Below are positions 1-64,000 of a stretch of 64,000 nt of DNA, piece by piece (positions within the stretch are counted from its first letter, which is position 1; each line of letters starts with the position of its first letter). A model generated the notes under the pieces. It was not told the origin of the DNA and searched no databases. It worked only from the letters and a program-made list of their open reading frames with translations. Made by a program: the position numbers and the translations under genes. Source of the stretch: Porphyromonas canoris (GTDB taxonomy: Bacteria > Bacteroidota > Bacteroidia > Bacteroidales > Porphyromonadaceae); contig NZ_JQZV01000006.1 of NCBI RefSeq assembly GCF_000769115.1, forward strand, positions 55,922-119,921. Reading direction: 5' to 3'.

Positions 1-236
1 TTAATCGAATCCGGTAAACGTGTTTAATGAAATCGGTAAACGTGTTCATTGAAAAATTAAACACGTTAAGCCGAAAGAATATGCTCGTTTAGCGTTTTGG
101 CTTAACGAGTATCGGAATTTGTGTTAATAAAATAGGGCAAATTTAACAGTTTGGTCGCGCTCTGAAAACGAGGGGTGCGAACAAAATAGAGAGAGCAAAA
201 ACAGGGGAGAAGCACCGGGATGGAATATATAAAAAT
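1..236 (+). repeat. Copy A of a long intergenic repeat (left part cut by window edge)
   Basis: Non-coding. It shares long near-identical stretches with 11700-11934 and 32450-32687, and weaker ones with 23200-23441. Hairpin arms are 17-28 (AACGTGTTTAAT) and 56-67 (ATTAAACACGTT). The unit CGGTAAACGTGTT occurs twice in tandem, at 12-24 and 34-46. An inner pairing of AATGAA (26-31) with TTCATT (45-50) is possible. The right end is an AT box, ATATATAAAAA, at 225-235. The left half of the element lies outside the window. No ORF is present. It lies downstream of the minus-strand gene at 267-1028. Confidence 0.85.
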
Positions 237-266
237 GAATATCCCCTCGTTTTTCTCATCGGGTTG

Positions 267-1028
267 TCATCGTACCGTGATATGGAAGCAGGGTTGTTTG
301 CGTTCGTGTTTCACGAAACAGCGATCCGCTTGCCGAAGTTCATCAAGCACTTGTGCCAGCACTCCTTTGAGTTGTTCCGGCGAGAGGTCTTTCTCTCCAT
401 TGATCGCTGTGTAGCCGGAGGGAGGCTCTACAAACGTAGCCCACGAAATATCTATGGTTGTCCCGTAGAGGTGCGTAGAGTTTGGGGTGGAGTTGACATT
501 GTTTTTCGCCAGACTTTTGACATCCGCAATGGTACGAGTGATGCTCGTTATCTGAAGGCGATACGGTTTTTGCCCATAGAGATAGAGCTTTTCCGAAAAT
601 CTTGCACCGATTTCGTCCAACAGATTTTTGGCTTTCGGCACCAGGAACGGTACGGAGTGGGAGAGAGTGGCAAGGCTGTAGTTTTGGGTGTCTTTCACCT
701 CTACCAGATCGCTCCTTCTGCTATCCAGATCCTCTCTGCTCTGCATCGGCTCTATGCCCAACCGCTGTGCCACGATCAGCTGCTCTTCATTGAGGTCGTT
801 GAATGCGGTGTTGTACCGTCCCTTGTAGCTCATCAGCTTCAGCCCTTCTTCGGGAGAGACTCTCTCCATCTCCTTATAATAGTAGGGCGTGATAGAGCTG
901 GTCGAAACCTTTCTCACGACATAAATGGTGCCTGTCATAAGGAGAATGAGCGGGAAGATATACCTTAAAATGTATGGAGACCAACGGATTTTCCGCAGGG
1001 TGGAAGAGTCCATTATTTTCATCATCAT
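267..1028 (-). CDS. DUF5715-type membrane-anchored protein with an M15-peptidase-like motif
   Basis: A 253-residue protein with one N-terminal membrane segment (about residues 20-38) and a presumably periplasmic C-terminal domain. That domain has STHLYGTTIDI (His186, Asp193) and ends in CFHITV (His249). This spacing resembles the zinc ligands of M15-type D-Ala-D-Ala carboxypeptidases and endopeptidases (SxHxxGxAxDI and a late HxH/H). A role in peptidoglycan cleavage is inferred from these motifs only. I recognise the general shape as the Bacteroidetes DUF5715 group. Met codons 1, 2, 3 and 6 are all possible starts. A minus-strand promoter box at 1053-1060 fits the first ones. It is transcribed divergently from the pyr operon. 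Confidence 0.6.
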   Translation of the reverse strand: MMMKIMDSSTLRKIRWSPYILRYIFPLILLMTGTIYVVRKVSTSSITPYYYKEMERVSPEEGLKLMSYKGRYNTAFNDLNEEQLIVAQRLGIEPMQSREDLDSRRSDLVEVKDTQNYSLATLSHSVPFLVPKAKNLLDEIGARFSEKLYLYGQKPYRLQITSITRTIADVKSLAKNNVNSTPNSTHLYGTTIDISWATFVEPPSGYTAINGEKDLSPEQLKGVLAQVLDELRQADRCFVKHERKQPCFHITVR

Positions 1029-1052
1029 GAGCCAACTCTTTTTGTTCTTTCA

Positions 1053-1060
1053 CAAAGATA
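1053..1060 (-). promoter_or_regulatory. -7 promoter box of the DUF5715 gene
   Basis: CAAAGATA on the plus strand reads TATCTTTG on the minus strand, matching the Bacteroidetes -7 consensus TAnnTTTG about 25 bp before the start codon. No clear -33 element at ideal spacing is seen. Confidence 0.5.
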
Positions 1061-1080
1061 ATGAAAAGAGTATTTCAGGC

Positions 1081-1111
1081 TTGCGCAACCCAAAAGTTTG
1101 CACTACCTTTG
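1081..1111 (+). promoter_or_regulatory. Promoter of the pyr operon
   Basis: TTGC at 1081-1084, then 19 bp, then TACCTTTG at 1104-1111, which is a good Bacteroidetes-type promoter. The -33 box is half of a palindrome TTGCGCAA (1081-1088). Transcription should start near 1118, about 45 nt before the leader ORF. Confidence 0.6.
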
Positions 1112-1146
1112 TAAGAGCAAATCATATAGTACACAATGGAGAGACT

Positions 1147-1152
1147 AAGGAG
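1147..1152 (+). promoter_or_regulatory. Shine-Dalgarno site of the pyr leader ORF
   Basis: AAGGAG ends 10 nt before the ATG at 1163. Strong SD sites are uncommon in this genome, so its presence supports translation of the leader. Confidence 0.5.
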
Positions 1153-1162
1153 TCATACAGGG

Positions 1163-1291
1163 ATGCAGTGTAGCCTTGCCCAAGTCTGTAACACGGGCGG
1201 ATCTTGCTCCTTTTCCTTTTTTACTCTTACGATATTTCCTCAATTTACTGTTAGGGTAGCCGAGTTGTTCGGTTACCCTTTTTTGTATTAA
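1163..1291 (+). CDS. pyr operon leader peptide (42 codons)
   Basis: An open frame from ATG 1163 to TAA 1289-1291, ending 9 nt before pyrC. It starts MQCSLAQVCN and ends ELFGYPFLY. Codons 17-20 lie on a pyrimidine tract rich in U (1211-1222). The last third of the ORF runs through a terminator hairpin (1254-1278). This is the arrangement of the E. coli pyrBI leader (a 44-codon peptide). There, a polymerase paused at U residues when UTP is low lets the ribosome catch up and block the terminator. Expression and function are inferred from layout. The peptide itself probably has no role. Confidence 0.5.
   Translation: MQCSLAQVCNTGGSCSFSFFTLTIFPQFTVRVAELFGYPFLY
1254..1284 (+). terminator. Attenuator (intrinsic terminator) of the pyr operon
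   Basis: Arms GGGTAGCCGA (1254-1263) and TCGGTTACCC (1269-1278) form a 10-bp stem with one G-U pair and a 5-nt loop, followed by six T residues. It lies 16 bp upstream of pyrC, between the promoter at 1081-1111 and the first gene, so it can only act as an attenuator of the operon. Confidence 0.75.
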
Positions 1292-1300
1292 AGAACCAAG

Positions 1301-2605
1301 ATGAAGAGATCAAGAACAATCTACAAGAATGCAACTGTGTACCGCACGGATAAGAAAGAGCTGGGACGCTTCGACGTAGCAGTGAGAGACGGAAAGATAG
1401 AGGCTGTGGAGGCGGTGATAGAACCGAAAGAGCCGGAAGAACAAGTGATAGATCTCTCCGGTCTTACGCTATTGCCCGGCTTGGTGGATGTGCATGTGCA
1501 CATGCGTGAACCCGGATTTTCCGAGAAAGAGACCTATGCCACCGGAACGGCAGCTGCGGCTCATGGCGGATTTACCGCTATCTGTCCGATGCCTAACCTC
1601 AATCCTGCTCCGGACAGCAGCGAGACACTGGCAGTACAGGAGCGCATGATAGAGGAGCAGGCTGTGGTAAAGGTCTATCCGATAGGTTGTATCACGATAG
1701 GACAGAAGGGTGGAGGAACTCTTGTGGACTTTGCCGGGATAGAGTCAAGAGTGGCAGGATTTTCCGATGATGGCAGAGGCGTGCAGGAAGATGCCTTGAT
1801 GGAAGAGGCGATGCGCCGATGCGCCGTGGTGGATAGACCCATTGTGGCTCACTGCGAAGTGGAAGAGCTGATAAAGGGAGGATATATCCACGATGGAGAG
1901 TACTGCAAAGCTCACGGACACAAAGGGATCTGCTCGGAAAGCGAGTGGCTTCAGGTCAAGAGGGATATAGAGTACAGCGAACGAACCGGCTGTCAGTATC
2001 ATGTCTGCCATGTCTCTACAAAAGAGAGCGTGGAGCTTATCCGACAAGCCAAAGCAAAAGGTTTGCGTGTGAGTGGAGAGACGGCTCCGCACTACCTTCT
2101 TCTTACCGATGTGGAGATAGAAGAGGATGGAAGATTTAAGATGAATCCGCCTATCAGAAGCAAAGAAGACCAAGAAGCACTCTTCAAAGGTGTTATGGAT
2201 GGCACATTGGAGTGTATTGCCACGGATCATGCACCGCATACGGCAGAGGAAAAGAGCCGTGGACTGGCAGGAAGCAATATGGGTATCGTCGGACTGGAAA
2301 CGGCATTCCCTCTGATGTACAAATACTTCGTCGTTACCGGAAAGATGTCTCTCGAACATCTTATGGACTTGATGGCAAACAATCCTCGCCGTCTGTTCCG
2401 CATAGATGGCGGTACAGCCGTGGGAGACAGCGCAGACTTTGTGGTGATGGATCTGGAGGCGAAGTACAAGGTGGACCCCGAAACATTCCTCTCCAAAGGT
2501 AGAGCCACTCCGTTTACCGGATGGGATGTACAGGGTAAAACGATGCTCACCGTAGTTTCGGGTAAGCATGTCTATGTAGATAACAAGATGTCAGAAAGAC
2601 TTTAA
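1301..2605 (+). CDS. pyrC: Dihydroorotase
   Basis: Catalyses reversible cyclisation of carbamoyl aspartate to dihydroorotate, the third step of UMP synthesis, in the cytoplasm. It is 434 residues long, typical of the larger class I dihydroorotases. The metal-binding HVH of VDVHVHMREPG is at residues 65-67. FSDDGRGV follows in the middle and TDHAPHT (Asp309) near the C-terminus. It is the first gene of the pyr operon and starts 16 bp after the attenuator hairpin and T-tract. carA follows after 20 bp. Family assignment is secure. Confidence 0.95.
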   Translation: MKRSRTIYKNATVYRTDKKELGRFDVAVRDGKIEAVEAVIEPKEPEEQVIDLSGLTLLPGLVDVHVHMREPGFSEKETYATGTAAAAHGGFTAICPMPNLNPAPDSSETLAVQERMIEEQAVVKVYPIGCITIGQKGGGTLVDFAGIESRVAGFSDDGRGVQEDALMEEAMRRCAVVDRPIVAHCEVEELIKGGYIHDGEYCKAHGHKGICSESEWLQVKRDIEYSERTGCQYHVCHVSTKESVELIRQAKAKGLRVSGETAPHYLLLTDVEIEEDGRFKMNPPIRSKEDQEALFKGVMDGTLECIATDHAPHTAEEKSRGLAGSNMGIVGLETAFPLMYKYFVVTGKMSLEHLMDLMANNPRRLFRIDGGTAVGDSADFVVMDLEAKYKVDPETFLSKGRATPFTGWDVQGKTMLTVVSGKHVYVDNKMSERL

Positions 2606-2625
2606 CAGATATATTTTTTCAGAAG

Positions 2626-3714
2626 ATGACGACAACGATAAAGCCATACACCGCAAAGATCGTCCTCAGCGACGGCAGGGAGTTTTATGGTTACGGCTTT
2701 GGAGCCAAAGTAGAAGCAATCCGGGAGTTGGTCTTCGATACTGCCATGGTTGGTTACCAGGAGATCCTCTCCGATCCGGCTTACGTGGATCAGGCGGTGG
2801 TGCTTACATACCCACTTATAGGAAACTATGGCGTGGCGGATGAAGACTATGAAGCAAAGTATCCTGTAGCAGGAGGATTTGTGGTAAGAGAGTACAACGA
2901 CTCTCCCAGCAACTTCAGATATACCAAAACGCTGAGTGAAGTGATGGAGGAGTATAATATCCCCGGAATAGCGGGAGTAGATACCCGTGCCCTGACGCGT
3001 ATAATAAGACAAGAGGGTGCACAGAAAGTGCTCTTCACCTCACCTGATACACCGGTAGAAGAGGCTAAGGCAAAGTTGGACTCTTGGACGCTTCCGACAG
3101 ACGGTGTCTCTCGTGTAAGCTGTAAGAAAAGATGGCTGACCCGTACACCCGGACATATCTACGATGTGGTCGTGCTCGATTTGGGCGTTAAGTATAACGT
3201 CATCAGAAGTCTTAACAGACGAGGCTGCAATGTTACGATAGTGCCTTTCGATACAACGGCGGAAGAGATTCTCGCCTTTGCTCCGGACGGTATAGTCCTT
3301 GCCGGCGGACCCGGTAATCCTGCCGATCTTCCAAGTGTGCTGGAGACGATAGAACAGCTTAAGGGGAAAGTGCCGATGCTGGGAATCTCTCTCGGACATA
3401 CGCTCATCGGACACGCTTATGGTGCAACATCTTACAAGATGCGTGTGGGTCATAGAGGATCTTTCCCGGTTAAGGATCTACGAACAGGCAGGGTAAAGAT
3501 GGCAGCGGAAAATCATGGATATTCCATGAGAGAGGGTAGCCTGATGGGCACAAAGCTTGTGGCTACTCACCGCAATGTGGTACTGAAGGATATTGAGGGG
3601 ATGATCTGCGAAGAGGATAAGGTGATGACAACACAGTTCTGCCCGGAAAGTAATCCGGGTCCAACAGATTACAGAGAGGTGTTTGACGGTTTTATAGATC
3701 TGATGAAAAAATAA
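2626..3714 (+). CDS. carA: Carbamoyl-phosphate synthase small chain with a degenerate glutaminase site
   Basis: Normally hydrolyses glutamine and feeds ammonia to CarB. The protein has 362 residues. The N-terminal CPSase domain (GYQEILSDP, TYPLIGNYG) and the GATase fold (GGPGNP, NHG) are present. However, the nucleophile motif GICLGHQ reads GISLGHT (Ser255), and the catalytic-His motif HPE reads CPE (Cys339), with Glu341 kept. These align with E. coli Cys269, His353 and Glu355 at a constant offset of 14. The Gln-binding glutamine after GH is Thr. The GxxHPVK stretch is shortened to GSFPVK. Glutamine hydrolysis is therefore very unlikely. Cys-to-Ser is also seen in the ammonia-dependent vertebrate CPS I. 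The frame is intact and the gene sits next to carB, so it is probably a structural partner. Confidence 0.9.
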   Translation: MTTTIKPYTAKIVLSDGREFYGYGFGAKVEAIRELVFDTAMVGYQEILSDPAYVDQAVVLTYPLIGNYGVADEDYEAKYPVAGGFVVREYNDSPSNFRYTKTLSEVMEEYNIPGIAGVDTRALTRIIRQEGAQKVLFTSPDTPVEEAKAKLDSWTLPTDGVSRVSCKKRWLTRTPGHIYDVVVLDLGVKYNVIRSLNRRGCNVTIVPFDTTAEEILAFAPDGIVLAGGPGNPADLPSVLETIEQLKGKVPMLGISLGHTLIGHAYGATSYKMRVGHRGSFPVKDLRTGRVKMAAENHGYSMREGSLMGTKLVATHRNVVLKDIEGMICEEDKVMTTQFCPESNPGPTDYREVFDGFIDLMKK

Positions 3715-3721
3715 GTAGAAG

Positions 3722-6700
3722 ATGCCAAAGAGAACAGACATAAAGAAGATAATGGTGATAGGCTCCGGTCCTATCGTGATAGGTCAGGCTGCGGAGTTCG
3801 ACTACGCAGGAACACAAGCCTGCATCGCCTTGAAAGAAGAGGGGTATGAAGTGATTCTTCTCAACTCCAATCCGGCAACAATCATGACGGATACCAACAT
3901 GGCAGATAAAGTCTATATGGAGCCTCTTACACTGGAATATGCCGCAAAGATTATTCGTTACGAGAGACCCGATGCCCTTCTTCCAAGCTTGGGAGGTCAG
4001 ACGGGGCTTAATCTTTCCATGCAGCTTGCCAAGAAAGGTATATTGGACGAGTGTAAGGTAGAGATGCTCGGCACTTCTCTCACCTGTATAGAGAGAGCGG
4101 AAGACAGGGATCTCTTTAAGGAGTTGTGCAAAGGGCTGGGTGAACCGGTGCTTCCGTCCAAGATCGCTCACACGATAGAAGAGGGAGTGGAAGTGGCTGC
4201 GGAGATCGGATATCCGGTGGTGCTTCGTCCTGCATTCACACTCGGAGGTACCGGCGGTGGTTTTGCGGATGATGAGGATGAGCTTAGAGAGCTTATGCGC
4301 AATGCACTGTTCCTCTCTCCCGTTCATCAGGTTCTTATAGAGAAGAGCATCAAAGGCTACAAGGAGATCGAGTTTGAAGTGATGCGAGACAGCAACGACA
4401 CCGCAATGGCAATCTGTAGCATGGAGAATATAGATCCGGTAGGCGTACACACGGGAGACTCTATCGTGGTAGCACCAAGCCAGACACTGACCAATAAGGA
4501 GGTGCAGATGTTGCGAGACAGTGCCCTTCGTATCATCCGTGAACTGAAGATAGAGGGAGGATGTAACGTGCAGTTTGCTTTGGATCCACTCTCTTTCAAC
4601 TACTATTTGATAGAGGTCAATCCTCGTGTTTCTCGCTCTTCGGCTTTGGCTTCCAAGGCAACAGGCTATCCGATAGCTCGTGTTACGGCAAAGGTTGCTG
4701 TGGGAATGCATCTGGATGAAATCCTTATCAAGGATCTGCCGGCTTGCTGTGAGCCTACGATAGACTATGTTGTAACAAAGGTGGCTCGCTTCCCATTCGA
4801 TAAGTTCAGCGATGCTTCCAATGTACTCGGTACGCAGATGAAAGCCACCGGAGAGGTGATGAGTATCGGACGTACCATGGAAGAGTCTTTCCTTAAGGCT
4901 ATCCGCAGTTTGGAGCAGGGCGTATGCCACGTTCACAAGAAAAGCTTCGACGACAAAACCTCTGCGGAACTTCTTGAATACATCAAGACTCCGACCGATG
5001 AACGTATCTATGCCATAGCTCAACTTATCCGAAACGGCGTAGACCTTTCTCTTATCTACAACAATACGAAGATAGACTTGTTTTTCCTTGAGAAGTTCAA
5101 AAACATAGTGGAACATGAGGCTTTGGTCCGTAATAATGTCAGGGATGCCGCTGTTCTGAAAGAGGTGAAGAAGCTGGGCTTTAGTGATCAGTATGTGGGA
5201 ATGCTCTGGAACATGAGTCAGGAAGAGATGTATCTTTTCCGCAAAGAACACCGCATCTATCCGGTCTATAAGATGATGGATAGCTGTGCAGGGCAGACCG
5301 ATAGGGATATTCCTTACTTCTATTCTACTTATGAGAACGAGTCGGAATCCACTCCGAGCGACAAGAAAAAGATTCTCGTATTGGGTTCAGGTCCTATACG
5401 TATCGGGCAAGGAGTGGAGTTTGATTACTCTACCGTTCATGCCGTGTGGTCTATCAGAGAAGCCGGTTATGAGGCTATCATCATCAACAATAACCCGGAA
5501 ACCGTATCTACGGACTATACTACAAGCGATAAGTTATACTTTGAACCGCTCACGGTGGAAGATGTCATGAATGTGTACGATCTGGAAAAACCTGTCGGCA
5601 CTATCGTGTCTCTCGGAGGACAGACAGCGATTAACCTTGCAGAGCCACTACATAAACTTGGTGTGCCCATTATCGGTACCGATGTGGAGGCAATACGCAA
5701 CGCAGAAGACCGTGGATGCTTTGAGCGCATCATGGAAGAGCTGAAAATCCCTCAACCGGAAGCGGAAGCCGTAACCAACATAGAGGATGGTGTGAAAGCA
5801 GCAGCACGCATAGGCTATCCGGTACTCGTGAGACCGAGCTACGTTCTTGGTGGTAGAGCCATGCAGATAGTATCCAATGAGGAGAGACTGCGCCACTATC
5901 TCCAAAATGCGGTAGAGCTTAACACCGATCAGCCGGTGCTTGTGGACAGATATATTATAGGTAAAGAGCTTGAGATAGATGCCATCTGTGATGGAACGGA
6001 TGTCTTTATACCGGGTATCATGGAGCACGTGGAGAGAACAGGTATCCACTCCGGAGACTCCATCAGTGTCTATCCGACATTCTCGGTAAGCCAGAAAGTG
6101 AAAGAGACCATCCTTGAATACTCCAAGCAGTTGGGCTTGCGAATCGGTATAAGAGGGCTGTTCAATATCCAGTTTATCGTGGACGACAAAGAAGAGGTTT
6201 ACGTCATCGAGGTTAATCCTCGCTCTTCACGTACTGTGCCGTTCTTGTCCAAAGCAACCGGAATCCAGATGGCTCACTTGGCTACACAGGTTATGCTGGG
6301 CAAGAGTCTGAAAGAACTTGGATACAGCTCCGAGTATCCGGCAGAAAAGAAGCGTTGGTATGTGAAAGCTCCGACATTCTCCTTTGCTAAAATAAGGGGT
6401 ATGGACTCTTATCTCAGCCCGGAAATGAAATCCACCGGCGAGGCTATCGGGTACGACAAAACGCTTACCCGTGCCTTGTACAAAGCTCTCCAGGCTACGG
6501 GAATGAATGTGGCAAACTACGGAACCGTGATTGTTACACTTGCCGATGCCGCTAAAGAGAAAGCTCTTCCACTCATAAGACGTTTTTATAACCTTGGCTT
6601 TAACATAGAAGCTACTACCGGTACGGCAAAATATTTGAGAGACAACGGAATCCGGACACGTACACTGCACAAGCTGAGCGAGGGTAGTACAGAGATTATA

Positions 6701-6904
6701 GACTCTTTAAGACAAGGCTATGTGAGCTACGTGATCAACTCGATAGATGTAAATCAGCACAATACTCGTCTGGATGGCTACGAAATACGTAGAGCCGCCG
6801 TGGAGAACAACGTTACCGTCTTCACTGCGCTGGAAACCGTGAAAGTATTGTTGGATGTGCTGGAAGAGATCACTCTGAAAGTTTCGACCATAGATGCCGA
6901 ATAA
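3722..6904 (+). CDS. carB: Carbamoyl-phosphate synthase large chain
   Basis: Makes carbamoyl phosphate from bicarbonate, ammonia and two ATP. It has 1060 residues, close to the usual length of about 1070. Two homologous ATP-grasp halves begin with [21 protein letters not shown] and, near residue 550, [20 protein letters not shown]. Both contain NPRxSRSSA/T-type catalytic loops ([34 protein letters not shown]). The C-terminal roughly 130 residues form the methylglyoxal-synthase-like regulatory domain (TGTAKYL). No catalytic loss is apparent, so with its defective CarA partner it should still work with free ammonia. It starts 7 bp after carA and is followed by pyrK after 14 bp. Confidence 0.96.
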
Positions 6905-6918
6905 ATAAAACGTATATA

Positions 6919-7665
6919 ATGTACAAGAAAGGAAGATATACTATCCTTAGTAATGTCAATATAGCCAAGGATGTCTGGCAGATGATATTGGAGGGAGATA
7001 CCCGATACCTTTCCCGTCCCGGTCAGTTCGTCAATATCCTTGTCCAAGGGCATTTCTTACGTCGTCCCATTTCTGTTTGCGACTATGATGACGGCACAAT
7101 GACCCTTATATATAAGGTCTTTGGCTCCGGCACGGAGGCACTCTCCAAGATGAATGCAGGAGCCGAGCTTGACCTCCTGACAGGTCTTGGCAACGGCTTC
7201 GATATATCTGTATCTGCTTCCCGTCCGCTTCTTGTGGGGGGGGGAGTGGGTGTACCTCCTCTTTACAGGCTTTGTAAGGATCTTTCCGATAATGGAGCTG
7301 CGCCAATCGTGGTGTTGGGTTTTAATACGGAGAAAGAGATCTTCTATGCCGATAAGTTTGCCGAGATTCCCGGAACAACGGTATATGTCGCCACGGTGGA
7401 TGGCAGCCATGGATTCAAAGGATTGGTTACGGAGCTTATCATGGATAGCCCGGAGTGTCGGAGTATAGACTATCTTTTCACCTGCGGACCGACGCCCATG
7501 CTGAAAGCTCTCCATGCTCTGCCTTTCACCGGACAGTTCTCTTTTGAAGAGAGAATGGGCTGCGGCTTTGGAGGATGTATGGGATGCACACACAAGACAA
7601 CGGAAGGATACAAGCGAGTTTGCTTGGAAGGTCCTGTATTCAGAAAGGAGGAGATCGTATGGTAG
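6919..7665 (+). CDS. pyrK: Dihydroorotate dehydrogenase electron transfer subunit
   Basis: FAD and [2Fe-2S] protein that passes electrons from class 1B PyrD to NAD+. It has 248 residues with a ferredoxin-reductase-like fold. The FAD region has RPISVCDYD. The NAD-binding region has [15 protein letters not shown]. Cluster ligands are Cys215, Cys220, Cys223 and Cys235 in [15 protein letters not shown]...RVCLEGPVF. The GGG stretch is encoded over a run of nine G residues (7236-7244), a possible slippage site. It overlaps pyrD by 7 bp, fitting a 1:1 complex. Confidence 0.95.
7236..7244 (+). repeat. Nine-G homopolymer inside pyrK
   Basis: Nine consecutive G residues encode part of the conserved GGGVG loop. 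A change of one base would frameshift pyrK and might be polar on the genes behind it. In this sequence the frame is intact. Confidence 0.9.
7645..7651 (+). promoter_or_regulatory. Strong ribosome binding site deciding the pyrD start
   Basis: AAGGAGG lies 7 nt before ATG 7659. It supports that start, which overlaps pyrK, over the longer in-frame ORF beginning at 7575. Confidence 0.7.
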
Positions 7666-8570
7666 ACTTATCTGTAAATCTTAGCGGAGTGGAGTTGGAT
7701 AATCCCATTATCCCTGCAAGCGGAACATTCGGGTTCGGTCAGGAGTACGCTCCTTTCTATGATCTCAACATACTTGGCTCCATCTCTTTCAAGGGGACTA
7801 CCAAAGAACCTCGATTCGGTAACCCTACCCCTCGCATTGCAGAGTGCACGGAGGGAATACTCAATGCGGTGGGGCTGCAAAATCCCGGTGTTCACAAGGT
7901 GATAGAAGAGGAGCTTCCCCGATTGGCAAAGATTTTCAAGAAACCGTTGGTGGCTAATATCAGCGGATTTTCATTGGAAGAGTATGTCTACTGCACCGAG
8001 TTGATGAGCGAAGTGGAGCAGGTCGGCATCATCGAGATCAACGTCAGCTGCCCTAACGTCAAGCATGGAGGGATGAGTTTTGGCACTTGTCCCGATCAAG
8101 CCGCACTCGTAACCAAGCATGTGAAAGCCGTAAGCAAAAAACCGGTTTATATCAAATTGAGCCCGAACGTTACGGATATCGTCTCCATCGCAAAGGCATG
8201 CGAAGCGGAAGGTGCAGACGGTCTTTGTCTGATCAATACGCTTTTGGGCATGCGCTTTGACCTCAAAAAGCGTCGTCCCATCCTTGCCAATGGTACGGGC
8301 GGATTCTCAGGACCTGCGATATTTCCCATAGCTCTTCGCATGGTGTACCAGACACACAAGGCGGTCTCGATCCCTATCATGGGATGCGGAGGCGTTATGA
8401 CGGCACGGGATGTTCTGGAAATGATGATGGCAGGAGCCACTGCCGTGCAGGTCGGATCCGCCAATCTCATCAATCCCTATGCCTCTAAGGAGATCATCGA
8501 AGCGCTTCCGGCGGAGATGGAGAAGCTGGGCATCTCATCCCTCAGGGAGATTATTGGTGTGGCAGAATAA
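7659..8570 (+). CDS. pyrD: Dihydroorotate dehydrogenase, class 1B catalytic subunit
   Basis: FMN enzyme oxidising dihydroorotate to orotate. It has 303 residues from the ATG at 7659, which starts [13 protein letters not shown] like the family. An upstream extension to 7575 would lie within pyrK and is not supported. The active-site base is Cys131 in [12 protein letters not shown]. The glycine-rich FMN phosphate loop MGCGGV is near residue 245. The partner PyrK and the Cys base make it class 1B, which uses NAD+. It forms a heterotetramer with PyrK. Confidence 0.95.
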
Positions 8571-8607
8571 GAGTAAAAGAACACTATTATAGTCAGAACA
8601 GAACAAC

Positions 8608-9309
8608 ATGGCAAAAGATGTAATCATAGCTTGCGACTTCGAGAGCGCAGAGGCTACGCTCCGTTTCCTGGATCTTTTCCGGGACGAGAAGCCTTATGTC
8701 AAGATCGGGATGGAGCTTTACTACGCTGCAGGTCCCGAAATCGTAAGAGAGATAAAGAAGCGCGGACACAAGATTTTCTTGGATCTCAAGCTCCACGACA
8801 TACCCAATACCGTAAAGAAAGCGATGGCTGTCCTCTCCAAGCTGGATGTGGATATGACTAACGTTCATGCTGCCGGTACGGTGGAAATGATGCGTGCCGC
8901 CGTTGAGGGACTCACCAGACCGGATGGCTCTCGTCCGCTGCTCATTGCGGTAACGCAGCTTACGTCCACTTCGCAGGAGCGCATGAATGAAGATCTGCTC
9001 ATACAAGGCGATATCAACGACGTCATAGCTCACTATGCAAAAAATGCCGAGCGTGCCGGACTCGATGGCGTGGTCTGCTCTCCGCTCGAAGCGGCGGGTG
9101 TGAAAGAAGCAACACACCCCTCTTTCCTGACCATCACGCCCGGTGTACGCTTTGCTGATGGGGATAAAGGCGATCAGGTACGCGTAACCACCCCCGAACG
9201 TGCTCGCGAAATCGGGTCGGACTATATCGTGGTGGGGCGTCCCATCACTGCAGCTCCCGATCCGGTGCAGGCTTATCGGAAGGTCTGTCGAGACTTCTTG
9301 CAGCGATGA
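8608..9309 (+). CDS. pyrF: Orotidine 5'-phosphate decarboxylase
   Basis: Decarboxylates OMP to UMP, the last step of the pathway. It has 233 residues in a TIM barrel. The catalytic DxKxxD is Asp59-Leu-Lys61-Leu-His-Asp64 ([12 protein letters not shown]). The phosphate-binding end has ITPGVR and IVVGRPIT. It starts 37 bp after pyrD and is followed by a 276-bp spacer before pyrE, the longest in the operon. Confidence 0.95.
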
Positions 9310-9393
9310 AAAAAGTCGCATCCTAAAAATGTGTGCAGCATTTTGATTTTCAGCTTGATGTAAAGGAATTAAAGTCTCCTTTCGGAAAAGGCG

Positions 9394-9454
9394 AAATTTC
9401 TTTGCGGACGAAAATAAATTTCTATGCGGAAAGAAATTTTTCTCCTTGCGGAAG
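9394..9454 (+). repeat. Three imperfect short repeats in the pyrF-pyrE spacer
   Basis: The unit AAATTTCTTTGCGGACG (9394-9410) recurs as AAATTTCTATGCGGAAAG (9416-9433) and, more loosely, at 9434-9454. AAATTTCTTT can pair with AAAGAAATTT (9431-9440). No function is evident. It could be an RNA-processing or regulatory spacer. Confidence 0.5.
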
Positions 9455-9585
9455 AAGAAAAAACGGATCCGCCCGAATGATAAAAAACAGCAATGACAAT
9501 CTCCAAATTCGGAGAGACCGACTGCACGCTTTTTCACCCTCGGCACAACATATACATTCACCTCAAAACAGATATTAAAGAAGAC

Positions 9586-10227
9586 ATGGAAAATCTATCA
9601 AGAGATATAGCGGAAAAACTCCTCTCTATCAGAGCAGTTTTTTTGAGCCCGAAAACTCCTTTTACGTGGGCAAGCGGTATCAAGAGCCCCATCTACTGCG
9701 ACAATCGCCTCACTTTGAGCTATCCGAAGATTAGGGAAGCGGTGGAGGAAGGACTCGCAACTCTCATCCGCGAACACTATCCGGACGTGGAGGTGCTCAT
9801 GGGAACATCCACCGCCGGCATCGCTCATGCAGCCATCACAGCCACCATTCTCGATCTGCCCATGGGCTATGTCCGCAGCGGTGCCAAGGACCACGGACGC
9901 ACCAATCAGATCGAAGGACACCTTGAACCGGGGCAAAAAGTTGTCGTCGTCGAAGACCTTATATCCACAGCCGGCTCCTCTTTGGACGTCGTAGAGGTAT
10001 TGCGCCAAGCCGGAGCAGACGTGCTCGGCATCGTGAGCATCTTCACCTATGGGATGAAGAAGGGCATCGACCGCCTCGAAGCCGCCGGCGTCAAAAATGT
10101 CTCCCTCTCCAACGTGGACACTCTCGTGGAAGTTGCCGTGGAGAAAGGGTACATCGCGCCCGAAGAGAAGGAACAGGTGATCGCCTTCCGTAACAACCCT
10201 TCGGACGAATCTTGGATCAGACAGTAA
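9586..10227 (+). CDS. pyrE: Orotate phosphoribosyltransferase
   Basis: Joins orotate to PRPP, giving OMP. It has 213 residues from ATG 9586. An in-frame ORF extends to 9493, but its first 31 codons do not look like the family and AAAGAAG precedes 9586. The PRPP-binding motif [14 protein letters not shown] has Glu123-Asp124, and the [15 protein letters not shown] loop closes over the active site. PRPP would come from prs at 17260-18201. pyrB follows after 20 bp. Confidence 0.94.
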
Positions 10228-10247
10228 TCCCTAACCTCTCCTTTCTC

Positions 10248-11330
10248 ATGAGACACTGTATAGAACCTACCGATTTTACTTCGCAAGAAGTGCGAGACCT
10301 CATCGCCCTTGCCGAAGATATGATAGCCCGCCCGGCTGCCTATGCCGAAGTGTGTAGGGGAAAGAAGTTGGCAACGCTCTTCTACGAGCCGAGCACACGC
10401 ACCAGACTCAGCTTCACGGCTGCGATGATGGAGCTTGGAGGAAATGTACTCGGCTTCTCCGATGCGCGCAACTCCTCCGCCTCCAAAGGCGAGACCGTTG
10501 CCGACACGGCTCGTGTCGTATCTACCTATGCAGACATCATAGCCATGCGACACTTTAAGGAGGGTGCCGCTTTGGTCGCATCGCAGTACGGCTCCATCCC
10601 GGTCATTAACGCCGGAGATGGTAGCCACTCTCATCCCACACAGACACTAACGGATCTTCTGACGATTCATCGTGAACTGGGCAGACTCGACAAGCTCACC
10701 ATCGGTCTTTGCGGAGACCTCAAGTATGGGCGCACGGTGCATTCTCTCATCAAAGCAATGTCCGGATTCGAGAACATACACTTCGTTCTCATCTCGCCCG
10801 ACTCGCTCCGCCTGCCGGACTATATGCGGAAAGAGCTGGAGCGTCAGGCAAGTCTCTCCTATACCGAAAGCGACAGCATCGAAACCGTTATCGGGACGTT
10901 GGACATTCTCTACATGACACGCGTACAGAAAGAACGCTTTTCGGACATCGCCGAATACGATCGGGTTAAGGATCTCTACATCTTGGACGAAGAAAAGATG
11001 GCGCTTGCCCCTGAAAGGATGATCGTCCTGCATCCACTTCCACGCGTGAACGAAATATCACCGGAGATAGACAACGACCCTCGAAGTGCCTACTTCCGAC
11101 AAGTGGCAAATGGCAAATACATCCGCATGGCACTTATCCTTACACTCCTCCGAGCCGCCGAAGGTATCGCCTTGGAGCCTAAAGTGCCACGCATTGCACA
11201 TGGAACGCACAGAGGAGATCACCGCTGTTCCAATCCGGTCTGCATCACTGCCTCCGAGCCGCTTTATGCTCAGTACATCGAGCACAACGGCGAAAAGCTC
11301 TGCGCATACTGCGAAAACTTTATCGGGTAG
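10248..11330 (+). CDS. pyrB: Aspartate carbamoyltransferase fused to a PyrI-like zinc domain
   Basis: Condenses carbamoyl phosphate with aspartate. It has 360 residues from ATG 10248. The ORF is open to 10212, but that start overlaps pyrE and places STRTR too late. The PyrB body (about 305 residues) has FYEPSTRTRLSF, MRH, HPTQTL, GDLKYGRTVHSL and HPLPR. The last about 50 residues are extra and contain CSNPVC (Cys327, Cys332) and CAYC (Cys352, Cys355), followed by ENF. CxxxxC...CxxC with ITASEP and YCEN matches the zinc domain of E. coli PyrI. The PyrI N-terminal nucleotide-binding domain is absent, so classical CTP/ATP allostery should be missing. It is the last gene of the operon. Confidence 0.93.
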   Translation: MRHCIEPTDFTSQEVRDLIALAEDMIARPAAYAEVCRGKKLATLFYEPSTRTRLSFTAAMMELGGNVLGFSDARNSSASKGETVADTARVVSTYADIIAMRHFKEGAALVASQYGSIPVINAGDGSHSHPTQTLTDLLTIHRELGRLDKLTIGLCGDLKYGRTVHSLIKAMSGFENIHFVLISPDSLRLPDYMRKELERQASLSYTESDSIETVIGTLDILYMTRVQKERFSDIAEYDRVKDLYILDEEKMALAPERMIVLHPLPRVNEISPEIDNDPRSAYFRQVANGKYIRMALILTLLRAAEGIALEPKVPRIAHGTHRGDHRCSNPVCITASEPLYAQYIEHNGEKLCAYCENFIG

Positions 11331-11353
11331 CATTCCCGCCGAAAAATATACAA

Positions 11354-11395
11354 AAGAGCATCCTAAGTTTTGGCTTGGGATGCTCTTCTGTTTTT
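11354..11395 (+). terminator. Terminator of the pyr operon
   Basis: Arms AAGAGCATCCTAAG (11354-11367) and CTTGGGATGCTCTT (11374-11387) form a 14-bp stem with one G-U pair and a 6-nt loop. CTGTTTTT follows, 24 bp after pyrB. Confidence 0.85.
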
Positions 11396-11402
11396 GGGGA
11401 AC

Positions 11403-11934
11403 TTTTATATAAAAACGACCTTTCCGAAATTCGTCCGAAATCTCCTCTTCCTTCCCTTTTTTCCTCCTCCTAAAATTTGAAGATCGCAATAAGATTCTAA
11501 CAATTAGGTAGATATGAAAAATCGCGAATTTGGAAAAAATTTTTTCTCAGTCCATTTCATGGGGCTTTTTCGCGTTAATATATGCGAATTTTAACAGGGG
11601 AATATGTAAATAAACTTTAACTTGGTTTTATGCCCCAAAACGGCAAAAAGAGGGTGAAAATTCTTAATATTCTAATTCTCAGCATTATAAGTGAAAATTC
11701 TTAACACGTTAATCGAATCCGGTAAACGTGTTTAATGAAATCGGTAAACGTGTTCGTTGAAAAATTAAACACGTTAAGCCGGAAGAATATGCTCGTTTAG
11801 TGTTTTGAGTGAACAGGTATCGGAATTTGTGTTAACAAAATGGGTTGAATTTAACAATTCGGTCGTGCTCTCAAAACACCTTCTCCGAGTGAAATAGAAA
11901 GAGGGTAGAGGGGAGGGATGGAATATATAAAAAT
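11403..11934 (+). repeat. Copy B of the long intergenic repeat
   Basis: It begins with TTTTATATAAAAACG (11403-11417). After 113 bp comes a highly conserved box starting GAAAAATCGCGAATTTGG (11516), with the palindrome AAAAAATTTTTT and then TTTCATGGGGCTTTTTCGCG. The hairpin arms are 11725-11736 and 11764-11775, around the tandem CGGTAAACGTGTT units. The element ends with ATATATAAAAA (11923-11933). It sits between the converging 3' ends of pyrB and the DUF438 gene and has no coding capacity. Confidence 0.85.
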
Positions 11935-11954
11935 GGAGCTTTAGAACCTTATTA

Positions 11955-11996
11955 CAAACAGTCCCAAACTTTATACTAAAAGTCCGGGACTGTTTG
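11955..11996. terminator. Inverted repeat between convergent genes, probable terminator
   Basis: CAAACAGTCCC (11955-11965) and GGGACTGTTTG (11986-11996) are perfect 11-bp arms with a 20-nt loop. CTTTT follows on the plus strand. It lies between copy B and the 3' end of the minus-strand DUF438 gene. U-runs are weak on both strands, so its direction is uncertain. Confidence 0.5.
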
Positions 11997-12023
11997 CTTT
12001 TGGTGTTATTGCTTATTTCCTAT

Positions 12024-13259
12024 TTACTTCTCCGAGTATGATAGCAGGCGTTGATCGCCTTCCAGTTTGCGCAGTTCGGTAATATCTTGCGTTACTTCCA
12101 CTACTCCGAGATACTCTCCATCTGTTCCTCGCAGAGCGGTGTACTCTATATAGATAAATCTGCCCATGAAGTTGGAGAGCCAGAAAGCGGCTTTGTTCTC
12201 GGCTCCGGACTTGAAGTCGTTGATGATTTGTTCTACTATGTGAACGCTGTGAGGAGGATGACACATTCGGACATCCCTGCCTATGATGGAACGGTTACGC
12301 TCAAAGACACGCTTCGGACTATGGGAGAAGAACTTTACTTTATCCTCTTTGTCCACAAAGGTGATATCTATCGGTAGGGTAACGAAGAGGCTTTCGAGCT
12401 CTTTCATATCGAAGCTACCGGATGACAGTCTTATGGCATCACCGGAAAGGTAAGTGGGTTCGTTTGCTACTTCTTCCGTGGGTTGCCATTCGGTTGTAGG
12501 GTCATAAAGACAGAAGCCGAACTGGGGTGTTTCGATATAGATGCTGTACCACTCTTTTTCCGAAAGGGTGTCCATGCACATCGGGAGCAGGATCTCTTCC
12601 TCTTTCATGATCATTCCTTGTATTGCCTCAATAGCGGGTACGATAACGTCCGGTACTGCTGCGCAAAACTCCTGAATGGTAGGCATCGGTTTGCGACCCA
12701 ATAGTTCGTGTGCGGCTTTAAGGTAGGCACGAGTTTCGTCATGCTTGCCCCACATTACTTTTGGAGGCCCTGTGATGCCGGCTTTTTCGAGGTAAGGGAA
12801 GAGGGCGTACTCTTTTCGGAGGTAGTGTTTATTTACATCGGAGAGTTCGTTAAAGAGTGCATGTATCTGCAAGAGACTCTTTTCCCAATCGTTTGGATCG
12901 AGTTTGGGCAGATTTTCCAGTATCTCTTCTATCTTCACTATCCGAGCTTCCAACGCTCTGTTTTCTTGCTTGAACGTGTCTACCGGATGCCCCGGAGGAA
13001 CATTCTTAGCGTGTGAAGTGTCTATGCTGCCATCGAGTACTGCGGCGTGTATATCGCATAACTTCAAGATCTCACTCTCAGGGAGACCTTCGGCTATCAG
13101 CTCTTGCTCTACCTCCACAACCTCGTTGTAGGGAACGGTTTTCAGCATCTCCATGAGTCTTTTCTTCACTTGTTCGGGTGCTGTACCTCGGTGAAGTTCG
13201 AGGATAAGATGCTTGAGCATCTCTTTTCTTTGGGATGAGTTGTTGATATATTCGCTCAT
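12024..13259 (-). CDS. DUF438, hemerythrin and PAS domain protein
   Basis: A 411-residue cytoplasmic protein of three parts. DUF438 covers about residues 20-95 (LHRGTAPEQVKKRL...HAAVLDG). A hemerythrin-type HHE region covers about 125-235, with histidines and acids in IHALFNELSDVNKHYLRKEYALFP, WGKHDE and KEEEILLP. A C-terminal PAS domain covers about 290-395, ending in CHPPHSVHIVEQI and GVVEVTQDI. A di-iron or heme centre sensing oxygen, NO or redox state is inferred from the domains. It has no output domain. The cupin gene lies immediately upstream (3-bp gap), so the two form an operon. Confidence 0.8.
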   Translation of the reverse strand: MSEYINNSSQRKEMLKHLILELHRGTAPEQVKKRLMEMLKTVPYNEVVEVEQELIAEGLPESEILKLCDIHAAVLDGSIDTSHAKNVPPGHPVDTFKQENRALEARIVKIEEILENLPKLDPNDWEKSLLQIHALFNELSDVNKHYLRKEYALFPYLEKAGITGPPKVMWGKHDETRAYLKAAHELLGRKPMPTIQEFCAAVPDVIVPAIEAIQGMIMKEEEILLPMCMDTLSEKEWYSIYIETPQFGFCLYDPTTEWQPTEEVANEPTYLSGDAIRLSSGSFDMKELESLFVTLPIDITFVDKEDKVKFFSHSPKRVFERNRSIIGRDVRMCHPPHSVHIVEQIINDFKSGAENKAAFWLSNFMGRFIYIEYTALRGTDGEYLGVVEVTQDITELRKLEGDQRLLSYSEK

Positions 13260-13262
13260 GGT

Positions 13263-13598
13263 TTACTTTCCTTTAATCATTGTCAAAACCATCTTAAAGC
13301 TTTCCACCGCTTGCAGAGCATGCGGAACGTTGGCAGGCATGATGATGATCTCACCGGCTTTCACGCTATGAGGTTTTCCGCCTATAAGTATCTCTGCTTC
13401 TCCTTCTATGATCTGTACCAAAGCGTCAAAGGGTGCAGTGTGTTCGCTTAGTCCTTGTCCTTTGTCGAATGAGAAGAGTGTAACGTTGCCTACATCGTTT
13501 TTGAGTATCTGCTTGCTTATGATTCCTCCTTCGGAGTATTCGATTTCGTTAGAAAGACCAAATACGGTTGCAGAGGGAAATGTCGCTCTTTTTTCCAT
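13263..13598 (-). CDS. Small cupin-domain protein
   Basis: A 111-residue single cupin barrel. The first cupin motif is EHTAPFDALVQIIEGEAEI and the second is GEIIIMPANVPHAL, so metal-binding histidines and a glutamate are present. The substrate is unknown. The start at 13598 (MEKRATF) is chosen because the TATATTTG box at 13629-13636 leaves no room for the longer ORF to 13631. It is probably co-transcribed with the DUF438/hemerythrin gene. Confidence 0.75.
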   Translation of the reverse strand: MEKRATFPSATVFGLSNEIEYSEGGIISKQILKNDVGNVTLFSFDKGQGLSEHTAPFDALVQIIEGEAEILIGGKPHSVKAGEIIIMPANVPHALQAVESFKMVLTMIKGK

Positions 13599-13628
13599 AA
13601 TTCTAATTGGTTTGAGTGTTTGTTTATG

Positions 13629-13636
13629 CAAATATA
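13629..13636 (-). promoter_or_regulatory. -7 promoter box of the cupin-DUF438 operon
   Basis: Reads TATATTTG on the minus strand (TAnnTTTG), about 30 bp before the chosen cupin start. The -33 region is weak. Confidence 0.45.
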
Positions 13637-13695
13637 GTAGACTTCTTTATTGTTTATCGTGATTTATGTTACAGCTTTTCGAGAGATTTATTTGC

Positions 13696-13703
13696 TACTT
13701 TTG
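13696..13703 (+). promoter_or_regulatory. -7 promoter box of the PepSY gene
   Basis: TACTTTTG fits TAnnTTTG, 41 bp before ATG 13745. A T-rich stretch about 17 bp upstream may serve as -33. Confidence 0.45.
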
Positions 13704-13744
13704 CACGAAAACAGATACTCATCTAAAAACAGATTTCTACTGAT

Positions 13745-15283
13745 ATGAACAGAGCTTTTAAGAAGTACCACAAATGGATAGGGCTGTTTGTTTGCTTCTT
13801 TATTATTCTGTCTGCTCTTTCCGGCATTGTTCTCAATCACCGGAGAGCGGTTTCACGCATAGATATTCCAAGATCGGCACTGCCGGCGAGTTATGGTTAT
13901 ACCAACTGGAACAACGGAGCAGTGAAAGGGACTATCAGGCTTGGTGGAGACTCCGTACTGCTCTACGGCACTGCCGGGATGTTGTTGTCCGACACATTAC
14001 ATCGCTCCTTTGCGGCGTTTAATGCCGGTCTTCTCACGGGCGCAGATAATAGAATCGTGAACAGAGTAGTATCCACACCGGATGAGCAGCGGTATGCAAT
14101 CACCACATTCGATCTGTACAGACTTGGCGCAGATAACCGATGGGAAAATCTCACAGCACGTGCAGGGATAGATGAACGTATATCCGACCTCACGGTCAAA
14201 GGTGATACGCTGGTTGTGCTGACCCGTTCCAAGGTGTATCATGCCGCTTATCCTTACCTCTCTTTTCACTCTCACGAAATCAAAGAGCCGGAAGGATACG
14301 TTGCGAAAACCTCTCTGTTCCGTACATTTTGGCTGCTACACAGTGGCGAGCTATTCGGTCTGCCGGGACAGCTATTGGTTGATTTTCTTGGGGTACTGCT
14401 TATAGTGATGTGCTTGACCGGGATAGCATTCACCTTCATCCCGAAACTCGTTCGTTACAGACGCAAGAAACAGCTGGCGATAAAACCTGCAATGAATGCT
14501 CTCAAGCTCTCTATCAAGTGGCACAATAAGGTTGGCGCACTCTTCTTGGTGCTCTTCCTTGTTCTGGGCATTACGGGTACTTTTTTGCGTCCTCCGCTTC
14601 TGATTGCCATTATCCGCTCTGACGTGAAACCTCTGCCCGGCTCTGTGCTGGACGATCCTAACCCTTGGAGGGACAAACTGCGCAATTTGCGTTACGATGC
14701 CAACACTTCCGACTGGCTGTTGTACACCTCTTCCGGATTTTTCTCTCTTGCTTCTTTGGATGCTGTTCCTCGCCCTGTCGCTTACACTCCTCCTGTCAGT
14801 GTGATGGGTATAAACTGTATGGAGCCTGCTCCAAACGGCTGGACGGTGGGATCTTTCAGTGGACTTTTTTCCTGGGACAGGGTCAATGGTGTTATCACGG
14901 ACCGTCAGACCGGAGAGGTGGTACCGAAAAAGAGAAAGCCTGCAGGCAGACCTGTATTTAATAATCAGGTCAGCGGATACAGTAGAGACTTTTCTGCCGG
15001 CAAAGAGATTGTGTTCAGCTATAATACCGGAGCGCAAACATCGGACGGATCAGCCTTTGCAGAGATGCCGGAGATCCTTAAAAAAGGAAGACTCTCACTA
15101 TGGCACACTGCTTTGGAGATACACGTTGGGCGTGCATACAATCCGGTGATCGGGCCTTTCTCGGATCTCTTTATCTTTCTGTTCGGACTCCTTTTTACCT
15201 TTATTCTTATCTCAGGCTACATCGTTTACAGACACTCTTACAAGCGCAATAGAAAGAGAGGAGCAAAGAGCCGGAAGCCGTAA
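13745..15283 (+). CDS. PepSY-associated transmembrane protein
   Basis: A 512-residue inner-membrane protein with four predicted membrane helices, at roughly residues 10-31, 207-233, 260-285 and 478-502. Between them are two large periplasmic stretches. The start KKYHKWIGLFVCFFIILSALSGIVLNHR and the WHNKVGALFLVLFLVLGITG segment are typical of PepSY_TM proteins, with the helix-embedded histidines seen in that family. Relatives often sit beside siderophore or heme uptake genes and are proposed inner-membrane reductases, but no such neighbour is present here. It converges with the lipoprotein gene at 15294 with only a 10-bp gap. Confidence 0.75.
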   Translation: MNRAFKKYHKWIGLFVCFFIILSALSGIVLNHRRAVSRIDIPRSALPASYGYTNWNNGAVKGTIRLGGDSVLLYGTAGMLLSDTLHRSFAAFNAGLLTGADNRIVNRVVSTPDEQRYAITTFDLYRLGADNRWENLTARAGIDERISDLTVKGDTLVVLTRSKVYHAAYPYLSFHSHEIKEPEGYVAKTSLFRTFWLLHSGELFGLPGQLLVDFLGVLLIVMCLTGIAFTFIPKLVRYRRKKQLAIKPAMNALKLSIKWHNKVGALFLVLFLVLGITGTFLRPPLLIAIIRSDVKPLPGSVLDDPNPWRDKLRNLRYDANTSDWLLYTSSGFFSLASLDAVPRPVAYTPPVSVMGINCMEPAPNGWTVGSFSGLFSWDRVNGVITDRQTGEVVPKKRKPAGRPVFNNQVSGYSRDFSAGKEIVFSYNTGAQTSDGSAFAEMPEILKKGRLSLWHTALEIHVGRAYNPVIGPFSDLFIFLFGLLFTFILISGYIVYRHSYKRNRKRGAKSRKP

Positions 15284-15293
15284 TGGTCGAATT

Positions 15294-16073
15294 TTAGGAG
15301 CGTTTCTCTGTCGGGAAATTGATACTGAGCTGTTTGAATGTCTTCGTTCCGTCTTCAAACAGAATCTCTATCTTGATGATGTGTTTCAGCTCTTTTGTCG
15401 GTTTTTGGGCGATCTTCAGACGGCATAGCGTCATCTCGCCCAAGCCAAGAAGACGGTAAGAGGAGAAGTCGAACTTGGACAATAAACACTCTATCCTGCC
15501 TGCAAGCTCTTCCACATTAGGGTCTTCTTTTTTGATCGGCTCGAATTTTTGTTTCTTCTCATCCCAGGCAAACTCTTCCTTATACCCCGATTGGATAAAC
15601 GGATCAAGAGCATTGGAGTAGAAGATTATAATATCATTCAGAGAAGCTCCTGCCGGATGAGCATCGTCCCATGCCGCATCACTTGTTACGTTTATCCCGG
15701 TAATGGCATTTGAGTTATAGTAGTATCTGTAGCTGCGACCAAAGGATCGGAAAGCATCTCCTTTGATAGTATAGGTAAGAGCATCGTACTTTGTATCCTT
15801 GTTTTTATTGCATAACGCCTTGTATCCGGCGAGATCTTCACCTTTGGAATCCCAGCCCAAAACCAGCACGCTATGTGCCCATCGGATGTTGATGGAGTTC
15901 TCATAGGAGTAGTAGGTCGCTTCCAGATTTTTTGCATTATCCAGATAGCCTAATACGTAATGGGGGATATGTATCTTTCCTTCCTCGAATTGTCCGCGTC
16001 TGAATAGCCAATCACATCCTTGAAACATCAGTGCCACAAGAGCGGAAAGGAGTATCAAATATGCTTTTTTCAT
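15294..16073 (-). CDS. Hypothetical lipoprotein
   Basis: 259 residues with a lipoprotein signal peptide (KKAYLILLSALVALMFQGC, lipid Cys20). The mature part has no motif I can name. It contains an aromatic stretch (RSYRYYYNSN) and ends in a beta-rich region, and resembles Bacteroidales-restricted lipoproteins of unknown function. It is transcribed alone from a promoter box at 16129-16136, and its 3' end converges on the PepSY gene. Function unknown. Confidence 0.7.
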   Translation of the reverse strand: MKKAYLILLSALVALMFQGCDWLFRRGQFEEGKIHIPHYVLGYLDNAKNLEATYYSYENSINIRWAHSVLVLGWDSKGEDLAGYKALCNKNKDTKYDALTYTIKGDAFRSFGRSYRYYYNSNAITGINVTSDAAWDDAHPAGASLNDIIIFYSNALDPFIQSGYKEEFAWDEKKQKFEPIKKEDPNVEELAGRIECLLSKFDFSSYRLLGLGEMTLCRLKIAQKPTKELKHIIKIEILFEDGTKTFKQLSINFPTEKRS

Positions 16074-16128
16074 AGGTTGTTCTGTTGTTTTGAGACTGCT
16101 AGGTCTCGAATAAAACTCTCACACCCCA

Positions 16129-16136
16129 CAAAGATA
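16129..16136 (-). promoter_or_regulatory. -7 promoter box of the lipoprotein gene
   Basis: Minus strand reads TATCTTTG, with a TTCG about 20 bp upstream as a possible -33. The 5' UTR then contains the small inverted repeat GAGAC/GTCTC. Confidence 0.5.
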
Positions 16137-16182
16137 CTATTTTATGTATTAGATGCCGAACCTTATATCGGGGAAATCTCCT

Positions 16183-17250
16183 CTATTCCGAAGAGGGATG
16201 TAGCGGAAAGTGTCTGTCCAGAAACTCTCTCAGCGGTTTTGGAAAAGCTATTCTGTTGTGCGACTCAAGCGGAATGGAAAAGAACGGAGGCATTGTCAGC
16301 CCTTCCTTTTTCTGCTCCGAAGCATATATCTGTATGTTCAGTCTACGGTGTGTCAGCTGGTGTGTCGTCTCCCATAACAGCTCATATCCCGGAGAGTCTA
16401 TATCCTCCGGAGAAAGTGTTGGGAACTCATGCAACGCTTTCCAGATGCTCTTCTTGTCTCGCTGCCGCACTATCAGCTCCCCATCTTGAGAGAAGCAGAG
16501 AAGGTACCGGATGCTCTCCTCCTTTACCGCCACACGCTTCTCCTTTCTGGGCAGAAGATCCACCAGATCTGCTTTGCGAGCCAGACACTCACGCTCTAAA
16601 GGGCACTCTTCGCAGACAGTCCCTTTGGGGCGACACTGCAATGCACCGAAGTCCATGATTGCCTGGTTGTAGAGAGCCGGCTCATCCTCATCCATGTACT
16701 CCTGAGCCATATCTGCAAAGAGCTTCTTCCCTGCTGTGGTGTCTATCGGAGTATCTATGCCGTTGAAGCGGGAAAGCACCCGATAAACATTTCCATCCAC
16801 TACGGCGACAGCTTCACCGAATGCAATGGATGCAATGGCCGCTGCGGTGTATGCCCCCACACCTTTAAGCGTGAGCAGCTCTCGGTATGTGGAGGGAAAG
16901 ATGCCCCCTTTCTCGTTGCAGATCTGCCTTGCTGCCTCCATCATGTTGTGCGCACGAGAGTAATAGCCCAACCCTTCCCACAGATGTAAGACCTCCTCTT
17001 CGGGAGCTTCCGCAAGCGATCGGACTGTCGGATAACGCTCTACAAAACGGAGATAGTAACCCCATCCCTGCTTTACCTGTGTCTGTTGGAGGATGATCTC
17101 GGATATCCATATCTTGTACGGATCTTGGGTCTGTCTCCAAGGCAGATCTCTACCGTTTTCCGAGTACCACCGTAAAAGAGAAGAGCGAAAGAGGCTTGCC
17201 CTTTCGCTCTTCTCTTTTGTTCTATTTTTCTCTACTCCTTTAAGGAACAT
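16183..17250 (-). CDS. mutY: A/G-specific adenine glycosylase
   Basis: Removes adenine mispaired with 8-oxoguanine. The protein has 355 residues from ATG 17250. A GTG directly after the prs stop would add three codons. Catalytic Glu51 lies in WISEIILQQTQV. The helix-hairpin-helix is LKGVGAYTAAAIAS with Asp152 in VVDGNV. The [4Fe-4S] ligands are Cys206, Cys213, Cys216 and Cys222 (C-x6-C-x2-C-x5-C). The C-terminal third is the NUDIX-like 8-oxoG recognition domain. It lies directly downstream of prs and is probably co-transcribed with it. Confidence 0.95.
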   Translation of the reverse strand: MFLKGVEKNRTKEKSERASLFRSSLLRWYSENGRDLPWRQTQDPYKIWISEIILQQTQVKQGWGYYLRFVERYPTVRSLAEAPEEEVLHLWEGLGYYSRAHNMMEAARQICNEKGGIFPSTYRELLTLKGVGAYTAAAIASIAFGEAVAVVDGNVYRVLSRFNGIDTPIDTTAGKKLFADMAQEYMDEDEPALYNQAIMDFGALQCRPKGTVCEECPLERECLARKADLVDLLPRKEKRVAVKEESIRYLLCFSQDGELIVRQRDKKSIWKALHEFPTLSPEDIDSPGYELLWETTHQLTHRRLNIQIYASEQKKEGLTMPPFFSIPLESHNRIAFPKPLREFLDRHFPLHPSSE

Positions 17251-17259
17251 CGGACACAC

Positions 17260-18201
17260 TTAGATGTTGTACAATGAGCTTATAGACTCGTGGCAGGATA
17301 CCCGCTTGATGGCTTCCGCAAACATATCCGCAACGCTGAGGATGCGTACATTATGGCACTCTTTACGGTATGGAATGGAGTCTGTGAAGATCATTTCCGA
17401 CAAGGCAGACGCTGCAACACGTTCGGTTGCCGGGTCGCTCATCACGGCGTGGCTGGCTATCGCACGGACGCTCTTCGCTCCATTTTCCAGCATGAGGTTG
17501 GCTGCCTTGGTGATTGTTCCTGCTGTGTCTACGATGTCATCGATAAGCAGAACATCTTTTCCTTCTACTTCCCCTATGATGCGCATCTCTGCAACCTCAT
17601 TGGCTTTAAGCCTGCTCTTGTGGCAGATAACCATTGGGACTCCCAGATAGCGGGCATAAGAGTTGGCACGCTTGGTACCACCCACATCCGGAGTTGCGAT
17701 AACGAGATTGTCCATGCTCAATGTCTCCTGAATGTAGTTGGAGAAGACATTCGATGCGTAAAGGTGATCCACAGGGACATTAAAGAATCCTTGAATCTGA
17801 TCGGCATGAAGGTCCATGGTGATCAAGCGACATATTCCGGCAGCACAAAGCATATCGGCTATCAGCTTGGCACCGATGGAGACACGAGGTTTATCCTTAC
17901 GGTCTTGACGCGCCCAACCGAAGTAAGGGATGACAGCCACGATATAGTGGGCACTTGCACGCTTTGCCGCATCTATCATCAGCAAAAGCTCCATAAGATT
18001 ATCCGATGTCGGTACCGTACTCTGTACCAAATAGACATCTTTTCCACGAATGGACTCTTCATAATAGACACTGAATTCTCCGTCTGCGAATCGGTCTACT
18101 TGCATCTTTCCAAGTTCACAACCGAGGCTTTGACATATTTTTTCTGCCAAGTATCGGGAGTTTGTTCCTGAGAAGATCAGAAAATCTCGTTCTTTACTCA
18201 T
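17260..18201 (-). CDS. prs: Ribose-phosphate pyrophosphokinase
   Basis: Makes PRPP from ribose 5-phosphate and ATP for purines, pyrimidines (PyrE above), histidine and NAD. It has 313 residues, full length. Visible motifs are RFADGEFSVYYEESIRGKDVYLVQST, VIPYFGWARQDRKDKPR, DLHADQIQGFF and the PRPP loop VLLIDDIVDTAGT. The protein starts MSKERDFLIFSGT. It is followed without a gap by mutY. Confidence 0.96.
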   Translation of the reverse strand: MSKERDFLIFSGTNSRYLAEKICQSLGCELGKMQVDRFADGEFSVYYEESIRGKDVYLVQSTVPTSDNLMELLLMIDAAKRASAHYIVAVIPYFGWARQDRKDKPRVSIGAKLIADMLCAAGICRLITMDLHADQIQGFFNVPVDHLYASNVFSNYIQETLSMDNLVIATPDVGGTKRANSYARYLGVPMVICHKSRLKANEVAEMRIIGEVEGKDVLLIDDIVDTAGTITKAANLMLENGAKSVRAIASHAVMSDPATERVAASALSEMIFTDSIPYRKECHNVRILSVADMFAEAIKRVSCHESISSLYNI

Positions 18202-18254
18202 ATTCAGATTTTAATAGGTATATGTAGAATATATGGGGTGTCCCAAATATGTTA

Positions 18255-18262
18255 CAAAAATA
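18255..18262 (-). promoter_or_regulatory. -7 promoter box of prs-mutY
   Basis: Minus strand TATTTTTG (TAnnTTTG), about 55 bp before prs. A hairpin GCAAGGC/GCCTTGC (18281-18306) lies just upstream. Confidence 0.4.
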
Positions 18263-18429
18263 CAAACAATTTCTATAGGAGCAAGGCGGGAAGAGAAAAG
18301 CCTTGCAGGGTAAACGGAGTTCGGACAAAAGAGCTTTGTTTCCCCTCTTGGATAGTAGCTTTCTTGCCGGTTTGCTCTTCTCTTTTTCTCTTATTCCATG
18401 ATGAAAAAAGGGTCTGAGAGCATATAAAA

Positions 18430-18588
18430 CTTCTTCTGAACAGGTAAAAAAGTCTCTTTGAACCTTATCAAATCCTCACTTCAAGGCTTGAATGGTAAAA
18501 ATCAAGGCTCACTTTCTGCAATTCAGGTCTTGAATCTTGCTGTTCCAACCTTGATTTTCTTGTTTGAATCTGTTCAGACTCTTTTTTT
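18430..18588 (+). other. Intergenic region with nested inverted repeats
   Basis: Between prs and the GH109 gene. Outer arms CTGAACAG (18436-18443) and CTGTTCAG (18570-18577) enclose AAAATCAAGG (18498-18507) and CCTTGATTTT (18549-18558). A run of seven T residues follows (18582-18588). TTCAAGG/CTTGAA-type short words recur inside. No ORF is present. It may be a small structured RNA with a terminator or a decayed repeat. A related word pattern occurs at 56490-56600. Confidence 0.4.
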
Positions 18589-18653
18589 ATTACTATAAGA
18601 GAAAGTTTTGAGCGGGATAAGAAAATAATTGCGCAGCGGATACAACCATAAAA

Positions 18654-18693
18654 AGAGAGGGCTACCCGATGAAAATATCGGATAACCCTCTCT
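18654..18693 (-). terminator. Terminator of the GH109 gene
   Basis: Arms 18654-18670 and 18677-18693 form a 17-bp stem that is complete on the minus strand thanks to two G-U pairs, followed there by a U-run (18651-18655 complement). It ends transcription from the gene at 18740-20152. Confidence 0.8.
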
Positions 18694-18739
18694 TCTGTTT
18701 GCGAATACGGAGTGTCGAATCCGCAGATATTTTAGAGGT

Positions 18740-20152
18740 TTACTTCTTAAACTCCAGCTTGGATAGCTTATTCCAGTGACCGCGAGTAAAGTCCGGAATC
18801 TCTACCGGAGCAGAACCGTTGTCGAGAGAAATCTCTGTAAGCGGAATCAGACAGCACCACTCTGCAAGGTCGTACACGTCCATATCCAAAGGAAGACCCT
18901 TTTGCAGACAGTAGATCAAGCGATAGTCCATGATGAAGTCCATACCACCGTGTCCTCCGACACGCTTTGCAGTCTCTTCAAGTTCTACATCCACGATCGG
19001 GTGGCGGTATTTTTCCATCAACTGCTTGCGTACTTCGTCCGGAACAAAGTTGTGTGTGTCGAGATCTTCGTGGTTCAGGGTAGTCTCCTTATCCAGATCC
19101 TTTCCGCTAAGAGCAAAGCCCGGAGTGGGATATTTATTGGCAAATCCTTTTGTCCCGGAGATTTGATACAGACGGTTATATGGTCTTGGAGAAGCAACGT
19201 CATGCTGAATCATGATGGTCTTACCCTTTTCGGTGCGGATCATTGTCATCGTATGGTCGCCGTTGCGGAAGTCTTTTACCTCTTCTCCTGTTCTCTCTTT
19301 GATAAGAGCCGGAATCTGCAAAGGCTTTGTGTCCATGCTGACAAGGTAGTTGAGTTTATCTCCACGGTGAATGTTCATCGCCTGACAAACCGGGCCGAGA
19401 CCGTGTGTAGGATATACATCGCCTCTGTGCTTGCGGTTGTAGTCCAGTCTCCAGTCGTTCCAGTATGCGCTCCAAAAGTCGTTCAGAGAGTGGATATACG
19501 CGCCTTCGCCATGTATCACCTCACCAAGCAGACCTTGTTGAACCATGTTCAGAGTAGTAAGCTCGAAGAAGTCATATACGCAGTTTTCAAGCTGCATACA
19601 GTGTTTCCTTGTGCGTTCGGAAGTGTTGATAAGATCCCAAATCTCTTCCATGGTCATCGCAGCAGGTACTTCGATAGCCACGTGCTTGCCATCGTTCATC
19701 GCCTGAACACCCATCTTCGCGTGTGAAGACCAGTCTGTGGCGATGTAGATAAGATCCAGATTTTCCATTGCAGAGAGCTTACGCCATACCGCAGTGTCTC
19801 CATAAAATTCTTGAGCCTTGGGCAAGCCTGCTTCCACAAGCTTTGCATTGACCTTCTCTACACGATCCTGCTCTACGTCGCATAGTGCCACGATCTCCAC
19901 TCCCGGTATGTTCATCATGCGATATACGGCACCGGGGCCTCTCATACCAAGTCCTATAAATCCGACTCTTACGGTAGGAAGCGGTTCGGTGGCAAGCTCC
20001 AATACGTGCTCCTGACCTGCCGGTCTTTCCGGGACTTCGACTTTAATGATGTTGTCTTTTTCGGACGTCGATTTCTCCGAAGGCGTACAAGCGAACATGG
20101 CTACTCCCATAAGAGCTGCCAACACTAAGCTTGTGAGCTGTTTAATCTTCAT
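18740..20152 (-). CDS. GH109-family NAD-dependent glycosidase (probable alpha-N-acetylgalactosaminidase), lipoprotein
   Basis: 470 residues. The start at 20152 (MKIKQLTSLVLAALMGVAMFAC) gives a clean lipoprotein signal; a longer ORF to 20230 is not needed. The Rossmann domain is VRVGFIGLGMRGPGAV. The C-terminal Gfo/Idh/MocA-like domain has YPTHGLGPVCQAMNIHRGDK and GGHGGMDFIMDYRLIYCLQKGLPLD, which are hallmarks of GH109. Members cleave terminal alpha-GalNAc by a redox mechanism with bound NAD. Lipid anchoring suggests envelope glycan or host mucin as substrate. The catalytic assignment is by family only. Confidence 0.85.
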   Translation of the reverse strand: MKIKQLTSLVLAALMGVAMFACTPSEKSTSEKDNIIKVEVPERPAGQEHVLELATEPLPTVRVGFIGLGMRGPGAVYRMMNIPGVEIVALCDVEQDRVEKVNAKLVEAGLPKAQEFYGDTAVWRKLSAMENLDLIYIATDWSSHAKMGVQAMNDGKHVAIEVPAAMTMEEIWDLINTSERTRKHCMQLENCVYDFFELTTLNMVQQGLLGEVIHGEGAYIHSLNDFWSAYWNDWRLDYNRKHRGDVYPTHGLGPVCQAMNIHRGDKLNYLVSMDTKPLQIPALIKERTGEEVKDFRNGDHTMTMIRTEKGKTIMIQHDVASPRPYNRLYQISGTKGFANKYPTPGFALSGKDLDKETTLNHEDLDTHNFVPDEVRKQLMEKYRHPIVDVELEETAKRVGGHGGMDFIMDYRLIYCLQKGLPLDMDVYDLAEWCCLIPLTEISLDNGSAPVEIPDFTRGHWNKLSKLEFKK

Positions 20153-20219
20153 GTTCTTATAAGTTTTATGTGTTGGAATATACGATTCTATGTTTGAGCC
20201 TCGTGGCAAAACATCCTCC

Positions 20220-20227
20220 CAAAGGTA
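20220..20227 (-). promoter_or_regulatory. -7 promoter box of the GH109 gene
   Basis: Minus strand TACCTTTG, about 68 bp before the chosen start. It suggests the gene has its own promoter, separate from maf upstream. Confidence 0.5.
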
Positions 20228-20272
20228 CAAAATAATGTTGAATAATAGCCTTTTAGAGGTTTTGCCTGCTTT

Positions 20273-20857
20273 TTATTTGGATGCCCCGGAAAGGCATTTC
20301 TCTATCTCATGACGGAGTAGAGAGGTTGGCAGCCCCATCACATTGTAGAAAGATCCTTCTACTTTCTCTACCGCTATGAGCCCTATCCACTCTTGTATGC
20401 CGTATGCACCGGCTTTGTCCAGAGGGGAGTAGGCGTCCACATAGTAGCGGATGGTCTCTTGGGAGAGGGGGCGAAAATATACTTTTGTTACGGCACTTGT
20501 CTTACAGACCCTCCCTTTATAGGATAGCACCACGCCGGTAATCACTTCGTGCATTTTCCCGGACAGGAGTGAGAGGATGCGTACAGCGTCTTCTTTATCT
20601 TTCGGTTTGCCTATGATCTCTCCATCGAGGAGGACTATCGTGTCTGCCGTAATGAGCAGCTCGTCTTTTGAAACCAACGGACCTATGGCACGAGCCTTTT
20701 TCTCTGCCAAAAATTCAGGGACTTTTCTTGGGTCCATCTCGGGAGAAAAGTCCTCTTGACAGGGTGCGGTGCGAACCTCTATCTTATACCCCATTTTCCG
20801 AAGAAGATCTTTTCTTCTTGGGGAGCTGCTTCCAAGTATTATCTTAGTACGTGGCAT
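20273..20857 (-). CDS. maf: Maf-family nucleoside triphosphate pyrophosphatase
   Basis: A 194-residue cytoplasmic house-cleaning enzyme that hydrolyses dTTP/UTP or modified nucleotides. Motifs are ILGSSSPRRKDLL at the start, TADTIVLLDGEIIGKPKD in the middle, and SPLDKAGAYGIQEWIG, the signature of the YhdE/dTTPase branch. It lies 17 bp after kdsC in the same minus-strand operon. Lengths and motifs are normal. Confidence 0.92.
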   Translation of the reverse strand: MPRTKIILGSSSPRRKDLLRKMGYKIEVRTAPCQEDFSPEMDPRKVPEFLAEKKARAIGPLVSKDELLITADTIVLLDGEIIGKPKDKEDAVRILSLLSGKMHEVITGVVLSYKGRVCKTSAVTKVYFRPLSQETIRYYVDAYSPLDKAGAYGIQEWIGLIAVEKVEGSFYNVMGLPTSLLRHEIEKCLSGASK

Positions 20858-20874
20858 ATTTTGTTATTCTATAT

Positions 20875-21396
20875 TTACCATCCAAAGGCATCCCCGGTTA
20901 GCCATAGCCCTTTGGCTTTCATCAACTGTTCCAATACGTCTCTGGCAACTCCCATGCCTCCTTCCACCGGAGAGATGTAGTGCGCTATTGCTTTCACTTC
21001 AGGAGCAGCATCGGCAGGTGCAACGGCGAGTCCGCTACGCGACATTACCGGTATGTCCGGAATATCATCGCCTACATAGATCACCTCATGAGGCTGTAGC
21101 CCGGTCTTTTGTAAGAAGTCTTCCCACTGCTCTGTCTTGTTGGAGGCTTTCATATAGACGTGCGTCATGCCGAGTGCATTGTATCGCAACGGCAGGGAGG
21201 GAGAATAGCCTCCTGTGATGATACCTAAAATGAGCCCTTGATCTGTGGCTTGCTTGATGGCATAGCCATCTCGAACATTCACGGTACGCTTTGGAATGCC
21301 ACTCTCATCCATATCGATGGTGGTCTTGGAAAGTACTCCATCGACATCGAATATGACTGCTTTGAATGGTCTCAGGTCTTCTAATATTCTACTCAT
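20875..21396 (-). CDS. kdsC: KdsC-type HAD phosphatase (KDO 8-phosphate phosphatase)
   Basis: 173 residues in a C0-type HAD fold. The nucleophile motif is IFDVDGVLS (Asp17, Asp19), the Thr/Ser motif is ITGG, and the Mg motif is YVGDDIPDIPVM. Length and motifs fit the phosphatase that releases KDO for lipopolysaccharide core. Small relatives acting on other sugar phosphates cannot be excluded. It overlaps the upstream DUF2520 gene by 8 bp and is followed by maf. Confidence 0.85.
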   Translation of the reverse strand: MSRILEDLRPFKAVIFDVDGVLSKTTIDMDESGIPKRTVNVRDGYAIKQATDQGLILGIITGGYSPSLPLRYNALGMTHVYMKASNKTEQWEDFLQKTGLQPHEVIYVGDDIPDIPVMSRSGLAVAPADAAPEVKAIAHYISPVEGGMGVARDVLEQLMKAKGLWLTGDAFGW

Positions 21397-22192
21397 CTGA
21401 ATCTTTTGTGTGGTGCGACAACTGTTGGATGTTATGGCTAACGCTCCGATACACTTCGGTAAGAGAAGGCAAGCCCTCCTCTTCCAGCAGTGAAAGGTGG
21501 CGCGAAAGCACGTTATGGTCTCCTCTTACCGCAGGTCCGGTCTGGCTCTTATCCGCTCCCATCTCCATCGCTTTAGCCATGGTCTCTTGTATGAGAGGGT
21601 TCAGAAGGGTCTCTTCCAGTCCATACCTCTTGAGCAGAAGGGCTGCGGAGTGCAGCATGTTATTGGAAAAGTTGCAGGCGAAAACCGCAGCGAGGTGCAG
21701 GATGAGCCGTTCGCCGGAGCCGGTTTCCCTGATCTGCTTGCTCTGAAGAGCAGAGGCAAGTGTCTGTATAGTCTCCTTTGCTTTTTCGTCGGAAGCCTCT
21801 ACGAACAGAGGAACATCGGACATATCCAACGCTCTGGAACGTGAAAACGTCTGCAACGGATAGAGCACACCGATATGGGGATGGGGAGAAAGTGTCTGCA
21901 TAGGAATGCTTCCTGCCGTGTGCAGAAGCACAGCATCCGGAGCGATATGCCGGCAAAGCTGCCCGGCAAGAGAGGCTAAAGCGGTGTCCGTAACGGATAG
22001 AAGGTAGATGTCTGCCGTTCGGGGAAGCTCTTCCACTCTTGTTACTCCTTTGGTGTCGAGCTTCCGAGCCAATGCTTCTGCGTGCTTTGCCGTGGCACTC
22101 ATCACGCCCAAACATCGGAGATTTGCCTTTGAGAGAGCTGTCCCTATGTGGGTCGCAACATTGCCGGAGCCTACAAGACAGAAGGTGTACAT
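21389..22192 (-). CDS. Rossmann-like and DUF2520 domain protein
   Basis: 267 residues. The N-terminal NAD(P)-binding fold has VGSGNVATHIGTAL and LLSVTDTALASLA. The C-terminal helical DUF2520 domain (about 130-250) has LHLAAVFACNFSNNML and TGPAVRGDHNVLSRHL. The architecture resembles pyrroline-5-carboxylate and ketopantoate reductases, but the substrate is unknown. Close operon linkage with kdsC and maf is a common Bacteroidetes arrangement. It starts 12 bp after the nitroreductase gene. Confidence 0.82.
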   Translation of the reverse strand: MYTFCLVGSGNVATHIGTALSKANLRCLGVMSATAKHAEALARKLDTKGVTRVEELPRTADIYLLSVTDTALASLAGQLCRHIAPDAVLLHTAGSIPMQTLSPHPHIGVLYPLQTFSRSRALDMSDVPLFVEASDEKAKETIQTLASALQSKQIRETGSGERLILHLAAVFACNFSNNMLHSAALLLKRYGLEETLLNPLIQETMAKAMEMGADKSQTGPAVRGDHNVLSRHLSLLEEEGLPSLTEVYRSVSHNIQQLSHHTKDSDE

Positions 22193-22204
22193 GGTGTAGT
22201 GAAA

Positions 22205-22750
22205 TCAGTCTTCTATATCCTTGAACGTGTCTATGGATACACGTCCCCAGTCTATCTCTATATCACGGAATGCGAGATCTTCATCATTGGCAGGGACACC
22301 GAGTGCAAGGATGCAGAGGACTCCTATGCTCGGAGGGATGTTCAGTACTCTCTTCACGACGGCTTCGCTCTCTTCTCCGTCGGGAGAGGTGGAGTCTGCC
22401 ACGTGTATCCAGCATGAGCCAAGCTCCAGATCGGTAACGGCGAGCTGCATCATAGTGGCAGCGATGGCGGCTTCTGCTTCCGGACGGCGCGACTTATTGA
22501 GATCCACAGCCACAACGATAGCCAACGGAGCTTCTGCCAAAAACTTACTGCCCATCTTCTTACTCTTGGACAACGCTTCCAGCGTGCTCTTATCTTCTAC
22601 TACAATAAAACGTGTGGCGTTGGTACTCATCGAGGATGGCGCACGAAGCCCTACCTCTAATATCTCCTGTACAGCCTCTTGAGGGACAGGGACGGGTGCA
22701 AATTTGCGAATGCTTTTACGCTTTGAGGATATAAAATGTACGTGACTCAT
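22205..22750 (-). CDS. Nitroreductase-family FMN oxidoreductase
   Basis: 181 residues. The start has the RKSIRKFAPVPVP signature of the family, followed by LRAPSSMSTNATRFIVVED and a C-terminal GVLCILALGVP. It binds FMN and would use NAD(P)H to reduce nitro compounds, quinones or flavins. The physiological substrate is unknown. It is the first gene of the minus-strand operon nitroreductase-DUF2520-kdsC-maf. Confidence 0.85.
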   Translation of the reverse strand: MSHVHFISSKRKSIRKFAPVPVPQEAVQEILEVGLRAPSSMSTNATRFIVVEDKSTLEALSKSKKMGSKFLAEAPLAIVVAVDLNKSRRPEAEAAIAATMMQLAVTDLELGSCWIHVADSTSPDGEESEAVVKRVLNIPPSIGVLCILALGVPANDEDLAFRDIEIDWGRVSIDTFKDIED

Positions 22751-22817
22751 ATCTTTCTTCTTTTGTTGTCTGTTAGGTGTCTGATGCTTGACACAAAACC
22801 TTGTTGTAAAGGCTTCA

Positions 22818-22825
22818 CGAAGATA
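22818..22825 (-). promoter_or_regulatory. Possible -7 box of the nitroreductase-maf operon
   Basis: Minus strand TATCTTCG, one base off TAnnTTTG, about 68 bp before the start codon. No convincing -33. Confidence 0.3.
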
Positions 22826-22897
22826 GTTATATTTTCCGTAAAAGAGGGAAGAGATGCTCTCTTCTCAACCTCTCTTTTAGGCTCTTTTAAGGGGAGC

Positions 22898-23441
22898 TTT
22901 TATATAAAAACGGAGAGCCGGCTCCTCTTTTTCTTGCTCCGATTTTTCTCCCGGTCGGAGAGCATGAAAAATGGAGAGGGTGTGCTAAGTGTTTTACATT
23001 CAGGCGTATATGGAAAATCGCGAATTTGGAAAAAATTTTTTCTCAGTCCGTTTCATGGGCGCTTTTCGCGTTAATAGGTGTAAATTTCAATGCCTGCGCC
23101 TGTGAATATTTCCTAATAAAGAAATCTGCCTTTTTAGGTACATTTTAAGGTGAAAATGCTTAATTGATTGATATTGAGAGTTTTGATGTTTTTGGCTAAA
23201 TACTTTAATTGAATCCGGTAAACGTATTAAATGAAATCGGTAAATACGTTTACCGGTTTCGTTTAATACGTTAAGCCGACAAAATATACTGCTTTATCGT
23301 TTTGGATGAATAGGTATCGGAAATTGTGTTAATAAAACAGCTCCGATTTAACAGTTTGGTCGTGCTCTGAAAACGACCCCTCCGATCAAAATAGAGAGAG
23401 GGAAAAAAGAGAGCTTTTTTCGGTACTAAATATATAAAAAC
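22898..23441 (+). repeat. Copy C of the long intergenic repeat (divergent hairpin)
   Basis: The left AT box TTTTATATAAAAACG lies at 22898-22912 and the conserved box begins near 23012. CCTAATAAAGAAATCTGCC follows, as in copy D. The hairpin is different in sequence but not in shape: arms 23221-23244 and 23249-23272 pair over 24 bp with two G-U pairs and the loop TACG. The right AT box is at 23430-23440. The element fills the divergent gap between the nitroreductase operon and the SDR gene. Confidence 0.85.
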
Positions 23442-23539
23442 AGAGCTGTGGTGCGGAATGGAAACATAGGTTAAAAATAGGAAATTCGGGAAAGGTATCA
23501 TCGTTTTTCTTTACATTCGTATATACAAACTGTTGTTTT

Positions 23540-24319
23540 ATGTCGGATAAGAGAAGAACATTGATAACGGGAGCATCCGGAGGTCTTGGTATGGAGATTG
23601 CGATGCTGATGGCGAGCAATGGTCATCACCTCGTTTTGGTAGCAAGAAACGAGGAGAGATTGCTTTCTTTGAAGCTCTACATAGAGCAGTCCTTCGGGGT
23701 CTCTGCCGATATCGTTGCCATGGATCTTGCTCTTGTCGAGTCTCCTCGCAGGCTTTACGATCTGGTTAGAGAGCAAGGCTTCGAGATAGAGATCCTTGTA
23801 AACAATGCGGGGTTTGGCGATTTTGCTCCGTTTTGTACCTCCGATCTGAAAAAACAACAGGAGATGATCGCTCTGAACATCTCTGCCGTGGTAGAGCTTT
23901 GTCATCTTTTCGGACAGGAGATGGTATGGCTCAAGAAGGGGCGGATACTGAATGTTGCCAGCATTGCGGCTTTTCAGCCCGGTCCTCACATGAGTATTTA
24001 TTATGCGACAAAGGCGTTTGTCCTCTCTTTTTCCGAAGCTCTTGCCACGGAGTTGGAAGGGACGGGCGTTTCCGTAACGGCTCTATGCCCCGGACCTATA
24101 CGGACGGGCTTTGAGGCGAGAGCCGATCTCTTGGCTTCGGGACTGTTTAGGAATCTAAAGGTGAGCGAGCCTCAAGATGTGGCGCGATTTGGTTACGAAG
24201 CAATGATGAGAGGGCAGGTGGTTGCCATTCATGGCGTATGGAACCGGCTGTTGGTCTTTTCGGGAAGATTTGCTCCAAGGAGTTGGGTACGGAATATGGT
24301 ACGTCGCATACAAGCATAA
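23540..24319 (+). CDS. Short-chain dehydrogenase/reductase
   Basis: A 259-residue classical SDR. The cofactor loop is TGASGGLG (residues 10-17), followed by NNAGFGDF near residue 90, catalytic Ser in NVASIAAF, YYATK with the YxxxK pair, and PGPIRTGF. Arg36 in VARNEER suggests NADPH. The substrate is unknown; the nearest general type is the DltE/YqjQ-like oxidoreductase group. It is transcribed alone, 100 bp downstream of repeat copy C. No clear terminator follows, though an inverted repeat CACCGAC/GTCGGTG is at 24448-24463. Confidence 0.85.
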   Translation: MSDKRRTLITGASGGLGMEIAMLMASNGHHLVLVARNEERLLSLKLYIEQSFGVSADIVAMDLALVESPRRLYDLVREQGFEIEILVNNAGFGDFAPFCTSDLKKQQEMIALNISAVVELCHLFGQEMVWLKKGRILNVASIAAFQPGPHMSIYYATKAFVLSFSEALATELEGTGVSVTALCPGPIRTGFEARADLLASGLFRNLKVSEPQDVARFGYEAMMRGQVVAIHGVWNRLLVFSGRFAPRSWVRNMVRRIQA

Positions 24320-24540
24320 ACAGAACGGAAAAAAGTGTTACTATTGTCTCTCGAAAAGAGATAAGGCGTGAAGAAACGAAACGGAATAGAAAATAAGGAT
24401 TAGAAAACAGACAGAAAGTTTTACACAATAGTCGCCCTTCGTGATAAAGCACCGACCTGTCGGTGGATCTTTGAGCATATAAAGTATGGAGAGCTTGTGA
24501 TAGAAGAAAAGGGCGATGGTGGCAAAAAGATACTTTAGGT

Positions 24541-26187
24541 ATGATGTACACAAAAGAAGAACATAGGGCTTCCCTGAGTGGAGCCATGCTACTTCTCTTT
24601 TTGGTCGCTTTCGGAACGGTTTCTTGTAAGCAGGAGAGCGGTATTAAAGTGCCTCAAAAGAAAGAGCAGATCGGACTTACTTTTTCTGCAAACTTTGCAG
24701 ACGAGAGTTTACGTGCCCTTGATGGAGAGTGGGCATCCGGAGATAAAATCGGAGTCTTTACGAGAATGAGCCGTCCGGAAGCTGTATGGAACAAAGGAGA
24801 GCTGATAGCAGATAATAATCTGTTTATAAATGAGACAGGCGGCAGCCGTGCCATTTTCCGCCCGGCTTCGAGTTCGGACGAGATACATCTGATGGAAGGG
24901 CAGAAGATAGACATACTTGCCTACTATCCGCATAGAACTCCCCTCGATGAAAAGAGTGTTTCGCTTTCCGTTTCGGATCAGTCTGCTCCGGAGCAGATCA
25001 ATCTTCTATATGCCGATAATCTGAATGGTATCACCAGTAAAAGCAGTGCAGCGGATCTGGTCTTCCGCCATGCGTTGTCCAAAGTGCGTTTTAATGTGCG
25101 CTCTACCGACGGCTCTTCCCTTGAAGGACTGCAGGTAACTCTGCAGGGATTTCCTACAAAAGGGCGTTTCGACCTCCTCTCTCGCACGTGGAGTATAGAG
25201 CCGGCAGCCGGAGAGACTGTTACCGCCAAGATAGACGGAACAGGATCGGAGGTGAGAGCCGAAGCGTTCATACTGCCTTCGGAAAAGAGTAACGCAATGC
25301 GAGTGCTGTTTAGGCTGCCTTCCGGAAAAGAGTATATCTGGAATATCCGTGTGGATAGTCATGCTTTTCAGATGGGATATGAGTACAGTTATGGTATCAA
25401 TCTTAAGCCGGGAGGACTTATCCCGGACGACAAGGTCGGTTATCGGGAGCTGCCCCAAAAGCGTTCTTTGCCCAATACGCTCGTCCATACTCACTTCTCA
25501 ACCGAACTGAATGGTGCAAGAAACTATACATTCCTGCTCGACACCAAGCTTAAGTTTGCCTATTGGGTGGCTTATCCTCTCCACGGATTCTATTTGGGCA
25601 ACTTCAAGAGATTGAATAACTTTGACTTTGACCCCGATGTCCCGAAAGAGTATCAGGCTCGTCTTGATAAGAAAGGGTATCAAAGCAAGGATGGAATAAA
25701 GTATGATAGAGGGCATCAACTCCCAAGCGGAGACAGGACAGCAGGTCGAAAGCTGAACGATGCTACCTTCTATGCAACCAATATGACACCTCAAGCAAGC
25801 GATCTGAACCAGCGGATCTGGCAGAGATTGGAGGGACAGATCAGAACATGGCAAGCCGGACTGGTTACCAATGGAGTGGGAAAAGATACGCTATATGTGG
25901 TTACCGGAGCCGGTATGGAGGATGGCGAACCGGTACACATGGCTCAAGATAATGACGGAAAAGATTGTCCTGCTCCGCACTACTACTACAAGGTGCTGGC
26001 TAAAATGGACAGACATGGAGAATTTCATACGATAGGATTCATCATGAAAAATACTTCCGAGATTTCAGGTGATAATTATATGAAATACAAGTGTACGGTA
26101 AAGGAGGTGGAAAGAAAGACCGGATTTACCTTTTTTCCATTCTTGAAAGATGAAGTGAAGAATAAAATAGAAGATCATCTTTGGTGA
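24541..26187 (+). CDS. Lipoprotein: fimbrillin-like domain fused to a DNA/RNA non-specific endonuclease
   Basis: 548 residues. The lipoprotein signal ends LLLFLVAFGTVSC (lipid Cys29; two adjacent Met starts). Residues about 40-290 resemble fimbrillin/Mfa-like subunits (ALDGEWASGDKIGVF, DILAYYPHRTPL, LLYADNL, FRHALSKVRF). Residues about 315-548 form a NUC1 nuclease: YDRGHQLPSGD with Asp389-Arg-Gly-His392, then ATNMTPQASDLNQRIWQRLE carrying the metal-binding Asn. It should cleave DNA or RNA at the cell surface. Similar two-part proteins may exist in Bacteroidales, but the fusion is uncommon. It is co-transcribed with the next gene (48-bp gap). Confidence 0.85.
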   Translation: MMYTKEEHRASLSGAMLLLFLVAFGTVSCKQESGIKVPQKKEQIGLTFSANFADESLRALDGEWASGDKIGVFTRMSRPEAVWNKGELIADNNLFINETGGSRAIFRPASSSDEIHLMEGQKIDILAYYPHRTPLDEKSVSLSVSDQSAPEQINLLYADNLNGITSKSSAADLVFRHALSKVRFNVRSTDGSSLEGLQVTLQGFPTKGRFDLLSRTWSIEPAAGETVTAKIDGTGSEVRAEAFILPSEKSNAMRVLFRLPSGKEYIWNIRVDSHAFQMGYEYSYGINLKPGGLIPDDKVGYRELPQKRSLPNTLVHTHFSTELNGARNYTFLLDTKLKFAYWVAYPLHGFYLGNFKRLNNFDFDPDVPKEYQARLDKKGYQSKDGIKYDRGHQLPSGDRTAGRKLNDATFYATNMTPQASDLNQRIWQRLEGQIRTWQAGLVTNGVGKDTLYVVTGAGMEDGEPVHMAQDNDGKDCPAPHYYYKVLAKMDRHGEFHTIGFIMKNTSEISGDNYMKYKCTVKEVERKTGFTFFPFLKDEVKNKIEDHLW

Positions 26188-26235
26188 TATATACAGAGTA
26201 TTTATTGAGTTTTAATCCCATAAAATGAATTAAAA

Positions 26236-27909
26236 ATGAAACTTAAACAACTACTATTAGGAGCTCTGGGCGTATTTGCCCTTGCTGCTTGTAACAGCAA
26301 GCCGGATATGCCGACGGATGGATTTGGAAAAGAACCTGTGGCTTTCAAATCGTCCATCATCGGTTCTACTTCTCGTGCAGCAGAGACGGCTTTTGAAGCG
26401 AAAGATCAAATAGGCGTTTATATGCTGCCTGCTGCCGGAGAAGCAAAAGAAAATGCGGCATATATTACTGCCGAAGGTGGAGCAGAGGCTCTCTTCATCC
26501 CGAAGACGGAAGGCGATAAGATTCTTCTGCCAGAGGATGGAACGAATGTCGATTTCGTGGCTTATCATCCTTATCGAGCTGATGTAAATCAGAGGAAGAT
26601 CAAGTTGGATGTGTCGAATCAGTCTGACCAAAAGGCTTTGGATTTGATTTATGCCAACAATCTGAAAGGAGTAAACAGTATGACTCCTACATCTCAGTTC
26701 AAACTCTCTTTCCGTCATCAAATGAGTTTTGTACAGTTTGTATTCACTCCGAAGGCTAAAGAGAAAATTGTAAAGATTCTTTCTGTCGGTATCTCCGGCT
26801 TCCATAGAAAGGGACAGTTCAACCTCCAAGATGGAGCATTCTCCGATTATGAAGAAGCAGAGGTGGTATGGGCAAAACTTTCTGAAGACGGCTACTCGTT
26901 CTCTTCAATCCTAATCCCTCAAAATGATGTGGATATGATGCTGTATCTTTCTGATACCGGAGGTAAAAAGTATCACTGCAATTTTAACAAGATGAACTTT
27001 GAGAGAGGTAAGAGATACACCTTTACACTGAATATCACACCGGAAGGAAATATTGAGGTAAACGAATTGGGTACTGTAATAGAACCATGGAGCGATGTAG
27101 ATGGCGGTACTCACGAGCTGCGTCCGGAAAAGAAAGAGTTTGCAATAACTCCTTCCGAAGCTACGATAGAAGCTGCTTCGACCTCTCCGATAACTGTGAA
27201 TGTAACCGCAGGAGAGGGTGTTGCCTGGAATGCTTCAACATCGGAAAGCTGGGTGTCTGTATCTCCTCTTTCCGGTATCGGAAACGGACAGTTTGTGGTT
27301 TCTCCATCTCCCAATACCGACAGTCAAGAGCGTAAAGCAATCATCCGTGTACAGGCAGGAGAAGAGACATTGCAGTTTACTCTCACTCAAAAAGGTGTCA
27401 ATCCGGATCCATCTCCCGAAGGAGCTCTTTTCAAAGAAGGGTTCGGCAATATGCCTAAAGGCTCAAAGGATAAAGCTGATACGCTGGATAAACTATTGAA
27501 TTGTATAGATACAGAAAACAGAGATAAGGGGTATCTTTATGAGATCTCCGGTGCAGATGTTCGTGCTACCTCTCATTTGGATGGGCATATCTGGTTTCCT
27601 AAGGAGCCTGATACCTTCTTCCAAGTCGGTAATATCTCTGTTCCGGGAGAAGCAAATACACTTGTATTGACATTCGATCTCGCTACAAATAAGTCGGGGG
27701 ATACAGAAAGTGTTTTGGAAGTGATAGTAGGAGGTAAAACTCAAAAGGTATCTCTCACCAATCCTAAGCAGAACGAGTATCAGCAGAAGAGTGTCGAGAT
27801 AGTCGCTCCGACACTGACAGAAGGAAAGATCTCCATTAAATTCAATTCAAAAGGAGCCGAAAATAAAAATGGTTTTAGAGTGGATAATATTGTTCTCAAG
27901 AAGAAGTAA
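26236..27909 (+). CDS. Fimbrillin-family lipoprotein with a BACON domain
   Basis: 557 residues. The signal peptide is KLKQLLLGALGVFALAAC (Cys19). Residues about 30-290 are fimbrillin-like and parallel the neighbour's first domain (FEAKDQIGVYML, VDFVAYHPYRADV, LIYANNLKGV, FRHQMSFVQF). A BACON domain covers about 305-390 (WNASTSESWVSVSPLSG, FTLTQKG). The C-terminal roughly 150 residues form a beta-rich module with EGFGNMPKG and NGFRVDNIVLKKK, like carbohydrate-binding or anchor modules. It is probably a surface adhesin or glycan-binding partner of the nuclease lipoprotein. Its exact role is unknown. Confidence 0.75.
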   Translation: MKLKQLLLGALGVFALAACNSKPDMPTDGFGKEPVAFKSSIIGSTSRAAETAFEAKDQIGVYMLPAAGEAKENAAYITAEGGAEALFIPKTEGDKILLPEDGTNVDFVAYHPYRADVNQRKIKLDVSNQSDQKALDLIYANNLKGVNSMTPTSQFKLSFRHQMSFVQFVFTPKAKEKIVKILSVGISGFHRKGQFNLQDGAFSDYEEAEVVWAKLSEDGYSFSSILIPQNDVDMMLYLSDTGGKKYHCNFNKMNFERGKRYTFTLNITPEGNIEVNELGTVIEPWSDVDGGTHELRPEKKEFAITPSEATIEAASTSPITVNVTAGEGVAWNASTSESWVSVSPLSGIGNGQFVVSPSPNTDSQERKAIIRVQAGEETLQFTLTQKGVNPDPSPEGALFKEGFGNMPKGSKDKADTLDKLLNCIDTENRDKGYLYEISGADVRATSHLDGHIWFPKEPDTFFQVGNISVPGEANTLVLTFDLATNKSGDTESVLEVIVGGKTQKVSLTNPKQNEYQQKSVEIVAPTLTEGKISIKFNSKGAENKNGFRVDNIVLKKK

Positions 27910-27937
27910 TAGATCCATCTGAAGAGAATATAATGAT

Positions 27938-27975
27938 AGGGAGAGGTGTATAAAAAACGCCTCTCCCTATTTTTT
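27938..27975 (+). terminator. Terminator of the nuclease-fimbrillin operon
   Basis: AGGGAGAGGTG (27938-27948) pairs with CGCCTCTCCCT (27958-27968) with one G-U. ATTTTTT follows. It lies 28 bp after the stop codon. The remaining spacer to 28122 is very AT-rich with nothing else recognised. Confidence 0.85.
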
Positions 27976-28122
27976 ATTCAAAATATGCTCTATATTGTCT
28001 TTTGTGTGCATTTATTTGAAATGATGAATCTGTTTTTGATGATTTTTCTGCCTTTATTTTGATATTAGTGTGCTTGTTTATGTAATTATTGGTCTTGTTT
28101 TTGGTTTTTTATCATTTTGATT

Positions 28123-28154
28123 TTTGATTATTGTGTCCAAATATATTATCTTTG
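28123..28154 (+). promoter_or_regulatory. Promoter of the collagen-like lipoprotein operon
   Basis: TTTG (28123-28126), 20 bp, TATCTTTG (28147-28154): a near-perfect Bacteroidetes promoter, giving a 5' UTR of about 50 nt. Confidence 0.7.
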
Positions 28155-28211
28155 CGCTCGAATTTAAGAAAACACACACAATAAATATTATTCAATAGAT
28201 TTAATTAGTTC

Positions 28212-30641
28212 ATGAAAAGGCAATTTTTTTATTTGTCGCTATTGCTTGTGCTCATCACCAGCATAGTGGGGGCATGTACGCAAGTAGATGTAGTAATGCC
28301 TAAAGGTCCAAAGGGAGATACAGGTTTGTCTGCCTTTGAATTTTGGAAAGAGAAAGTAGCAGATGGTACTATAAACTGGCCTAAAGATCAAGTAGGCGTA
28401 GCCGACTATTTCAAATTTTTGAAAGGTAAAGATGGTCAGAATGGAAAAGACGGAAAGAATGGTCAAAGTGCATACGAACAGTGGAAGGAAGCGGTAGCAA
28501 CCGGAACTGTTGATGATCCGCACAATCCAGGAAAGAAGTGGGATGCTAATAAGAATAGTGTAGTTGACTTCTGGAGATTCCTTACAGGCGCAACAGGAGA
28601 AGCGGGAAGAACACCGCATATCGGCCCTGACGGCAACTGGTGGATAGGAGATAAGAATACCGGAGTTGCTGCAAAAGGGAAAGACGGTCAAGATGGTAAG
28701 GATGGACAAGACGGCAAAGATGGTGTCTCTCCACATATCGGTCCTGATGGTAACTGGTGGATTGGAGATGTAAACACCGGTGTTCCTGCCAAAGGTAAAG
28801 ATGGTAAGGATGGCCAAGACGGTCAAGATGGTGTTTCTCCACGTATCGGTCCTGATGGTAACTGGTGGATCGGAGATGTAAATACCGGTGTTCCTGCCAA
28901 AGGTAAAGATGGTCAGAATGGTCAAGATGGTCAAAACGGACAAGATGGAGTCTCTCCACGTATCGGTCCTGACGGTAACTGGTGGATTGGAGATGTAAAT
29001 ACCGGAGTTTCTGCTCGAGGTAAAGACGGTCAAAATGGCCAAGATGGCAAGAATGGCGAAAATGGTAAGAGTGCTTACGAAATGTGGGTTGATACCGTAA
29101 AAGCCGGTTGCGAAGGTAGCGCAGCACCTGTTATGGACCCTCATAATCCGGGCTATGAATGGCCATGCGAAAAGACAAGCCTTGCAGACTTCTGGCATTA
29201 TCTTCGTGGTAGAAATGGTGAAGATGGTAAGGATGGTAAAGACGGTAAAGATGGTAAAGACGGAGAGAATGGAAAGGATTCCAGCGGTCTTGTAACTGGC
29301 AAGGCTAACGTCGTAGCTCAATACTACAATGCATCTTTGAAAGAGTATGTAGATCCGGAAGATGGCGGTGTATGGTACATCGTTTATGACAAGGAAGGAA
29401 AGCCTGCTCCTGCGGGAACAGAGGTAGATAATATGCCTGCTATGCCGGGACAAAAGTTTGTTACCGATACCGATGGCCGATTCAAAGTTTCGGTAGATAA
29501 GTTGCCATATAAGAAGCCGGAAGCAGAAAGACTTGGTTCTACTCGTGTTAAGATTGGAGGAGAAACCATGGAGTCTGCAAAGAACACACTTGTACCAAAC
29601 AAGATAAAGACCAGAATATCCACAGACCTTGTTTACCTGCGTCAGCAGACTCACGTCAATCTTGGAGGTGGTAGCTATCCTTTTGCACACTTTACTGCAG
29701 TGCATTACAAGTACGAGCGTGAAGTAGATGGTGTTTGGGGTGAATATCCGGCAGAGTTGCCGAAACCTGAGTTTGGAACAGGTAGGGTAAATGATCCTAC
29801 TCAACTTCCAACAATCGAAAACATCACATTCAACGATGAGACGAAAAGATGGCTCGTATCTAAGGATGGTTACTATGCAGACTTCAATCAAGCAAGAGAT
29901 AAGAACATTGTGATGATTATACGTCCTATCGTTCTAATGGATATAGAGAAGACAGGACCACTTCCTAATCCTGCAATTCATGACTATAATAAGAGAGTGT
30001 TGCAAGTAAGACAGTATGAGTGGAACGGTCAGAAGAACTACTTTACTATTGTCGGTGAAAGATACTTCTACGGAGAGAAGCCGGTTCTTCCTGAGCCTAT
30101 ACACGTTCCGGAAATCCATCCTACTCCGGTCTTTACCGGATCGAAGATAGCTGTCGTACATGGCCAGACTACTATCTGGGGAGAACTTGATGTTATAGAC
30201 CGTTTGCCGGACTTCTATTTGAAGTACAAACTGGAACCAACTCCTGTAAAAGTTTGGACATCAGACAAACTTCCGGGCAGCTTGTTAAGAGATACTCCTT
30301 CATACAGAAACAACTTCAAGTATAAGATCGTATCATTCAAGCGAGAAGGAAACAACAATGTTACGACCGAAACAGATATCTCTCTTAAGGATAACAATCC
30401 TCTTTACAAGCTTCTTGCTCCACGTGATGGCGGTGTTTGGTCTGTAATGAGCTATCTGGAGGGAGACCGTTATGGACAGTTGACTCAGGTTAAGAAGGAT
30501 GAGAGAATCCTTGGTGCCGGATATTCTCCTTATAGAGCTCTTCCATACTACATCACTACTATTCAAGATCCGAAGTTTGAGTTCAAAGACTTCTATGGTG
30601 TAAATGCTCCTATTGTTATTCCTCAGCAAGATCTTCCTTGA
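28212..30641 (+). CDS. Collagen-like repeat lipoprotein
   Basis: 809 residues with a lipoprotein signal ending LLVLITSIVGAC (Cys22). Residues about 32-385 mix three repeat types. The first is collagen-like Gly-X-Y runs, mostly GKDGQDG. The second is four near-identical modules IGPDGNWWIGDxNTGV beginning near residues 135, 174, 210 and 249. The third is three helical modules of the form SAYExWxxxV...DFWxxLxG. The C-terminal roughly 420 residues are non-repetitive, with no domain I can name (WYIVYDKEGKP, TDTDGRFKV suggest an early carboxypeptidase-regulatory-like fold). It is likely a surface-exposed fibrous protein. An OmpA-type protein follows after 60 bp and may anchor it. Confidence 0.8.
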   Translation: MKRQFFYLSLLLVLITSIVGACTQVDVVMPKGPKGDTGLSAFEFWKEKVADGTINWPKDQVGVADYFKFLKGKDGQNGKDGKNGQSAYEQWKEAVATGTVDDPHNPGKKWDANKNSVVDFWRFLTGATGEAGRTPHIGPDGNWWIGDKNTGVAAKGKDGQDGKDGQDGKDGVSPHIGPDGNWWIGDVNTGVPAKGKDGKDGQDGQDGVSPRIGPDGNWWIGDVNTGVPAKGKDGQNGQDGQNGQDGVSPRIGPDGNWWIGDVNTGVSARGKDGQNGQDGKNGENGKSAYEMWVDTVKAGCEGSAAPVMDPHNPGYEWPCEKTSLADFWHYLRGRNGEDGKDGKDGKDGKDGENGKDSSGLVTGKANVVAQYYNASLKEYVDPEDGGVWYIVYDKEGKPAPAGTEVDNMPAMPGQKFVTDTDGRFKVSVDKLPYKKPEAERLGSTRVKIGGETMESAKNTLVPNKIKTRISTDLVYLRQQTHVNLGGGSYPFAHFTAVHYKYEREVDGVWGEYPAELPKPEFGTGRVNDPTQLPTIENITFNDETKRWLVSKDGYYADFNQARDKNIVMIIRPIVLMDIEKTGPLPNPAIHDYNKRVLQVRQYEWNGQKNYFTIVGERYFYGEKPVLPEPIHVPEIHPTPVFTGSKIAVVHGQTTIWGELDVIDRLPDFYLKYKLEPTPVKVWTSDKLPGSLLRDTPSYRNNFKYKIVSFKREGNNNVTTETDISLKDNNPLYKLLAPRDGGVWSVMSYLEGDRYGQLTQVKKDERILGAGYSPYRALPYYITTIQDPKFEFKDFYGVNAPIVIPQQDLP
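28614..29045 (+). repeat. Tandem DNA repeats encoding WWIG and Gly-X-Y modules
   Basis: Four copies of a 108-117-bp unit, starting at 28614, 28731, 28839 and 28956. Copies are highly similar at DNA level, so copy number can be expected to change by recombination or slippage between strains. Confidence 0.8.
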
Positions 30642-30701
30642 TCATAAACGAACAAGTGTGGGATATCACCATCAGGATGTAATAGATAAAACAACAAGAC
30701 A

Positions 30702-31877
30702 ATGAAAATAAGATATACAATATATACACTTGCCGCTTTGGCTCTTGGGTTCTGCAGTACTACGCTGCAAGCCCAAGAGGCTAAGCCTGCGAAGAAAGCG
30801 TGGGAAGTAGGTGTCGGAGGTGCTCTTATCAACTGGAACAGAGTCTCTATCTCCGGATTTGAAAGCAGACAAGACGACTACTTCTACAACTTCAGAGTAG
30901 ATCATCTTATGGGAGGCGCAAAGCTATACGTAGCCAGAGAGCTGAACAAGTGGTTCTATCTCGATCTTCAAGGAACTATGGGTATCACATACAACAACCC
31001 CGAACAGACAGGAAAGTCGGGCAAGCACAGCTTCTTGTTTATGGGAGGTCCCGGTTTGCAGTTCAGACTTAGTCCGCTATTCGGATCCGAGTATGTAGAG
31101 CCCTATTTAAGAGTCGGAGCCAACTATCTTTGGAAAGATTTTCAAGCGAGAAACATAGGACGTTTCAGTCAGGATCCTACAGGACAGGCAGGCTGGTCGT
31201 CTAAAGACACTTGGAATGGCAAGGATAAGTTGGAGGACAAGAACCAATTCTTCCCCATCTCAGTTGGTGCCGGTGTCAATGCCTGGCTTAACAACAGCGT
31301 GGGTCTTGGGCTTCAAGGAGAGTATATCATGCCTATACGCAAGGAGCTTCCTCGCTTTGCACAGGTTTCTCTCAATGTCCTTTTCCGCTTCGGAGGCAAA
31401 GACAAGCGTCCGCAGCCACGTATAGAATATGTGGAGGTAGAAAAACCGGTCGAAAAGATCGTGGAGAAGATTGTAGAGAAGAAGGTCTTTGTGGAGGCAG
31501 AACCACAAGTAGGTAATCTTTTGGAGAATATCAACTTCGGTTTCGACAGATACGACTTCACGCCGGAATCTGAAAAAGCATTGGATAATGCTGCTAAGAT
31601 GTTGAAAAAGCAGTCCGGTCAATACTTCCTTATCACCGGTTATACCGATGCTCAAGGCAATCAGGCATACAATCTTGAGCTTTCTCGCAAGCGCGCACAA
31701 GCTGTGGTCAATGCTCTTATCGAGAGAGGTGTACCTGCAAGCATGCTGAAGTGGAGAGGGGTAGGCAAGAAAGTGAATGCCGTACCTGCATCCGAGTCTG
31801 ACGATGTTCGTGAAGGAGACAGAAAGATAACCATAGAGCGTGTTTCTAACATCGCTTTCTGGAACAAACTCCCATAA
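30702..31877 (+). CDS. OmpA-family outer membrane protein
   Basis: 391 residues with a signal peptide ending LGFCSTTLQAQ. The N-terminal about 215 residues form an outer-membrane beta-barrel (alternating strands, FMGGPGLQFRLSPLF, final FAQVSLNVLFRFGG). A repetitive Val/Glu/Lys linker follows (VEKPVEKIVEKIVEKK). The C-terminal OmpA peptidoglycan-binding domain (about 270-385) has NINFGFDRYDFTPES, ITGYTDAQGNQAYNLELSRKRA and the final RKITIERV. It resembles the paired OmpA-like proteins of Porphyromonas gingivalis. It sits downstream of the collagen-like lipoprotein in one operon. Confidence 0.9.
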   Translation: MKIRYTIYTLAALALGFCSTTLQAQEAKPAKKAWEVGVGGALINWNRVSISGFESRQDDYFYNFRVDHLMGGAKLYVARELNKWFYLDLQGTMGITYNNPEQTGKSGKHSFLFMGGPGLQFRLSPLFGSEYVEPYLRVGANYLWKDFQARNIGRFSQDPTGQAGWSSKDTWNGKDKLEDKNQFFPISVGAGVNAWLNNSVGLGLQGEYIMPIRKELPRFAQVSLNVLFRFGGKDKRPQPRIEYVEVEKPVEKIVEKIVEKKVFVEAEPQVGNLLENINFGFDRYDFTPESEKALDNAAKMLKKQSGQYFLITGYTDAQGNQAYNLELSRKRAQAVVNALIERGVPASMLKWRGVGKKVNAVPASESDDVREGDRKITIERVSNIAFWNKLP

Positions 31878-31934
31878 CAAGAAGATAATAAGAACGGGTG
31901 GAGCGCGCTGCTCCGAACTGTTCTTTAGCAATAG

Positions 31935-31978
31935 AAGAGCTATGCCAAGCGTAAGTTTGGCATAGCTCTTTTTTTTTG
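31935..31978 (+). terminator. Terminator of the ompA-like operon
   Basis: Perfect 14-bp stem AAGAGCTATGCCAA (31935-31948) and TTGGCATAGCTCTT (31957-31970) with an 8-nt loop, and a T-run to about 31978. Confidence 0.9.
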
Positions 31979-32144
31979 TGGCAAAACGTCAAGATCTTTC
32001 ATGTTTGCTGCCAAAGAAGGAGAGGTAAAAAGGGCTTTCTTTTTACGTCTTGTCTTTCCCGATTCTCGGCAACATTAAAGCTTAAATTCGGACATCCGAT
32101 ATTCGGTTTTCCCTGCCTTGAAAGAGGACTGTTTTTGCCGGAAT

Positions 32145-32687
32145 TTTTATATAAAAACGGAGTTTGAGAGATATCGAATATTTCTGTTGGAAACAGTTGC
32201 TTTCTGAATATATCTCCTTCGGGTTGTCGCTTAATCTGTTTGTTTTCAGTGAGATTTGAAAAATTGCGAATTTGGAAAAAATTTTTTCTCAGTCCGTTTC
32301 ATGGGGCTTTTTCGCGTTAATAGATGTGAATTTTAACGCTCCATCATGTGAACGTTTCCTAATAAAGAAATCTGCCTTTTCAGGGGTATTTTAGGGTGAA
32401 AATAGATAATATGCTGATAGTTAGTGTTTTAATCATTTTGGCTAAACACGTTAATCGAATCCGGTAAACGTGTTTAATGAAATCGGTAAACGTGTTCATT
32501 GAAAAATTAAACACGTTAAGCCGGAAGAATATGCTCGTTTAGTGTTTTTGCTTAACGAGTATCGGAATTTGTGTTAATAGAATGGGGTGGATTTAACAAT
32601 TCGGTCGCGCTCTGAAAACGACCCCACCGATCAAAATAGAGAGAGGGTAAAAAGAGGCTCTATCGGCGGTATGGAATATATAAAAAT
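32145..32687 (+). repeat. Copy D of the long intergenic repeat
   Basis: The left AT box is at 32145-32159. The conserved box starts at 32258, 113 bp later as in copy B. CCTAATAAAGAAATCTGCC is shared with copy C. Hairpin arms are 32467-32478 and 32506-32517, identical to copy A. The right AT box is at 32676-32686. It fills most of the gap between the ompA-like gene and rpsL and has no ORF. Confidence 0.85.
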
Positions 32688-32856
32688 CGCTCTCTTGAAA
32701 GGGCGGTTTTAGAGCAGTTTTAACAGGGGTATATTACCTCAAAAAGAGTATCGTTTTTTCTCTTCAGGATAGAGAAAAGTATTTTCCTTCCGGAAGTCTT
32801 CTTTTCTCAAAAGAGTTGAAATAAGGGGGGTGAAAATAATTTATCTGCTTGATTTA

Positions 32857-32887
32857 TTGTATAATCAGATAATTATGCTTACCTTTG
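32857..32887 (+). promoter_or_regulatory. Promoter of the ribosomal protein cluster
   Basis: TTGT (32857-32860), 19 bp, TACCTTTG (32880-32887). The roughly 80-nt leader contains GTATC (32901), GATAC (32916) and GTATC (32931), which allow two mutually exclusive small hairpins. Confidence 0.65.
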
Positions 32888-32972
32888 TGCGTTCAATCGT
32901 GTATCCTATGGCGGAGATACGATAAAAGAAGTATCAAATACGATATAACACAGAAATAAAAACAGTTTTAAA

Positions 32973-33353
32973 ATGCCTACAATTCAACAGTTAGTTAGAA
33001 AAGGAAGGAAAACAATCGAAGAGAAAGGAAAGTCTCCTGCTCTTGACTCTTGTCCGCAGCGTCGTGGCGTTTGTGTGCGTGTGTACACCACAACACCTAA
33101 GAAGCCAAACTCGGCAATGCGTAAAGTGGCACGTGTGCGTCTGACAAATGGTAAGGAAGTGAACTCTTACATACCGGGAGAGGGACACAACTTGCAAGAG
33201 CACTCAATCGTACTTGTTCGTGGTGGTCGTGTAAAAGACCTTCCGGGTGTTCGTTACCATATCGTTCGCGGTACATTGGATACTGCCGGCGTTAATGGTC
33301 GTACCCAACGTCGTTCTAAGTACGGAGCAAAGAGACCTAAGGCGTCTAAGTAA
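32973..33353 (+). CDS. rpsL: 30S ribosomal protein S12
   Basis: 126 residues. S12 lies at the decoding centre of the small subunit. [19 protein letters not shown] and [17 protein letters not shown] are intact, including the two lysine regions where streptomycin-resistance changes usually fall, so the sequence looks wild type there. It is the first gene of the str-S10-spc-alpha cluster, 85 bp after the promoter. Confidence 0.97.
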
Positions 33354-33373
33354 TCCATCGCCTTTGTCTTGAA

Positions 33374-33467
33374 CTCCTATACATATATAACATAGGAGGC
33401 TTCAGAAAAGCTCTCACGAGAGAGCAAAACAAAATTTCCCCTTTTCTACTTCGCTCGAAAGACGAAG
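33374..33467 (+). promoter_or_regulatory. Hairpin cluster between rpsL and rpsG
   Basis: Three hairpins lie in the 244-bp spacer: CTCCTAT/ATAGGAG (33374-33398), GCTCTC/GAGAGC (33410-33425) and CTTCG/CGAAG (33449-33467). In E. coli the rpsL-rpsG spacer is the S7 autoregulatory site. A similar role here is inference from position only. Confidence 0.35.
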
Positions 33468-33597
33468 AGACAATTATTACTAAACGATGTTTTGAGTAAT
33501 ATTGGATAGGCTCCCAAGGTTGAGTAAATGCTACGGCGGTAGTGTTGAAGACAGAAGAAGGAACAACCAATGACAAAACGAAAATTTTTAGACCAAA

Positions 33598-34074
33598 ATG
33601 AGAAAAGCTAAACCAAAGAAAAGACAGGTGTTGCCAGATCCTGTTTTCGGTGACGTAAAAGTAAGTAAGTTTGTAAACCATCTTATGTACGATGGAAAGA
33701 AAAACTTGTCTTACGATATTTTCTATTCAGCATTAGAGATCGTAAAGACAAAGCTTCCTAACGAAGAGAAGTCTGCTCTTGAGATCTGGAAGATCGCTTT
33801 GGATAATATCACTCCTCAAGTGGAAGTGAAGAGCCGCCGTGTGGGTGGTGCTACATTCCAAGTGCCTATGGAAATCCGTCCCGAAAGAAAAGAGTCTCTT
33901 TCAATGAAGAACCTTATCGGCTACGCAAGAAAAAGAGGTGGTAAGACTATGGCGGATAAGCTTTCTGCAGAGATTGTAGATGCTTATAACAACCAAGGAG
34001 GTGCATTCAAGAGAAAAGAAGATATGCACCGTATGGCTGAAGCTAACCGTGCATTCGCTCACTTTAGATTCTAA
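33598..34074 (+). CDS. rpsG: 30S ribosomal protein S7
   Basis: 158 residues. It nucleates assembly of the 16S 3' major domain (head) and contacts the E-site tRNA. Signature segments are [19 protein letters not shown] near the start, [14 protein letters not shown] and the basic C-terminus [10 protein letters not shown]. It is separated from rpsL by 244 bp of structured spacer. Confidence 0.97.
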
Positions 34075-34233
34075 GTTCCACTCTTATATAAAAGAAAAAG
34101 ACACAGCTCACGTAATAACAATAGAAAACATTCAGAAAAACTTCTATATCTAATGCCTCATTTTGGTATGGTTACAAAAGGAATGAAGAGCACGAAGATT
34201 GCGTAGAGTTTGTGGATAGATAAGGAAAAGACA

Positions 34234-36357
34234 ATGGCAAAAAAACAAGGAATAGAACTTACAAGAAATATCGGTATCATGGCTCACATCGATGCCGGTA
34301 AAACAACAACCTCTGAACGTATCCTGTTCTATACCGGTCTTACACACAAGATTGGTGAGGTGCACGATGGTGCAGCCACTATGGACTGGATGGAACAAGA
34401 GCAGGAAAGAGGGATAACTATCACATCTGCAGCAACAACTACATCTTGGAACTATGACGGCGATAAGTACAAAATCAACCTTATCGACACTCCGGGACAC
34501 GTTGACTTTACTGTGGAAGTGGAGCGTTCACTCCGTATTCTTGATGGTGCTGTGGCTGCTTTCTGTGCGGTTGGTGGTGTTGAGCCTCAATCCGAAACAG
34601 TTTGGAGACAGGCAGACAAGTACGAAGTGCCTCGTATCGCTTATGTAAACAAGATGGACCGTAGCGGAGCCAACTTCTTTGAAGTGGTTCGCCAACTAAA
34701 GGATGTATTGGGTGCCAATCCATGTCCTATCCAAATACCTATCGGAGCCGAAGAGACTTTCAAAGGCGTTGTCGATCTTGTAACAATGAAGGCGATCTTG
34801 TGGCACGATGAAACAATGGGTGCAGACTACTCGATAGAGGATATCCCTGCAGATCTTCAAGCTGAAGCAGAAGAGTGGAGAGATAAGCTCCTTGAAACTC
34901 TTGCCGATGTTGATGATGCGATCATGGAGAAGTACTTTGAAGATCCATCAGCAATCACAGAGGAAGAGATTCGTGCGGCTATCCGTAAGGGAACACTCTC
35001 AATGCAGATCAACCCGATGCTTTGTGGTTCTTCTTTCAAGAATAAGGGAGTACAAACACTTCTAAATGCTGTTTGTGCTTATCTTCCAAGTCCGGTAGAT
35101 ACTCCTGAAATCGTGGGGACTCTTCCGGGTGATCCTGATACAGAAGTAGTAAGACCGACATCGCCTGATGCCCCTTTGTGCGCTTTGGCATTTAAGATTG
35201 CAACTGACCCTTATGTGGGCCGTCTATGCTTCTTCCGTGTCTATTCCGGACAGTTGGATGCAGGCTCTTATGTTTATAACACAAGAAGCGACAAGAAGGA
35301 GAGAATCTCTCGCTTGTTCCAAATGCACTCTAACAAGCAAAATCCAAAAGACTTTATCGGTTGTGGAGACATTGGCGCCGGTGTAGGATTTAAGGATATT
35401 CGTACAGGAGACACACTCTGTGCAGAAGGACATCCGATGGTGTTGGAGTCTATGGACTTCCCCGATCCTGTTATCGGTATTGCCGTAGAGCCTAAGACTC
35501 AAAAAGACCTTGATAAGCTCGGTGTTGGTCTTTCTAAGCTTGCAGAAGAAGACCCGACATTTACCGTTCAAACAAACGAAGAGACAGGTCAGACCGTTAT
35601 CTCCGGTATGGGTGAGCTTCACCTTGAGATCATCATTGACCGTCTTAAACGTGAGTTTAAGGTAGAGTGTAACCAAGGTAAGCCTCAAGTGTCTTATAAG
35701 GAAGCTATCTCTAAGAGCGTAGAACTTCGTGAGACTTATAAGAAACAAACCGGTGGTCGTGGTAAGTTCGCGGATATGATTGTCCGCGTAGAGCCTGCCG
35801 ATGCTGAGTTTGAAGGCGAACTTCAATTTATTGACGAAGTGAAAGGTGGTAACATTCCAAGAGAATTTATTCCATCTATTCAGAAGGGATTCCTACGTGC
35901 CATGAAGAACGGTGTGCTTGCAGGATATCCGCTTGATAAGTTGAAAGTAACCGTGATAGATGGTTCTTATCACCCCGTGGACTCTGACCAGCTTTCTTAC
36001 GAAATCTGTGCTATTCAGGCGTTCAAGAGTGCAGCCGAAAAGGCAGGACCTATACTTCTTGAACCAATCATGAAGATAGAGGTTGTAACTCCGGAAGAGA
36101 GCATGGGTGATGTGATCGGCGACCTTAACAAGCGTAGAGGTCAGGTAGAAGGTATGGAAAGCCATCGTACCGGAGCAAGAATCGTTAAGGCTAAAGCTCC
36201 TCTTGCTGAAATGTTCGGCTATGTAACAGCTTTGCGTACTATCACTTCAGGTAGAGCAACATCTACAATGACATTCTCTCACTATGCTGAGGTTTCTGCT
36301 AACATCGCTAAAGAGGTGCTTACAGAAGTACAAGGCCGTGTAGACCTTATTAAGTAA
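34234..36357 (+). CDS. fusA: Elongation factor G
   Basis: Ribosomal translocase GTPase of 707 residues from ATG 34234 ([26 protein letters not shown]). The ORF is open to 34210, but the family starts here. G motifs: AHIDAGKT (G1), RGITITSA (G2), DTPGHVDF (G3), NKMD (G4). Domains II-V are complete, with the domain IV loop GSYHPVDSD. No tuf follows; rpsJ comes next after 33 bp. Confidence 0.97.
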
Positions 36358-36390
36358 TTAGAAATAGTTCATTTTTGAATCATACATATT

Positions 36391-36702
36391 ATGAGTCAGG
36401 TAATAAGAATCAAAATTAAGTCTTACGATCATCAACTCGTAGATAAGTCGGCTGAAAAGATCGTAAAAGCAGTGAGTGCAACAGGTGTAACTATCTGTGG
36501 TCCTATTCCATTGCCAACACACAAGCGTATATTCACTGTAAACCGCTCTACTTTCGTAAACAAGAAGAGCCGTGAGCAGTTTCAGCTCTCTACATTTAAG
36601 AGATTGATCGACATCTTGAATGCTACTCCTTCAACTGTTGACGCTTTGGCGCGTTTGGAGTTGCCAAGTGGTGTTGAGATCGAGATTAAGACAAATATTT
36701 AA
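36391..36702 (+). CDS. rpsJ: 30S ribosomal protein S10 (NusE)
   Basis: 103 residues. S10 is a head protein of the 30S subunit and also the NusE factor in transcription-translation coupling. [38 protein letters not shown] and SREQF are conserved. It opens the S10 block directly behind fusA. Confidence 0.97.
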
Positions 36703-36729
36703 TGTTCATTATTTATATATTCAACTGAA

Positions 36730-37347
36730 ATGCCAGGATTATTAGGAAAAAAAATCGGAATGATTTCCGTTTTCAGTGCCGAGGGTAGAAATGTACCATG
36801 CACTGTTATCGAAGTAGGTCCTTGTGTTGTAACCCAGGTGAAGACTGTGGAGACAGATGGTTATGAAGCTATCCAACTTGGCTTTGTGGACAAGAAGGAA
36901 AAGCACACATCCAAACCTCTTCAAGGTCACTTCAAGAAAAGTGGTGTTACACCCAAGAGATTCTTGGCCGAGTTCAAAAACTATGAAGAAGAGTACAAGT
37001 TGGGCGATGTCCTTACTGTCGACTTCTTTGAAAATGCAGGCTTTGTTGACGTAATAGGCAAGTCTAAAGGTAAAGGCTTCCAAGGCGTCGTGAAGCGTCA
37101 TGGTTTTGGTGGTGTGGGTCAAAGTACTCACGGTCAGCACAACCGTTTGCGTGCTCCGGGTTCTATCGGTGCTTGTTCTACTCCTGCAAGAGTATTCAAA
37201 GGTACTCGTATGGCTGGTCAGACAGGAAATAAGAGAGTAACTATGCAGAACTTGGAAGTAGTTAAGGTCCTTCCAGAAAACAATTTGCTTCTTGTGAAGG
37301 GTTCCATACCGGGAGCTAATGGTTCAATCGTATTAATAGAAAAGTAA
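36730..37347 (+). CDS. rplC: 50S ribosomal protein L3
   Basis: 205 residues. L3 starts 50S assembly and reaches towards the peptidyl transferase centre. Its start is [16 protein letters not shown]. The central extension [16 protein letters not shown]...[16 protein letters not shown] carries the conserved glutamine that is methylated by PrmB in other bacteria. Only 2 bp separate it from rplD. Confidence 0.97.
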
Positions 37348-37349
37348 AC

Positions 37350-37979
37350 ATGGAGGTAAAAGTTTTAGATATCAACGGTGTAGAAACCGGCAGAACAGTA
37401 ACTCTTCCGGAGAGTCTATTTGGCATTGAACCTAATGACCATGCTATCTATTTGGCTGTAAAGCAGTATAGAGCAAACCAACGCCAAGGAACACATGCCA
37501 CTAAGGAAAGAAGCATGCTCAGCGGTAGTACTCGCAAGCTGATCCGTCAAAAGGGTTCAGGTGGAGCGCGTAGAGGTGATATTAACTCTCCTCTTCTTCG
37601 TGGTGGTGCTACAGTGTTTGGCCCTCAACCGAGAAGCTACCGTCAGAAGTTGAACAAGAAGGTGAAAAACCTTGCAAGAGCTTCTGCTTTGAGCTATAAG
37701 GCAAAGAACCAAGAGGTGATTGTTGTAGAAGATTTCTCTTTTGAATCTCCTAAGACAAAGCGGTTCGTGGGTATCCTTAAAGCCCTTAAGGTGGATGCTG
37801 CGCGTACATTGATGGTTTTGAATAATGCGGATAATTTTGTATATTTGTCCGCTCGTAATATTCCCAATGTGAGCCTTATGAATGTTAAACTCTTGAACAC
37901 TTACAAGGTTTTGGAGTCTAAATATATGGTCATTACAGAGAGCGCACTTGGTGAAATGGTTAATGTTTTGAACGCATAA
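37350..37979 (+). CDS. rplD: 50S ribosomal protein L4
   Basis: 209 residues. L4 lines the peptide exit tunnel with its loop and in E. coli represses the S10 operon. The tunnel loop region [18 protein letters not shown]...[14 protein letters not shown] is intact, without the changes linked to macrolide resistance. It lies within the S10 block. Confidence 0.96.
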
Positions 37980-37998
37980 TAATAACACGACGTAAGCA

Positions 37999-38292
37999 AT
38001 GAGTATTCTAATTAAGCCTATCATCACTGAGAAGCAAACAGAAATTACTGAAAACATGCCTAACAGGTATGGCTTCCGTGTTTCTCGTGATGCGAACAAG
38101 ATTGAGATTAAGAATGCCATCAAGAAACTTTATGGTGTGGACGTTAAGAGCGTTAATACCATGAACTATGATGGTAAGAGACAAGTAAGATATACAAAAG
38201 GTGGAGTAATCCGCGGTAGAAAAAGTGCATTTAAGAAAGCTGTTGTTACCATTGAAGAAGGTCAAACAATAGACTTCTATAGCAATATCTAA
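37999..38292 (+). CDS. rplW: 50S ribosomal protein L23
   Basis: 97 residues. It forms the rim of the exit tunnel where trigger factor and SRP dock. IKPIITEKQTEITE at the start, FRVSRDANKIEIKNAIKKLYGVDVKSVNT, and the basic loop are typical. The next gene, rplB, is 8 bp away. Confidence 0.96.
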   Translation: MSILIKPIITEKQTEITENMPNRYGFRVSRDANKIEIKNAIKKLYGVDVKSVNTMNYDGKRQVRYTKGGVIRGRKSAFKKAVVTIEEGQTIDFYSNI

Positions 38293-38300
38293 TTTAAGAA

Positions 38301-39125
38301 ATGGGAATACGTAAATTGAAGCCCACTACCCCTGGGCAGAGACACAAAGTTATTGGCGCATTCGATAAGATCACTGCAAGTGCGCCAGAGAAATCTCTTG
38401 TTGTGGGTAAGAAGCGTACCGGTGGTCGTAACAACACCGGTAAGATGACAATGCGCTATATTGGTGGCGGTCACAAAAAGCGTTTCAGACTTATTGATTT
38501 CAAGAGAAATAGAGATGGTATCCCGGCAACCGTTAAGAGCATCGAGTACGATCCAAACAGATCAGCTCGTATTGCCCTACTTTACTATGTAGATGGTGTA
38601 AAGACCTATATCGTTGCACCTGACGGCTTGCAAGTGGGACAAACAGTGATGTCAGGTAGCCAGGCAGCTCCCGAAGTTGGAAATGCCTTGCCACTTCAAA
38701 ACATTCCTATCGGTTCTGTAATTCACAATATCGAACTTAGACCCGGTCAAGGTGCTAAGCTTGTGAGAAGTGCCGGTGCGTTTGCTCAACTTACCTCCAG
38801 AGAAGGTACTTATGCTGTGATTAAGATGCCTTCAGGAGAGACTCGTAGAATTCTTTCTGCTTGTAAAGCAACTATTGGTGGTGTCGGTAACTCCGACCAC
38901 GCTCTTGAACGTTCCGGTAAGGCCGGTCGCTCTCGCTGGTTGGGTAGAAGACCGCATAACCGTGGTGTGGTAATGAACCCGGTGGATCACCCAATGGGTG
39001 GTGGTGAAGGACGTGCTTCCGGAGGTCACCCTCGCTCTCGTACAGGTCTTTATTCTAAGGGCTTGAAGACAAGAGCTCCTAAAAAGCACTCTTCTAAGTA
39101 CATCATAGAAAGAAGAAAGAAGTAA
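38301..39125 (+). CDS. rplB: 50S ribosomal protein L2
   Basis: 274 residues. A large 23S-binding protein needed for subunit joining and peptidyl transfer. [10 protein letters not shown]-type start ([23 protein letters not shown]), [14 protein letters not shown], and the conserved C-terminal [15 protein letters not shown] with its functionally important histidine are all present. Confidence 0.97.
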
Positions 39126-39148
39126 ACTTATTTTAGAAAAGAAAAACT

Positions 39149-39418
39149 ATGAGTCGTTCATTAAAAAAAGGACCATATATCAATGTGAAGTTGGAGAAGA
39201 AGATTCTTGCCATGAATGAAAGTGGTAAGAAGTCTGTGATCAAGACGTGGTCAAGAGCTACGATGATTTCTCCGGACTTTGTGGGTCATACAGTTGCTGT
39301 CCATAATGGTAACAAGTTTATCCCTGTTTTCATCACAGAAAATATGGTAGGGCATAAACTTGGGGAGTTTTCTCCAACACGTACGTTCCGTGGACATGGT
39401 GGCAATAAGAAGCGTTAA
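39149..39418 (+). CDS. rpsS: 30S ribosomal protein S19
   Basis: 89 residues. It pairs with S13 in the 30S head and contacts the A-site finger. [35 protein letters not shown] and [16 protein letters not shown] are the usual signatures. Confidence 0.97.
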
Positions 39419-39466
39419 GCGATCCCAAAGTAAGTAATAGTAATATAGAACAACTAAGAACACATT

Positions 39467-39874
39467 ATGGGTAAAAGAAAACAAGTGTCGGCAAACGCAC
39501 GTAAAGAAAATAATAAAACACTCTACTTCGCAAAGCTTAACAATGTTCCTACTTCTCCTCGTAAGATGAGATATGTGGTGGACATGGTGAGAGGAATGGA
39601 AGTAAACAGAGCTCTGGGTGTGCTTCAGTTTTCAAACAAGGAAGCCTCAAGAAGAGTTGAAAAACTGCTCCGTTCTGCTATTGCCAATTGGGAAGCAAAG
39701 AACGAACGTCGTGCCGACGATGGTGAGCTGTTTGTAAGTAGAGTATTTGTTGATGAGGCTGTGACTCTGAAGAGATTGAGACCTGCTCCACAGGGAAGAG
39801 GTTATAGAATCCGTAAGAGATCTAATCATGTAACTCTATATGTAGATACACTTAATTCATCTGTAAAAAACTAA
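39467..39874 (+). CDS. rplV: 50S ribosomal protein L22
   Basis: 135 residues with a short N-terminal extension ([18 protein letters not shown]). [29 protein letters not shown] and the beta-hairpin lining the exit tunnel ([24 protein letters not shown]) are present and show no macrolide-resistance-type deletion. Confidence 0.96.
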
Positions 39875-39880
39875 TTTTAG

Positions 39881-40612
39881 ATGGGACAAAAGATTAATCC
39901 AATAAGTAACCGTTTGGGTATCGTACGTGGATGGGATTCTAACTGGTTTGGTAAAAAGAAAGATTTTGCCGATACAATTTATGAAGACAGTAAGCTACGT
40001 AAGTACCTCGATGCTCGTTTGGCTAAAGCAAGTGTATCTCGTATAGTTATAGAGCGTACATTCAAACTTATCACAATAACAATCTGTACTTCTCGCCCCG
40101 GTTTTATTATCGGAAAGGGAGGTCAAGAGGTTGATAAGTTGAAAGAGGAGCTTAAGAAGATCACAGATAAAGATGTTCAGCTTAATATTTTTGAGATAAG
40201 AAGACCTGAACTTGATGCTGTTATTGTAGCAAATACTATTGCTCGCCAGTTGGAGGGTAAGATGGCTTACAGAAGAGCTATAAAGACAGCTATTGCTTCT
40301 ACCATGAGAGCCGGAGCGGAAGGTATCAAGATTCAAATCTCCGGACGTCTTAACGGAGCAGAAATGGCTCGCTCGGAAATGTTTAAAGAAGGACGTACTC
40401 CACTTCATACTTTGAGAGCGGATATTGACTATTGTCATGCGGAAGCTCTTACTAAGGTAGGTCTACTTGGTATAAAGGTTTGGATCTGTAAAGGTGAAGT
40501 GTACGGTAAGAGAGAGTTGACTCCTAATTTTACAGCTGCTAAGGAATCCGGCAGACGTGAAAATAATAGAGGTGGTAGAGATGCTCGCCGAGGAAGAAGA
40601 CAGAACCGTTAA
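39881..40612 (+). CDS. rpsC: 30S ribosomal protein S3
   Basis: 243 residues. It is part of the mRNA entry tunnel. [23 protein letters not shown] at the start, a KH domain with [18 protein letters not shown], and the C-terminal domain with [12 protein letters not shown]. The C-terminus has a basic, Arg/Gly-rich tail ([19 protein letters not shown]). Confidence 0.97.
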
Positions 40613-40635
40613 TGTAAGAAGAAAGATTTATCATC

Positions 40636-41067
40636 ATGTTACAACCTAAAAAAACTAAATTTAGAAGGCAGCAAAAAGGTCGCATGAGAGGTGTGGCTCA
40701 GAGAGGTAATCAGCTTTCTTTCGGTTCTTTTGGTATCAAATCGCTTCAAAGCAAGTGGATTACCGGTAGACAGATTGAAGCTGCTCGTATTGCTGTAACA
40801 AGATATATGCAACGTCAAGGTCAAGTTTGGGTACGTATTTTCCCTGATAAGCCTATTACTAAGAAGCCAGCCGAAGTGCGTATGGGTAAAGGTAAAGGTG
40901 CTCCGGAAGGTTTTGTGGCACCAGTTACTCCCGGTCGTATGCTGTTCGAAGTAGAAGGAGTTCCATTTGCCGTGGCTAAAGAAGCTCTTCGACTTGCAGC
41001 ACAGAAGTTGCCTGTAACAACAAAATTTGTTGTTCGCAGAGATTATGAACACAAAACTAATGCGTAA
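40636..41067 (+). CDS. rplP: 50S ribosomal protein L16
   Basis: 143 residues. It organises the A-site tRNA region of the 50S subunit. [39 protein letters not shown]-like segment ([19 protein letters not shown]) and the C-terminal [12 protein letters not shown] are conserved. Confidence 0.97.
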
Positions 41068-41073
41068 TCGAAA

Positions 41074-41271
41074 ATGAAGAGTAAAGAAATAAGAGAGCTG
41101 AGCATAGAGGAGCTAAAGGAAAGACTCCAAGCTGAAGAAGAAGCTTACAATAAGATGCTTCTTGTTCATGCTGTTACTCCACTAGACAAGCCATCGGATA
41201 TTACAGCTAAGCGTAAATTCGTGGCAAGACTTAAAACTATTCTTCACGAAAGAATATCAGAAACTAATTAA
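41074..41271 (+). CDS. rpmC: 50S ribosomal protein L29
   Basis: A 65-residue helical hairpin next to the exit tunnel. KSKEIRELSIEELKERLQAEEEAY and the second helix KRKFVARLKTILHERI are clear. It lies 6 bp after rplP. Confidence 0.94.
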   Translation: MKSKEIRELSIEELKERLQAEEEAYNKMLLVHAVTPLDKPSDITAKRKFVARLKTILHERISETN

Positions 41272-41283
41272 TGTCCCTACCTT

Positions 41284-41538
41284 ATGGAAAGAAATTTAAG
41301 AAAAGTAAGACAGGGCGTTGTCTCTAGCAATAAGATGGATAAAACCATAACTGTTGCTGTAAAGTGGAAAGAGAAACACCCCATTTATGGTAAGTTTGTA
41401 AACAAAACTAAGAAGTATCACGCTCATGATGAGAAAAATGAGTGCAACATAGGCGATACTGTAAGGATCATGGAAACAAGACCTTTGAGTAAGACTAAGC
41501 GTTGGAGATTGACTTCTATAATTGAAAGAGCGAAATAA
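41284..41538 (+). CDS. rpsQ: 30S ribosomal protein S17
   Basis: 84 residues with an OB-fold. [21 protein letters not shown], the [16 protein letters not shown] segment and [13 protein letters not shown] are the family signatures. rplN follows after 2 bp. Confidence 0.96.
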
Positions 41539-41540
41539 TC

Positions 41541-41906
41541 ATGATACAGCAAGAATCAAGACTAGTCGTAGCCGACAATAGCGGCGCAAAGGAGGTCCTT
41601 TGTATTCGTGTTCTTGGGGGAACAAAGAGACGATATGCAGGTATAGGAGATGTTATTGTTGTGTCAGTGAAGAGTGTGATCCCATCTTCAGATGTGAAGA
41701 AGGGAGCTGTATCGAAAGCTCTTATTGTTCGCACAAAGAAGGAGATCAGACGTCCGGATGGCTCATACATTAGATTTGATGATAATGCATGTGTCCTTCT
41801 TAATGCAGCCGGCGATATCCGTGGTAGTCGTATCTTTGGTCCTGTAGCTCGTGAGCTTAGAACTAAAAACATGAAAGTGGTATCATTGGCACCCGAAGTG
41901 CTATAA
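41541..41906 (+). CDS. rplN: 50S ribosomal protein L14
   Basis: 121 residues. It lies at the subunit interface and is the docking site of silencing factor Rsf[28 protein letters not shown] and [13 protein letters not shown] are textbook L14. Confidence 0.97.
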
Positions 41907-41944
41907 CTCTTTCACTATTATATACACATATATACATAAAGACA

Positions 41945-42265
41945 ATGAGTAAGCTACATATTAAAAAGGGCGATACTGTGTATGTGAATGCTGGTGAAGA
42001 TAAAGGCGCAACCGGACGTGTACTCAGTGTAGATCCCACAAAAAAGAGAGCTATAGTAGAAGGCGTAAATGTTATTACTAAAGCTACTAAGCCTAATGCA
42101 AAACAGCCACAAGGCGGTCTGGTTAAGATAGAAGCTCCTATCCATATTTCAAACCTCAATGTGGTTGATCCATCTACGGGAAAACCTACTCGTATAGGTC
42201 GTAAGGATGATGGTAAAGGCAATTTGGTTCGTTATTCTAAAAAATCTGGAGAGCTGATAAAGTAA
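41945..42265 (+). CDS. rplX: 50S ribosomal protein L24
   Basis: 106 residues. It is an early 50S assembly protein. The KOW motif [36 protein letters not shown] is near the N-terminus, and [17 protein letters not shown] follows. Its stop codon overlaps the rplE start by one base. Confidence 0.96.
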
Positions 42266-42825
42266 TGAGTACTGTAAATAACCTACAAAAAGATTATAAG
42301 GAGCGTATTGTTCCTGCTCTTATGAAAGAGTTTGGCTACTCCACAGTAATGCAGGTTCCTGCTATTAAGAAGATTGTTATCAATCAAGGAATCGGTCAGG
42401 CTGTGGCAGACAAGAAGCTCATAGATGTTGCTATTTCTGAACTCACAGCTATTACAGGACAGAAAGCAGTTGCAACTCTTTCTAAGAAGGATATCTCAAA
42501 CTTTAAGTTGAGAAAGAAGATGCCTATTGGTGTTATGGTAACTCTTAGAAGAGAAAAAATGTATGAGTTCCTAGAAAGACTTGTGCGTGTTGCTCTTCCT
42601 CGTATCCGTGACTTTAAGGGTATTAATAGTAAGCTTGATGGTAGAGGTAATTATACTTTGGGTGTGAGTGAACAGATTATTTTCCCTGAAATTAATTTGG
42701 ATTCTATCACTAAAATAATGGGTATGAATATTACCTTTGTAACATCGGCACAAACTGATGAGGAGGGTTACGCTTTGTTGAAGCATTTTGGCCTTCCATT
42801 CAATAATGCTAAGAAAGAAGACTAA
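42265..42825 (+). CDS. rplE: 50S ribosomal protein L5
   Basis: 186 residues. It binds 5S rRNA and the P-site tRNA elbow. [53 protein letters not shown] and [19 protein letters not shown] are conserved. Translation is coupled to rplX through the one-base overlap. Confidence 0.97.
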
Positions 42826-42836
42826 ATACTAAGAGC

Positions 42837-43106
42837 ATGGCAAAAGAATCAATGAAAGCCCGTGAAGTGAAAAGGGCAAACTTGGTAGCTAAATATGCTA
42901 ATAAACGTGCTCGCCTTAAAGCAGAGGGCGATTATGAGGCATTGCAGGCTATTCCTAAAAACGCTTCACCAGTACGCCTTCATAACAGGTGTAAGATTAC
43001 AGGAAGACCTAAGGGATATATGAGACTATTCGGTCTTTCTCGTATTCAATTTAGAGAAATGGCTTCAAAGGGGCTTATCCCCGGAGTAAAGAAGGCAAGC
43101 TGGTAA
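42837..43106 (+). CDS. rpsN: 30S ribosomal protein S14 (zinc-free type)
   Basis: 89 residues, the long form. [25 protein letters not shown] and the C-terminal [27 protein letters not shown] are clear. Only one cysteine remains, so the CxxC...CxxC zinc site of the short form is absent. Confidence 0.96.
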
Positions 43107-43193
43107 TTAACTGGCTGCTTTCTTTTCGTCTGAGTATTTGAAGCAAGTGTTAAATATTGTCCGATTGTTCGGATCAATTTAATTAAAAGTTTT

Positions 43194-43589
43194 ATGACAG
43201 ATCCAATAGCAGATTATCTGACTAGATTGCGTAATGCAATCAGCGCTAATCACCGAGTGGTGGAGATCCCTTCGTCTAAACTTAAACAAGAGATGACTAA
43301 AATCCTTTTTGAAAAAGGCTATATTCTCAACTATAAGTTTGAACAAGATGGCGCTAGAGGTACTATTAAAGTTGCCTTGAAATATAATATGGCTACTAAA
43401 ACTAATGCCATAAAGAAGCTACAAAGAATATCTAAGCCGGGTCTTAGACGTTATGTGGGTTATAAAGATCTTCCTCGTGTTCTTAATGGTCTTGGTATCG
43501 CAATCGTTTCTACTTCTAAGGGAGTTATGACAGACAAGGAAGCACGCGAACTTAGAGTTGGCGGAGAAGTATTGTGTTACGTTTATTGA
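43194..43589 (+). CDS. rpsH: 30S ribosomal protein S8
   Basis: 131 residues. It binds helix 21 of 16S rRNA and in E. coli represses the spc operon. MTDPIADYLTRLRNAI, SKPGLRRYVGYKDLPRVLNGLGIAIVSTSKGVMTDKEAR and GGEVLCYVY are typical. An 87-bp spacer precedes it, the widest in this block. Confidence 0.97.
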   Translation: MTDPIADYLTRLRNAISANHRVVEIPSSKLKQEMTKILFEKGYILNYKFEQDGARGTIKVALKYNMATKTNAIKKLQRISKPGLRRYVGYKDLPRVLNGLGIAIVSTSKGVMTDKEARELRVGGEVLCYVY

Positions 43590-43605
43590 TTAGGAGGAAA
43601 GTATT

Positions 43606-44157
43606 ATGTCTAGAATTGGAAAATTACCTATATCAATACCCGCTGGTGTAACCGTAAACGTAAATGACGATCAGATTGTGGTAAAAGGTCCTAAAGGGGA
43701 GCTTTCACAGAAGATGGATAGTAGAGTTGCGGTAGAAATCAATGACGGTCAACTTACTGTGAATAAGACAGGAGAGACAAAAGAACACAATGCATTTCAC
43801 GGTCTTTACAGATCTCTTATAAACAATATGGTTGTTGGAGTATCTCAAGGATATACTAAAACATTGGAACTTGTTGGTGTGGGCTATAGAGCCGCAAATA
43901 CAGGTCAAGTTCTAGAGTTGTCCCTTGGCTTTACTCACATGATATATCTTCAACTTCCTTCTGAGGTTAAAGTCGAAACTAAGATGGAGAGAAATAAAAA
44001 CCCTCTAATTATTCTTGAATCGGCAGACAAGCAACTTCTCGGACAGGTTTGTGCAAAGATCCGTAGCTTCAGAAAACCTGAACCATACAAGGGTAAGGGT
44101 GTTAAGTTTGAAGGAGAAGTGATCAGAAGAAAGTCTGGTAAAACAGCAGGTAAATAA
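43606..44157 (+). CDS. rplF: 50S ribosomal protein L6
   Basis: 183 residues, two repeated domains near the sarcin-ricin loop. [17 protein letters not shown] at the start and the C-terminal signature [28 protein letters not shown] strong AGGAGG (43592-43597) precedes the ATG, unusual for this cluster. Confidence 0.97.
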
Positions 44158-44183
44158 TCTCTCTACGTAAACTAAACATTGTT

Positions 44184-44528
44184 ATGAATACAAAAATTCT
44201 AAGAAGACAAAAAATAAAAAGACGTGTGCGTAGGAATATTTTTGGTACTGCTGAAAAGCCTCGCTTGACCGTTTTTAGAAGTAATAAGCAGATTTATGCT
44301 CAGGTAATAGACGATGCAACTGGCAAAACTCTTGCAGCTGCAAGCTCTCTCCCGATGGAAGAAAAACTCCCTAAAAAAGAGATCGCAGCCAAGGTGGGTG
44401 AGATAGTTGCTCAAAATGCAATGAAAGCAGGTGTGAGCACTGTTGTGTTCGATAGAAATGGCTACCTTTATCATGGTAGAGTAAAAGAACTAGCAGATGC
44501 TGCGCGTAAAGCTGGTCTTAAGTTTTAA
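44184..44528 (+). CDS. rplR: 50S ribosomal protein L18
   Basis: 114 residues. It binds 5S rRNA with L5 and L25. [38 protein letters not shown] and [26 protein letters not shown] are characteristic. Confidence 0.97.
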
Positions 44529-44548
44529 TAGTAAAAGTCTGTAACGAA

Positions 44549-45055
44549 ATGAATAAAGTGAAATCTGCAAATGGCTTGGAGCTTAAAGATAGGCTTGTCG
44601 CAATAAACAGAGTAACAAAGGTCACCAAGGGAGGACGTACATTTACATTTTCTGCAATTGTTGTTGTTGGAAATGAAGATGGTATCGTTGGTTGGGGACT
44701 TGGTAAGGCTGGAGAAGTTACTGCTGCAATAGCTAAGGGAGCTGAAGCCGCAAAGAAAAATCTCATCCAAGTTCCTGTATATAATGGTACCATCCCTCAC
44801 GAACAATATGCTCGCTTTGGTGGTGCTCGTGTTTTTATCAAACCTGCTTCTACCGGTTCCGGAGTAAAGGCCGGTGGTGCGATGCGTGCTGTTCTTGAGA
44901 GTGTTGGGGTAACTGACGTCTTGGCGAAATCTAAGGGATCTTCTAACCCTCATAACTTGGTGAAAGCTACGATAACCGCACTTTCAGAACTCCGAAGCCC
45001 ATTGGATGTTGCACAGGCCAGAGGTATATCAGTAGAAAAAGTATTTAAAGGCTGA
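44549..45055 (+). CDS. rpsE: 30S ribosomal protein S5
   Basis: 168 residues. It is involved in translational accuracy. The double-stranded-RNA-binding-like N-domain has [31 protein letters not shown] and the C-domain has [38 protein letters not shown]. The spectinomycin-resistance region shows no deletion. Confidence 0.97.
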
Positions 45056-45060
45056 GAAAG

Positions 45061-45240
45061 ATGAAAACAGTAAAAGTTAAACAAGTCAGAAGTCGTATTC
45101 GTTGTCCGAAAGATCAGAAGGCGGCTCTAGACTCACTTGGTCTCAATAAGTTGAATAGAGTGGTTGAATTACCGGACAATGATGCTACAAGGGGGAACTT
45201 GCATAAAGTGAGACACCTCATAGAGATCGTTGAGGCATAA
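45061..45240 (+). CDS. rpmD: 50S ribosomal protein L30
   Basis: 59 residues, a short gene between rpsE and rplO. It starts MKTVKVKQVRSRIRCPKDQK and contains LNRVVELPDNDATRGNLHKV, a good match to L30. It lies 5 bp after rpsE and 12 bp before rplO. Confidence 0.94.
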   Translation: MKTVKVKQVRSRIRCPKDQKAALDSLGLNKLNRVVELPDNDATRGNLHKVRHLIEIVEA

Positions 45241-45252
45241 AATATTGAAGAT

Positions 45253-45702
45253 ATGAATTTATCAAATTTACGTCCTGCAGAAGGATCTACAAAGTCTCGT
45301 AAGCGTGTTGGTCGTGGTCCAGGTTCTGGTAAAGGTGGTACTTCTACCAGAGGTCACAAGGGGGCACAGTCTCGCTCTGGATACTCTCGTAAGATCGGAT
45401 TTGAAGGGGGACAGATGCCGATACAGCGTCGCCTTCCTAAATTTGGCTTCAAGAATATCAACAGAGTGGAGTATACTCCAATTAATCTCGATACTCTTGC
45501 CGAGATCTCACAAGAGAATAATATCAAAGAATTTAATATAGACACACTTGTAGCTAGAGGTTTGTGTGGAAAGAATGACAGAGTTAAAGTCTTGGGACGA
45601 GGAGAACTTTCTATCTCTATCAAGGTTGAAGCTCATGCTTTCTCTAAAAGTGCAAAAGAGGCTATTGAAGCCCAAGGCGGAACAGCTACAGTGATAAACT
45701 AA
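45253..45702 (+). CDS. rplO: 50S ribosomal protein L15
   Basis: 149 residues. A late 50S assembly protein with a long basic glycine-rich N-terminal arm (SRKRVGRGPGSGKGGTSTRGHKG) and a C-terminal globular part (VKVLGRGELSISIKVEAHAFSKSAKEAIEAQGG). secY follows after 6 bp. Confidence 0.97.
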   Translation: MNLSNLRPAEGSTKSRKRVGRGPGSGKGGTSTRGHKGAQSRSGYSRKIGFEGGQMPIQRRLPKFGFKNINRVEYTPINLDTLAEISQENNIKEFNIDTLVARGLCGKNDRVKVLGRGELSISIKVEAHAFSKSAKEAIEAQGGTATVIN

Positions 45703-45708
45703 TATGCA

Positions 45709-47043
45709 ATGAAGGCAGTACAGACAATCAAAAATATCTGGAAAATTGAGGATCTTCGTACTAGAATCCTTACCACTGTTTTCTTGGTAATTCTATACCG
45801 ATTGGGAACATTTGTTGTTCTTCCCGGTATAGACCCTAACGCACTATTAGCCTTGAAGAACTCTACATCAGAGGGCCTTTTGGCGCTATTAGATATGTTT
45901 TCCGGAGGGGCATTCTCAAATGCATCAATTTTCGCGTTAGGTATCATGCCATATATTTCTGCATCCATTGTAATGCAGCTTCTGGCAATAGTGGTTCCAT
46001 CATTCCAAAAGATGCAGCGTGAGGGAGAAAGTGGTAGAAGAAAGATGAATCAATATACTCGTTATCTTACCATTTTAATTCTTCTTGTTCAAGGTCCTGT
46101 TTACCTTATTGGTACTCGAAATACATTGGCGGCAGAGGGGGTGATTATGCCTTCAACGTTAGGATTTATGGTCGTTTCAACGGCAATCCTTACTGCTGGC
46201 TCTATGTTTGTGTTGTGGCTTGGAGAGAAGATCACAGATAAAGGTATAGGCAATGGTGTCTCTTTTATCATTCTAATAGGTATCATAGCTCGTTTCCCTG
46301 AAGCGGTCATCAATGAGTTTTCTCTAAGACTTGGAGGCGAAGGAGGTCTGTATGTCTTCATCCTTGAGATTGTATTCCTTCTGCTTGTTATTGCAGGAGC
46401 TATTTTGTTGGTACAGGGAACACGTAGAGTTCCGGTACAATATGCCAAGAGAATGGTAGGAAATAAGCAATATGGTGGTGCACGTCAGTACATTCCTTTG
46501 AAGGTTAATGCTGCAAATGTGATGCCGATCATTTTTGCTCAAGCTATTATGTTTTTACCGGTGAGTTTGTACTCTTTTGCTTCTTCAGAACCATCCGCTT
46601 TGCTTACTGATTTTATGCATGGTAGAGGAGTTTTGTACGCAGTCGTTTTCTCGCTGTTGATCATTCTGTTTACGTACTTCTATACAGCAGTTACGATAAA
46701 TCCTACGCAAATGGCAGAAGATCTCAAGAGAAATAATGGTTTCATTCCCGGAGTAAAACCAGGCAAGGCAACAAAGAACTTTTTGGATGATGTGATGAGT
46801 AAAATCACTCTTCCCGGAGCTATTTTCCTTGCTGTTGTAGCAATACTACCTACATTTGCGATGTCTGAATCTATGGGTATAAACCCTGCTTTTGCACAGT
46901 TCTTTGGTGGTACATCTCTAATTATTCTTGTCGGTGTTGTTCTTGACACTCTTCAACAGATAGAGTCTCATTTGCTCATGCACCATTATGACGGATTTAG
47001 TGAGAGTGGACGTATTAAAGGACGCTCAAGTGCCATGTACTGA
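45709..47043 (+). CDS. secY: Protein translocase subunit SecY
   Basis: 444 residues with ten membrane helices, the channel of the Sec translocon in the inner membrane. LRTRILTTVFLVILYRLGTFVVLPGID forms TM1, the plug region follows (FSGGAFSNASIFALGIMPYISASIVMQLL), and the last cytosolic loop has FIPGVKPGKAT. It lies between rplO and map, as in most Bacteroidetes. Confidence 0.97.
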   Translation: MKAVQTIKNIWKIEDLRTRILTTVFLVILYRLGTFVVLPGIDPNALLALKNSTSEGLLALLDMFSGGAFSNASIFALGIMPYISASIVMQLLAIVVPSFQKMQREGESGRRKMNQYTRYLTILILLVQGPVYLIGTRNTLAAEGVIMPSTLGFMVVSTAILTAGSMFVLWLGEKITDKGIGNGVSFIILIGIIARFPEAVINEFSLRLGGEGGLYVFILEIVFLLLVIAGAILLVQGTRRVPVQYAKRMVGNKQYGGARQYIPLKVNAANVMPIIFAQAIMFLPVSLYSFASSEPSALLTDFMHGRGVLYAVVFSLLIILFTYFYTAVTINPTQMAEDLKRNNGFIPGVKPGKATKNFLDDVMSKITLPGAIFLAVVAILPTFAMSESMGINPAFAQFFGGTSLIILVGVVLDTLQQIESHLLMHHYDGFSESGRIKGRSSAMY

Positions 47044-47052
47044 TCTCAGACT

Positions 47053-47838
47053 ATGGTATATCTAAAGACAAAAGAAGAAATTGAACTTCTGCGAGCAGCC
47101 AACCAACTTGTTGGTCGGACGCTTGCAGAGGTTGCTAAACATATAAAACCGGGTGTTTCAACTAAGCAACTTGACACTGTAGCAAATGAGTTCATTTGTG
47201 ACCATGGGGCTACTCCTGCTTTTTTAGGATATGCAGGATTTCCCGGATCTATTTGTACGTCTCCTAATGAGTATATAGTACATGGTATTCCTTCCGATAA
47301 GGTGATACTTAAAGAGGGAGATATTGTATCGGTAGATTGTGGAACAAAGCTAATGGGTTTTACGGGTGATAGTGCTTTTACTTTTCCTGTTGGAGAAGTC
47401 TCTTCCGAAGTAAAGAAACTTCTGAATACAACTAAAGATTCTCTTGCTTTAGGAATCGAGCAGCTACAAGTCGGTCGTCGGCTTGGAGACATAGGCTATG
47501 CGATACAAAACTATTGCGAAAAGGCGGGTTTTTCTGTTGTTCGTGAGTTTGTTGGGCATGGTATTGGTCGAGAAATGCACGAAGAACCTCAAGTTCCCAA
47601 TTATGGAAGAAGAGGTACCGGATTTCAAGTGAAAGAAGGACTATGCATCTGTATAGAACCTATGATCAATATGGGATCTAAGAATATTGTAAACGGGGAT
47701 GATGGTTGGTCTGTTTGGACCAGAGACCGGAAATATTCTGCTCATTTTGAACATTGTGTGGCTGTTGTAGATGGTAAGGCAGATGTCCTTTCTACATTTG
47801 ATTATATATATGAAGTCTTAGGTTACCAAACATTTTAG
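47053..47838 (+). CDS. map: Methionine aminopeptidase, type I
   Basis: 261 residues. It removes N-terminal Met co-translationally. The five metal ligands are visible: Asp in VSVDCGT, Asp in FTGDSAFTF, His in GHGIGREMHEEP, Glu in CIEPMI and Glu in FEHCVAV. It is the short (type Ia) form without an N-terminal zinc-finger extension. It lies directly after secY; adk is absent here. Confidence 0.96.
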   Translation: MVYLKTKEEIELLRAANQLVGRTLAEVAKHIKPGVSTKQLDTVANEFICDHGATPAFLGYAGFPGSICTSPNEYIVHGIPSDKVILKEGDIVSVDCGTKLMGFTGDSAFTFPVGEVSSEVKKLLNTTKDSLALGIEQLQVGRRLGDIGYAIQNYCEKAGFSVVREFVGHGIGREMHEEPQVPNYGRRGTGFQVKEGLCICIEPMINMGSKNIVNGDDGWSVWTRDRKYSAHFEHCVAVVDGKADVLSTFDYIYEVLGYQTF

Positions 47839-47853
47839 TTATCATTATAGTTC

Positions 47854-48072
47854 ATGGCAAAACAGGCGGCAATAGAACAAGATGGAGTCATCGTTGAAGC
47901 TCTTTCCAATGCAATGTTTAAGGTTGAGTTGGACAACGGTCACGTTGTTACAGCTCACATTTCCGGAAAGATGCGTATGCATTACATTCGAATCCTTCCT
48001 GGAGATCGAGTGAAGGTTGAGATGTCTCCGTATGATCTTACAAAAGGTCGTATATCATTCAGATACAAATAA
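47854..48072 (+). CDS. infA: Translation initiation factor IF-1
   Basis: 72 residues in an OB fold. [61 protein letters not shown]: complete and typical. It binds the A site of the 30S subunit during initiation. Confidence 0.97.
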
Positions 48073-48096
48073 AACAAGACAAAGATACATTTCATC

Positions 48097-48213
48097 ATGA
48101 AAGTAAGAACATCCCTAAAAAAACGCACTCCGGAGTGTAAGATTGTCAGACGTAAGGGTCGCTTATACATTATCAATAAGAAGAACCCTAAAATGAAACA
48201 ACGTCAAAAATAA
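48097..48213 (+). CDS. rpmJ: 50S ribosomal protein L36 (zinc-free type)
   Basis: 38 residues, [20 protein letters not shown] at the start and KMKQRQK at the end. In zinc-binding L36 the ligands are Cys11, Cys14, Cys27 and a His near 33. Here they are Thr11, Cys14, Asn27 and Met33, so the site is lost and this is the C-minus form. It lies 24 bp after infA in the usual place before rpsM. Confidence 0.93.
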
Positions 48214-48257
48214 TTCGTACTTTTGCACTCCTAAAACGGAATTAATATACTCATATT

Positions 48258-48638
48258 ATGGCAATAAGAATTGTAGGTGTTGACCTACCACAAAACAAGA
48301 GAGGCGAGATTGCTCTTACCTATATCTTCGGTATAGGTAGAAGTAGTGCTAATTCCATTCTAGACAAAGCCGGTATCAACAAGGATATCAAGGTGAAAGA
48401 CTGGACAGATGATCAGGCAGCTAAGATCCGTGAAATTATAGGGGCCGAATATAAGGTAGAAGGAGATCTTAGAACAGAGGTGACTCTTAATATCAAGAGA
48501 CTTATGGATATAGGTTGCTATAGAGGTATACGTCACCGTCTTCATCTCCCTTTGCGTGGTCAAAGCACAAAGAACAATGCCCGAACTCGCAAAGGAAAGA
48601 AGAAAACAGTTGCGAATAAGAAGAAAGCTACTAAATAA
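48258..48638 (+). CDS. rpsM: 30S ribosomal protein S13
   Basis: 126 residues. A 30S head protein contacting the P-site tRNA and forming bridge B1. [29 protein letters not shown], then [28 protein letters not shown], with a lysine-rich tail. Confidence 0.97.
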
Positions 48639-48652
48639 TACGTTAAGATAAT

Positions 48653-49039
48653 ATGGCAAAAAAGACAGTCGCAAAGAAGAGAGTTGTTCGCGTTGATGCT
48701 ATTGGGCAAGCGCATATCCACTCTTCTTTCAACAACATCATCATCTCTCTTGCCAATGCAGAAGGTCAAGTTATCTCTTGGTCAAGTGCAGGTAAGATGG
48801 GTTTTAGAAGCTCTAAAAAGAATACTCCTTATGCAGCTCAACTCGCTGCTCAAGACTGTGCTAAGGTTGCATACGACCTTGGTTTGCGTAAAGTGAAAGT
48901 TTATGTAAAAGGACCGGGTAACGGCCGTGAGTCTGCTATCAGATCTATTCATGGTGCAGGTATAGAGGTTATGGAGATTATAGACGTAACTCCTCTACCA
49001 CATAATGGATGTCGTCCTCCTAAGAGAAGAAGAGTATAA
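48653..49039 (+). CDS. rpsK: 30S ribosomal protein S11
   Basis: 128 residues. A platform protein near the E site. [44 protein letters not shown] and the C-terminal [18 protein letters not shown] are the hallmarks. Confidence 0.97.
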
Positions 49040-49067
49040 TACACTTTACTTACTTAAATCATTAAGA

Positions 49068-49138
49068 ATGAAGGCTGCGTATAAATATAAATGGATTGAG
49101 CATCTCTCACAATCGCGGCTGTATGCGTACGCTTTCAT
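49068..49138 (+). promoter_or_regulatory. Hairpin in the rpsK-rpsD spacer
   Basis: ATGAAGGC (49068-49075) can pair with GCTTTCAT (49131-49138), and GCGTA (49077-49081) with TATGC (49122-49126), around a 40-nt loop. It lies just before rpsD in a 115-bp spacer. A translational control site for S4 is possible; this is inference from position. Confidence 0.35.
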
Positions 49139-49154
49139 GTAATCAAATTTTATT

Positions 49155-49754
49155 ATGGCAAGATATACAGGCCCTAAGGCGAGAATTGCTCGCAAATTCG
49201 GAGAGCCTATCTTTGGCTCCGTAAAGTCTAAGAAGAACTATCCTCCGGGACAACACGGCAATAGCAGAAGACGTAAGACTTCTGAGTATGGTATTCAGCT
49301 GCGCGAAAAACAGAAAGCAAAATACACTTATGGTGTTTTAGAAAGACAGTTTAGAAATCTTTTCGATAAAGCGTCTCGCTCTAAAGGTGTAAAGGGTGAG
49401 GTTCTTCTTCAATTGCTGGAACAACGACTTGACAACATAGTGTATCGTCTTGGTATCGCTAAGACCCGTGCTGCTGCACGTCAGTTGGTTAACCACCGTC
49501 ATATTATCGTTGATGGAAAGGTCGTAGATATCCCATCTTATAGCGTAAAACAAGGTCAAGTGATTGGTGTTAGAGAAAAATCTAAGTCTCTTGAAGTGAT
49601 TGTTGACTCTCTTGCATCAAGCGGCGGAAGTAAGTATCCATGGTTGGAATGGGATAAGGCTTCTTATTCCGGTAAGCTTCTTAGCATTCCTTCCAGAGAG
49701 GATATCCCTGAAAATATCAAAGAACAACTGATTGTAGAACTCTATTCAAAGTAA
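49155..49754 (+). CDS. rpsD: 30S ribosomal protein S4
   Basis: 199 residues. A primary 16S-binding protein and often an operon repressor. [21 protein letters not shown] lacks the N-terminal cysteine cluster of zinc-binding S4. The S4 domain is [41 protein letters not shown]. It is preceded by a spacer with a hairpin. Confidence 0.97.
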
Positions 49755-49762
49755 CGTAGTAT

Positions 49763-50758
49763 ATGGCTTTATTGGCATTTCAAAAACCTGAAAGGGTAGT
49801 CATGCTTGAAGATTCCCCTACATACGGGAAGTTCGAGCTAAGACCGCTGGAGCCGGGGTACGGTATTACTGTGGGTAATGCTTTGAGAAGGATTCTTCTA
49901 TCGGCTCTGGAGGGTTACGCTATCAACTCAATCAAGATAGACAACGTTGAGCACGAGTTTGCTACCATTCCCGGTGTGATCGAGGATGTTACCAGCATCA
50001 TTCTTAATTTGAAAAAAGTGCGTTTTAAGCGTATTGTCGAAGGGGAAGAGGGCGAAACCGTTAGTATAAAGGTTCAAAATACAGAGCAGTTTACCGCAGC
50101 AGATATTTCTGCAAAGCTAAGTAGTTTTGAAGTGCTCAACAAGGATCAGGTTATCTGCAATCTGGATAAATCTGTATCCTTTACCATCCAACTTACCATT
50201 ATAAAAGGACGCTCTTGGATTCCTGCGGAAGAGATGATGGGAATGTTTGATGACCCTCAACAGATCGCGATTGACGCTATCTTTACACCCATCAAACAGG
50301 TCAAATACCAAGTGGAAAATACTCGTGTGGAGCAACGTACAGACTACGACAAGCTAACATTAGAGATTACCACAGATGGTTCTATCTCTCCCAAGGATGC
50401 CTTGCAAGGTGCAGCGCAGATTCTTATCTCTCATTTCGCTCTTTGTGCAGAAGATTATGTCGCATTAGAGAGTGATATAACGGATGACAACTCTGAGTTT
50501 GATGAAGATGCAATACACATGCGCCAATTGCTCATGTCTCCGCTATCTGAACTCGATCTTTCCGTTCGTGCTCTCAACTGTTTGAAGGCAGCGGAAGTTG
50601 AAACTCTTGGAGAACTTGTTGCGCACACTAAGGCAGACCTTCTAAAGTTCCGCAATTTTGGTAAGAAGTCTCTTACAGAATTGGAAGACCTTCTTGAACG
50701 TTTGGAACTCTCGTTCGGTATGGATGTAGCCAAGTACAAATTAGATAAAGAATTATAA
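49763..50758 (+). CDS. rpoA: DNA-directed RNA polymerase subunit alpha
   Basis: 331 residues. The N-terminal domain (dimerisation and assembly) has [31 protein letters not shown]. The C-terminal domain (about 255-320) has [31 protein letters not shown] and [25 protein letters not shown]. An acidic linker precedes the C-terminal domain. Confidence 0.97.
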
Positions 50759-50762
50759 GAAG

Positions 50763-51239
50763 ATGAGACATAGAAAAAAATTCAATCACCTTGGCCGTAA
50801 GACAGCTCACAGACACGCAATGCTTTCAAATATGGCAACTTCTCTTATTATGCATAAGAGGATTCAGACCACTCTTGCCAAGGCAAAAGCACTAAGACAG
50901 TATGTAGAACCGATTATCAATCGTTCTAAAGAAGACACAACACACTCTCGTCGTACTGTTTTCTCTTATTTGCAAAATAAATATGCGGTAACAGAGTTGT
51001 TCCAAAATATATCTCAAAAAGTTGCGGATCGTCCGGGCGGTTACACTCGTATCCTTAAGACAGGATTCCGTCTTGGTGATAATGCTCAGATGTGTATTAT
51101 AGAGCTTGTGGACTACAACGAAAACATGCTTAAGGAAAAGAAAGAGACTGCTAAGCAACCTCGTACACGTCGTTCACGCAAGAAAGCAACAGAGTCTGCT
51201 CCTGCAGCTCAACCTCAATCTGAGGCAGCAGAAGCGTAA
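50763..51239 (+). CDS. rplQ: 50S ribosomal protein L17
   Basis: 158 residues. [29 protein letters not shown] is canonical. Beyond the usual end (about residue 120) there is a Lys/Arg- then Ala/Gln/Glu-rich tail ([24 protein letters not shown]), as in many Bacteroidetes. It is the last gene of the cluster. Confidence 0.97.
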
Positions 51240-51272
51240 CTCTTACAATGAACTATATTCAGATATACATTC

Positions 51273-51308
51273 AAAGGGGGTATCAGATTCATCTGACACC
51301 CCCTTTTT
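51273..51308 (+). terminator. Terminator of the ribosomal protein cluster
   Basis: Arms 51273-51286 (AAAGGGGGTATCAG) and 51293-51306 pair over 14 positions with one mismatch. The loop is ATTCAT and a T-run follows. It lies 33 bp after rplQ. Confidence 0.85.
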
Positions 51309-51537
51309 ATTGTTATTCTTGTCTCGTTGTCAGGAGAAGCGTAAAGAGGGAAGCGTTCTTAATCATCTGGAGATCAATTCTTACACACTTTCCCGGTTAG
51401 ACATTTAAGAATAGTGAATAGAGGTAAAGTCAAATCTCTATTCAGAGAACAGAACCAAAGGGGGGGATTTTCTCTCTTTTTCTCTCGTCCTCGGTGCTTC
51501 TATTCCTCTTTTATACGCGGTTTTGGCTGTGGAAATG

Positions 51538-51568
51538 TTTGTATTTATGATAATATTTCCTACCTTTG
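51538..51568 (+). promoter_or_regulatory. Promoter P1 upstream of the large lipoprotein gene
   Basis: TTTG (51538-51541), 19 bp, TACCTTTG (51561-51568), a perfect consensus match. It would give a leader of about 375 nt before ATG 51953. The leader contains the palindrome TGTGGCCACA (51641-51650) and long T-rich runs. Confidence 0.65.
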
Positions 51569-51663
51569 CTCTTGTAGAGTAAGACGAGAAGAAGTCTGCT
51601 TTGGCGTAAGTATGAGATATTAAGGAGATTAGCGTCCATCTGTGGCCACATTTATGGTTCGTT

Positions 51664-51693
51664 TTTGTCGTCTTTTTATCTCCCTTATCTTTG
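51664..51693 (+). promoter_or_regulatory. Promoter P2 upstream of the large lipoprotein gene
   Basis: TTTG (51664-51667), 18 bp, TATCTTTG (51686-51693). A second plausible start site 125 bp closer to the gene. Nothing else was recognised in 51309-51952. Confidence 0.5.
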
Positions 51694-51952
51694 GGTTTTG
51701 TTGCTTTTTGCCTAAAATTTTCTTCTTTTTTTTCTTTCTCTCATTGGTGAATATGTTAAAAGTGGATGTCTCATTGTCTATCATAAGATTTTTGTCTTAG
51801 AAGCGTGGTGTGGCATCTTTTAGAAAGATCTTCAGGTGTTGAAATAACTGATCTCTCAAAAGGATCGAATTGATATTGATAAACTAGAAGTATTAACCCA
51901 ATACAGCATACGAATCAAATTTTTATTTACTAACTCTAAATGTTATTGTTTT

Positions 51953-54900
51953 ATGAAAAGAAACTTTTCTTTCAGATTCATTATGCTTGCGCTTGTTGCT
52001 GTGCTTTTCACTGTGACAAGTTGTAAGGATTATGATGATGATATTAAGAAAATCGAGGCAGCTCTAGAAGCTTACAAGGCCGGTGCTGCTAACGATCTTA
52101 AGGCTACGAAAGCTGAGCTTGAAAAGAAGATCACGGACCTTAAAGGCGATGTGACTACTGTTGCAGGCAAGGTGAAAGCTCTTGAGGAAAAAGTTGCTTC
52201 AGTGGAGGCTAATGCCGCTACAAAGAAGGAGCTTGAAGATGCAAAGAAAGAGCTTATGGCTAAGCTTGTTTCCCTTGAAACATTCAATGCTTATAAGGCT
52301 CAAGTAGATGCTAAGTTGGCTGATCTCGAAGCTAAGCTTGCTAAGGCTGCTACAAAAGACGAAGTTAAGGCTTTGGAAGATAGACTTAATGCAAAGATCG
52401 CTAAGGTTGAAGATGAACTTGGTAAGAGAATTGCTGCTTTGGAAGGAGTCTTGAAGCTTGTTAATGGCGAGTCTGAAGTGCTTAAGGAAATCAATGCCAG
52501 ACTTGATGGTATCGATAAGTCTCTTGAAGATCACCTTGCTAAGATTAACGAAAACAAGGCCGCTATCGAAGCTCTTAAGACCGAATTGCAAGAGAAGTAT
52601 GACGAACTTAAGGGTCTGATCGAAGCAAACAAGACTGCTATTGAAAATTTGGATGCTAAGGTTGAGCGTTATAAGAAAGAATTGGACGATAAGGATAAAG
52701 AGTTGGAAAAGATGATCGGATTCAACGCTGCTAACATCCTTACACTTTCTAAGCAACTTGAAGGTCTTACATTCATCCCAACTCGTGGTCTTCCTTCTGA
52801 AAAGACTATGAAGTTGTACTATTTTGCAGGTGACTATACAGCTGATCACGTGTTGATGTATCGCGTTAGCCCATCTAATGCAAAGCTTGGTGAAGACTTT
52901 ACTATCGAAAGCTTGAACTTCCAAATCACTACTCGTTCTGCTGACGATGGTGTAGAAGATCACTCCTCTAAGGTTGATGTTCACATCAATGGTGAGGTTA
53001 CTCAAAAGGGTGATATCATCTACATTCCTGTTCATATTAAGGGAGCAGAAGCTTGTGAAGTGTTTGGTAACGACACTTGGTGGGGCAATGAGTTCTTCCA
53101 TGGTGATAATGTTCTTGAAGAAGCTAACTTTGGACCTCATGTTGTTATGACCGTGGACGAAGACGCTACTACTCCTAATGTTAACTATGGAGCAAAGGGT
53201 GGCAAAAGAGGTCTTTCTATCGTTGTTACAGCTCTTACTAACGATATTAAGAGAAAAGAAGGACAAACTCCTGCTAAGCTTCGTGTGAAGTCTACAGAAC
53301 ACGTTAATACTCAACTTATCCCTACTCAAATCAAACTTGCTGAAGTTGTTGGTGAAAAGGGTCTTGTAGAGTTGGGTAAACCGGGTAAGCCTGTTTTGAC
53401 ATCTCGTCTTCTTAAGAGAACTCTTGCTGAGGCTACTACTTGGGCAAATGAGGACGAAGCCGTTCTTGGAAACGATGAAAAGAACTGGAACGTTCTTATG
53501 TGGTCCGGTACTCCTATTGCAAATGCTGCTCCTATCCAAGGAGAGATCGATCTTTATGACTATGTAACATCTTTCTACTATCCTCAAGATGGCGGTGATT
53601 ATAAGAATGAAAAGGTTGTTACTGGAGATCCATTCCGCCATTTCTACAATGAGTTTGGTGCATTTGGTGAACCATACACAGACAAACCGGTTTATGCTAA
53701 GCCTGTTTACGAATTTGAGCAAGTAGCATACGAAGATGATAATCACAATATTGTTATCATTGATGGTAATACAAACACTACTCACGTTTATACAACTATC
53801 GAAGGTAGCAAGCTTAAAGTTAAAGCTGATCAAATCTCTGCTTCTAACAATAAGAAGGTGATTGTTAAGGTTACACAAGTTAACTCTAAGTGTGACGTTC
53901 GTCAGCCTGTAGGTTATTTGGTTGTTAAGATCGTAGAATCTACAACAGGTTGGAGTGATGCTCATTGGACATTTGACTTTACTCAAGACGAACCAGAAGA
54001 TGCAGATAAATTCACTTCTTACAGAAACATTCCTTACTATCACAAGATGTTTGGTACTGATAAGCCTGTAGGAGGTCAAATTGTAAACTTCGAAAATGCT
54101 AATGATAACACTGTGGTTGCACGCTGGATGAACCCATTGAATGCGAAGAATTCTTGGGGTATTTCTAATGCTCTTCCTAACCCTGGTGACATCAATCCTA
54201 TCTTGAAGCAGTTGCCTACAATCAACTCTGCAGCAGAGTTCAAGAGTGCTTACATTATCAATGGTGATAACTCTGAAATAATTGAGCAATCTTTCGAGGC
54301 AGCAGATTATAACCATGTAAATGATACTGAAAATGTTGATGCTACGGGTGTTGATGAAGTTGATGCCTTCGACCATGTTCTTATCAGATATGAATTTGAT
54401 GCTAACTCGTTTATCGTTTATGTAGACGATAAGGCTCCGGCCGGTGATTATAGCATTACTTACAAGCTACAATACAAGACAGGTAATGTACAACAAGGTC
54501 GTGACCTTTACTTGACATTCAAGTTCCGTGTTGCGCTTCGTGAAATCTCTGTTAGCAAGGCAGAAAATGCTCATAACTGGATCCCGAATACAGATATCAT
54601 CAGAGCTCAATATGCAAGAATCCAAAACACTATTGCAGGTGGTTATGAATTCTTGTCTGAAAATGGCTATAAGGTAGACCTTACTGAAGCATTCAAGTTG
54701 GTTGAAAATGATAAGTCTAACATCCTTATAACTACTGAAAAGATTGTTGACTCTAATAGCGTAGAACCAGGTGAGGCTCCACAATACAGAGCAAGATTCG
54801 AGTTCGTTTATGATCAAGATCTTGTTGACGCTGGTTTCGTATTTAAGCGTGATGATAAGAACTATTTGACTCAGATCTACGTGAAAGATCAGCCTTCTAA

Positions 54901-55870
54901 TATAGCTGCTTGGATCGCAAGAGATGCTGACGGATGGGAACGCTTGCGTATTTCTATCTCTACAGGTGGAGACCGTCTATACAGTTACTTGATGAGCAAC
55001 CACAGACCTCACTCTGTAGGTTATCCTCACAATATGCTTACTACCGATGCAGAAGACTCTTCTCTTGAACGTGTAGACGACATGGAGAAACTCTTGAAGG
55101 TGCGTATGGTTACAGACATCAACCATGAGGCTCCTGATACAGATCCGAATCCTGAAAAGTTTGCTAATAACAACTATTACTACATTAAGGACTTCGCTGT
55201 GAAGTTTGAAAGAGCTCTACGTGTTAAGTTTACTACTGTTGTGTTGACAGATAAGCAAGATAAGCAAACATTCGAGTTTAACTTCCATACAAGAGATACT
55301 TCTGCTAAGATTTATCGCGGTCTGTTTGACCATGGTGATGCAGGAGTTACAAACTCTCAAGGTATTGGTCACTTGGTAGCAAGATTTGATCCTTCTGAAA
55401 CTATCAATGGAGATGCTAAGTTTGCTCCTAAGAAACTTGCTCAATGGTATGGTCTTGAAGAGCGTCTAACATTCCCATTGAGAGATGATACTCATATTGA
55501 CTACAAGTACATGGAAGTATCTAACGATAAGGGTGCTACATGGCAACCAATTCCGAAAGATATGACATCTATTTCTACACACCATCCGAGATTCATTGAT
55601 ATCGTAGGAGCATATGATAGTGCTACTCACGAGGATACTTGGACTGTAGAATGGCAAGGAAACTTGACAGGTATTACATCTGAAATCTGGTTCCGTATTC
55701 CTGTCCTTAACAAGACAGCAATCCAACAAGGTTTCAATGGAATAAAGGGTAATCCGGCTACACTTGTAGTAGGAGAAGCTCCTAATGGCTTGTGGGCTAC
55801 ATTCAGACGCGGTTATGCCGGAGTTAAGGGTTATGCAGTCTTCAAGATTGTTCCAAGACCTGGTATCTAA
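51953..55870 (+). CDS. Very large coiled-coil surface lipoprotein
   Basis: 1305 residues. The signal peptide ends LVAVLFTVTSC (Cys24), followed by an acidic KDYDDD that favours export to the outer surface in Bacteroidetes. Residues about 30-265 are a long coiled coil (heptads such as LKATKAELEKKITDLKGDV, AALEGVLKLVNGE). The remaining about 1000 residues are beta-rich with no named domain. Codon choice is strongly biased (AAG, GCT, CTT, GTT, ACT), like the adjacent ribosomal genes and unlike the lipoproteins at 24541-27909. This suggests very high expression, for instance as a major surface or S-layer-like protein. It is monocistronic, with its own terminator. Function not established. Confidence 0.75.
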   Translation: MKRNFSFRFIMLALVAVLFTVTSCKDYDDDIKKIEAALEAYKAGAANDLKATKAELEKKITDLKGDVTTVAGKVKALEEKVASVEANAATKKELEDAKKELMAKLVSLETFNAYKAQVDAKLADLEAKLAKAATKDEVKALEDRLNAKIAKVEDELGKRIAALEGVLKLVNGESEVLKEINARLDGIDKSLEDHLAKINENKAAIEALKTELQEKYDELKGLIEANKTAIENLDAKVERYKKELDDKDKELEKMIGFNAANILTLSKQLEGLTFIPTRGLPSEKTMKLYYFAGDYTADHVLMYRVSPSNAKLGEDFTIESLNFQITTRSADDGVEDHSSKVDVHINGEVTQKGDIIYIPVHIKGAEACEVFGNDTWWGNEFFHGDNVLEEANFGPHVVMTVDEDATTPNVNYGAKGGKRGLSIVVTALTNDIKRKEGQTPAKLRVKSTEHVNTQLIPTQIKLAEVVGEKGLVELGKPGKPVLTSRLLKRTLAEATTWANEDEAVLGNDEKNWNVLMWSGTPIANAAPIQGEIDLYDYVTSFYYPQDGGDYKNEKVVTGDPFRHFYNEFGAFGEPYTDKPVYAKPVYEFEQVAYEDDNHNIVIIDGNTNTTHVYTTIEGSKLKVKADQISASNNKKVIVKVTQVNSKCDVRQPVGYLVVKIVESTTGWSDAHWTFDFTQDEPEDADKFTSYRNIPYYHKMFGTDKPVGGQIVNFENANDNTVVARWMNPLNAKNSWGISNALPNPGDINPILKQLPTINSAAEFKSAYIINGDNSEIIEQSFEAADYNHVNDTENVDATGVDEVDAFDHVLIRYEFDANSFIVYVDDKAPAGDYSITYKLQYKTGNVQQGRDLYLTFKFRVALREISVSKAENAHNWIPNTDIIRAQYARIQNTIAGGYEFLSENGYKVDLTEAFKLVENDKSNILITTEKIVDSNSVEPGEAPQYRARFEFVYDQDLVDAGFVFKRDDKNYLTQIYVKDQPSNIAAWIARDADGWERLRISISTGGDRLYSYLMSNHRPHSVGYPHNMLTTDAEDSSLERVDDMEKLLKVRMVTDINHEAPDTDPNPEKFANNNYYYIKDFAVKFERALRVKFTTVVLTDKQDKQTFEFNFHTRDTSAKIYRGLFDHGDAGVTNSQGIGHLVARFDPSETINGDAKFAPKKLAQWYGLEERLTFPLRDDTHIDYKYMEVSNDKGATWQPIPKDMTSISTHHPRFIDIVGAYDSATHEDTWTVEWQGNLTGITSEIWFRIPVLNKTAIQQGFNGIKGNPATLVVGEAPNGLWATFRRGYAGVKGYAVFKIVPRPGI

Positions 55871-55917
55871 TAGACTTTGAGATCACAGTTGGGTTCTAAA
55901 TCTAACTTGAATATATT

Positions 55918-55954
55918 GAGAGGTGCGAGCGATGCTTGCACCTCTCTTTTTTTT
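55918..55954 (+). terminator. Terminator of the large lipoprotein gene
   Basis: GAGAGGTGCGAG (55918-55929) pairs with CTTGCACCTCTC (55935-55946), one G-U, loop of 5, then eight T residues. Confidence 0.9.
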
Positions 55955-56924
55955 GTGAAATAGAGGTTTGGAGGCGAGTATGCTATAAGAAGGGTGAGTA
56001 CTATTTTGTTGGGATAGTAAAAAGGGGCTGAATTGAAGGATTATGGGAAAACCTCACTGAAAAACTCATTGATACCCATCTTATCGGGTGTCATTTGAAC
56101 TGAAGGGGTATAAGTAAACTTCATGATATTGCTTAGAAAATACAAGAGGAAAGTGTTATTGCTGATAGAGGGTGAATACAAGGATAGAAAGATAAATAGA
56201 TAGACCATAACAAGAGAAAAGATAGGAGGGTGAGCTGAAGCTGTTTTGGAATGATGGGTTGTTGTGGTTATAGAGCATCACGAGATTCTTTTGGGATGAG
56301 CCGATGCTGTTTGGGGATGGTGGTGGTTGCGTTCTGTTTTCGGAGTATCGGGAATCGGTTGGGGGATGCGATAGGTGTTTTGGGGAAGATATTGTTGTGG
56401 AGATTTGGAGTTGTGGCGATGAGATTTGTTCGGAACGGGTTCAAAAGAGCAGCTAAAAGGCATTAAAAGAACGGTTTATCATGTTTGGAAGATGAAGTCA
56501 AGGCTTGGTTTTTGCTTTTCAAGTGCCGATTTGTACACTTCATGGCTTGATTGCCACACTCTACGCTTTGATTTCCACGCTTCAAATCCGGATTTTGAGA
56601 TATTAAAGGGATCGGAGCAGCTTTTTACTCCATTCATCAGAACTATTTATAGGGTTTATCCGAATTGTGTAACGAAGAAAGGGGAGTGCTCCGGAGCTTT
56701 GGACTGCTCTTAAAGAAGTGAAGAGGTGAGAGTTGTCGGGTATCATCCTGCCGAAAGAATCCGTAAACTTTTCGTATCTTCGTTTATCTTTTTGGTTTTA
56801 AGACTTTTTCTAAGACGGAATGACACTTTCCCGGTGTGGAGATGCCGAAGAGAGTGAGGTTTTTTGAGCTTGAAAGAGACTGCATTGCAACTAACAGTAT
56901 AAACAGAAATCAACATTACAACAG
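55955..56924. other. 970-bp intergenic region without a recognisable gene
   Basis: No convincing ORF. It contains a near-palindrome TGATACCC/GGGTGTCA (56070-56093). Next comes a strongly G-rich, C-poor stretch (56240-56460). A set of short words follows (GCTTGATTGCCAC, GCTTTGATTTCCAC, GCTTCAAATCC at about 56540-56590) that echo 18470-18600. A weak -7 box TATCTTCG (56775-56782) could drive cbiM. I looked for a cobalamin riboswitch before cbiM and did not recognise one. Confidence 0.5.
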
Positions 56925-57656
56925 ATGAACAAACTTTTTTATGCTCTTCTTTTAGCGGTGCTCTTTGCCACGCCTGCACACGCTATGCACATCATGGAGG
57001 GCTATATGCCGTTGAACTGGTGTGCCATTTGGTACGTGTTATCCCTTCCGTTTGTGGTTTGGAGCTTTATCTACATTCGTAAGCGAGTGGCTCAAGACCC
57101 CAAAGCAAAGCTGACGCTTGCTCTTTCCGGAGCTTTTGTCTTCATCCTGAGTGCGCTCAAGCTGCCTTCTGTCAATGGTAGCAGCAGCCACCTTACGGGT
57201 ACCACTCTCGGTACGGTGCTTGTAGGACCGCAAGCCATACCGCTCGTGAGTGTCATCGTTCTGCTGTTTCAGACCCTTTTGCTTGCGCATGGCGGTCTCT
57301 CCACATTGGGAGCGAACGTCTTTTCTCTCGGTATTGTAGGACCTTTTGTAGCCTATGGCGTGTACAAGGGTGTTAAGAAGATCGGTTTGTCCGATAGTGT
57401 CGGCATTGTTCTGGCTACCTTTATCGGCTCCATGTCTACGTATGTTACCACATCGTTTCAGCTGGCTCTCTTTTTGCCGGAGTCTGCCACCGGAGTCTTC
57501 GGTGCGGCGATGAAGTTTTTGGGTATCTTTGCTGTTACTCAAGTTCCATTAGCCATAGTCGAGAGCGTTATCACCCTTTTTGTGTACCGCATACTGGTAC
57601 GTCAGGGTGTTTCCACCTATTTCACATCAAAAGCCGTTAGTCATGAAAAAGCATAA
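56925..57656 (+). CDS. cbiM: Cobalt ECF transporter substrate-binding membrane protein CbiM
   Basis: 243 residues. A cleavable signal (LLLAVLFATPAHA) is followed by MHIMEGYMP, so processing would expose the Met-His N-terminus that coordinates Co2+ in this family. About six membrane helices follow, with NGSSSHLTGTTLGTVLVGP and LLLAHGGLSTLGANVFSLGIVGPFVAY as CbiM signatures. It is first in an operon with cbiN and the CbiQ-CbiO fusion, and so forms a complete energy-coupling cobalt (possibly nickel) importer. Confidence 0.93.
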   Translation: MNKLFYALLLAVLFATPAHAMHIMEGYMPLNWCAIWYVLSLPFVVWSFIYIRKRVAQDPKAKLTLALSGAFVFILSALKLPSVNGSSSHLTGTTLGTVLVGPQAIPLVSVIVLLFQTLLLAHGGLSTLGANVFSLGIVGPFVAYGVYKGVKKIGLSDSVGIVLATFIGSMSTYVTTSFQLALFLPESATGVFGAAMKFLGIFAVTQVPLAIVESVITLFVYRILVRQGVSTYFTSKAVSHEKA

Positions 57657-57918
57657 GTACACCATTCTTCTTGTCATCCTGAGCATTCTGTTTCTTCTTG
57701 TACCTGTAGTGGGCAACTTTATCGACTTCGGAGAGGGAACGGATGATGCCGCCGGAGAAATGATCTCTACATTGGTACCGGGCTTCGAGCCTATGGATTT
57801 CTCTTTCGGTTATGAGCCTTCGGAAACGATGGAGCCGGTGCTGTTCTTTGTTCAGATCGTGATAGGCATCGCTATTTTTGCCATTGCATATAAGAAGTTG
57901 GTGAAAAAAGGTTCGTGA
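57643..57918 (+). CDS. cbiN: Cobalt transport protein CbiN
   Basis: 91 residues from ATG 57643, overlapping cbiM by 14 bp. A longer ORF to 57580 is not supported. Two membrane helices (about 6-25 and 66-84) flank a periplasmic loop with EGTDDAAGEMI and a conserved-type ETMEPVLFFVQ entry to the second helix. In CbiMNQO systems this small protein loads metal into CbiM. It overlaps the next gene by 4 bp. Confidence 0.88.
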   Translation: MKKHKYTILLVILSILFLLVPVVGNFIDFGEGTDDAAGEMISTLVPGFEPMDFSFGYEPSETMEPVLFFVQIVIGIAIFAIAYKKLVKKGS

Positions 57919-59921
57919 TCTTACCTGACCGACATAATAGAACGATACTTCTGCTTGCACTGCTGCTGATAGTCGTGGTGGTAGCTGTCCCATGGATAGA
58001 GATGCTGTTGGCGGTGTTTGTTTCCATTCTCGGCGTGCTTCTCTTTGTCCCGGTAAAAGGGCAGAGCAGATCCAAGAGAGGGCTTATCCTTGTCCCTCTG
58101 TTCATTCTTTTGGGAGTCTTGCCGGTACTCATAGAGCGAGTTCCTCCCGGAAGCGTGGCGGACGAAGTGGTATGGAGCAGATACGGGTGGGGGATAACCT
58201 CTTCCGGCATTGATATGTTTCTTCTGCTTTTGGCGCGTTGCTTTGCCGGCTATTCCGTGCTGCTGGCTCTGCTTCATCTCGTCCCGTTCTACTCCATGAT
58301 CCAAGAGATGCGACGGCTTAAAGTGCCTGCCCTGGCTGTGGAGCTGATGGAGTATGTTTACCGCTATATTCATATCCTTATGGAGACGGCTCAGCAGATC
58401 TTTACGGCTCAGAAGTTGAGAGGCGGATATGCTGTTCGGAGCGAACGCCCCGGGCATGCGGCTCTTCTCTTGGGGCAGACCGTTGTGCTGGCTCTGCACG
58501 AGTCGGACAAAATGATGGACGGGCTTTACTCTCGCTCTTACGGGATGTCCGAACCGGAACAAGGTGGCAGGCAGTCCGGGATGACGCTTCGGCTCCAAGA
58601 TCTTGCCATTGGCTACGAAAAGGGCAAAAGGGTTGTGGAGCATCTTTCACTCTCTGTGGAGTCAGGCAGAAAAGTGGTGGTAATGGGGTGCAACGGTGCA
58701 GGGAAGAGTACGTTATTCAAGACACTTACCGGTCTTTTGCCTCCTCTTTCGGGGGCTATCCTGCTCGATGGAGAGGAGATTCCGCATGGAAAACGGGGGC
58801 AGGAGGTGCTCCGGCAGAAGGTTGCCTTTGTTTTTCAAAACTCCAATCACCAGCTTTTTACCCCTTCGGTCAGGGATGAGATCGCTTTCGGACTCATCAA
58901 CAGCGGAGCGGGAAGACGGGGCGACAAACGGTTTGAATCTCTTTTGGATGAGATCCTTGAGCAGTACGAGCTTACCGCTTTGGCAGAAAAACCGCCTCAT
59001 TTGTTGAGTGACGGACAGCGGAAATGGGTTGCCATCGTTTCGGTTTTAGTGCTTGATCCGTCGTTTGTCATCTTTGACGAGCCTACGGCAAACCTCGATC
59101 ATCTCTACACTCAAAAGGTGATGGCTCTGATAGACAGCCTTGTGGCAGAAGGCAAGGGCGTACTTCTCTCCACTCACGATGCCGATCTGGCGTATGCGTG
59201 GGGCGATGAAGTGTGGGTGATTAACAGAGGCGAACTGGCGGCAAGACTCTCCCCCGAAGAGCTTTTCCTGCATCCGACACTGCCGGAAGAGGCGCATCTG
59301 GCAAGGCCTTATGCGCTACATGGAAAAGTGTGGAAGCATCCGGTGTTCGAGCCGGAGCCGTGCGAGAGGGGCTATCTTCCCTTGATGCTCAGACCGGACA
59401 GGCTTTCGGCTCTGGTGATAGGCGGGGGCGAAGGGGCAGCCATAAAGGTGGAGACGCTGTTGCGTTACGGTGTGGCGACCACGGTCATGGCTCCTGCTTT
59501 TTCGGAGAGACTGCTCCGGCACCGTTCGGACAACGCATTGAGACTGGAGCAGAGAGCCTATCGGGGAGAAGCATTGGATGGTTTCGAGATTGTGATTGCC
59601 GCAACAGACGATCCCTCTTTGAACGAGTCCGTCTGTCGGAGAGCAGCCATACACTCTCTTCTCTATATGGATCTTAGCAGGGCGGACTTCTCTCCCGTTC
59701 AGTTTCCACTCTCTTTCGAGAAGGAAGGATTGCAGCTGGCTCTGCGAACAAAATATAAGCAGCCCAGAGTGCTTCAGGCTTTTGCCAAGCATTTCAAGGC
59801 GACCATCCCGGAAGAGATGGAGGAAGATTTGAACCGCCTTTCCTCTTTGAGAAGAGAAGATAAGGCAGCTTACGAAGTAGAAATAGAGCGATTTATAAAT
59901 GCCCTTGAGGCTAAAAAGTAG
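57915..59921 (+). CDS. Fusion: CbiQ transmembrane unit, CbiO ATPase and precorrin-2 dehydrogenase domain
   Basis: 668 residues in one uninterrupted frame. Residues 1-215 are the CbiQ (T component): four or five helices and the coupling motifs KLRGG (168-171) and SRSYG (206-210). Residues 222-460 are the CbiO ATPase: Walker A GCNGAGKST (258-266), signature LSDGQ (364-368), Walker B VIFDEPT (385-391), STHD (419-422). Residues about 487-668 resemble the CysG N-terminal/Met8 domain: LMLRPDRLSALVIGGGEGAAIK with the NAD loop GGGEGAAIK (503-511), and IAATDDPSLN (561-570) carrying the expected catalytic Asp. It would import cobalt and oxidise precorrin-2 to sirohydrochlorin, possibly inserting the metal. 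A frameshift artefact is unlikely because each join is in frame with no stop. Confidence 0.88.
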   Translation: MILPDRHNRTILLLALLLIVVVVAVPWIEMLLAVFVSILGVLLFVPVKGQSRSKRGLILVPLFILLGVLPVLIERVPPGSVADEVVWSRYGWGITSSGIDMFLLLLARCFAGYSVLLALLHLVPFYSMIQEMRRLKVPALAVELMEYVYRYIHILMETAQQIFTAQKLRGGYAVRSERPGHAALLLGQTVVLALHESDKMMDGLYSRSYGMSEPEQGGRQSGMTLRLQDLAIGYEKGKRVVEHLSLSVESGRKVVVMGCNGAGKSTLFKTLTGLLPPLSGAILLDGEEIPHGKRGQEVLRQKVAFVFQNSNHQLFTPSVRDEIAFGLINSGAGRRGDKRFESLLDEILEQYELTALAEKPPHLLSDGQRKWVAIVSVLVLDPSFVIFDEPTANLDHLYTQKVMALIDSLVAEGKGVLLSTHDADLAYAWGDEVWVINRGELAARLSPEELFLHPTLPEEAHLARPYALHGKVWKHPVFEPEPCERGYLPLMLRPDRLSALVIGGGEGAAIKVETLLRYGVATTVMAPAFSERLLRHRSDNALRLEQRAYRGEALDGFEIVIAATDDPSLNESVCRRAAIHSLLYMDLSRADFSPVQFPLSFEKEGLQLALRTKYKQPRVLQAFAKHFKATIPEEMEEDLNRLSSLRREDKAAYEVEIERFINALEAKK

Positions 59922-59923
59922 AA

Positions 59924-61447
59924 ATGATAAAGAAAGGAAAGATCTATCTGGCAGGCGCAGGTCCCGGCTCCATAGGGCTGCAGACCGTCCGTTGTGCCCA
60001 ACTGGTAAAGGAAGCAGACGTTATAGTGTATGACGCATTGGTGAATCCGGCTATTCTGGATGATGCCAATCCGGAAGCGGAGTTTATTTATGTCGGGAAG
60101 CGTTCCGGTAAAATCTGCTTCAAGCAACAGGAGATCAACAATATATTGATAGAGAAAGCGCAAGCCGGATATAGCGTCCTCCGCTTGAAAGGAGGCGATC
60201 CCTTTGTCTTCGGAAGAGGGGGAGAGGAGATGATGGCTGTTCATGCTTCGGGATTGGAGTACGAAATCGTGCCGGGCGTAACGGCAGGAGTTTCCGTGCC
60301 TGCCTTCTTCGGCATCCCGGTTACACACAGAGGTGTCGCCACTTCGGTCTCTCTCATCACCGGGTTTTCCAAGCATCACGGTGTGCCGAAACTCAACTGG
60401 GAGGCTCTCGCAGGCATGAAAGGGACATTGGTGTTCTATATGGGGACCAACACCGCTCCCATTATTACCGAAAACTTGATCAAGGCAGGTATGGATCCTG
60501 CTACCCCTATGGCGATCATTTCGGAGGGAACATTGCCGACGCAGAGAATCATCAGCGACCGGCTGGATGCCTTTACTCCCGATTATACAGACTATTCGAC
60601 ACTTGCTCCGGGTCTTATCGTGATAGGCAATGTGGTAGATTTTCACAAAGCGTATGAGTGGGTCAAGCCGGGCAGTTTGGCAGGCAAGCGTATCATCGTT
60701 ACTCGTTCTTACAATCAGTCGTCCACACTGGCAGATACGTTGGAAGGGCATGGAGCGGAGGTATTTGTGCTGCCTACCATGAAGGTTGCTCCCGTAACAG
60801 AGAGCGAAGAGATCACATCCGCACTATCCGATCTATTCCGTACGGACTGGGTGATATTCTCTTCCGTCAGCGGTGTGGAGCTTTTCTTTAAGAGACTCCG
60901 AGAGGCAAAAGTCGATTTCCGTAGCCTGTCTCATCTTCGCTTTGCGACCATCGGGAAAGTAACCACAGAGGCATTGGGACACTTCGGATTCCTGCCCGAC
61001 TTTACGCCTCCATACCATAAAACAGAACATTTTATACGTACATTTGCGGAGACGCATCCGGAAATCCGCTCGCAACGAATACTTGTCTCCGGCTCTCTGC
61101 TGACGAAGAACCTTTTCGTGGAAGAGCTTAACGCCCTCGGTGCAGAGTGTCGCTTCGTGCCACTGTACGATAATGTCCCCATCGAGTATTACAGTGAGCG
61201 TATAGAGATGATGCACTCCTCTGTTCCGGACTGGATACTCTTCTGCAGCTCTTCTGCCGTAGAAAACTTTGCGTCACTGGTAGAAAGGCACGACCTTAGA
61301 GCATGGGCGGAGAAGTGTAAGATGGCTTCCATAGGACCGCAAACATCCAACGCTTTGAGAAAGCATGGCTACACCGTGGCTCTCGAACCGTCTAAAGCCA
61401 AGATCGAGAGCCTTGTGGATGCCTTGATAGAAGCATCGAAAGAGTAA
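59924..61447 (+). CDS. Fusion: uroporphyrinogen-III C-methyltransferase and uroporphyrinogen-III synthase
   Basis: 507 residues. Residues 1-245 are the SAM-dependent methyltransferase CobA (LAGAGPGSIGLQTVRCAQLV, LKGGDPFVFGRGGEE, VPGVTAGVSVPAFFGIPVTHRG, LVFYMG), which makes precorrin-2 from uroporphyrinogen III. Residues about 250-507 are a HemD domain (GKRIIVTRS, VIFSSVSGVELFF, FATIGKVTTEALGHFG, ILFCSSSAVENF, MASIGPQTSNALRKHGY), which closes the tetrapyrrole ring. CobA-HemD fusions are known in several phyla. It starts 2 bp after the CbiQ-CbiO-dehydrogenase fusion, so the operon covers hydroxymethylbilane to sirohydrochlorin plus cobalt uptake. Confidence 0.93.
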   Translation: MIKKGKIYLAGAGPGSIGLQTVRCAQLVKEADVIVYDALVNPAILDDANPEAEFIYVGKRSGKICFKQQEINNILIEKAQAGYSVLRLKGGDPFVFGRGGEEMMAVHASGLEYEIVPGVTAGVSVPAFFGIPVTHRGVATSVSLITGFSKHHGVPKLNWEALAGMKGTLVFYMGTNTAPIITENLIKAGMDPATPMAIISEGTLPTQRIISDRLDAFTPDYTDYSTLAPGLIVIGNVVDFHKAYEWVKPGSLAGKRIIVTRSYNQSSTLADTLEGHGAEVFVLPTMKVAPVTESEEITSALSDLFRTDWVIFSSVSGVELFFKRLREAKVDFRSLSHLRFATIGKVTTEALGHFGFLPDFTPPYHKTEHFIRTFAETHPEIRSQRILVSGSLLTKNLFVEELNALGAECRFVPLYDNVPIEYYSERIEMMHSSVPDWILFCSSSAVENFASLVERHDLRAWAEKCKMASIGPQTSNALRKHGYTVALEPSKAKIESLVDALIEASKE

Positions 61448-61478
61448 AACGAATATAAACCAATAAAAACTACAGAGT

Positions 61479-62189
61479 ATGAAACTTCTTCTTATTTCCA
61501 ATTCAGCCTCTCCCGGAGAGAGCTATCTCGAAAAACCTTTACAGGATATCAAGCGTTTTCTTGGCGCAGTAACAGATAATATCATCTTTATTCCATTTGC
61601 CGGCGTTACCGTAGAGTATGACGCTTATACGGCTAAGGTGAACAACGCCCTTGCGGCTATCGGTGTGAAAGTAACGGGCATACACACTTGCTCCAATCCG
61701 ATAGAAGCCGTCATGAAAGCGTCTGCCATCTTCGTGGGAGGGGGTAACACGTTTATGCTGACCAAGATGATGCAACAGATGGGGCTCATACAAGCCATCC
61801 GCGAAAGGGTATTGGCGGGAGTGCCATATATCGGTTGGAGTGCCGGCAGTAACGTAACATGCCCGACCATCTGCACAACCAACGATATGCCTATCGTAGA
61901 ACCGGAGAGCTTCCGTGCCTTTAATCTTGTTCCTTTCCAAATCAATCCGCACTATCTTGATGCTCATCCCGATGGTCACGGAGGCGAGACAAGAGAGCAG
62001 CGTATCCTGGAATACATCAAGGCTAATCCGCACATGTATGTGGCGGGACTTCGTGAAGGCTCTCGTCTATGGGTGGAAGGAGAAAAGATCGAACTCTTGG
62101 GAGAACGCACCATGCGCCTGTTTAAGTATGGAGAAGAGATTAAAGAGTTGAGCCATGAAGACGATATTCGCTTCCTCCTTGCGCGTTAA
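61479..62189 (+). CDS. pepE: Peptidase E (alpha-aspartyl dipeptidase)
   Basis: 236 residues, family S51. It cleaves Asp-X dipeptides in the cytoplasm. Catalytic Ser121 in GWSAGSN, Asp136 and His158 in NPHYLD match E. coli Ser120, Asp135 and His157 with an offset of one. VGGGNTFML precedes the nucleophile. It fits a peptide- and aspartate-using metabolism. It lies 31 bp after the CobA-HemD gene and overlaps the M16 protease gene by 35 bp. Confidence 0.93.
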   Translation: MKLLLISNSASPGESYLEKPLQDIKRFLGAVTDNIIFIPFAGVTVEYDAYTAKVNNALAAIGVKVTGIHTCSNPIEAVMKASAIFVGGGNTFMLTKMMQQMGLIQAIRERVLAGVPYIGWSAGSNVTCPTICTTNDMPIVEPESFRAFNLVPFQINPHYLDAHPDGHGGETREQRILEYIKANPHMYVAGLREGSRLWVEGEKIELLGERTMRLFKYGEEIKELSHEDDIRFLLAR

Positions 62190-64000
62190 GCAAGTCTTAC
62201 TTCTACTGCTTATGACCATTCCCTCACTGAATGCACAAAACTCCAAAGTAACAGAGCATCGTCTCTCTAACGGTCTTACCGTCTGGCTCAACGAGGATCA
62301 CTCCCAAAACAAAGTGATCGGCACCCTCGTTGTACGTATCGGTGCGAAAGACTCTCCCAATACCGGTATTCCCCATTACTTTGAACACATCATGTTCAAA
62401 GGGACGGATAAGATCGGTACGGTAGATTACGAGAAGGAGAAACCGCTACTTGACGAAATCAAGAAACAGTACAGCCTGCTGAGCCAAACATCGGATCCGA
62501 AAGAGATCGAAGATATTCAGAAGCGCATCAATACGCTATCCATAGAGGCAGCCAAATATGCTATCCCGAATGAGTTTACCAATCTCATCTCGAAGTATGG
62601 AGGCTCCGGACTGAATGCCTATACGAGCTGGGACCATACGGCTTACTTCAATACCTTCTCTCCTCAATACCTTGAGCATTGGTGTTATCTCAATAGCGAG
62701 AGACTCATCAACCCGGTATTCAGACTTTTCCAAAGCGAACTGGAGACCGTCTATGAGGAGAAAAACATGTACTCCGATGCCATGGGAAGAGAGGCTATGG
62801 ACAGAGTGATAGCACGAGTAGCCGCTCCACACCCTTACCAGTACACCATCATCGGAAGTACGGAGAACCTCAAGAAGCCCGACTTGGCGAAGATGGAGGA
62901 GTTCTACAACACGTACTACGTTGCAGGCAATATGGGTCTTATCCTCTGCGGAAGCTTCTCGGAGGAAGAGGTGCTTCCTGTCTTGGAAAAGACATTCGGG
63001 CGCATCCGTCCCGGCAATCCGCCTCGTCCGGTGTGCGAACAGCCTCGTCCGTTCAATGGGGTAGAGCAGTTTTCCGTCAAATTCCCTATACCGTTCATTC
63101 AGGGGCGTGTCCTCATTTGGCGAGGAGTACCAAGCGGACACGAAGATGAGGCTGCCATGGAGGTTGCTATCCGTATATTCTCCAACAAAGGGGAGACCGG
63201 GCTTTTGGATAAACTCTATCGGACGGGCAAGGTAATGACTGCCGGCGCACAGTTTAACAATATGAACGATATGGGAGCCGCGGCTATCTTCTTTGTTCCA
63301 AAGCTTCCGTTCGGCACCATATCCTCTGCACAGAAAGAGGCAACAAAGATCTTGGAGCAGGTCAAAAGAGGAGAGTTTGGCGATGATCTCTTCCAACAGC
63401 TCAAGAATGAGATGTTGCAAGACTACACAACCCTTTTGGAAGATCTCACAAGCAGGGGCAGGACATACGCTTCTCTCTTTGCCGCAGGAGAGCATTGGTC
63501 TTCTCACCACCAAAAGCTGGAGAGAGTGCGCAGCCTTACCAAGCAGGATGTGGTGGATGTGGTGAATCGCTACTTCACCGGAAACTATCTGCAAGTCTCC
63601 AAGAAGACGGGCAGATACCCCAAAGACCGGATACAGAAACCTCCTTTTGCGCCTCTACCTCTTCACAACAAGGGGGCTAAGTCGGAGTTTGCACGCTTTC
63701 TCGAAACACTTCCGGTAGGCAACAGCGATCTTCGTTTCCTCGATTTCGAGACAGATGCGAAGCCGGTAAGCGTGATAGAGGGCAACGATCTGGTGAAGCT
63801 CTATACGGGAGCGAATCCTATAAACGACCTGTTCACGCTCAAGCTGAACTATCAGGTCGGAATCTACGAACGCCCTGTTCTCGAACAGGTTGCCTTCTAT
63901 CTCTCTCTGCTGGGCACGTCTCGGCATGGTAGCGATCAGTTTAAGGACAAGCTCCAACAGCTTGGAGCGACACTCTCTTTCGAGGCATACAACGAAACCT
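62155..64000 (+). CDS. M16-family zinc protease (C-terminus beyond window)
   Basis: 615 codons visible, open to the window end. ATG 62155 lies inside the pepE 3' end and gives a good signal peptide (VKQVLLLLLMTIPSLNAQ); a later Met at 62212 would spoil it. The inverted zinc motif is His74-Tyr-Phe-Glu77-His78 in GIPHYFEHIMFKG, with the third ligand in ELETVYEEKNM about 75 residues on. A long insert with LSQTSDPKEIEDIQ precedes the conserved NAYTSWDHTAYF. The second M16 half starts before the cut. It is a periplasmic or surface metalloprotease of the pitrilysin type, and most of a roughly 900-residue protein is likely. Confidence 0.9.
   Translation, partial: MKTIFASSLRVKQVLLLLLMTIPSLNAQNSKVTEHRLSNGLTVWLNEDHSQNKVIGTLVVRIGAKDSPNTGIPHYFEHIMFKGTDKIGTVDYEKEKPLLDEIKKQYSLLSQTSDPKEIEDIQKRINTLSIEAAKYAIPNEFTNLISKYGGSGLNAYTSWDHTAYFNTFSPQYLEHWCYLNSERLINPVFRLFQSELETVYEEKNMYSDAMGREAMDRVIARVAAPHPYQYTIIGSTENLKKPDLAKMEEFYNTYYVAGNMGLILCGSFSEEEVLPVLEKTFGRIRPGNPPRPVCEQPRPFNGVEQFSVKFPIPFIQGRVLIWRGVPSGHEDEAAMEVAIRIFSNKGETGLLDKLYRTGKVMTAGAQFNNMNDMGAAAIFFVPKLPFGTISSAQKEATKILEQVKRGEFGDDLFQQLKNEMLQDYTTLLEDLTSRGRTYASLFAAGEHWSSHHQKLERVRSLTKQDVVDVVNRYFTGNYLQVSKKTGRYPKDRIQKPPFAPLPLHNKGAKSEFARFLETLPVGNSDLRFLDFETDAKPVSVIEGNDLVKLYTGANPINDLFTLKLNYQVGIYERPVLEQVAFYLSLLGTSRHGSDQFKDKLQQLGATLSFEAYNET

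Follow-up and report, generated by a model that had tools for sequence, protein, structure and literature searches.

The window analyzed here, a 64-kb stretch of Porphyromonas canoris DNA, carries a pyr operon on the plus strand (positions 1301–11330) with the gene order pyrC, carA, carB, pyrK, pyrD, pyrF, pyrE, pyrB; all operon features described below lie on this strand. The first gene, pyrC (1301–2605), encodes dihydroorotase. It is followed by carA (2626–3714), coding for the 362-residue small subunit of carbamoyl-phosphate synthetase (CPS), which is a putative pseudo-glutaminase, and by carB (3722–6904), coding for the large, synthetase subunit. Downstream are pyrK (6919–7665; dihydroorotate dehydrogenase electron-transfer subunit), pyrD (7575–8570; dihydroorotate dehydrogenase), pyrF (8608–9309; orotidine-5'-phosphate decarboxylase), pyrE (9583–10227; orotate phosphoribosyltransferase), and pyrB (10212–11330; aspartate carbamoyltransferase). 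The identities of PyrC, CarA, CarB, PyrK, and PyrB were checked with NCBIfam. The names of PyrD, PyrF, and PyrE come from inspection of the sequence, with the position of pyrD as in related loci; the true start of pyrD is probably downstream of 7575, near 7650. PyrB has a C-terminal zinc domain of the PyrI type (PyrI_C, 23.3 bits, at the cut-off). The PyrI nucleotide-binding domain found no match in the window PyrB, and so this enzyme may lack the usual allosteric domain. An Rfam search of the 64-kb window detected no regulatory RNA.

CarA comprises a CPSase small-chain domain and a class-I GATase domain, and matches NCBIfam TIGR01368 at 1.9e-112 and the E. coli CarA structures at 5e-74. It is automatically annotated as "glutamine-hydrolyzing". 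In E. coli CarA, which hydrolyzes glutamine, Cys-269 and His-353 are essential for the reaction (PMC6245113). The Cys-His-Glu triad is, however, not present in the window CarA. Direct reading of the codons gave Ser255 (TCT, 3388–3390) in place of the nucleophile Cys269 and Cys339 (TGC, 3640–3642) in place of the catalytic His353, leaving Glu341 (GAA, 3646–3648), the counterpart of E. coli Glu355, as the sole triad residue kept. The glutamine-site residue Gln273, which follows the Gly-His pair, is replaced by Thr259 (ACG, 3400–3402). A constant offset of 14 to the E. coli numbering holds at all four positions. Around E. coli Gly293-Asn294-His295, which contribute to tunnel and pocket, the window CarA reads GHRGSFPV (3448–3471), one residue shorter than GHRGGNHPV. 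All of this agrees with the original prediction, made from the letters of this DNA, which had reported the two triad substitutions and the retained Glu, the constant offset, the altered Gln-binding residue after GH, and a shortened GxxHPVK stretch (GHR-GSFPVK versus GGNHPVK). The prediction had missed the replacement of the pocket residue Ser47 by Ala52 (2779–2781) and further changes at E. coli Asn240, Phe288, Asn294, His295, and Gln310. The tunnel-mouth pair Gly359-Pro360 and the Gly-Leu after the nucleophile position are kept. The fold is predicted to be intact: an AlphaFold2 model of CarA is ordered (pLDDT 91.2, with residues 344–346 uncertain) and has a strand at 251–255 and then a helix starting at 256, the arrangement expected of a nucleophile elbow.

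The original prediction had also described CarB as intact, and this held at all sites checked: both ATP-grasp halves keep their catalytic residues, and the ammonia gate Cys232/Ala251/Ala314 is retained. Most residues of the UMP/IMP site are kept as well. The residues corresponding to the E. coli ornithine-site Glu892 and Tyr1040 are replaced throughout the pyr-type clade described below, with intact and Cys-less CarA alike, which is consistent with a pyrimidine-only enzyme. Because the glutamine active site is lost, this CPS very probably uses free ammonia directly, and we hold it to be highly likely that CarA is a maintained pseudo-glutaminase in an ammonia-dependent enzyme.

The operon does not appear to be native to Porphyromonas. 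The CarA proteins of other family members, the sister species aside, are 31–39% identical to the window CarA; almost all are intact and some are fused to CarB. The window CarA groups instead with the pyr-operon CarA of Clostridia and Alistipes-type Bacteroidales, a clade to which identity is mostly 38–59% and in which the order pyrC-carA-carB-pyrK-pyrD is common. A horizontal replacement of the native gene by a clostridial/Alistipes-type xenolog is therefore likely. Many members of the clade are Cys-less, whereas the most similar relatives of the window CarA, L033 (59% identity, the nearest) and L034, are intact. In one tree L269, a Cys-less clostridial CarA on a long branch, joined the window lineage, a placement that carries a long-branch warning. 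Both this apparent origin and the apparently widespread loss of the nucleophile in Alistipes-type Bacteroidales and Clostridia had escaped the original prediction. Several Porphyromonas, and some other Bacteroidales, encode CarA and CarB in a single open frame of about 1450 residues, a fusion as in eukaryotes (L004, L006, and L017 from genomes G030, G029, and G036; also L076, L079, and L088). The fused, native-type CarA of G036, a Porphyromonas, is also Cys-less (Gly), an even closer parallel to vertebrate CPS I.

When the window CarA was used to search across Bacteroidales, most matches were native-type CarA, and those fetched were all intact; the survey was therefore moved to the Alistipes family and Clostridia. 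This CarA type was present in 109 of 200 sampled genomes of the family of the Alistipes genome G428. Among 62 newly read CarA of that family, which are not a random sample, 38 lacked the Cys (having Ser, Gly, Asp, or Glu) and 24 had it. A class-wide sample of Clostridia gave 11 Cys-less CarA among the 30 read. A tree of 148 sequences, built after the active-site columns had been taken out, required the nucleophile to have changed state at least 11 times, and nine independent pairs lay on well-supported branches. The direction of change is taken to be loss, because the outgroups of the tree, except the G036 lineage, have Cys. We infer that the nucleophile was lost independently at least nine times in this CarA type in Bacteroidales and Clostridia. 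The convergence with CPS I that had been proposed is thus stronger than claimed, and takes in Cys-to-Gly, Cys-to-Asp, and Cys-to-Glu as well as Cys-to-Ser changes. One Alistipes-family clade (L039, L059, L172, L173, L175, L177, L179, L180, and L182) has Asp at the nucleophile position, Gln-Pro-Asp for His-Pro-Glu where readable, and a deletion of the tunnel-mouth Gly359.

A Cys-less CarA was the sole CarA found in 54 genomes, namely 37 of 37 Alistipes-family genomes, 10 of 10 from Clostridia, and seven others (G000, which is the window genome, G034 = G426, G036, G427, G431, G436, and G439), many of the Cys-less genomes being MAGs, from any one of which a second carA could be missing. An intact second CarA accompanied the Cys-less one in nine genomes (G428–G430, G432–G435, G437, and G438). 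Some of these second copies adjoin a carbamoyltransferase gene, and the intact protein could supply carbamoyl phosphate in these nine.

The residues lost along with the nucleophile were followed across the clade. Intact CarA has Ser47 in 118 of 118 sequences and His353 in 117 of 117. In the Cys-less pyr-type proteins the corresponding counts, each out of 52, are 28 for Ser47 and 22 for His353, with 29 for Glu355, 33 for Gln273, 38 for Asn311, and 21 for Pro360; Gly241, Pro242, Gly243, and Gly271 are present in all 52. When nucleophile loss was tested in pairs against the loss of His353 or of Ser47, the contrasts all pointed one way, at about 5 to 0, although with nine pairs the median p was only 0.06. 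At sites near-invariant in intact enzymes, retention in the Cys-less lineages was 0.846 for CarA versus 0.980 for CarB, and many of the most-changed CarA sites are at the glutamine pocket or the tunnel mouth. The ATP-grasp catalytic and gate residues were invariant in 32 of 32 CarB partners of Cys-less CarA. As judged from these alignments, the pattern is one of glutamine chemistry lost with synthetase function and assembly kept.

These counts bear on the possibility that a rearranged active site still hydrolyzes glutamine, with Cys339 or Ser255 as nucleophile acting together with Glu341. Cys339 is at a position next to the old nucleophile, and the protein still has the Glu355 equivalent and the Gly-Leu that follows the nucleophile position. 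However, the general base is gone, as are Gln273, Ser47, Asn294, and His295 of the pocket. Moreover, the His353 position holds Gln, Gly, Glu, Asp, Tyr, or Asn among the 52 tabulated sequences and Cys in the window lineage only, so that there is no shared substitute nucleophile. We regard such a site as very improbable.

A glutaminase acting in trans, that is, a separate cellular enzyme that binds CarAB and supplies it with ammonia, is given just as little credence. The retention of Gly359-Pro360 at the tunnel mouth of the window CarA would suit it, and the genome does encode intact amidotransferases. Besides CarA there are four class-I amidotransferase matches, all of which keep His-Pro-Glu, and CTP synthase, a TrpG/PabA-like protein, and GMP synthase clearly keep the catalytic Cys (motifs GICLGMQ, GVCLGLQ, and GICYGAQ, each with HPE). 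With Cys and His kept in these three, the loss is specific to CarA. Against action in trans, there is no extra glutaminase gene between the operon genes, related loci show the plain order of genes from pyrC to pyrD, and many other Cys-less lineages no longer have the tunnel-mouth residues.

A less probable reading still is that CarAB is decaying or idle, with carbamoyl phosphate obtained elsewhere or pyrimidines scavenged; in some organisms carbamate kinase or catabolic transcarbamylases do supply carbamoyl phosphate (PMC6022934). Neither carbamate kinase nor ornithine carbamoyltransferase was found in the genome. PyrB was the only carbamoyltransferase detected, and carbamoyl phosphate thus appears to serve pyrimidines alone. 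A second carA, named in the original prediction as a finding that would count against it, was looked for and is rejected: the 2.2-Mb genome, 99.9% complete, has a single carA. Decay is likewise rejected. Between the window species and its sister species, Porphyromonas sp. S15M_Sa_21 (G034, = L032), whose CarA is 96% identical, dN/dS was 0.024 for carA, 0.021 for its amidotransferase half, 0.023 for carB, and 0.043 for pyrC, values that are approximate because dS is near 0.9. These genes contain no stops and the pyr operon is complete. CarA is therefore under strong purifying selection, equal to that on CarB. An error of sequencing or assembly in the two catalytic codons, another objection that had been foreseen, is rejected and has a negligible probability, because the sister species shows the same active-site residues in its own, independent assembly and many pocket positions are changed together. 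Among the sequences read, the Ser255/Thr259/Cys339 combination occurs only in these two species.

Each part of the original prediction that can be tested on sequence was borne out. The ammonia-dependent reading is thus the preferred one, and the enzyme might work as follows. Since the nucleophile, the catalytic base, and some of the glutamine pocket are missing, a glutamyl-thioester should be neither formed nor resolved, and the role left to CarA would be structural and allosteric support of CarB. The large subunit would make carboxyphosphate. Free cytosolic NH3 would enter through the vacated pocket or by a side entrance at the CarA-CarB interface and reach the conserved Cys232/Ala251/Ala314 gate, whereupon CarB would complete the carbamoyl phosphate that PyrB uses in pyrimidine synthesis. 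Rubino reportedly found in 1987 that the E. coli large subunit makes carbamoyl phosphate from NH3 in vivo (cited in PMC6245113). E. coli CPS variants with a blocked or perforated tunnel are still active on external ammonia (PMC4655335). However, E. coli CPS requires very high, probably unphysiological, ammonia (PMC6245113), and so either an adaptation of CarB or a high internal ammonia concentration would be required here. A search for a compensating change in CarB that all Cys-less lineages share found none.

No glutamine synthetase was detected in the genome, a feature that the original prediction did not mention; the glutamine synthetase domain (PF00120) was found in none of the three Porphyromonas genomes with a Cys-less CarA (G000, G034, and G036), although the same search found it in all 14 controls and in nine Alistipes-family genomes. 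Without this enzyme, and with probable peptide fermentation, glutamine would be costly and ammonia cheap. The Cys-less genomes of the Alistipes family that were tested do contain glutamine synthetase, however, so its absence cannot explain the change in general.

Vertebrate CPS I (human CPS1; PDB 5dot, 5dou, and 6uel) shares with the window enzyme its fold, its domain order, the Cys-to-Ser nucleophile change, and an altered Gly293 region. In human CPS1 the nucleophile position is occupied by Ser294, which explains the failure to use glutamine, and the position of Gly293 (E. coli numbering) is where the ammonia tunnel is blocked (PMC4655335). Ammonia as nitrogen donor is known for CPS I and inferred here. 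In its residues, the window CarA corresponds to an inactive glutaminase domain with a replaced nucleophile, as in CPS I. Unlike CPS I, which is a single fused, mitochondrial chain that needs N-acetylglutamate and serves the urea cycle, the window enzyme is a two-subunit bacterial enzyme from a pyrimidine operon that has also lost His353, retains most of its UMP/IMP site, and gives no sign of N-acetylglutamate control. Its carA and carB are separate, its nearest relatives are clostridial-type, and CarA scores 252.7 bits against E. coli CarA versus 180 against human CPS1. Its likeness to CPS I should thus be a convergence in expected working, of independent origin, and not one of descent. The gene would have arrived within a pyr operon of a type that appears to have undergone the same loss at least nine times. 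With E. coli CarAB (CPS II) it shares the two-subunit make-up, the catalytic residues of CarB at the sites tested, and the CarA fold; in contrast, the nucleophile, base, and pocket of CarA and the ornithine-site residues of CarB are gone.

The usual classification places ammonia-only CPS in animal mitochondria (CPS I) and glutamine-dependent CPS in bacteria (CPS II), and a review equates ammonia-only CPS with CPS I while stating that bacterial CPS II uses glutamine (PMC6022934). In the open-access literature searched, most subscription papers being outside its scope, there was no report of a bacterial ammonia-only CPS or a Cys-less CarA, and the ammonia-only change has been described for the animal urea-cycle enzyme only. 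Dozens of anaerobes appear to have repeatedly dropped glutamine, with the dead subunit, where measured, under strong selection. We think it probable that a recurrent and widespread ammonia-specific class has evolved among pyr-operon CPS in anaerobic Bacteroidales and Clostridia, and that its pseudo-glutaminase is selected for NH3 entry and regulation and not for nitrogen donation. These lineages offer many natural replicates for asking what the glutaminase subunit does beyond glutamine hydrolysis, by what route ammonia gets into CPS, and whether the change is driven by habitats rich in ammonia and poor in glutamine. Metabolic models built on the "glutamine-hydrolyzing" annotation probably assign the wrong nitrogen donor.

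Two further features of the window lie outside the operon. At 24541–27909 there are two neighboring Mfa_like_1 (fimbrillin-like) proteins, of which one carries a fused non-specific DNA/RNA endonuclease domain and the other a fused BACON domain. An open frame of 1305 residues occupies 51953–55870 and has zero Pfam matches at 1e-5.
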